Shown here: piece after piece, positions 1-27,183 of the stretch | How positions within the stretch are numbered: position 1 is the stretch's first letter | Layout: every line of letters starts with the position of its first letter | Virus record (IMG/VR): IMGVR_UViG_3300008117_000584 | Coordinates: 1 to 27,183 of that record | Reading direction: 5' to 3' (one strand) | Length of the DNA stretch: 27,183 nucleotides | DNA from: a virus | Position numbers and translations under genes: made by a program | Notes under the pieces: model-generated | Database searches by the model: none | What the model saw: the letters and a program-made list of their open reading frames with translations, nothing else | What the model was told of the DNA's origin: nothing

Positions 1-6
1 TGCCAT

Positions 7-98
7 GCGACTCAGATAAAAAATATTTTAAATCCCACCATTACCGCATTGCCATAAGCACAATCGTGCACTGGGTCGCCTTTGTGTGTAGTGGTGGG
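7..98 (+). ncRNA. Pseudoknotted leader RNA element, copy 1
   Basis: Seen directly: GCGACTCAG (7-15) pairs with CTGGGTCGC (71-79), 9 bp with one T-G wobble. CCCACCATTAC (34-44) pairs with GTAGTGGTGGG (88-98), 11 bp with one wobble. The two helices cross, giving an H-type pseudoknot. A small hairpin, GCAC-AATC-GTGC (58-69), sits between the second helix's 5' strand and the first helix's 3' strand. The single-stranded parts ATTTTAAAT (25-33), GCATTGCCA (46-54) and CTTTG (80-84) are nearly identical in copy 2 at 2351-2440, while the helices differ in sequence but keep pairing. It ends 19 nt before the ATG at 118, so it is probably the 5' leader of the helicase-methyltransferase gene. I do not recognise the class. 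Confidence 0.78.
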
Positions 99-117
99 TT
101 TTTTTAAACACAAACCA

Positions 118-2337
118 ATGGAGTATTTAGAATTTATTCAATCAAAACAAAAGAACACCACTAAGAGTGGATTTGAAATCCAAGACGATGCATTAAATCA
201 GAATCTTTTTGCGTTTCAAAAGTTTATTGTAAAGCGAGCATTGCACGCAGGCAAGTATGCAATCTTTGCTGATTGTGGATTGGGCAAAACATTAATGCAG
301 CTTGAATGGGCGAATCAAGTAGTTCATCATACTAATCAACCAGTACTAATCCTTGCACCTTTAGCTGTATCCGGTCAAACGATTAAGGAAGGTGAAAAGT
401 TTAATATCAAAGTATGGAAGTGGATAGATAACAATAAAGCTATATCTGAAGATTACCACTCAGGCATACCACGCATTTGGATTACGAATTACGAGCAGCT
501 TGAAAATATAGATTGTTCTATCTTTTCGGGAGTAGTATTAGATGAAAGTAGTATATTAAAGAACTTTACTGGAGTTTACAAAAATCTAATCATTGAAAAG
601 TTTTTCAATAAAAGATACAAATTAGCTTGTACTGCTACACCTGCGCCTAATGATCTTAATGAGATAGGAAATCACGCAGAGTTTTTAGATGTTATGGATG
701 CAAACGATATGCGCATGCGTTGGTTTGTGCGTGATGAAGGCATGAATATTTATCGATTGAAAGGACATGCCGAAGCTGATTTTTATGCATGGATATCATC
801 ATGGGCATCTGTATTGCGCAGTCCAAGCGATATTAGTTTTTCATCTGATGGTTATAACCTTCCACCTCTTAACTATTTTGAAAAGCAAATAGTAACCGAA
901 AAAAAGAACAACGGCCAATTGTTTAATGAAACAAGCGTAAATGCTACTGAATTCAATAGAGAGTTAAAGCTTACAATAATACCACGCATGGATAATGTTG
1001 CCGGTATTGTAAACAATTCAAAAGAGGCATTTATTATTTGGGTTAATCAAAACGATGAAGAAGAATATATAATGAATCTTATTCCTGATGCCGTTGCTGT
1101 ACGTGGTAGTGAATCGCCGAGTGCAAAAGAAAAAAAACTGTTAGGCTTTGCAAAAGGTGAGTTTCGTGTATTGGTTACAAAAAAGAAGATTGCTCAATTT
1201 GGTTTAAATTATCAGCATTGCCGAAATCAAATCTTTGCCTCACTTGATTTTAGCTTTGAAGGTTTATATCAGGCAATACGCCGTAGTTATCGTTTTGGCC
1301 AAAAGAATGAGGTTAATGTATGGTTAATTACAACTGATACTATGACGAATGTTATTGAGTCAATTAATTTTAAACAAAATCAATTTAATGAAATGATGCA
1401 AAAAATCACAACAAGCGTAAACGAAAAGACGTACGGTTTAAAAGTAGATTACAATCGTAGAGAAGTAAAGACAGATTCATATCAAATTATCAACGGCGAT
1501 AGCTGTGAGCTAATACGAGAAGTAGCATCTAACTCAATGGATTTATCTGTGTTCAGTCCACCATTTAGTACGCTGTTTACATATTCAGATAACATTCGGG
1601 ACATGGGGAATTGCGTATCTGATGAAGAGTTTTTTGAACAAACTAATTTTCTATTAAAGGAATTATATCGCATAATGAAACCAGGCAGACTTGTTTGCGT
1701 TCACACTAAAGATTTGGCACGCTATAAAAACAGCTCTGGCTTTTCAGGCATGTGGGATTTTACTGGAGAATATCATCGTGCAATGGAAAAGGCAGGATTT
1801 AAATATCACTCTAAAGTTACTATTTGGATAGATCCAGTACTTGAAATGCAAAGAACAAAAACGCAAAGACTTTTGTATAAACAAGTGACTAGCGATTCAA
1901 GTTATACTGGAATTGGTATGCCTGAATATATTACTATATTTCGTAAATGGGAGGGCAATGAAGATGAGTGGACACCAATAACAAATAAAACAAAACAAAA
2001 CTTTGATTTGAACACTTGGCAAAAGTGGGCAAGTCCGGTTTGGATGGATATCAAGCGTACCAATGTTTTGAATAATTACAAAGGCGCAAAAAATGAAAAG
2101 GATGAAAAACATATATGCCCATTGCAATTGGATATAATTGAAAGATGCATTGCTCTTTGGAGTAACAAAGGCGAAACGGTATTTACTCCATTTTTAGGAA
2201 TTGGCAGTGAGGTCTTTCAAGCTGTTAAGATGAATCGTAAAGGCGTAGGATTTGAATTAAAAGAGAGTTACTTTGATTTAGCAAAACGCAACTTGGCATC
2301 TGTTGTTGAAGAAAAGAATCAGATATCACTTTTCTAA
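118..2337 (+). CDS. SNF2/DEAD-like helicase fused to DNA methyltransferase
   Basis: A 739-residue fusion predicted to act on DNA. The N-terminal half is a superfamily 2 ATPase: Walker A GLGKT (residues 54-58), LDESS in place of DEAH (141-145), CTATP (171-175) and motif VI QAIRRSYRFGQ (385-395). The C-terminal half is a SAM-dependent amino-methyltransferase with FSPPF (motif IV, near 479-483) before TPFLGIGSE (SAM-binding motif I, near 690-700), the beta-class order of N4-cytosine or N6-adenine enzymes. No nuclease domain is visible, so it is not a complete restriction system; protective phage DNA modification is the likely role. A longer frame opens at a TTG at 82, inside the upstream RNA element, so I chose the ATG at 118. 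It is more AT-rich than the genes after 3400. Confidence 0.85.
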   Translation: MEYLEFIQSKQKNTTKSGFEIQDDALNQNLFAFQKFIVKRALHAGKYAIFADCGLGKTLMQLEWANQVVHHTNQPVLILAPLAVSGQTIKEGEKFNIKVWKWIDNNKAISEDYHSGIPRIWITNYEQLENIDCSIFSGVVLDESSILKNFTGVYKNLIIEKFFNKRYKLACTATPAPNDLNEIGNHAEFLDVMDANDMRMRWFVRDEGMNIYRLKGHAEADFYAWISSWASVLRSPSDISFSSDGYNLPPLNYFEKQIVTEKKNNGQLFNETSVNATEFNRELKLTIIPRMDNVAGIVNNSKEAFIIWVNQNDEEEYIMNLIPDAVAVRGSESPSAKEKKLLGFAKGEFRVLVTKKKIAQFGLNYQHCRNQIFASLDFSFEGLYQAIRRSYRFGQKNEVNVWLITTDTMTNVIESINFKQNQFNEMMQKITTSVNEKTYGLKVDYNRREVKTDSYQIINGDSCELIREVASNSMDLSVFSPPFSTLFTYSDNIRDMGNCVSDEEFFEQTNFLLKELYRIMKPGRLVCVHTKDLARYKNSSGFSGMWDFTGEYHRAMEKAGFKYHSKVTIWIDPVLEMQRTKTQRLLYKQVTSDSSYTGIGMPEYITIFRKWEGNEDEWTPITNKTKQNFDLNTWQKWASPVWMDIKRTNVLNNYKGAKNEKDEKHICPLQLDIIERCIALWSNKGETVFTPFLGIGSEVFQAVKMNRKGVGFELKESYFDLAKRNLASVVEEKNQISLF

Positions 2338-2338
2338 T

Positions 2339-2346
2339 TATCTTTG
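2339..2346 (+). promoter_or_regulatory. Promoter -7 element, TAnnTTTG type
   Basis: TATCTTTG is an exact match to the Bacteroidota -7 consensus TAnnTTTG and begins two bases after the methyltransferase stop codon. Transcription would start near 2350-2353, which is the first base of RNA element copy 2. No TTG is present at the usual -33 spacing, so the promoter may be weak or activator-dependent. Confidence 0.45.
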
Positions 2347-2350
2347 TAAA

Positions 2351-2440
2351 GCGTACCCTAATGAAAACATTTTAAATCCCATCTTCACTGCATTGCCACA
2401 GCCATTCGGCTTAGGGTACGCCTTTGCATGTGAAGGTGGG
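2351..2440 (+). ncRNA. Pseudoknotted leader RNA element, copy 2
   Basis: Second copy of the element at 7-98. GCGTACCCTAA (2351-2361) pairs perfectly with TTAGGGTACGC (2411-2421), 11 bp. CCCATCTTCAC (2378-2388) pairs with GTGAAGGTGGG (2430-2440), 11 bp with one wobble. The helices cross as in copy 1, with inner hairpin GCC-ATTC-GGC (2401-2410). Conserved unpaired parts are ATTTTAAAT (2369-2377), GCATTGCCA (2390-2398) and CTTTG (2422-2426). In the second helix, two base pairs change on both sides relative to copy 1 (A-T to T-A, T-A to C-G) and two others change through wobble. The 3' strand contains AAGGTGGG, purine-rich and 12 nt before the ATG at 2453, so folding could hide the ribosome binding site. 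Confidence 0.8.
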
Positions 2441-2452
2441 TATTTAGTTTCT

Positions 2453-2677
2453 ATGAATCAAAGTCATATTGGTATTTCCTTTCTTAATGGTCAACATGCC
2501 CGTGGTTGTGTGGTAGTAAAAGATAACCATGGTGTTGTATTGCAAGTGTTGCGTTATGAAGAGGGCAAAGTAAAATCAGCAACTTTTACTTTAGATCTAA
2601 AGCAACAAATAGCATTACGTGATTACTTGAGTGAATCAATATTTATGCAAGCAACTGAAACAAATGAAAACGAATAA
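2453..2677 (+). CDS. Small protein of unknown function downstream of the RNA element
   Basis: A 74-residue soluble protein I do not recognise. It shows a beta-rich pattern in its first half (IGISF, GCVVVKDNHGVVLQVLRYEEG) and an acidic C-terminus. The open frame runs back to 2303, but that would cover RNA element copy 2 and the end of the methyltransferase, so I chose the ATG at 2453, 12 nt after the element. Its last 14 bases overlap the replication initiator start at 2664, so the two are probably translationally coupled. Placement suggests an early gene controlled with the initiator by the leader RNA. Confidence 0.6.
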   Translation: MNQSHIGISFLNGQHARGCVVVKDNHGVVLQVLRYEEGKVKSATFTLDLKQQIALRDYLSESIFMQATETNENE

Positions 2678-3473
2678 TGGCTATTCATATTCACGGGCAT
2701 GGTTTGACTATGCCTTTGAACATCCGGAACATGTTACTGCTTCACATGGTATCTTGTACTTATGGCTTGTTGAGATAAACAACCGTTTGGGTTGGGTAGA
2801 TATATTCCAAATCACAGCCAGCGAATGCATGCAGGGTATGGGCTGCAAAAGCTATAACACATACAAGAAGTGTTTTGACCAACTGGTTGAATGGGGGTTT
2901 GTTAAGGTTGTAAAGAAAGCAGTCAATCAACATCAATGCAACATAATTGCTCTATCAAAATTTGACAAAGCACTTAATAAAGCACTTGACAAAGCACTGC
3001 AAAAGCACTTGACAAAGCAAAGTGAAAGCACTGTACAAAGCAATGTTGAAATCAACTGCGACATTCATAAACAAGTAAACCATAAACCACAAACCATAAA
3101 CAATAAACGGGGTGTTTTCACACCACCAACCGAAAACGATATTTATAATTTGATGGGTGAGTTGAATATGAAATCAGGTGGTAAGTGGCCAGAATCCAAA
3201 ATTGTTTCTGAAAGTAAAAATTGTTTTGACCACTACACAAGCACTGGATGGAAAACCACCGGGGGGGCGCGAATTGTTTCTTGGGAAGCGACCATTCGCA
3301 AGTGGATGAACAATGCGTTTAAATTTGAACAAAATCAAAAATCAAATACTTATGGAAAACCAACTACAACAGCAGACCATATTGCAAAAGCTGAACAACT
3401 TTTCCGCGATGCAGTCGCTATCAGTCACGCACGCGATAAAGCAAGACAAGATAGCGGTACTACGGAAGCTTGA
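2664..3473 (+). CDS. Phage replication initiation protein
   Basis: A 269-residue protein with the layout of phage replication initiators. The N-terminal part (residues about 10-105) looks like a winged-helix domain (ITASECMQGMGCKSYNTYKKCFDQLVEWGFVKVV). A low-complexity Lys/Gln/Ser linker follows, with repeated KAL units encoded by the iteron-like DNA at 2961-3042. The C-terminal domain carries the GWKTTGG...SWEATIRKWMNN pattern seen at the end of many DnaD/O-like phage initiators. The frame extends to 2631, but the ATG at 2664, overlapping the previous stop region by 14 bases, fits the start better. It would bind the origin and recruit the host or phage replisome. Family assignment comes from motif recognition only. 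Confidence 0.7.
   Translation: MKTNNGYSYSRAWFDYAFEHPEHVTASHGILYLWLVEINNRLGWVDIFQITASECMQGMGCKSYNTYKKCFDQLVEWGFVKVVKKAVNQHQCNIIALSKFDKALNKALDKALQKHLTKQSESTVQSNVEINCDIHKQVNHKPQTINNKRGVFTPPTENDIYNLMGELNMKSGGKWPESKIVSESKNCFDHYTSTGWKTTGGARIVSWEATIRKWMNNAFKFEQNQKSNTYGKPTTTADHIAKAEQLFRDAVAISHARDKARQDSGTTEA
2961..3042 (+). repeat. Iteron-like direct repeats, candidate replication origin
   Basis: AAAGCA occurs seven times, starting at 2967, 2979, 2991, 3002, 3014, 3025 and 3037, spaced 11 or 12 bp. Several copies extend to TTGACAAAGCACT. This is about one helical turn per repeat. It is followed by an A-rich stretch with repeated ATAAAC (about 3068-3110) that could be a melting region. Iterons inside the initiator's own gene are known for lambda-type origins. 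The repeat also encodes the KAL-rich linker, so coding constraint is the alternative explanation. Confidence 0.5.
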
Positions 3474-4038
3474 TAAGGTAACTACCAAAGTCAAAATCAT
3501 GCAGCTCGTGACACGATGCACACAATTGCTCAATGTTCAAAATAACATGAACGCAATGCAGATTGAATTCTGTGCTGAAAATATCCTTGAAAAGATGTGG
3601 ATGTACTCGCTTGAAGATGTGCAGCTGTGTTTAGATCGTGGGGCTATTGGTGACTATGGCCCTATCTATAACCGCATCGACCCGGCAACAATCCTTGAAT
3701 GGTTTCCAAAGTACGATGCACAGCGTGCGCCATTTGTTGATGCAATCAGGATGGAAAAAGAACAGCAGAATAACATCTACGAAATCTTCCAACATCCGCA
3801 GATTGAAAGCGCAATGAAGGATGTATATGATAAGATAGCGCATAAGGAAGCACCACAGCCGGAAGCAAAGCGTACAGCACCATCAGCATTTGAACAACAG
3901 CTATTGAGCGAATACGATGCGCTGCCCGAATGGAAGGAAAGCAGGTGGTTTAAGGTTTACCAAAACAAACCATACCAATTCACTGAGTACCGGAAGCAGC
4001 GGTATATGGAAGAAATCAATAACCAAAATGAATATTGA
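3409..4038 (+). CDS. DUF6633-like phage protein
   Basis: A 209-residue protein resembling a family common beside replication genes in Bacteroidota phages. The core (about residues 18-100) has the pattern K..IMQLVTRCTQLLNV...MNAMQIEFCAENIL, then LEDVQLCLDRGAIGDYGPIYNRIDPATILEWF. A charged helical tail follows and ends with aromatic YQNKPYQFTEYRKQRY. The open frame extends to 3313; the ATG at 3409 keeps the whole recognisable core and overlaps the initiator by 65 bases, while the ATG at 3499 would cut into it. It ends in a TGATG overlap with the next gene. Its function is not established; the neighbourhood suggests DNA replication, for example helicase loading, but this is only inference. Confidence 0.6.
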   Translation: MQSLSVTHAIKQDKIAVLRKLDKVTTKVKIMQLVTRCTQLLNVQNNMNAMQIEFCAENILEKMWMYSLEDVQLCLDRGAIGDYGPIYNRIDPATILEWFPKYDAQRAPFVDAIRMEKEQQNNIYEIFQHPQIESAMKDVYDKIAHKEAPQPEAKRTAPSAFEQQLLSEYDALPEWKESRWFKVYQNKPYQFTEYRKQRYMEEINNQNEY

Positions 4039-4199
4039 TGAAGCAGTATGACATAGCCGAAGAAAACAAACTATTGCGCCAACTCTTTGTGTTAACAAGC
4101 AGGCGAAGTATGCGACCATCAATGCAAGAGAATATGCAAATGCGCCTTATCTTTGAGCAGCTACATTTGTTAACGGATAAAGATGAATACAAGCTATGA
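4038..4199 (+). CDS. Small helical protein, unknown function
   Basis: A 53-residue basic, helix-rich protein (MKQYDIAEENKLLRQLF start, then LIFEQLHLLTDKDEYKL). It overlaps the previous stop by one base (TGATG) and the next start by four bases (ATGA), so its place in a translationally coupled chain supports it as a real gene. I do not recognise the family. Confidence 0.55.
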   Translation: MKQYDIAEENKLLRQLFVLTSRRSMRPSMQENMQMRLIFEQLHLLTDKDEYKL

Positions 4200-4381
4200 C
4201 TGTTGCCGAGTTACTTGTTGAACTTAACAAGTATGATGATGATGTTGAAGTGATGGTAGGTTACCTACACGGAAACACCATTATGGGCACAGACTTTAAT
4301 ATGATTGAATCAATAGATCAAGACACGGGTAATCCGATGGTGCTACTAATGACGGAAGAATACAAACACATATTTAATTAA
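4196..4381 (+). CDS. Conserved small phage protein, unknown function
   Basis: A 61-residue acidic protein opening with MTVAELLVELNKYDDDVEVMVGY. This pattern, a short helix followed by D-x-x-V-x-V strands, recurs in small phage early proteins. Its function is unknown. It starts in an ATGA overlap with the 53-residue gene and stops six bases before the next start. Confidence 0.6.
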   Translation: MTVAELLVELNKYDDDVEVMVGYLHGNTIMGTDFNMIESIDQDTGNPMVLLMTEEYKHIFN

Positions 4382-4387
4382 TACAAC

Positions 4388-4627
4388 ATGAGCAACTATC
4401 AAATGCAAGAAGGGCAGTTCACCCTATTTAAGAACAACAAAACAGCCAACAATGCACCTGAGTATACGGGTGAAATCATGGTCAATGGCAAGAAGATGCG
4501 CCTTGCTGCGTGGGTAAAGGAAGGCAAGAATGGCAAGTTCTTTTCGGGCAAGATGAGCGAACCATTACAACCATCTTCCCGAAATCAGGAAAATGATGCA
4601 CAGGGCACAGGCGATTTGCCGTTCTAA
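4388..4627 (+). CDS. Small protein with SSB-like acidic tail
   Basis: A 79-residue protein with an N-terminal beta-rich part (residues about 8-58: FTLFKNNKT, YTGEIMVNGKKMRLAAWVKEG, GKFFSGKMSEP) and a flexible polar linker. It ends in GTGDLPF. The terminal acidic-Pro-Phe tip resembles the DDIPF tail of single-stranded DNA-binding proteins that docks replication and repair partners. It is too short for a normal SSB OB domain, so it may be a minimal ssDNA-binding or replisome-docking protein. The gene shares one base with the terminase start. Confidence 0.55.
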   Translation: MSNYQMQEGQFTLFKNNKTANNAPEYTGEIMVNGKKMRLAAWVKEGKNGKFFSGKMSEPLQPSSRNQENDAQGTGDLPF

Positions 4628-5925
4628 TGATTGAGTATTTACCTAAACAAAAGGAAGCACTGCGTGTGCTGGGTAACTCGCACCCAGCACGTGTGGTGCT
4701 TTTTGGTGGAGCTGCAGGCGGAAGTAAATCATTCATTGGTTGTGCATGGCAGATAAGCCGCAGGTTCAAGTATCCTGGTACACGTGGGTTGATAGGCAGA
4801 AGTAAACTTGACACACTCAAGAAGACCACACTCAAGACCTTCTTTGAAGTAGCCGGTATGTTAGGGTTAGCACCTAATGAACACTACACCATCAACAACC
4901 AAACGCATGTTATCACTTTTGCCAATGGCAGCGAGATAATACTAAAAGACTTGTTTGCCTATCCAAGTGATCCTGAATTTCACTCGTTAGGTGGTTTGGA
5001 ATTGACTGATGCGTATGTGGATGAAGCTGCACAGGTGAGCAAACGGGCAATAGACATCCTACAATCACGTATCCGATTTAAGCTACGCGAATACGACCTA
5101 CCACCCAAGATGCTGCTCACTTGCAATCCGTCCAAAGGATGGCTTTATAATGAGTTTTACGCACCACATAAGATGGATAATCTACCGCAGTATCTTGCAT
5201 TCATACCATCACTGCCTACGGATAATCCACACCTGCCCGAAACATACATTGAAACCTTGGAGCGATTGCCCGAAATAGATAGGCGAAGATTGCTCTATGG
5301 TGATTGGGAATATGATGAGTCAATAGACAACCTATACCAGTACGATGATTTGGTACGCTGCTTCCGGGAAGAAGAAAGCAAAGGTGAAAAGTACATCAGT
5401 GCGGATATTGCACGCCTTGGAAAAGACCGTAGTGTTATATGCGTGTGGCATGGATTGCATTTGATTGAGATTCATGAACTACGCAAGCAACCAATTACAA
5501 CCGTAGTCACTAACATCAGGCAGTTATGCGATAGGCACAGCATCAAACTATCTAATGTGATCTGTGATGAAGATGGTGTAGGTGGTGGTGTGGTAGATAG
5601 CCTAAAGTGTAGAGGTTTCTTAAATGGTGGTAGAGCGAAGCAACCGGATAAGTTCACTAATCAAAAAGCAGAATGCTATTTCAAGCTTGCTGAATTAATC
5701 GAGCAGAACAAAGTAATTTTCAAAGTCAATCAGTTCCGCGATGTGATAGTGCAGGAGTTGGATATGATACGCCGTAGGCAACCTGAAGCCGATGGAAAAC
5801 TTGCAGTGATAAGCAAGGAAGAGATAGCCAGGATGCATGGCAAGTCACCTGACTACGCAGATGCTATTATGATGCGCATGTACTTTGAATTATTCCCCAA
5901 CTACGGCAGCTATTCGTGGGCGTAA
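4627..5925 (+). CDS. terL: Terminase large subunit
   Basis: The 432-residue packaging motor and headful/cos nuclease. The ATPase part has Walker A GGAAGGSKS (27-35), Walker B VDEA (131-134) and coupling motif TCNP (165-168). The RNase H-like nuclease has acidic residues at D260 (ISADIARLGKDR), D314 or neighbours (VICDEDGVGGG) and D412 (DYADAIMM). Length is normal for the family. It binds the portal and cuts and pumps DNA into proheads. I recognise no small terminase subunit beside it; one of the small upstream genes might fill that role. It lies on the opposite strand from the portal and all other virion genes, at the end of the early block. Confidence 0.92.
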   Translation: MIEYLPKQKEALRVLGNSHPARVVLFGGAAGGSKSFIGCAWQISRRFKYPGTRGLIGRSKLDTLKKTTLKTFFEVAGMLGLAPNEHYTINNQTHVITFANGSEIILKDLFAYPSDPEFHSLGGLELTDAYVDEAAQVSKRAIDILQSRIRFKLREYDLPPKMLLTCNPSKGWLYNEFYAPHKMDNLPQYLAFIPSLPTDNPHLPETYIETLERLPEIDRRRLLYGDWEYDESIDNLYQYDDLVRCFREEESKGEKYISADIARLGKDRSVICVWHGLHLIEIHELRKQPITTVVTNIRQLCDRHSIKLSNVICDEDGVGGGVVDSLKCRGFLNGGRAKQPDKFTNQKAECYFKLAELIEQNKVIFKVNQFRDVIVQELDMIRRRQPEADGKLAVISKEEIARMHGKSPDYADAIMMRMYFELFPNYGSYSWA

Positions 5926-5926
5926 T

Positions 5927-5983
5927 GTACCCTTATGGGTATAAATAAGGGTAATTTTATGGTGTTTATACCCTTGTGGGTAC
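5927..5983. repeat. 57-nt imperfect inverted repeat with two palindromic units
   Basis: Starts two bases after the terminase stop. Two near-identical palindromes, TACCCTTATGGGTA (5928-5941) and TACCCTTGTGGGTA (5969-5982), lie 41 bp apart. GGGTATAAA (5937-5945) and TTTATACCC (5965-5973) pair perfectly and GTACCC pairs with GGGTAC at the ends, so the whole unit can fold into one long hairpin. It lacks a clear U-tract, so it is as likely a paired operator as a terminator. Confidence 0.5.
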
Positions 5984-5991
5984 GATTCATC

Positions 5992-6010
5992 TGGTTACAA
6001 TCTGTAACCA
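5992..6010. promoter_or_regulatory. Palindromic operator-like site
   Basis: TGGTTACA-ATC-TGTAACCA is a perfect 8-bp inverted repeat with a 3-base centre, lying about 55 bp upstream of the promoter at 6066-6095. The size and symmetry fit the binding site of a dimeric repressor or activator. The binding protein is unknown. Two direct repeats TTTGTTAAA, at 6044-6052 and 6054-6062, lie between it and the promoter. Confidence 0.4.
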
Positions 6011-6065
6011 ACCGAAGCTAATGTGCTGATAATCAATTACACGTTTGTTAAAATTTGTTAAATTG

Positions 6066-6095
6066 TTGTGTATGCAATTATTTGCAGTACATTTG
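6066..6095 (+). promoter_or_regulatory. Bacteroidota-type promoter for the recombination operon
   Basis: TTG (6066-6068), a 19-base spacer and TACATTTG (6088-6095) match the -33/-7 pattern TTG...TAnnTTTG. The start point would be near 6100, about 25 bases before the first ATG at 6127. Confidence 0.6.
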
Positions 6096-6126
6096 ACCCA
6101 TCAAACAACAACAAAAACACAAAGCA

Positions 6127-6267
6127 ATGAACGCAAAATTCCAAACCCTACTTAGTGCTTACGAAGCATTAGAAGCAAAGCAAGACAACGGCACTATCAC
6201 AATGACAGAAGAAGCAGTTCTTTGCAGTCTTTCAGAAATGTTAGATGAAATGCTATTTAATAAGTAA
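6127..6267 (+). CDS. Small acidic protein, unknown function
   Basis: A 46-residue acidic, helical protein (opens MNAKFQTLLSAYEALEAKQD, ends EMLDEMLFNK). It is first in the transcript from the promoter at 6066-6095 and has an A-rich leader (ACAAAAACACAAAGCA) typical of Bacteroidota starts. No family recognised. Confidence 0.5.
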   Translation: MNAKFQTLLSAYEALEAKQDNGTITMTEEAVLCSLSEMLDEMLFNK

Positions 6268-6286
6268 CCAATAAAAAACTAAAACT

Positions 6287-6388
6287 ATGAAAGCAAGCAA
6301 AATCATTAAGTACATCGTATGGGGCGCAATATTTTTTGCAATTCTTAACTATTGTCAAGAGTTAAATGATTGCCTAATGAAGTACTAA
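6287..6388 (+). CDS. Tiny membrane protein, unknown function
   Basis: A 33-residue protein with a Lys-rich N-terminus (MKASKIIKY) and a single hydrophobic segment (IVWGAIFFAIL), ending NYCQELNDCLMKY. The layout fits a one-pass inner-membrane peptide. It follows the 46-residue gene by 19 bases. Support is position and composition only. Confidence 0.4.
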   Translation: MKASKIIKYIVWGAIFFAILNYCQELNDCLMKY

Positions 6389-6400
6389 TTCGTATCTTTA
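6370..6400 (+). promoter_or_regulatory. Possible promoter upstream of the annealing protein
   Basis: TTG (6370-6372), a 20-base spacer and TATCTTTA (6393-6400), one mismatch from TAnnTTTG. The start would be near 6405, about 15 bases before the ATG at 6420. Confidence 0.35.
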
Positions 6401-6419
6401 AATCCAAATCAATAATAAC

Positions 6420-7097
6420 ATGAACTCATTCCACAAAGACAATTTGGAAGCATTGCAGAAATTTCAGCAAATGCTTAACGCAACACCTGATAAGGACGGC
6501 ATTGAAAAGACACCCGATGGTAAGGCGGTAACACTTGTAGTATCACACGTTGAAACCACACTTGATGAAATGTTCTTCGGCCATTGGCGCACTGAGAATT
6601 TTAAGTGGGAACGTATAGCCAATGAGATAGTTGGTAGTCTTGACTTGGTTGTGATTCACCCCATCACCGGGTATGAATTGCGCAGGACAGGTGCAGGTAG
6701 TATAGTCATTATGGTGGACAAGGTACCGCCTCACATATCCACTGATCCAATAGAACGCAATAGATGGGCATTAAACGCAGATAACAAAAAGCCTAACGCA
6801 TTAGACCTTGCGTTTCCTAAACTCAAAACAGAGTGCCTTAAAAACGCTGCAGTGTCCTTTGGTAAGTTGTTAGGGCGTGACCTTAACCGAAAGAATGTAG
6901 ATGTATACAAGCCATTCAAGTTGAAGACTGGTATTGCTGCAGGCAACAAAGATGTGCAGTACCTACATGAACTCATTGAAAAGGCAAAGAACTTGGATGA
7001 TTTGGACATCATTCTCCAGGCATGCCCGGAACAATTCTTTGCGGAAATAGAACCGTTAGTAAATGTTAAAAAGCAACAACTCAGCGGATTGTTGTAA
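6420..7097 (+). CDS. Putative single-strand annealing protein (Rad52/Sak-like)
   Basis: A 225-residue protein resembling phage Rad52-fold recombinases that anneal complementary single strands. Supporting features are VETTLDEMFFGHWRTENFKW near residues 43-62, a strand-rich core (EIVGSLDLVVIHPITGYELRR, GAGSIVIM), and a helix KTECLKNAAVSFGKLLGRDLNRK near 138-160. That helix matches the 'AL..AA..FG..L' helix of Sak-type proteins. A helical tail of about 60 residues follows. The exonuclease gene lies 29 bases downstream, the usual partner in Red/RecET-type two-component recombination, which strengthens the call. A structural prediction would decide between Rad52, ERF and RecT folds. Confidence 0.65.
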   Translation: MNSFHKDNLEALQKFQQMLNATPDKDGIEKTPDGKAVTLVVSHVETTLDEMFFGHWRTENFKWERIANEIVGSLDLVVIHPITGYELRRTGAGSIVIMVDKVPPHISTDPIERNRWALNADNKKPNALDLAFPKLKTECLKNAAVSFGKLLGRDLNRKNVDVYKPFKLKTGIAAGNKDVQYLHELIEKAKNLDDLDIILQACPEQFFAEIEPLVNVKKQQLSGLL

Positions 7098-7126
7098 TAT
7101 ATTCGCCCTATCAATAACAACACACA

Positions 7127-7891
7127 ATGGAACAGACACTATTTAGAGCATCACAGCTTGGTAAGCTAATGACTGATGCAAGAACAAAGACAGGACTTTC
7201 TGAAACCTGCAAGAGCGCACTGCTTGAAATCTACATCCAAGAAAAGTACAAGCGGTACAAAGACATCAGCAACAAGTACATTGAGAAAGGTTTGGCAGTA
7301 GAGAATGATGCTATTGACCTTTGGCGCAGGGAACGCAATCAAATCGTGTTTAAAAATGAGCAGATGTTTACCAATGACTTCATCAAAGGCACACCTGATT
7401 TGCTTATCAAAGATGGTGGTGCAGTGGTGAACGTGCCGGATATCAAATCATCATGGGACATCCACACCTTCATTGATGCAAAGGTGAATGAACTAAGCAA
7501 AGACTACTATTGGCAAGGTCAAGCCTACATGTGGCTAACCGGTGCAAAGACTGCAACCTTCTGCTTTGTGCTTGTCAATGCACCAAGTCAAATGATAGAT
7601 ACCGAAAAGTATCGCCTATCATTGCGTATGAACTTGATAGATCCACAGAGCAATCCTGAATTCATCAAGAAGGCACAGCGCATTGAAAAAAATATGATAT
7701 ACGATTTGCCTACATTCCTTGCTGAAAATCCACACGCTAACCTTGAAAGTGATTTGTCAAGTTGGGAATATGATATACCAGTGCAGGAGCGTATACATGA
7801 GAAGGTTGTAGAGTTTGATGCTGATGCAATAGCAAAGCTTCAGGAGCGTGTACCAATGTGGCGTGAATATCTTAATACCTTAGCACTATGA
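7127..7891 (+). CDS. YqaJ-like PD-(D/E)XK exonuclease
   Basis: A 254-residue member of the lambda-exonuclease/YqaJ fold. It degrades 5' strands from double-strand ends to feed the annealing protein. Visible motifs are FRASQLGKLMT at the N-terminus (YqaJ-type 'S.lgkLMt'), KGLAVENDAI (acidic residue near 59), GTPDLLI (D91), VPDIKSSW (D105 and K107, so a D-x-K rather than the usual E-x-K), and YYWQGQAYMWL (Q130, helix after the catalytic core). Length fits the family. It ends in an ATGA overlap with the next gene. Confidence 0.8.
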   Translation: MEQTLFRASQLGKLMTDARTKTGLSETCKSALLEIYIQEKYKRYKDISNKYIEKGLAVENDAIDLWRRERNQIVFKNEQMFTNDFIKGTPDLLIKDGGAVVNVPDIKSSWDIHTFIDAKVNELSKDYYWQGQAYMWLTGAKTATFCFVLVNAPSQMIDTEKYRLSLRMNLIDPQSNPEFIKKAQRIEKNMIYDLPTFLAENPHANLESDLSSWEYDIPVQERIHEKVVEFDADAIAKLQERVPMWREYLNTLAL

Positions 7892-8232
7892 GTAATGATA
7901 GATTGATATCCCATAAATTTTTAATTAGTGCAGGATGCGAAAAACCTACGAGATATTACGATGCACGATTAGACCAATTTTGTGTTTATTATAAAATTGA
8001 AGGATATGATTGTGACATATTAATAAGACCATTAGCGCAGGTTATAGGCGAAATTTCTCCATCAAAACAAGTAGATGATTATTCGGATATTGAATTTTTG
8101 ATAAGACATCACACTGGAGATTGGACTGTATTTATAAATAATTTAGGGAATCACTTGGTAACGTTACATACTGAACGGGAACTTTTAAATTTGTTTGAGG
8201 CTTGTAAATGTCCAAAGTACACAGAAGAATGA
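7888..8232 (+). CDS. Unknown protein, AT-rich
   Basis: A 114-residue protein with no family I recognise. It is beta-rich and acidic (DRLISHKFLISAG, FCVYYKIEGYDCDILIRPL, IEFLIRHHTGDWTVFINNLG). ATGA overlaps at both ends place it firmly in the coupled operon. Its codons are visibly more A/T-ending than those of the exonuclease before it, which hints at separate acquisition. Confidence 0.6.
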   Translation: MSNDRLISHKFLISAGCEKPTRYYDARLDQFCVYYKIEGYDCDILIRPLAQVIGEISPSKQVDDYSDIEFLIRHHTGDWTVFINNLGNHLVTLHTERELLNLFEACKCPKYTEE

Positions 8233-8369
8233 CCACCGACCAACTCAAAGACCACGTGCGCAATTCAATGCAGCACTACTACAACAAAGAGCAAGTAATC
8301 GAATTAATCAACAAGCTAAACAATGAAAGCAAAAGACAAGGCATGGCAACTGTACTCGAACTATTTTGA
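8229..8369 (+). CDS. Small protein, unknown function
   Basis: A 46-residue protein (opens MTTDQLKDHVRNSMQHYYNK, then EQVIELINKL). It starts in an ATGA overlap with the 114-residue gene and runs 47 bases into the next gene in another frame. The start overlap and helix-forming composition support coding. An in-frame ATG at 8208 is less likely. Confidence 0.5.
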   Translation: MTTDQLKDHVRNSMQHYYNKEQVIELINKLNNESKRQGMATVLELF

Positions 8370-8610
8370 TATTATCGAGAATGGTAAGCAAGAAGGCAAC
8401 CTTGTGCAGGTGCATATCAAAGCAGTGAACGCTGCGTTGTTTGCAGTGGATGAAGCACTGATGTACGCACCGGATGATATCGTCAATGACTTTGAAGGCA
8501 CAGGTGAATACTACTCAGTAAAGGCATACTACTACCACGTCAAAAACGAACTGCTAAAACTCAATGGGAAAACACAGAAAGAACTGGACAATAGAGCAGT
8601 TGAAGGATGA
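8323..8610 (+). CDS. Small conserved phage protein, unknown function
   Basis: A 95-residue helical protein opening MKAKDKAWQLYSNYFDIIE, with a long middle helix (AVNAALFAVDEALM) and aromatic GEYYSVKAYYYHVKNELL. Similar 'KxKAxxLxxxF' proteins are common in Bacteroidota phage early operons, but their function is unknown. It overlaps genes on both sides by 47 bases in different frames. Confidence 0.6.
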   Translation: MKAKDKAWQLYSNYFDIIENGKQEGNLVQVHIKAVNAALFAVDEALMYAPDDIVNDFEGTGEYYSVKAYYYHVKNELLKLNGKTQKELDNRAVEG

Positions 8611-8737
8611 GCGCATACGGTTGCTTGCGCTGTTCATTGGTGCTAAAACCAACTACATGAAGAACTTCCTGCACTACAAAATCAAATCCGTCAACAAAGA
8701 ACTTTACACAATAACTAAAGAAACAAAGTATTTATGA
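8564..8737 (+). CDS. Small basic protein, unknown function
   Basis: A 57-residue Lys-rich protein (opens MGKHRKNWTIEQLKDERIRL, then LLALFIGAKTNYMKNFLHYK). It begins inside the 95-residue gene and ends in an ATGA overlap with the 73-residue gene. This fills what would otherwise be a 123-base gap between those genes. The overlap pattern is the main evidence. Confidence 0.5.
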   Translation: MGKHRKNWTIEQLKDERIRLLALFIGAKTNYMKNFLHYKIKSVNKELYTITKETKYL

Positions 8738-8955
8738 AAGCAACAATAACCTTTGATCTACAAGAAGACCAGCACGCATTTGATTGCGCTGTTAATGGTA
8801 TGAAATATTTTGACTTGATTGACGACATCAGGCAGCACTTGCGCAGCCTTGAAAAGTACCAAGACCTAACACCTGAACAATATGAAATAGTTGGAAAGAT
8901 TAGAGAATGGCTGCATGACGAATTACTTAATGCAGCATTAGCAGATAAGTTTTGA
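8734..8955 (+). CDS. Conserved small phage protein, unknown function
   Basis: A 73-residue acidic protein with the pattern MKATITFDLQEDQHAFDCAVNGMKYFDLIDDIRQHLR, then a KY..LTPEQYE stretch. This architecture is very widespread in phage early regions, usually near recombination and replication genes, but no function is known. It is the last gene of the rightward block; the leftward block's last gene ends 30 bases away. I see no terminator in the gap. Confidence 0.65.
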   Translation: MKATITFDLQEDQHAFDCAVNGMKYFDLIDDIRQHLRSLEKYQDLTPEQYEIVGKIREWLHDELLNAALADKF

Positions 8956-8985
8956 TGCGTTATCTAATCCTTAGCAGTGGGCGAA

Positions 8986-9231
8986 TCATTGCTGCACCTT
9001 GCGATAGCCCTGCTTCCAAAGAAACCTACCCAGAGCTTCGCCTTCAGCATCTACCTTTTCCTCACTCCATTCCGGTTGAATGTGATGTAGATATTCATGA
9101 ACAAGCACAATAAGGTAGCGCATAGGTGGCAGCGTTGGGTCTATCTCTATCACATTATCACAATACAACCCATCAGCCTTTTCTCTACCGAGTTTGCGCT
9201 GAATAACTTTTGGATGTGGCTTGCGTTTCAT
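8986..9231 (-). CDS. Minimal HExxH zinc-peptidase-like protein
   Basis: An 81-residue protein with VLVHEYLHHIQPEW, so a zinc-binding H45-E46-Y-L-H49 motif on a predicted helix and acidic residues after it as possible third ligands. It is far shorter than typical SprT or ImmA proteins, little more than the active-site helix pair and a basic N-terminus (MKRKPHPKVIQRKLGREK). A role in lysis, virion processing or host protein cleavage cannot be told from sequence. It lies after the terminator at 9289-9317, so it needs read-through or its own promoter, which I could not identify. Confidence 0.6.
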   Translation of the reverse strand: MKRKPHPKVIQRKLGREKADGLYCDNVIEIDPTLPPMRYLIVLVHEYLHHIQPEWSEEKVDAEGEALGRFLWKQGYRKVQQ

Positions 9232-9288
9232 TGTGCTATATTTGCCAAGTTCAAGCAGACCGCTTGTGTTTTTGTTATTGATTGATTG

Positions 9289-9317
9289 AAAAAGCCCTGC
9301 AACGGTGGGGCTTTTTT
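9289..9317 (-). terminator. Intrinsic terminator after the phosphoesterase gene
   Basis: AAAAAGCCC (9289-9297) pairs with GGGCTTTTT (9308-9316) around a 10-base loop. In the leftward direction the hairpin ends in a T-run just past the stop of the gene at 9319. The symmetric A/T flanks mean it could also stop rightward transcription. Confidence 0.75.
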
Positions 9318-9318
9318 A

Positions 9319-10245
9319 CTATCTAATCTTACCATTCACAATACGGTAGTTGCTCACTTCAAAATCACCTGAATCCATTATCCGCACATGTGCAAATCCG
9401 TGATGGTGCTTGTTGATGGGCAGGTAATCCGGATGCAGTTCACATAGACACGCCACACTCCAGCACGTAGTAATCTTGCCATTTATGTTTGGCTCTGTAT
9501 GTTCGCTCGCCTGGTGATGATGACCACACAAAGCATTAGCCTTTGCACGTAAAAACAAACCACGTGCAATGTTTACAGGGCTGAACACCGATGCTCCAAG
9601 TTCATGCCCGTGCAAGATTGTCAAGTTTCCTGCATGTATTACTTGCTTATCCGGTATGAAAGTAATATTCAGTTCATCAAGCTTCATCAATGATTCAAAA
9701 CTGAATTCATTCATTCCAAGTAAATCAGGAGCATTGCGCATGATGTAGTGATCATAACGCACATCGTGGTTGCCGCACTTGTAATAGATAGCCGCATTCG
9801 GGAAAAGCTTGCGCAGCGTTTGCAAGAATTGCCTTGTCATTAATACCTCATGGCCAAAGTTGCGCTTGCGTGGGTCTTTCTCAAACCTGCTAATAGCATA
9901 GAGCAACAGTATATTGTTGTGGTTTATCGGTAGCTTGAATGGTTGGTAGTTTGATTCCTGTGATGGTGGCAGGTCAAGTGGATTAGAACTGCCCGGTACT
10001 AACTCATCCAACAGGCTGTTAAACTGATTGAGATTTGTTTCAAGTTTGGATAGGTTACCATTGCCATATGTTTTTGGCTTCTTTTCTACATGACCGTTGT
10101 AGTTCCGCCACGCAATATACATGCGCTCGAAAGAGCGATACTTTAAAGGAACATTATACTTAGCCATAGCCGCAAGTATGCGCTCCTTTACAGGTCCTTC
10201 CGCAGCTAATATCTCAGGATATATCGCGGTGTATTTTCCGTTCAT
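9319..10245 (-). CDS. Calcineurin-type metallophosphoesterase lacking motifs I-II
   Basis: A 308-residue phage metallophosphoesterase. The N-terminal ~55 residues resemble the helical DNA-binding-like lead domain of this phage family. Recognised family motifs are YAISRFEKDPRKR (116-128), YYKCGNHDVRY (motif III GNHD, 158-161), LHGHELG (211-217) and LCGHHHQASEH (239-249), then CWSVACLCELHPDY. Normally the DxH (motif I) and GD (motif II) metal ligands lie about 40 residues before the FEKDPRKR stretch. Here ILLL (112-115) joins directly to YAISRF, so both motifs are absent without a frame change. The enzyme is therefore probably inactive or altered, unless this is an assembly error. Lysis genes are its upstream neighbours. 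Confidence 0.75.
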   Translation of the reverse strand: MNGKYTAIYPEILAAEGPVKERILAAMAKYNVPLKYRSFERMYIAWRNYNGHVEKKPKTYGNGNLSKLETNLNQFNSLLDELVPGSSNPLDLPPSQESNYQPFKLPINHNNILLLYAISRFEKDPRKRNFGHEVLMTRQFLQTLRKLFPNAAIYYKCGNHDVRYDHYIMRNAPDLLGMNEFSFESLMKLDELNITFIPDKQVIHAGNLTILHGHELGASVFSPVNIARGLFLRAKANALCGHHHQASEHTEPNINGKITTCWSVACLCELHPDYLPINKHHHGFAHVRIMDSGDFEVSNYRIVNGKIR

Positions 10246-10249
10246 ATGG

Positions 10250-10543
10250 TTATTTATTTGCTTTCAGGAATCCTGTCAGCTCCGCAAGGTGGCTACTTAT
10301 CATCGTAACCTGGCTCTGTATTGCATCCATCTTCATCTCCAACTTGTCATTCTTGCTGTTCATTTCATTCTTCTGCTCTTTCATGGCATCATTGATTAGT
10401 TGGATTTCTCTTTTGTGGAATGTTTCAATACTACGCACCTGCATAGTTACCTTGTCAACACTACGCTTCAGGGCAAAGTACAAGCTTGCAAGTGATATTG
10501 CAGCACCGATTATCGTAATCAAATCTTTCAATTCAAATTCCAT
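10250..10543 (-). CDS. Membrane-anchored coiled-coil protein (XhlA-like?)
   Basis: A 97-residue protein with an N-terminal membrane segment (LITIIGAAISLASLYFAL, about 8-25) followed by a long coiled coil rich in Lys, Glu and Met (about 30-90). This layout resembles XhlA-type lysis accessories and inner-membrane spanin-like proteins. It sits at the end of the lysis cassette, two bases after the preceding gene. No motif fixes the function. Confidence 0.5.
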   Translation of the reverse strand: MEFELKDLITIIGAAISLASLYFALKRSVDKVTMQVRSIETFHKREIQLINDAMKEQKNEMNSKNDKLEMKMDAIQSQVTMISSHLAELTGFLKANK

Positions 10544-10545
10544 CG

Positions 10546-10986
10546 CTATAAGATTGCAAAATATATAGTAGAAAAAGTTAATACTGTTACACCTAAAGTG
10601 AGTGCTACGTTGTTAAATATTAACCGCTTGTTGGTTTGCTTCAACTTTGCTATCTCGTTATCCTTCTCAGTAGCTATAGCCTTTTCAACTGCCTGCTTAT
10701 TATCGTATATCTGCTGCAATGTTTCATAACTTGCTGCTTGAATGCCTGTAATCTTAGAATAGTACAGTGTTTTTAGCTTCTCAAGTTGGTAAAGTGAGTC
10801 TATTTCCTGCGCTGTACCATACCAGTACATCATGCTATTGTAGTTGAGATTGAAAAGTTGCAGATCGTAGGTTGTAAGTTCGGGTGTAAAATCCTGCTTT
10901 AAGTAGGCTGTCCGACTTTTTGAGCGTTGCGCGAAACTGAGCATTGGCAGCAGAAGGAGTAGAACTAAGAATTTGGTATGTTTCAT
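10546..10986 (-). CDS. Exported membrane protein, possible spanin partner
   Basis: A 146-residue protein with a signal peptide (MKHTKFLVLLLLLPMLSFAQ; the cleavage context FAQ is typical of Bacteroidota, and there is no lipobox Cys). A helical, Gln/Tyr-rich periplasmic region (about 30-118) and a C-terminal membrane segment (VALTLGVTVLTFSTIYFAIL) follow. Its first 152 bases overlap the end of the preceding gene in another frame, recalling the nested Rz/Rz1 arrangement. Without a lipobox it is not a classical outer-membrane spanin. Confidence 0.55.
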   Translation of the reverse strand: MKHTKFLVLLLLLPMLSFAQRSKSRTAYLKQDFTPELTTYDLQLFNLNYNSMMYWYGTAQEIDSLYQLEKLKTLYYSKITGIQAASYETLQQIYDNKQAVEKAIATEKDNEIAKLKQTNKRLIFNNVALTLGVTVLTFSTIYFAIL

Positions 10987-11245
10987 TTTTGTAGTATTCG
11001 TTTTTGATTTCTTGATGCTGGATGATAGTATCCTGATGCACGTTTAGTGAATCAATCTTAGCAAATAGGCTATCTGTTTTTTCGTTATTAGTTTGGATGA
11101 TTTGATATAGCGAATCATTGACATCCTGTAACCTTTTTACAGCAGGATTTGTTACGGGCCTATTGCAACTACGCACGCTAAATATCACGGCCATCGTAAG
11201 AATTACAACAGACATTCCAACTAAGAGCTTTGTCTTTTTCCCCAT
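10835..11245 (-). CDS. Rz-like inner-membrane spanin candidate
   Basis: A 136-residue protein with an N-terminal membrane anchor (LLVGMSVVILTMAVIFSV, about 7-24), then a long periplasmic coiled coil (VKRLQDVNDSLYQIIQTNNE onward, about 36-90). Type II topology plus coiled coil is the i-spanin layout. It overlaps the endolysin by 25 bases upstream and the exported protein by 152 bases downstream. It would link inner to outer membrane in the last step of lysis. The call rests on topology and position, not sequence identity. Confidence 0.55.
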   Translation of the reverse strand: MGKKTKLLVGMSVVILTMAVIFSVRSCNRPVTNPAVKRLQDVNDSLYQIIQTNNEKTDSLFAKIDSLNVHQDTIIQHQEIKNEYYKNETYQILSSTPSAANAQFRATLKKSDSLLKAGFYTRTYNLRSATFQSQLQ

Positions 11246-11802
11246 CGTGTAATGTGTAAGTTTTTATTAAGTGGACGAATCTTGTAGTATACACCATCAC
11301 GTGTTCTGCTATCACGCATGCCCTGTTCATTGGTATTACCCTCAATGGTACGTACTGAATACTTGGCTACCTTATCTACTATACCGGTGTGACCTATACC
11401 CTTATATCGTTTCTTTATCAAGCTGCCATAACTCAAAGTCATGATAAGCACATCACCGTCTTGGAATGATTGCACAAACTTGCCATTAGTAAACACCACA
11501 TCATTGCGATTGTACGCAGTAGGTGACCACCCCGTAATTGTATTATCAATACCACACTCATTGAGCATAGCCATGACAAAGAATGAACACCAAGCATAGC
11601 CGGGTTTCCACCCTTGCTGTTTCATCAGAATCAACAGAGCCTTATCATTAAAGCCCATGTTATTTCCACCTTGTTCTTTTACGCCTACAAATGATGCAGC
11701 TGTTGCCCTTACACAATAGCCGTCATCAGCAAGTAAAGAATAAAGAGGTATGCAGCAAAGTAGAATGCATATAAGAGCAGGTATAAGACAACCTTTTGCC
11801 AT
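11221..11802 (-). CDS. CHAP/NlpC-like endolysin with N-terminal membrane signal
   Basis: A 193-residue peptidoglycan hydrolase. Residues 8-24 (PALICILLCCIPLYSLL) form a signal or signal-arrest-release anchor, so export may not need a large holin lesion. The catalytic part has GYAWCSFFV (nucleophile C72), GIGHTGIVDKV (H138) and TIEGNTNEQG, the usual Cys-His papain-like pattern of phage CHAP-type amidases/endopeptidases. It overlaps the holin-like gene by 94 bases and the spanin-like gene by 25. Extra cysteines in the N-terminal segment (C5, C12, C16, C17) and C30 are unusual and might control activation, as in some SAR endolysins. Confidence 0.75.
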   Translation of the reverse strand: MAKGCLIPALICILLCCIPLYSLLADDGYCVRATAASFVGVKEQGGNNMGFNDKALLILMKQQGWKPGYAWCSFFVMAMLNECGIDNTITGWSPTAYNRNDVVFTNGKFVQSFQDGDVLIMTLSYGSLIKKRYKGIGHTGIVDKVAKYSVRTIEGNTNEQGMRDSRTRDGVYYKIRPLNKNLHITRWGKRQSS

Positions 11803-12131
11803 GTGGTTAGATAGGTGTTTATTTCATACTTGACTTCCTTGTTATATATCTCCCGTTGTAGTGCCCTAAAATTGAATCTAATGCCTAAAAAAACCACAAA
11901 GTTTGCAAAGACCATAATCATTGCAGCAAGTACAATGTACTGCACATATTCGGTGCTAATGAGAGCATCACCAAAATAGGCAACGGATACTGTACCAGAT
12001 ACGGCAAATAGCAAAAAGGCAAGTGGTATAGACCAAAAGCCGTCAAACAATTCCAACTTGTAACGCAATCCTTTTAAGGTTACGCTTGGCACTTTACGGC
12101 TTAGTGGCTTTTGCTGCTTCTTTGTTGACAT
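11709..12131 (-). CDS. Holin-like multi-pass membrane protein
   Basis: A 140-residue protein with a positively charged N-terminus and three to four hydrophobic segments: IPLAFLLFAVSGTVSVAYF (about 35-53), YIVLAAMIMVFANFVVFLGI (about 65-84) and VVLYLLLYAFYFAAYLFILYLL (about 114-135). Position directly before the endolysin, with a 94-base overlap in another frame, suggests the holin. It is long for a holin, so another membrane role is possible. Confidence 0.55.
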   Translation of the reverse strand: MSTKKQQKPLSRKVPSVTLKGLRYKLELFDGFWSIPLAFLLFAVSGTVSVAYFGDALISTEYVQYIVLAAMIMVFANFVVFLGIRFNFRALQREIYNKEVKYEINTYLTTWQKVVLYLLLYAFYFAAYLFILYLLMTAIV

Positions 12132-12216
12132 TGCTGCGTAGTTTTAGTGCCAATTCACGCTCATACTTTCTCAACCTTTCGGTGTATTCTTGTTTCAGCG
12201 TTTTCTTTTCACTCAT
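12094..12216 (-). CDS. Small basic helical protein, unknown function
   Basis: A 40-residue Lys/Glu-rich helical protein (opens MSEKKTLKQEYTERLRKYER). It starts in an ATGA overlap with the stop of the DUF6712-like gene and overlaps the holin-like gene by 38 bases. The overlap at both ends supports coding; function unknown. Confidence 0.5.
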   Translation of the reverse strand: MSEKKTLKQEYTERLRKYERELALKLRSNVNKEAAKATKP

Positions 12217-12782
12217 GGTATGCGGTTAAGTATATTTCTGCTATAAGTCGCACGATAACTTGTTGATGTGTTACCACTGCTGAACTGGTAATTCAAAGTA
12301 TTTGTCACATCGGTGCGTGGTGATCTATCTGGCCAAGTAGCTGTTGAATATTCAGGAAACAAACTGCTATTTGCGCAAAGATAATCAACCAAAAGTGTGG
12401 TGTAGTGTTCTGCATTTTGCCTTGCACGGTCTATCATATCCTTCATTACTGCATCCGATACAGGCACAGTGTCTTCAGATTGCCTTTGCACCAATGTGCC
12501 ATTGTCCATTCGATAGCAAAGGTTAGGTGTTAGGTCCACCATTACCCACCAAAGAAGGCACTTTTGTATGTAATCGTCAAGCAATACTTGATAGTTGCCG
12601 GCAATGGTGTTGTTTGCTACATCAGTCTTTATCTTATTGAACAAGTCAGTTCCCAAAAATGGAAGTAACCACTTATCCTGTGCAAGATAGATAGATGGAT
12701 AGATAAGATTAGGGTCAACACTACCATTCACCGTAGTGTATTTCTTGACGTAGTTTTCTGAGATTAAAAGTACTTCAGCCAT
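12213..12782 (-). CDS. DUF6712-like head-tail connector candidate
   Basis: A 189-residue protein with the pattern LLISENYVKKYTTVNGSVDPNLIYPSIYLAQDKWLLPFLGT, characteristic of a family found after portal genes in Bacteroidota phages. A helical middle (DDYIQKCLLWWVMVDLTPNLCYR) and a polar Ser/Thr/Asn-rich C-terminus follow. The position just after the portal and the helical core fit a connector/adaptor closing the head, but this is inference. Confidence 0.65.
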   Translation of the reverse strand: MAEVLLISENYVKKYTTVNGSVDPNLIYPSIYLAQDKWLLPFLGTDLFNKIKTDVANNTIAGNYQVLLDDYIQKCLLWWVMVDLTPNLCYRMDNGTLVQRQSEDTVPVSDAVMKDMIDRARQNAEHYTTLLVDYLCANSSLFPEYSTATWPDRSPRTDVTNTLNYQFSSGNTSTSYRATYSRNILNRIP

Positions 12783-12790
12783 AGTAATAT

Positions 12791-14719
12791 TTATTGATTG
12801 CCGTATATAGGATTGGTTGGAAGGAAGCCGTTATAGTCCATGTCAGTTGGAAGCTTTGCCACAAGTGAGTTGTTTCTTACTTTATAACCCATGCGCTCGG
12901 CCATTGCCACAGCAATACGCTTTGCATCAGGGTCATTTGGGTTAATCTTTGCACCCTTTGCATCTACATACACACGCTTTTCCCAAAAGTGTTGGCAGTT
13001 ACCACCGCCTTTGTAAAACCATATATCGTATGTATCCGCTCCTTCAGGTCCCCATCCAGGATTAACAGCTACATTTTCCATTGCAACTATATCTTCTTTG
13101 CGGTATAGCTTACCTGCTTCAAGCATCTTCTTGCAGAATGGACGCATATTAGTATGCCTAAAATCACCTGCGTAAACGTAACGAGTAATAAAGTATTTGC
13201 CATCGATAATGGCGTCCTGCTCACTCTTTGCTGCTGGTCTTGCCGCTCCTGTGCGTACTGCAAATTCGTGTTGAATTTCATCATCTGCGTTGTATGCATC
13301 AATCAACAACCAATCTTCATGCGCATCTTCACCAAGTGCAATCAATGCATCGCCTGCTGTGCTATCATCTTTTTTTTTTTCGTCATTCATTATGACCTCC
13401 TGCGGTTGCAAACTACCCGGCACTACCTGTGCAAAAATTGCACTAACCACATCAGCAGATAGTGTTGGAAATGCTGCACCAACAATAGCCTGTGCGCTTG
13501 ATACAGGCAATGCACCTGCCGCACATTGCATCACAATATCCACAAGGGAAGCAATCTGTGCACCATTCAAGGCAGTAGCAGCAACATCCGTAGTAGCACC
13601 ACCTGTTGTATCAACCACAACCTCTGCCTGTTCTACTGCAAGCGGTGTGTTTGCTACAATTTCAAAGGTTACACCCGGCAACTGATTGCTCAATAGTTCT
13701 TCAATGCTCTTGTTAATCATAGCCTGATACGGCTCAATCACTTGCTTGTTGAATATCTCAAGACCCGTAGCCATCTCATCTTTGTTGCTTCCAAATCCTG
13801 ATGTTTCTCTGATACCAAATAGCAGTGGCGTGGTCACACGATGCGCAGTTATAATCTTTTGCTGTGCAGTTGTATCCATTAATTGATACTGCTTGTCTGC
13901 ATCGTTAACCGGGAAGGGTGTAACCTCAGTCTTTGGTTGATCACGCTCATTGAAGAACATCACAACTTTACCTGCATTTCTTGCACCACTCATCTTATTC
14001 TCCCAGTCCATCATCATTTGCTGCTTCTGTTCAGGCGTTGCTTGCCCGTTGTAGAAGTTGATGATAGTAGAAGGAAATAACCCGTTTGAAATTTGGTTGA
14101 TATGAAATATAGATATCTGCTTATCTAACTCAATGTAGTTAATCGCACTCCAGTAATCAGGGCGTGGATAGGAATCACTGCCTGTATACGTGAAGCACCA
14201 ATATATTTGACGTGGCTCTTGCTCACGTGTTAGGTAGTTGTATTTAGGAATGAATTCAGGCGTGTTCTTCTTCTTGCGAATGTTTGACCAATCATAGCTG
14301 TGATATATACCAATCTCACTTTCATCTTCCTGATTGATAGCAATACGGCACTCTTCAAATGGTATAGGATTGAGCTTAGATATAACCGTTCTATCATTGC
14401 TCCAAATCACTTCAATGAAGAAACCACCAAACAACTTTAAATCCTTTGCACATGCATAAGTCAATGTATCAACTTCCAATGCATCAAGTTCTGCCTGATA
14501 TTGCTCTGACTGGATACCTTTGCCGGCTATCATATCACCAATGGCAACAACCAAAGAACCATGCACGGGTGATTCATGCGAAAGGTCACGCAAGTATTGT
14601 GGAAAATCATTTTGGTCACCATAGTTAACCCATCCTTTGCGGTCAACTTTTTCAGCATCACTCTTTGCTACGTATTCACTAAGCTTTAGTGACACTATAT
14701 TTGATTCGTTATGGCTCAT
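12791..14719 (-). CDS. Portal protein with fused C-terminal head-morphogenesis domain
   Basis: A 642-residue protein. Residues 1 to about 370 look like a phage portal: start SNIVSLKLSEYVAKSDAEK, then NDFPQYLRDLS, AIGDMIAGKGI, and the helical stem/wing region ATPEQKQQMMMDWENKMSG...FGIRETSGFGSNKDEMATGLE. An Ala/Val-rich linker follows. Residues about 480-642 form a separate domain (GKYFITRYVYAGDF, FCKKMLEAGKLYRKEDIV, WGPEGADTYDIWFYKGGGNCQHFWEKR) with Cys/His residues like those of minor head proteins. An internal AGGAGG-ATG at residue 444 may give a separate 199-residue product. It forms the DNA gate and prohead vertex. Confidence 0.85.
   Translation of the reverse strand: MSHNESNIVSLKLSEYVAKSDAEKVDRKGWVNYGDQNDFPQYLRDLSHESPVHGSLVVAIGDMIAGKGIQSEQYQAELDALEVDTLTYACAKDLKLFGGFFIEVIWSNDRTVISKLNPIPFEECRIAINQEDESEIGIYHSYDWSNIRKKKNTPEFIPKYNYLTREQEPRQIYWCFTYTGSDSYPRPDYWSAINYIELDKQISIFHINQISNGLFPSTIINFYNGQATPEQKQQMMMDWENKMSGARNAGKVVMFFNERDQPKTEVTPFPVNDADKQYQLMDTTAQQKIITAHRVTTPLLFGIRETSGFGSNKDEMATGLEIFNKQVIEPYQAMINKSIEELLSNQLPGVTFEIVANTPLAVEQAEVVVDTTGGATTDVAATALNGAQIASLVDIVMQCAAGALPVSSAQAIVGAAFPTLSADVVSAIFAQVVPGSLQPQEVIMNDEKKKDDSTAGDALIALGEDAHEDWLLIDAYNADDEIQHEFAVRTGAARPAAKSEQDAIIDGKYFITRYVYAGDFRHTNMRPFCKKMLEAGKLYRKEDIVAMENVAVNPGWGPEGADTYDIWFYKGGGNCQHFWEKRVYVDAKGAKINPNDPDAKRIAVAMAERMGYKVRNNSLVAKLPTDMDYNGFLPTNPIYGNQ
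13388..13401 (-). promoter_or_regulatory. Internal ribosome binding site and start in the portal gene
   Basis: On the coding strand AGGAGG (13401-13396) stands five bases before an in-frame ATG (13390-13388), ideal Shine-Dalgarno geometry and the strongest one noticed in the window. An 11-base A run (13380-13370) follows a few codons later. Independent translation of the C-terminal 199 residues is possible. Confidence 0.45.
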
Positions 14720-15098
14720 ATATTATATCGTTTGGTATTATATCACTTGGTATATCAAACCATGTAGTGTTGGCTTTTAACACAGCATATCCACGCTCAA
14801 CCAAACCAACAACAGCAGCATTTGACGGATTAGTATTAGATGGAGAATTTTGACCATACACTTCATATCGGTATCTGCCTGCTAAGGTAAGGCCAACTGT
14901 GGTTAATGATAGCTGTGTTACCCTAACACTTTCACTCACGATGTTAGCAACCTGTGCAAGGTCATTGCCCGTTGTGCTGTTTTCTTCATGTGTAAGTATT
15001 ACAAGGTAATTTGTGAATGGTGTAGCATAGTATTGGCGTGCCTCATCAAGCGATAAGTACACAAACTGATTTGCCGTATTGGTAAATAGATAAATCAT
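14709..15098 (-). CDS. Small structural protein, unknown function
   Basis: A 129-residue protein (opens MIYLFTNTANQFVYLSLDEA), with a beta-rich body (TNYLVILTHEEN, SVRVTQLSLTTVGLTLAGRYRYEVYGQ, ERGYAVL). It looks like a small beta-sandwich protein between the tail-tube-like gene and the portal, overlapping the portal by 11 bases. I know of similar proteins in Bacteroidota phage head modules, without an assigned role; a head decoration or connector function is possible. Confidence 0.55.
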   Translation of the reverse strand: MIYLFTNTANQFVYLSLDEARQYYATPFTNYLVILTHEENSTTGNDLAQVANIVSESVRVTQLSLTTVGLTLAGRYRYEVYGQNSPSNTNPSNAAVVGLVERGYAVLKANTTWFDIPSDIIPNDIIYEP

Positions 15099-15110
15099 TT
15101 TTTTGATATT

Positions 15111-15143
15111 AAAAAGGGCAAGTTAAAGAACCTGCCCCTTTTT
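15111..15143 (-). terminator. Intrinsic terminator after the tail-tube-like gene
   Basis: AAAAAGGGCA (15111-15120) pairs with TGCCCCTTTTT (15133-15143), with one unpaired C, around a short loop. In the leftward direction it ends in a T-run. It probably lowers transcription of the portal side relative to the capsid side. Confidence 0.65.
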
Positions 15144-15180
15144 ACATAATACAACAGACACAAAAACGGAAAAACAAATC

Positions 15181-15723
15181 TTAGTAAGCAGGGCTTACAG
15201 TAATACCCGCGAAGTTGTCGAAAGGTACAGATGTGTATGCCTCAAGGTGTACAGCAGGTGCAAGCTCTTCTGCAATAACTGTAACCTGATAGCCCATCAA
15301 ATCTGCTTTCTGTGCTCCTGATTGTACGGTACCAGCAGTTAACTGAGCACCTTCACCAATACCTACAAAAAGAATTTGATCATCATTGGTGCGTACAAAT
15401 ACTACCATCTTAGCTTTTGCCACGTTCAAGAACTCATTACGCATATCCTGCGCAAGTTTTCCAAACGTCCATTGCACTTCTTGTGAGAAGAACAAAGTTC
15501 CTGTTTCCAAATTCTTTTGTACTGTCTCAACATAAGAACCTGAATTGCGGAATGGTACATAGCGGTAGATAGTGGCAGTAGGCAATCCGTCAACTTCACC
15601 TGTCACAGCATCATAAGTGATACCTGAAGTGAAATCGTCGTAGTTAGCAATCAATACTTCTTTAACACCACCGATGCCTTCAAGGCATCCCAGTGTAAAT
15701 CCTTTAGTTAAATCACAAGCCAT
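15181..15723 (-). CDS. Putative major tail tube protein
   Basis: A 180-residue beta-rich protein (MACDLTKGFTLGCLEGIGGVKEVLI; YVETVQKNLETGTLFFSQEVQWTF; KAKMVVFVRTNDDQILFVGIGEGAQLT; GYQVTVIAEE). The beta pattern, with a helix after QEVQWTFGKLAQDMRNEFLNVAK, fits tail-tube-like subunits. The gene is flanked by two terminators and follows the capsid, as expected for an abundant protein with its own dosage. A head decoration protein is the alternative. Confidence 0.55.
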   Translation of the reverse strand: MACDLTKGFTLGCLEGIGGVKEVLIANYDDFTSGITYDAVTGEVDGLPTATIYRYVPFRNSGSYVETVQKNLETGTLFFSQEVQWTFGKLAQDMRNEFLNVAKAKMVVFVRTNDDQILFVGIGEGAQLTAGTVQSGAQKADLMGYQVTVIAEELAPAVHLEAYTSVPFDNFAGITVSPAY

Positions 15724-15741
15724 ATCTAATTAGATTTTTAA

Positions 15742-15763
15742 AAGGGGGCTGTTACACCCCCTT
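15742..15763 (-). terminator. Intrinsic terminator after the major capsid gene
   Basis: AAGGGGG (15742-15748) pairs with CCCCCTT (15757-15763) around an 8-base loop. In the leftward direction TTTTAAAAATC follows the stem. It lies in the 54-base gap after the capsid stop. Confidence 0.65.
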
Positions 15764-15777
15764 GATTATTTTAAAGA

Positions 15778-16671
15778 TTATCCCCAGTAGGTGATGTCTT
15801 CACCAACTGCAATCTGAGCACCGAGATAGAAACGTGCACCGTAACGTACGTTCTGTGATCCATCCAAGTTCTGCATGTCCAAGATGAACACTTCGTTCAT
15901 TTGATTTTCCTGCCATGTTCCAAGCATCAAGTTTGACTTCTGTGCAAAGATGATTTTGTTAGCAGTCATACCTGGACATACTGCAATTTCGTACATACCT
16001 ACGAAACGCTTAGATACTTCAGGTCCACCTGTCAAGTACCAACCATTGCCATCAGCAATTTGAGCTTGCATATAAGCTTCCCATGCAGCCTGTCCCATGT
16101 AAAGAATTGGCTTTTCAGCAGCACCTTTAACAGCAGTAGGAGCAGTGTTGATTACATCCCAAATGTTAGCAATGATGTTAGTTGAATCCAAAGTACCCGA
16201 ACCTGCGTTCACAGCACCTGAACCACCGGCTGCAATCAAAGTTTCAAAGCCATCGTACTGACCAACTGTTGCGTTAACACCTGACCACATGATAGTTTCG
16301 TTAGCAGCAGCGATACCACCTACCAAGCGGCCAATGATAGCATCTTGGATTTGTGTATTTACACGGCCACTCATTACATCAGCAGTAGACCAATCTGTGA
16401 AGAAGTCCTTCTTACAGATCTGGCGTTGTACTTGGAACTCTTCCAAAGTCAAGATACGCTCGGTCAAAGTGATTGTACCTGTTGGAGTAAAATCACATGT
16501 ACCTGCAGCGAATGTTACAGTGTCATCAATTTTACGTGCTACTGATTTGTAAGGCACGTTAGGCTTCATTGTTACGTACTGAGTTGATACGTTTGACAAC
16601 AAAGCTTTGGCTACGATTTCACCAGCTAATTCACCTGCATAGGTGGTGGTGAGTGAAGTTGTTGTTGGCAT
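15778..16671 (-). CDS. Major capsid protein, HK97-like fold
   Basis: A 297-residue major head subunit. It lacks the long N-terminal delta domain of HK97 gp5, consistent with the separate scaffold gene upstream. Features are an early extended arm (YVTMKPNVPYKSVARKID), E-loop-like beta stretch (TVTFAAGTCDFTPTGTITL), a spine helix region (EEFQVQRQICKKDFFTDW, NTQIQDAIIGRLVGGIAA), and a P-domain/A-domain with ILYMGQAAWEAYMQAQ and the C-terminal VRYGARFYLGAQIAVGEDITYWG. Order protease-...-scaffold-capsid and the strong downstream terminator support the call. The A/T-rich leader lacks a Shine-Dalgarno, typical for Bacteroidota. Confidence 0.8.
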   Translation of the reverse strand: MPTTTSLTTTYAGELAGEIVAKALLSNVSTQYVTMKPNVPYKSVARKIDDTVTFAAGTCDFTPTGTITLTERILTLEEFQVQRQICKKDFFTDWSTADVMSGRVNTQIQDAIIGRLVGGIAAANETIMWSGVNATVGQYDGFETLIAAGGSGAVNAGSGTLDSTNIIANIWDVINTAPTAVKGAAEKPILYMGQAAWEAYMQAQIADGNGWYLTGGPEVSKRFVGMYEIAVCPGMTANKIIFAQKSNLMLGTWQENQMNEVFILDMQNLDGSQNVRYGARFYLGAQIAVGEDITYWG

Positions 16672-16696
16672 AATTAAAAAAAATTTATGAGGTGAA

Positions 16697-17302
16697 TTAA
16701 TTTACTTTTTTAGCACGAATGTTCTCCATGAATTCGCTGAATGAATTACCATTCGATGCAACTACAGGAGCATTGTTCTTTTTGAATTCTTGTGATTTCA
16801 CAGATGGAACTGCAGGTGCTTTCTTAACTGAAGCAAGTTCAGCCTTTACAGCATCAGCATCTTTCTTAGCAGATTCTACCGCTGCAGCAAGTTCAGTCTT
16901 TTCAGCTTCAAGCACAGCGATACGTTCAGAGAGTGAACCAATAACAGCTACTAAATCTTCGCTGCTCATTTCAGTTGACTGCTCTTCTCTTTCAATTTCA
17001 GCAATGAGACCATCTTCGCCTACTACGACTTTGGTCACACCATCCTCAAGCAGGTACTCACCTGCAGGTACAGGCACTGGATTGCCTTCAGCATCCTGAG
17101 TGTAGATATCTACACCCACTACCCACTCATCAGCGGTAGAATAGATTTTGGTACCATCAGACAAAGTACCTTCTACTGCAAACTTTACCTCTGTGGCAGC
17201 TGCTTCAGTAGCGGTTTCTTCTTCGAATTTGATACCAACAGTTGAAGGATCAATGCCGTACTTATTGAAAACGGATTTGATTTGTTCTTTGATGTTTGAC
17301 AT
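16697..17302 (-). CDS. Capsid scaffold protein
   Basis: A 201-residue acidic protein. The N-terminal half is beta-like (GTLSDGTKIYSTADEWVVGVDIYTQDAEG), and residues about 125-165 form a strong coiled coil (LSERIAVLEAEKTELAAAVE). A Lys-rich tail ends FSEFMENIRAKKVN, likely the capsid-binding part. It lies directly before the capsid gene. The frame runs back to 17353, but MSNIKEQIKSVFNKYG at 17302 is the natural start. It would be removed by the protease during maturation. Confidence 0.7.
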   Translation of the reverse strand: MSNIKEQIKSVFNKYGIDPSTVGIKFEEETATEAAATEVKFAVEGTLSDGTKIYSTADEWVVGVDIYTQDAEGNPVPVPAGEYLLEDGVTKVVVGEDGLIAEIEREEQSTEMSSEDLVAVIGSLSERIAVLEAEKTELAAAVESAKKDADAVKAELASVKKAPAVPSVKSQEFKKNNAPVVASNGNSFSEFMENIRAKKVN

Positions 17303-17337
17303 GTTGGATATTTTGGTATTGTAGAAAAAACACCGTT

Positions 17338-17368
17338 TTGTTACATCCAACATTTTGCTTTATCTTAG
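17338..17368 (+). promoter_or_regulatory. Promoter for the ribbon-helix-helix gene
   Basis: TTG (17338-17340), a 20-base spacer and TATCTTAG (17361-17368), one mismatch from TAnnTTTG. The start point would be near 17373, about 18 bases before the ATG at 17392. It faces rightward inside the leftward virion operon. Confidence 0.45.
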
Positions 17369-17376
17369 CACTATAA

Positions 17377-17393
17377 ATAATTACAGAAATTAT
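17377..17393. promoter_or_regulatory. Inverted repeat over the RHH start, possible operator
   Basis: ATAATT-ACAGA-AATTAT is a perfect 6-bp inverted repeat with a 5-base spacer reaching into the start codon at 17392. It could be an autoregulatory site for the encoded DNA-binding protein. The AT-rich composition makes chance occurrence a real alternative. Confidence 0.3.
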
Positions 17394-17526
17394 GAGTACA
17401 ACCAAGACACCTTACTCACACAAAGTGAGTGCAAGACTAACAGACAAACAGCTAAAGGCAGTACAAAGAGCAGCAAAGACTAACAAGATGACAGTTGCTG
17501 AATACATCCGCGCTTGCATCTTGTGA
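17392..17526 (+). CDS. Ribbon-helix-helix DNA-binding protein
   Basis: A 44-residue protein, shorter than most gene finders report. After a basic N-terminus it reads KVSARLTDKQLKAVQRAAKT and then NKMTVAEYIRACIL: one beta strand (VSARLT), helix 1 (DKQLKAVQRAAKTN) and helix 2 beginning with a T-V-A-E cap. This is the Arc/MetJ/CopG ribbon-helix-helix plan. Such dimers bind short operators through the strand. It is the only rightward gene in the leftward virion block, with its own promoter before it and a terminator after it, so it probably regulates transcription, perhaps blocking or timing the late operon. Support is motif and context; no close family named. Confidence 0.7.
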   Translation: MSTTKTPYSHKVSARLTDKQLKAVQRAAKTNKMTVAEYIRACIL

Positions 17527-17546
17527 TTGTTTATTGGATTAGGGTT

Positions 17547-17581
17547 AAAAAAAGAAGGGCCACGTTTGGCCCTTTCTTTTT
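17547..17581. terminator. Bidirectional intrinsic terminator
   Basis: AAGGGCCA (17555-17562) pairs with TGGCCCTT (17567-17574) around CGTT, flanked by an A-run on the left and TCTTTTT on the right. It ends the rightward RHH gene and, in the other direction, the leftward gene at 17628. Confidence 0.75.
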
Positions 17582-17627
17582 AACACTTTATACCTAAATC
17601 TATTATAAATTAACCAAGTCAAAAATA

Positions 17628-18695
17628 TCAAAACAAGGTTTCAATACCTGTCTCAAGACTAAGTTGTTTTCCACAATTCTCATTCTTACCACCCGCAGGA
17701 AGGAATTCCATGTAAGCAATAACGCTTGCATCATGAGTCAAATCAGGATTGTACGTTAGAGTCTTAGTAGCTATGTTGTAAGCATTAGTACTACCTGCTT
17801 GCAAGTTGATAGTGCTATCATTGCCTGGTGTAAGTGGTATGTTTAAGGTGCTGCCATACACATTATCCGTAGTGGTTTGACCTGCTCCATTCATCAATCG
17901 GTACATGTACATATACCCGTCATACGTTTTACCGAATGAATTGATGAGCTTTTTGTAGTCAAAAGTATTTGCATCAATACCATTGATGTACACGGTGCTT
18001 TTCAATGTACTGCCAGTTGGCTTTTCAATATCCATAGCAATGGATGTGATGTGCGTTTCACCTTTTACAGGTACGATGTTATAGGTCACGCGGCTATTCC
18101 ATATCACATCATCCATAGTCATGCCGGGTACAAGTGCCAAAAACTCACTACGCTTTAGTCTCTTCTTAGGCGTAATGGCGTATTTGCTTGTCCACTTGAT
18201 TACTGTCTTGCCTGTTGCATCCTTACCCCACAAACGTGCACGATATCCAACACGCATAACAGGGTCTTTCATATCCGATGCTACACCATTAATCACCGTC
18301 TCATACGGCTCATAGGTTTGCTCAATGGTCAATGGCGTAAAGTGCAATGCTTCGGCTACATAGTACACGTTTTGACCTGCCAAACCTGATACACTTGGAT
18401 GCACTACCCATCGTGCATCTTTGTTTAGCGTATAACCTTTGGCTGTTTGACCAATGATGTTATAGCCCATGTGATAGATGCTGTTTGCAGCAAAGTTGAA
18501 TGGGTAAAGACCAAATGCCACAGGTGCAGGTGTAACAAACTCAACCGTGTAGTATATCTTCATTGTGCCTGATGTGCTATCATAGTTCTCATACACAATA
18601 ATGTTGCGGAAGGTACGCGATTGTACCTGCCCATTATACGGTTCCATTTCCTGTGGTAAGCCAAGCACCTCAAGTGCCTTGTCAATGTTTATCAT
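17628..18695 (-). CDS. Virion-associated protein, unknown function
   Basis: A 355-residue beta-rich protein I do not recognise. Its composition (many Thr, Asn, Gly, Tyr; MKIYYTVEFVTPAPVAFGLYPF; MYMYRLMNGAGQTTTDNVYGST; NIATKTLTYNPD) resembles extracellular or virion beta-sandwich proteins. No signal peptide. It lies five bases after the protease gene and is closed by the bidirectional terminator, so it is probably co-expressed with the head proteins. A head fibre, decoration or minor structural protein is a guess from position. Confidence 0.5.
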   Translation of the reverse strand: MINIDKALEVLGLPQEMEPYNGQVQSRTFRNIIVYENYDSTSGTMKIYYTVEFVTPAPVAFGLYPFNFAANSIYHMGYNIIGQTAKGYTLNKDARWVVHPSVSGLAGQNVYYVAEALHFTPLTIEQTYEPYETVINGVASDMKDPVMRVGYRARLWGKDATGKTVIKWTSKYAITPKKRLKRSEFLALVPGMTMDDVIWNSRVTYNIVPVKGETHITSIAMDIEKPTGSTLKSTVYINGIDANTFDYKKLINSFGKTYDGYMYMYRLMNGAGQTTTDNVYGSTLNIPLTPGNDSTINLQAGSTNAYNIATKTLTYNPDLTHDASVIAYMEFLPAGGKNENCGKQLSLETGIETLF

Positions 18696-18700
18696 ATTAA

Positions 18701-19294
18701 TTATTTAAGGGTTGCATTGCTAAGTATATGATCTAACTCCAACACCAATTCCGCTTCATAATTTTTAACACCACTCATAGCCACACCTACTTCATTGAAA
18801 AAGCCTTCAATGCTGTATCCTTTTACCTTGCCAAGCTTTACATCTTCCCACACCGCATCTTCGTCTACATGCGTACCAATAAACCATGTGCCATCGGGCA
18901 GTTCAGGCAATCCAAGTTGGATGCTTTTATCCTGTTTGCCTTCCTTTAGCCATGATTCCACAACAGTTACACCCGTCACTGGTATCTCATGCTGCAAGTT
19001 GGTTGTGTGTTGCAAATTCTTTTTAAAGAACTGATGCGCTATCTTTTGTACTGTTGACTTTTCAAAGAACACATAGTATGGTTCGCCCTTGTCATCATAG
19101 CGAAGTATTTCCTTATCCGGTATTAGTGCAGGACCATACAGCATTCTACGCTCATCATCTATCTTTGATAGTTGCATTTTGCTTAATGCTATCCAGTTCT
19201 CTTCTATTGCGGGTGAATCAACAAGGCCCATGGCGGTAATACCAAGGCGACCTTCCTCATCAATAACACATTTTACGACTTTTCTCTTTTCCAT
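18701..19294 (-). CDS. Prohead protease, XkdF-like
   Basis: A 197-residue protein with the XkdF-type (Peptidase_S78_2) pattern: MLYGPALIPDKEILRYD, then GEPYYVFFEKSTVQKIAHQF, NLQHEIPVTGVTVVESWL (His of the putative catalytic set) and GTWFIGTHVDEDAVWEDVKLGKVKGYSIEGFF (Ser near residue 165). It would cut the scaffold and other prohead proteins during capsid maturation. Two genes and the RHH island separate it from the capsid. A TAACTTTG sequence ends only four bases before the ATG; if it is a real promoter, the message would be leaderless. Confidence 0.75.
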   Translation of the reverse strand: MEKRKVVKCVIDEEGRLGITAMGLVDSPAIEENWIALSKMQLSKIDDERRMLYGPALIPDKEILRYDDKGEPYYVFFEKSTVQKIAHQFFKKNLQHTTNLQHEIPVTGVTVVESWLKEGKQDKSIQLGLPELPDGTWFIGTHVDEDAVWEDVKLGKVKGYSIEGFFNEVGVAMSGVKNYEAELVLELDHILSNATLK

Positions 19295-19356
19295 GTTACA
19301 AAGTTATATATATTTGGACATCCATTTTTCATCATAGTTTTTGGTTTCGATAGATA

Positions 19357-19380
19357 AGACTGCCCTCACGTGGGCAGTTC
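19357..19380 (-). terminator. Terminator-like hairpin after the tape measure gene
   Basis: ACTGCCC (19359-19365) and GGGCAGT (19372-19378) form a 7-bp stem, extendable with a bulge through AAG/CTT. It lies seven bases past the tape measure stop. The T-run in the leftward direction is poor, so termination may be partial. Confidence 0.5.
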
Positions 19381-19386
19381 TTATTT

Positions 19387-21417
19387 TCAGCCTATCCTAC
19401 TTAAGTCTTCTACTTTTTGCCTTACTTCCTGTTGACTTGCCACATCACCCGCAAGCACATATGCACGTGGTGTTACCTGTTCAGGTCTATCGGCTATGTT
19501 TAATCCTGCAAGTGGATTGAATTGTGGTACAGTTACACCACCTTCCCCTCCACCTAATGATGGTGGCGCAGTTTCAGTATTGCCACCTCCACCACCTCCA
19601 CCTTGGAATTGCTGTTGTGAAATGGTTGCGACGTTTGCAATACCGGCAGCAATGGCAGCAGCTGCAGCAATAAATGGTTGCGCAGGAAAAAGTACCGTTG
19701 AAGGATTAGCGGCTGCACTGGCAAATATGGCATTAGCACCCTTATACGTATCAACTGTTGCCTGTGCTATACTTACAGCCTTTTGTACTTTAAATGCCGC
19801 CTTTGCTCGTTTTTCATCACCCTTGGCAAATGCACCTACAAGTTGATTAATAGCACCTAATGCCTGTGAAGCAGATGCAAGTTTAGCATCCTGCACTGCA
19901 AATTCATTTGCCTTACGTTTAGCAGCAGCATCCTGTTCAATTTGCGTAACTGCATCAGCATTCTGCTGTGCAATTTCCTTGAGTAATGTAGCATCACCAT
20001 TTGCAGCATCGCGTAGTTTGGCATACTTAGCATCTGCTAAAGCAATTTCCTTTTCTGCGCCTTCCTCCATCAACGATATGCGCAAATCTTCAGCATCACG
20101 TTGTGCCTTGATTTCAGCATTAAAATCAGTTAATTTGGTCTTTGTTGATTCAATTGGTTTGGCTGCATCCTTGCGTATCTGTTCGCTAATCTTGGCTAAT
20201 TGTTCAGCATTCTTTATACGTATATCAACTATTTGCTGTGCAAGTTTTTGTTCGGCGGCTAATTCTTCGTCACGAGTTTTTTGACGATCATCAGCAGCCT
20301 TTTGATTCATTTGTTTTATCGATAACTGAAAACCTGCCTGTGTATTCTCTAAACCTTGCAGCACCTTCTTCGCCTCTTCAATAGACTTATCACCTTCTTT
20401 GGCTACTTCTTCCGGGTCAAATAGTAAACCAGTAATAGATTCATTTAAGTTTTCACGTAGGCTACCAATACTTGCAAAAGTCTCATCACTAATTACACCT
20501 ACCTTATTCAATCCAAGTATGATGTAATCTACTGCACCAAGTAATAACTGAATCGGTGCGGTAAGGAACTGCAGAATACCCTTTGTTATATCAGCATTGC
20601 GCTTTGCTGCATCAATCTGCTGCTGTCTTTGGATTTCCAGTGTGGCAATAACCGCCTTTTGGTCAATGATAGCTTGTTGCGCTGCTGCAATTTTTAGATT
20701 TAATATTTCCCTTTCGCTTTTACCGGCTAACTTCAATATGTTTTCCTGCGAGCTAATTGCATCCAGTTGTTCCTTTGATGCCTTTGCACTTTCTTGCTGT
20801 GTTGCTAACCTTTCCTGTTCAGCACTACTAATACCATCCACAAGAGCAAGTAACTCCTCACTATATGCAATGGCACCAGCAATGGCTGCACCAACCAAAA
20901 AGATAGGATTGGTAAGTAATGCCTTACCAACAGAAACAAATGCACTACCAATACTCTTAACTCCATTAGCAATATCACCCGGCTTAATCTGTCCGATATT
21001 CACCGCAAGCTGCTTTGCTCCTTCAGCTGCACCTGTAAAGTCAAGACTGGCAATACGTGATGTGACAAGTCCTAATGATCCACCAACACGCTCAAACGCA
21101 CCACCCGCTTGTGTACCTACTGCCTGCGCTGCATCTTGAATTCTATCTTTCAACTCACCCGCAGCAGCAGCAAGTTCACGATACTTTGCGCTATCAGGGT
21201 CAGTAGCTGCAAGCTGTGCCTGTAATTCACGCAGCTGTGCCTTGAGTGACTTGCTCGATGCTGTTACACTTTGCTCCGCTGCTGATACGTTTTCAAACGA
21301 TTGCGCAGTATTGTCAACAGCCGTTGAAGTAGCATTGATTTGAGTGTTTAACTCTTTAAGATTCTGCTCACTTTCGGTAGTATCAATTACAAAACTCCTT
21401 ACAATAGGCTCTGCCAT
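19387..21417 (-). CDS. Tail tape measure protein
   Basis: A 676-residue protein with long heptad-like coiled coils at the N-terminus (residues about 12-100) and again at about 355-520. Between them are hydrophobic stretches NPIFLVGAAIAGAIAYSEELLALV (about 168-192) and ILQFLTAPIQLLLGAVDYIILGL. A Gly-rich linker with seven consecutive Gly precedes the C-terminal part. Alternating coils and membrane-active segments are the tape measure plan: it sets tail length and enters the cell envelope during DNA ejection. At 676 residues it predicts a moderately short siphovirus tail. Its start overlaps the stop of the 57-residue gene by one base. Confidence 0.75.
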   Translation of the reverse strand: MAEPIVRSFVIDTTESEQNLKELNTQINATSTAVDNTAQSFENVSAAEQSVTASSKSLKAQLRELQAQLAATDPDSAKYRELAAAAGELKDRIQDAAQAVGTQAGGAFERVGGSLGLVTSRIASLDFTGAAEGAKQLAVNIGQIKPGDIANGVKSIGSAFVSVGKALLTNPIFLVGAAIAGAIAYSEELLALVDGISSAEQERLATQQESAKASKEQLDAISSQENILKLAGKSEREILNLKIAAAQQAIIDQKAVIATLEIQRQQQIDAAKRNADITKGILQFLTAPIQLLLGAVDYIILGLNKVGVISDETFASIGSLRENLNESITGLLFDPEEVAKEGDKSIEEAKKVLQGLENTQAGFQLSIKQMNQKAADDRQKTRDEELAAEQKLAQQIVDIRIKNAEQLAKISEQIRKDAAKPIESTKTKLTDFNAEIKAQRDAEDLRISLMEEGAEKEIALADAKYAKLRDAANGDATLLKEIAQQNADAVTQIEQDAAAKRKANEFAVQDAKLASASQALGAINQLVGAFAKGDEKRAKAAFKVQKAVSIAQATVDTYKGANAIFASAAANPSTVLFPAQPFIAAAAAIAAGIANVATISQQQFQGGGGGGGNTETAPPSLGGGEGGVTVPQFNPLAGLNIADRPEQVTPRAYVLAGDVASQQEVRQKVEDLSRIG

Positions 21418-21590
21418 TAGTAGATAAGATTATAGATTAAATAGATCATTCCAAAAAGTAACATGATACGCCACATGTACAAAGTAACAAACCACATTAC
21501 ACGCTGCCATTTGCGAAGTTGAAAGTTATACTTACTACTTGCCTTGATACCCAGCTGTAAATAGCGCATTGAATTCTTGATAGTGTCCAT
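21417..21590 (-). CDS. Small membrane protein before the tape measure gene
   Basis: A 57-residue protein with a basic N-terminal half (MDTIKNSMRYLQLGIKASSK, then FQLRKWQR) and a hydrophobic, aromatic second half (VMWFVTLYMW, MLLFGMIYLIYNLIY) that forms one or two membrane segments. It ends in a TAATG overlap with the tape measure start and begins one base after the preceding stop, filling the gap exactly. The tape-measure chaperone position is occupied by this gene, but its membrane character does not fit a chaperone. Confidence 0.55.
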   Translation of the reverse strand: MDTIKNSMRYLQLGIKASSKYNFQLRKWQRVMWFVTLYMWRIMLLFGMIYLIYNLIY

Positions 21591-21591
21591 C

Positions 21592-24500
21592 TTATGTTGT
21601 TTTACTCTGTTGATATTGTATAGATGCTGTTGTGATTAGGTTAGCAGGGAATGTACCACCACCTGTAACATTCAAATATAGTCTATGTTCAGCAGGATTA
21701 GCTGCAACATTTACACCCATTGTAAATGTATATGCAGTATTGTTGATTTGATTGAGAGCAGTTATAGCACTCACTGTTGCCACACCTGCAACCTTACGCA
21801 TAGCAAGCGAGAATTGACCTGTGTAGTAGTTATTACCTGCATCTATAATTGTAACATTCAGCAACACACTCCACACTGTCTCATCAGGTATATTCATATA
21901 CTTACCTGCAATACCTTCAACATAGTACGCAAGGTTAGTGCCCGATGTTAGCCATGAATCTTTGCGATGCAATACAACAACTCCATGCTGTGCCCATCCT
22001 TTCTCAACACTCGTTGTCAATCCGTCTTTATATCCTCCACCAAGATGCACTCCCGGCAAGCTTGTGTAGGTATTTTTTCCAAGCAAGTTGCTGCCTCCTA
22101 CATCCTGCGTCAACTCTAAACGACTACCAACAGCAAGCATGTTTGTATTACCCACTGCAATGGTCACATCAGTACCACTAACAACAGAATCAAGTATTGA
22201 CCTATTCTCAACAGCTGCCTGTGTGGGTCTACTCGCAGGTGATGTAGGATTACCTGATACACCTGTGGATGGTCTTTCAACATTTGGTACAAATGCCCAA
22301 CACACCGCATTTGCTTCGTCCCAATTATAGCCATAACGTTGGCAACAATCCTGCGTAGATGCAACAGGGTCACCATTGCCATCTTCAAAATTTACTTCAC
22401 CATTTACAGATATTGACACAGGTGTAGATGAACAGTCTTCGGTGTTCTCAATTAACTTAATCAACTTCACACTTGTACTCTCATTCATGCCAACCTTGTA
22501 GTCATTAATCTCAAGTATGCGCCACCATGAATCTTGAATCCAAATCTTATCGCTAAACTGAAAAGTCAAAATATCCTTTAGATCAAGAGCAAAGGAAGCT
22601 TCCATTATTCTTGCTTCAGGCGAATACAGCGCATTCATATAAGTGCGCCAATATTGATTGAAAAGATTGTTGTATGGATTTGATACGATGCTATATGCAG
22701 GTATCTCAGGTGCCCAGTTCAAATCTTCATCATCAATATCCGCATTGATTTGGCTGTAATGATTCAGCAGTGACACGCTTGTCAATACAGCAGTAGCTAA
22801 GTTGTCATCATACAGTTGTATGTTAGTACTGCCTGCATCAAATAAACAGCGCATACCGGGTAACTGAAATTGCAATTCACGATTTAAGAAGATAGGCATA
22901 ATCACACCGCTGCCATTGATAGGACCGCATGGTGTTGACTGCGTCACAAGTTGTATCTTTTGGTCACCTATGGCAAAATCACTTGGCTCTGTGTTTGGGT
23001 TAGTAGTGTAACCGACCGCTTCATAATCACCATACACACGATTGACGTTCTTATATTGCACGCTAAGATTATCCTCGCCTGGTGAATAGGTAAATTGAAA
23101 CTTGGCCTTTTGCAAATCAACCGTGCTGCTAATGGTCATGTCTTTGGATGCATCCAACTTACTTGTCCAATCAAGCACATTGCCACTACCTAAATAGCTA
23201 TTCTGCGGCACAACATACACCTTGTTAGGTATTGCCCTATCAGGTACGATAGCGCAGTTGTGCATCTTGATTATATCAGTGACAAAATCAATCTGCTTTG
23301 CATCCGGTGCATTGAAGTTATATATGATGCTTTGACCGTATAAGAACTCTGTTTTGATTACCTCAAACACTGAAGTCTCATATGTACCATCACCTGCAAC
23401 AAGTGTAACCGCAGGTGTGGTGTTATTGCTTTTTATCTTGAACTTAACGACACTACCTGCATCAATACCGATGCGATATGTAAAGTCAACTATTTGATTG
23501 TTGAATACGTTGTAGTTTTCCAAAAACACATCAATACCATCAATCTCCAAGAAGTATGATACGTTGTTTATTTGCCCTGCAACCGTGAACTTATTGCGGA
23601 ATCGGAAGGTGTAGTATCCACCTGAAGGTGTAGTGTAGGCAAATGTGGCTGTATTAAAGTCTCCGTTATTATCAAATATCTCTGTGTTTACACTTACCGT
23701 TGCTGATGACGTAGTAAGAAGCAAGGATGCACTATTGTATGCAGTGAACAAATAGTTATTGAATGAATCAGTACCAATAATGTTTGAACTATTCAACCAA
23801 GGCATGTAGTAGTTGGATAGTGTAGTAAGTAGCGTGCCGCCTACAAGCTCAAAACCTGCATCTTCAAATATCTTTTCAAGTAAATAATCATAACGCAGCG
23901 ATGGAGTAAGGTCTGAAGGCCACACAGGTGTAGCTGCTGTAAGCAATGACCGGCTATTAACTTCACCGCCTTCACTCCATATTTGACCACGATCGCATAA
24001 CGTCCATATGCGTGTTGCATTTGGATTAGTCACATTCTGATACGATACTACTTCATCAAGATTAGTTAGGTCGGTTATATCCTTAAGTTTCTTCTCGCCT
24101 ATGTTGCGTACTAAATCAGGTGTTTCAGCATAAAATGCCAACTCCACTTCGTTTATGCGATTAGATTGACGATACACTTTGCGCACACGTACATAACCTG
24201 TGGCAATGGGTAATGTATCAACTCTGATTTCAGCATTCAGTTTGTAGTGAAAATAATTAGCAGTGCCTGCTGTTACATTAACATCAAACAATGCACCCAG
24301 TGCAAGCTGATTATTCTCCGAAAATGGCACTCTGAATTCACGGCTAAACGCACCCTGTGCTGTAAAGTTAGATAGGTCTTGAAACTTCCAATTTTGGCTG
24401 ATGCTTTCATTCTCGTACAAATCAATATACGATTGAGTGAATGTATCCACCAACGTGTCAATGTAGATGTCTTGACTTACTGGAGTTGGTGATATATTAG

Positions 24501-24682
24501 AATAGTCAAGATATGCATCAAAGGTTATATCACCTGTATTAGGGTCAAACGCAACAACAGTAGATGTAGTAACTAAACCACCATTAGGACCTGTGATGAT
24601 AGTACCAATGGTAATAAGGTTAGCAGGATGTGCTATAACCCGTACTGCCTGCAGTAACTATTAATTGTACTTCTCCGTTCAT
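21592..24682 (-). CDS. Large tail protein (baseplate/tail tip), frame broken near start
   Basis: The main frame (24657-21592) encodes over 1000 residues but has no good start. A proper ATG at 24682, two bases after the upstream stop, reads MNGEVQLIVTAGSTGYSTSC and then stops at 24622-24620. The other frame takes over with RVIAHPANLITIGTIITGPN...DIYIDTLVDTFTQSYIDLYE. A single +1 shift between 24657 and 24622 restores one protein of about 1029 residues. The conserved-looking body (SREFRVPFSENNQLALGALFDV; beta-rich; C-terminal SILDSVVSGTDVTIAVGNTNML) resembles large tail-tip proteins of Bacteroidota siphoviruses. The annotated span joins both frames. It lies between another tail protein and the tape measure gene. 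Confidence 0.65.
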
Positions 24683-24683
24683 A

Positions 24684-25976
24684 TTATGTCCAGTATTGGT
24701 TTGACATTCTTACACGCAGTGTCAAATTATATAACTTGCCATCACGTGTTTTCTTTTCTGTGTAGGTTGTATCATCTATGTTGACAGGTATTGCAATAGC
24801 CTTACCTGCATCGGTGCTTAACCATGTAACCTGATTACTTGCAAGCAATGAACGCAAAAAGATAAACTCATTCTCTGTGATGTAGTCACTATTGACCTGC
24901 AGCACCTGCTCCACTAAGTTCCTTCTATCTTGCAAACCCCTATCATTTGCACTGAATACAGATGTTGTACCATTGAATAACACTTTGCGGTATTTCTTGC
25001 GATCTATCTCATCTGTAATTTCAGACTTTTTAGTAAAGTTAAAATAGTCCCAACCACCACGAGAATTAACCCATCCAAGACGTATCTTATCATTGAGGCA
25101 ATCTGATTGACCATATTTGCCAACGTTGTAAAAAGTGTATGCAATACTCTTTTGTGATGCACCCGCAAACACCGTCACTTTATAAGCACGCCAATTTGGA
25201 AATAGTGATGGTTTCACTGTTAATCCTACCCAGTCATTAAGGTTAGCAGGATAGACAGGCAAAGCTTCAATATCATAACCATTCAGTGTTACGTCCTGTG
25301 ATGTAGGAGCACCAACACTTGAAAAGATAGTGATGTTGATTTTAGTAACTACGTTGTTGCTTAGATACGTACTATTGCCCGGTATGCAAAGCAAACCATA
25401 GTCCGATTCATATGCAGGTATCCATGTGTTGTTTGGTGTTGTTGGTCCTGCACCAAGATTCCACGATGCTGCAAGATACCACGGATGCGTATCTGTCTTT
25501 CTATCGCTCATGGCATAGTAGGTATTGCCTATCAATGACTGCCCTACCTTTTGACCACCTGTCTCTACATTTGGCTTATATCCATCAATCACTTGAAAGT
25601 ATCCATTAATGGCTATCATACCCTCACCCGCAACTGCACTACCTTCTGCTTCTGTTAGCACACCACCAACTAACCACCACTCACTAACTGAAAATGTTAT
25701 TGTGCGCTTGCTTAAATCATCTTCTGTATCTGTGGTGCTAAAGTGCCAACTCAATGGCTCATAGTTGCGCATATCTTCAAGCAATGGAGCAAGGTCAAAA
25801 TACAAATTATCATCTGGTGCAGCAGGTATGTAGAAGTTGTACGTAGTTGCATCTATCGTAACCTCCACACCATAGCGGAATCCTGTCTGTGCTGTTTCAG
25901 TACTGGATGCTATTACCATTAATTTTTGACCACGTAACGCCCATTTGTAGGGCTGGTCTAAAAGTGTTACTGCCAT
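24684..25976 (-). CDS. Tail structural protein, possible distal tail/baseplate component
   Basis: A 430-residue protein, beta-rich and without signal peptide (opens MAVTLLDQPYKWALRGQKLM, later TFSVSEWWLVGG, SQKSIAYTFYNVGKYGQSDCLNDKIRLGWVNSRGGWDYFNFTKK). The KIRLGWVNSRGGWDYFNF stretch and the terminal LYNLTLRVRMSNQYW recur in tail proteins encoded before the large tail-tip protein in Bacteroidota phages. Coupling is tight: it shares a base with the gp10-like gene's stop, and its own stop is one base from the next ATG. A distal tail role is inferred from order only. Confidence 0.55.
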   Translation of the reverse strand: MAVTLLDQPYKWALRGQKLMVIASSTETAQTGFRYGVEVTIDATTYNFYIPAAPDDNLYFDLAPLLEDMRNYEPLSWHFSTTDTEDDLSKRTITFSVSEWWLVGGVLTEAEGSAVAGEGMIAINGYFQVIDGYKPNVETGGQKVGQSLIGNTYYAMSDRKTDTHPWYLAASWNLGAGPTTPNNTWIPAYESDYGLLCIPGNSTYLSNNVVTKINITIFSSVGAPTSQDVTLNGYDIEALPVYPANLNDWVGLTVKPSLFPNWRAYKVTVFAGASQKSIAYTFYNVGKYGQSDCLNDKIRLGWVNSRGGWDYFNFTKKSEITDEIDRKKYRKVLFNGTTSVFSANDRGLQDRRNLVEQVLQVNSDYITENEFIFLRSLLASNQVTWLSTDAGKAIAIPVNIDDTTYTEKKTRDGKLYNLTLRVRMSNQYWT

Positions 25977-26521
25977 TATTTTTTTCTTAGTCGTTTGTTC
26001 AACAATAAACGTGTTTCAATATCCTTTGAATACATCTGCATCAACTTTTCTTTGTACTCGTCCCATGTGTCTTCTATTGCCTCGCGGTAATAGTGTATTC
26101 CTTCTATTCCATTTTCACCGATGCTCCTTGCAATAGCAAAGGCTGCACTCTTGATGTTGCTTTCTGTTGACTTGATAAACTCGCCTTGCCTGTTGCGTAA
26201 CTTTATAGGCTTGATGCGTAACCAATTCTCAATAGCCTTAACAGGTGGCCGCTTTGTTGGATCACCCGGATAAGGTTTGCGTCCCCACTCAATCACATCT
26301 GCATATTGACCTGCTGCATCATTGTCTACTGTGAAGTCAAGTGTAGGCTTGCGGTATCGTATGCGTAGTTTGTAGGTAAGTGAGTTAATCAATGTGCCTG
26401 ATGCAACACGATTGACCACCTTACCACGCACCCTGCGTTTGATGCGCAGGTTTGATTTTGCACGCTCCACTACTGCAGCTGCATATTCCTCAAGTGCTAT
26501 TTTAAAAGCATCATCCGCCAT
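25976..26521 (-). CDS. HK97 gp10-like tail completion/neck protein
   Basis: A 181-residue basic protein with the gp10 plan: an N-terminal helix (ALEEYAAAVVERAKSNLRIK), ASGTLINSLTYKLRIRYRKPTLDFTV, YADVIEWGRKPYPGDPTKRPPVKAIENWL (the 'E.G....P.RP.l' hallmark) and a C-terminal helix. It would cap the tail or neck before joining head to tail. It is coupled to genes on both sides by one-base overlaps. Confidence 0.7.
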   Translation of the reverse strand: MADDAFKIALEEYAAAVVERAKSNLRIKRRVRGKVVNRVASGTLINSLTYKLRIRYRKPTLDFTVDNDAAGQYADVIEWGRKPYPGDPTKRPPVKAIENWLRIKPIKLRNRQGEFIKSTESNIKSAAFAIARSIGENGIEGIHYYREAIEDTWDEYKEKLMQMYSKDIETRLLLNKRLRKK

Positions 26522-27183
26522 TATACTACTTCTTCAAATTCAACTATTGCACCTGTCAATGCGGTCAATGCACCTGATACACTTGAACGCATACGCATGG
26601 CAACGGTGCCATTTGCACTGCAGCGTATAACACCATCAGATGTAGCACATCCATTCACACCTGTTACCAGTGTTCCAGTGTCGTATCCTGTTTGGTTGTT
26701 TACAAAGTTGGTAGTACCGGTTGCTGCTGCTGTAAAGCGGTAGCGTGTCATGGTCAGTGTAGGACCACTAACCGCAAAATTGATAGTACCGGATGTGACC
26801 GTATAAGGAATAGTTGCACGCCACTTATATGTTTTGTTTGCTGTTACTGCAAAGGTTAACCCTGTTACATCCTGCCATGCTGTACCACTTGTTGCTACAT
26901 CACCTGATAAGAAGGCAGTGCCTAATCCTAAATCAGTCTTTAATGATGCAAGTGACAATGCGCTTATTGTATTATCTGCATTAATGCGCAAATAACGAAT
27001 AGCACTTGGATTTGGTAGTGTAGCAAGATTAGTTCCTACTGTTGTTAGTCCTATGCTATCCTGCTTACCATTGAATGTTGACCAATCAGCACTGCTCAAT
27101 GCACCGCGATTTGCTGCGCTTGCAGTGGGCAGGTTAAATGTATGCGTACTGCCTGCGCTGTTAATAGCAAAGTCAGTACCTGT
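26521..27183 (-). CDS. Tail fibre/receptor-binding-like protein, 5' end outside window
   Basis: The last 220 residues of a protein whose frame is still open at the right edge, so the start is missing; the TTG at 27099 is not a real start. It contains THTFNLPTASAANRGALSSADWSTFNGKQ, a collar/fibre repeat very common in phage tail fibres and usually present in several copies. After it comes a Thr/Gly/Ala-rich beta region (TYKWRATIPYTVTSGTINFA, TMTRYRFTAAATGTTNFVN, VAMRMRSSVSGALTALTGAIVEFEE) that looks like a trimerising C-terminal knob. Confidence 0.6.
   Translation of the reverse strand, partial: TGTDFAINSAGSTHTFNLPTASAANRGALSSADWSTFNGKQDSIGLTTVGTNLATLPNPSAIRYLRINADNTISALSLASLKTDLGLGTAFLSGDVATSGTAWQDVTGLTFAVTANKTYKWRATIPYTVTSGTINFAVSGPTLTMTRYRFTAAATGTTNFVNNQTGYDTGTLVTGVNGCATSDGVIRCSANGTVAMRMRSSVSGALTALTGAIVEFEEVV

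Follow-up and report, generated by a model that had tools for sequence, protein, structure and literature searches.

The window analysed here, a 27,183-base virus record from IMG/VR, carries close to its beginning two similar stretches, each directly 5' of a gene, and this locus raises the question of whether they are copies of a functional RNA and what such an RNA might do for the genes behind it. A first-pass annotation of the DNA had read them as H-type pseudoknots with an inner hairpin, located at 7-98 and 2351-2440. Both copies were recovered by a covariance model made from their relatives (93.8 and 92.1 bits), both fold with the helix sequences, the crossing helices and the inner hairpin that had been described, and the hairpin-loop-to-outside topology was upheld. 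The model scan gave no third copy in the window, the best further match reaching only 12.7 bits (E 0.27). Terminase and portal genes are present in the window. Among named phages, Flavobacterium phage 11b comes closest in its terminase (48% identity), and the host is probably a member of the Bacteroidota, judged from promoter and terminase alone. A search of the first 12 kb of phage 11b with the covariance model at full sensitivity found no element.

The element measures about 92 nt. In 5' to 3' order, a Bacteroidota -7 box is followed after 4 nt by the 5' strand of helix 1, loop 1 and the 5' strand of helix 2; then come ATTGCCA, a small hairpin, the 3' strand of helix 1, CTTT, the 3' strand of helix 2, a short A/U-rich spacer and the start codon (Table 1). 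Loop 1 has a length of 18-21 nt and contains AUGAAA. Helix 2, to which 11 bp had been assigned, turned out to be 14 bp long with one bulged U, as three further pairs lie past the bulge, formed by the first three bases (C/T-GC) with the G-Y-R right after CTTT. This 3-bp extension covaries and is present in 77 of 77 elements among the matches listed. Taken alone, helix 2 is the stronger of the nested folds, and ordinary folding programs return this one; helix 1 was recognised because of its covariation. The conserved unpaired blocks of the earlier description stood only in part. From GCATTGCCA and CTTTG, ATTGCCA and CTTT are the conserved blocks left unpaired, while the remainder lies partly in helix 2; from ATTTTAAAT, AAAT before CCC and the AUGAAA near helix 1 are almost universal, while the rest is variable. 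That description did not include the promoter fused to the element, the leader AUG or the longer helix 2, nor did it remark on the cassette's mobility or its set distance from the start codon.

Table 1. Coordinates of the two copies of the element and of the genes next to them in the window
Feature	Position	Strand	Evidence or remark
Copy 1, whole pseudoknot element	7..98	+	Covariance model R1, 93.8 bits, E 5.9e-20
Copy 1, promoter remnant: final TG of the -7 box and 4-nt spacer	1..6	+	Remainder lost at contig end
Copy 1, helix 1, 5' strand GCGACTCAG, partner 71-79	7..15	+	
Copy 1, loop 1: ATAAAAAATATTTTAAAT where almost every relative has ATGAAA; start codon lost	16..33	+	
Copy 1, helix 2, 5' strand CCCACCATTACCGC, partners 84-86 and 88-98	34..47	+	
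Copy 1, ATTGCCA, invariant, unpaired	48..54	+	
Copy 1, inner hairpin GCAC/GTGC (helix 3)	58..69	+	
Copy 1, helix 1, 3' strand CTGGGTCGC	71..79	+	
Copy 1, CTTT linker	80..83	+	
Copy 1, helix 2, 3' strand; T at 87 bulged	84..98	+	
SNF2-type helicase fused to N6/N4 DNA methyltransferase, gene 3' of copy 1	118..2337	+	Pfam PF00176, PF01555; PHROG 16 and 67
Copy 2, Bacteroidota -7 box TATCTTTG, -12 to -5 from helix 1	2339..2346	+	Consensus positions PMC6847099
Copy 2, whole pseudoknot element	2351..2440	+	Covariance model R1, 92.1 bits, E 1.4e-19
Copy 2, helix 1, 5' strand GCGTACCCTAA, partner 2411-2421; outer 9 pairs family-wide	2351..2361	+	
Copy 2, out-of-register leader frame: ATG AAA ACA TTT TAA	2361..2375	+	
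Copy 2, helix 2, 5' strand CCCATCTTCACTGC	2378..2391	+	
Copy 2, ATTGCCA, invariant, unpaired	2392..2398	+	
Copy 2, inner hairpin AGCC/GGCT	2400..2411	+	
Copy 2, helix 1, 3' strand AGGGTACGC; preceding TT lengthens helix to 11 bp	2413..2421	+	
Copy 2, helix 2, 3' strand: GCA, bulged T 2429, GTGAAGGTGGG	2426..2440	+	
74-aa protein, no function assigned, gene 3' of copy 2	2453..2677	+	
Second gene after copy 2, same run	2664..3473	+	PHROG 15768, function not assigned

Two pattern scans of IMG/VR were used to collect relatives. The one with two conserved blocks found 109 stretches, and the other, which used only the 3' half and was thus blind to loop 1, found at least 118; after deduplication at least 77 distinct relatives remained. 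Among the matches listed, helix 1 keeps 9 of 9 pairs in all 77 distinct cores with 16 sequence versions, and helix 2 keeps 11 of 11 pairs in the same 77 with 14 versions. More members were obtained from loci drawn by similarity to the downstream protein, a selection without any RNA criterion, and the divergent members fetched this way (L217 and L221) still scored 69-71 bits. Many more homologues with covarying helices thereby joined the two copies of the window. A gap-free alignment of 21 distinct rows and 27 pairs had 99.8% of its cells paired, and the compensatory changes reported for the stems were borne out, as 16 of the 27 pairs changed on both sides (101 cells). The covariation score was reached by 0 of 500 shuffles, which give no P value because the rows are related, and when the partners were slid by 1-3 columns only 27-48% of the cells paired. 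Full pairing of the 77 relatives in both crossing helices, together with the outcome for shuffled and slid alignments, excludes chance. The slide control and the variety of helix versions put the predicted pairing beyond reasonable doubt, and as helices 1 and 2 cross and covary, both are therefore under selection.

The assessment that no named class applies was likewise sustained, since Rfam 15 returned nothing over either copy when the whole window was searched at E up to 5, and 14 related loci gave zero matches at E up to 0.5. A distant BLASTN search with copy 2 against 50,697 phage records also gave zero matches. A core pattern found 58 stretches in GTDB genomes, none with the 3' half of the element, and these look like chance; a pattern with helix 2 lacking the GGTGGG end had two matches, both by chance. 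In the main-text passages on Bacteroidetes and phages of two broad comparative screens for structured RNAs, nothing is recognisable as the element. On comparative sequence evidence, the element is a real RNA family that had not previously been listed. It is absent from Rfam and otherwise belongs to a known kind, the structured cis-acting mRNA leader.

A promoter of the host type is fused to the 5' end of the element. In 115 of 116 elements among the matches listed, exactly 4 nt separate helix 1 from the Bacteroidota -7 box TAHHTTTG upstream of it; the remaining one carries CACATTTG in this position. When the first base of helix 1 is counted as +1, T-12, A-11, T-8, T-7, T-6 and G-5 are invariant or nearly so in 15 dissimilar upstream sequences, with a TTTGG around -33. 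The same six positions define the promoter of Flavobacterium johnsoniae, in which 4-5 nt separate the box from the start site, as known from a ribosome-profiling and RNA-seq study (PMC6847099). As the -7 box is fixed 4 nt 5' of helix 1, RNA synthesis should therefore start at the first G of this helix, and the first base of helix 1 is the predicted transcript start. The CTTT linker makes it likely that the helices are stacked, with the 5' end of the RNA at their junction. A sigma-70 promoter scan, based on a model unsuited to Bacteroidota, returned nothing at the element.

At its other end the element is tied to a start codon. The genes directly after it belong to at least 11 unrelated families, among them replication-type genes, methyltransferases, a GIY-YIG-like nuclease and small proteins without assigned function, and the distance from the end of helix 2 to the start codon is 11±1 nt in most members of 9 of the 11 downstream families. 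In the window, the ATG of the 74-aa protein gene lies 12 nt past helix 2 of copy 2. The gene that follows is a relative of the family most often found directly after the element in other records, and its position suggests a replication-initiator-like protein. The genes directly before the element belong to at least eight families, and all genes run in the same direction. Nearly all of 41 related records have a single copy, and some of those with the helicase-methyltransferase gene have two, one on each side of this gene.

The flanks of the element are shuffled. There were 266 contig pairs that shared the upstream and not the downstream flank, 321 that shared the downstream and not the upstream flank and 84 that shared both; in 30 pairs an identical core lay between unrelated flanks. 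On one flank or on both, homology extends no further than the cassette. Such shuffling is the trace that a moving cassette or a recombination linker would be expected to leave. Certain contigs begin and end inside the element.

Loop 1 contains a possible leader reading frame, typically ATG AAA AAC ATT TTA AAT CCC ATC TTC ACT GCA TTG CCA TAG. Its AUGAAA is present in 77 of 77 distinct relatives among the matches listed, and the bases that follow vary, giving 20 loop forms. Among the matches listed, 60 of 78 forms have the 13-codon frame with the stop in place, and in 11 of 78 the frame is lost or shifted; copy 2 of the window belongs to the latter and would encode MKTF-stop, and copy 1 has ATA and no AUG in loop 1. 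In the divergent members L139, L140 and L217, read by eye, the frame extends to the main start codon. An intact frame and an in-place stop are weakly linked (Fisher p 0.043, uncorrected for relatedness). Peptide positions 3-5 vary freely, and ATTGCC has no silent variation except CCA/CCG. A conserved leader peptide (MKxxLNPxxTALP*) was considered and is weakened by the variable residues 3-5, the shifted frames in 11 of 78 forms and the broken frames of both window copies. The leader start codon looks to be under selection and the peptide sequence apparently is not; translation of the leader is plausible.

From all this, the element is very probably a functional, structured 5' leader. What it does for its genes can be said only tentatively, and the reading preferred here, held at somewhat less than even confidence, is a mobile Bacteroidota-phage cassette of promoter and 5' leader whose pseudoknot gates translation and can be opened by translation of the leader. 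Helix 1 would close the RNA's own 5' end as the transcript emerges from RNA polymerase, and the 3' strand of helix 2 would next pair back into the loop. The knot would keep positions of about -12 to -26 relative to the gene in paired form, at the site that the 30S subunit has to occupy, and in a host without Shine-Dalgarno pairing it could thereby set or gate translation initiation. A ribosome that initiated at the AUG of loop 1 would travel through helix 2's 5' strand, unfolding the knot and coupling the gene to leader translation. Genes placed behind the cassette would thus all share one promoter and one translational setting. Messenger RNAs of F. johnsoniae have no Shine-Dalgarno sequences, and from about -20 to +20 they tend to be unpaired, a tendency slightly stronger in genes with high translation (PMC6847099). 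A helix of 14 bp whose end lies at about -12 can therefore be expected to affect initiation. Against a gate speak the forms in which the leader frame is lost or shifted (11 of 78), together with copy 1, which is without AUG, and the spacer length may partly be inherited along with the cassette.

Other functions were weighed against this one. Helix 1 starts exactly at the predicted +1 with an invariant G-C pair and would leave no free 5' nucleotide, and RppH and RNase E favour 5' ends that are single-stranded (PMC3997798), so the knot might bury the 5' triphosphate in a helix, block 5'-end-dependent decay and give a long-lived early phage mRNA. This is rather unlikely, since a plain hairpin would do and the near-constant 11 nt between helix 2 and AUG, ATTGCCA, CTTT and the AUG of loop 1 are left unexplained. 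The invariant unpaired ATTGCCA and CTTT amid variable helices would fit the binding site of a phage or host protein that represses or activates all genes carrying the element, for which gene 32 of T4 and RB69 is a precedent (PMC535899); however, the downstream genes are unrelated, which excludes simple autoregulation and would call for a shared trans factor, and we consider such an operator unlikely. Transcription attenuation, in which helix 2 and a U-rich stretch pause or terminate RNA polymerase and leader translation gives relief, would agree with GGTGGG followed by TTTTTTT in copy 1, with long T runs in a few relatives and with terminator-like leaders before related genes in other phages, but most members have TATTTAG, a poor U-tract, which makes it improbable.

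A metabolite riboswitch like preQ1-II or SAM-II, in which the knot would act as receptor for a small molecule and mask the initiation region, is brought to mind by the hairpin-loop-to-outside pseudoknot with an extra hairpin right before the start codon and by the conserved loops; with zero Rfam riboswitch matches and downstream genes that share no metabolite, it is quite improbable. The least credible reading, already unlikely, is a site acting only at the DNA level, a recombination or assembly repeat without RNA role. The element does lie at mosaic junctions and some contigs begin and end within it, but G-U pairs, compensatory changes in crossing helices and the strand-locked promoter and start-codon spacing would be unexplained. 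A further, unlikely possibility is that the element belongs to a set of knotted start modules that arose several times independently in Bacteroidota phages, folded 5' leaders which would bind the 30S subunit where a Shine-Dalgarno helix would otherwise sit. Unrelated kissing-loop leaders occur before related genes (L241, L283, L288, L290, L293 and L242). If the start-module reading were true, these leaders would be other answers to one problem, the modules would travel as promoter-plus-RNA cassettes, and phage genes would have an IRES-like advantage in hosts not using Shine-Dalgarno pairing.

Several known systems resemble the element in part. In ompA-type 5'-terminal stabilising stem-loops the 5' end lies in a helix from +1; the present element differs in being pseudoknotted and in having a leader AUG and a defined start-codon spacing. 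In repZ of plasmid ColIb-P9, an antisense-RNA system, a leader frame that is essential and a pseudoknot stand just 5' of the controlled start. The order of leader frame and pseudoknot before the start is shared, whereas the leader frame is only partly conserved here. SAM-II and SAM-II long loops (RF01726, Bacteroidetes/marine) are likewise H-type pseudoknot leaders reported from Bacteroidetes, but their models are unmatched at E up to 5, the linker after helix 1 has only 4 nt here, and there are no SAM genes. The preQ1-II riboswitch (RF01054) has the same topology, a hairpin-loop-to-outside pseudoknot with an additional hairpin, adjoins the initiation region and is found upstream of queT/COG4708 in Bacillota (PMC11625349); here the RF01054 model is unmatched, the phylum is another and the downstream genes include no queT/COG4708. 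An HDV-like ribozyme has a similar strand order and was rejected on general knowledge because of the 18-21-nt loop 1, the 11-14 bp of helix 2 and the lack of a P1.1-like element.

Among phages, gene 32 of T4 and RB69 also has a pseudoknot within its 5' leader. This operator combines a knot of about 28 nt with downstream UUAAA repeats and serves one gene in autogenous repression by gp32 (PMC535899), whereas the present knot is larger, stands before unrelated genes and is followed by spacers of only about 11 nt without UUAAA repeats. No SSB annotation was found among the downstream families with Pfam and PHROG. Promoter and stem-loop or terminator are also combined in PeSL, the mobile regulatory cassettes described from T4-type phages (Arbiol 2010; Comeau 2014; cited in PMC4503421). 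The likeness is one of analogy, not homology, and consists in a promoter joined to a structure, spread through phage genomes and located at gene-shuffling junctions. The early promoter of PeSL has its counterpart in the -7 box with the structure behind it, earliness being judged from the genes. The element differs in its Bacteroidota promoter TAHHTTTG and in its covarying pseudoknot, which would form the mRNA 5' end and ends 11 nt before the AUG; the T4-type early promoter consensus and a T4-type phage genome are both absent here.

The element stands out as a well-supported RNA family outside Rfam; its two crossing helices covary to an unusual degree, and it is tied to a promoter and a start codon. 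It is an RNA-based counterpart to the gene-shuffling PeSL cassettes of T4-type phages, and the promoter-leader module may serve as a defined expression part in Bacteroidota. It also gives a practicable way into how phages control translation in these bacteria, where mRNAs are by nature without Shine-Dalgarno sequences.

In copy 2 of the element, the reading frame running over the conserved blocks (NP..ALP) has no stop across the entire element and lies in the same register as the downstream 74-aa gene; it is open into this gene because CAG replaces the usual TAG after CCA. The AUG of the AUGAAA start in loop 1 of this copy is in a different register.

Other IMG/VR loci carry another type of knotted leader, unrelated to the element, in front of related genes (see table). 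The loop of hairpin 1, 7-8 nt long, is complementary to a segment within outer stem 2, and this complementarity is kept though the loop pairs vary from locus to locus. The 3' end is often a T run immediately 5' of ATG. Searches with this leader type gave no match to Rfam at E up to 0.5 and none to R1, the covariance model built from relatives of the element.

Features of copy 2 and of the second leader type (protein match, similarity to the protein encoded downstream of the element)
Feature	Position or sequences	Loci
Open NP..ALP frame through copy 2 into 74-aa gene	2303-2677	window
Second knotted leader	~130 nt upstream of protein match	L241, L274, L283, L288, L290, L293, L242
Loop/partner pair	GTAGTGAG/CTCACTAC	
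Loop/partner pair	GTGGTAGT/GCTACCAC	
Loop/partner pair	GTCTCAG/CTGAGAC	
Loop/partner pair	GTCGCAC/GTGCGAC	
Loop/partner pair	GTATCCG/CGGATAC	
Loop/partner pair	GTGCGAG/CTCGCAC	

Three more loci, L280, L281 and L284, have inverted repeats accompanied by T runs immediately 5' of related genes, upstream of the protein match; the repeats measure 12-13 bp in L281 and in L284. Within the window, the Rfam search gave intergenic BTncRNA_FopS matches on both strands at 17523-17614, scoring 27-29 bits against a cut-off of 56 and so below threshold; this stretch is probably a terminator-like hairpin.

The element often holds a contig start or end, as at window positions 1-6 and in L039/L021, L125/L127, L126, L148 and L151, and the locus coordinates imply that one record has identical 127 bases at its two ends. 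Such ends would be expected if assembly graphs branch at a cassette common to co-occurring phages.

In L015 and five relatives, the element is followed by a 96-aa gene with a weak match to phage endonuclease families and a GIY-YIG-like start. Speculatively, a nuclease encoded immediately behind the cassette might aid its spread.
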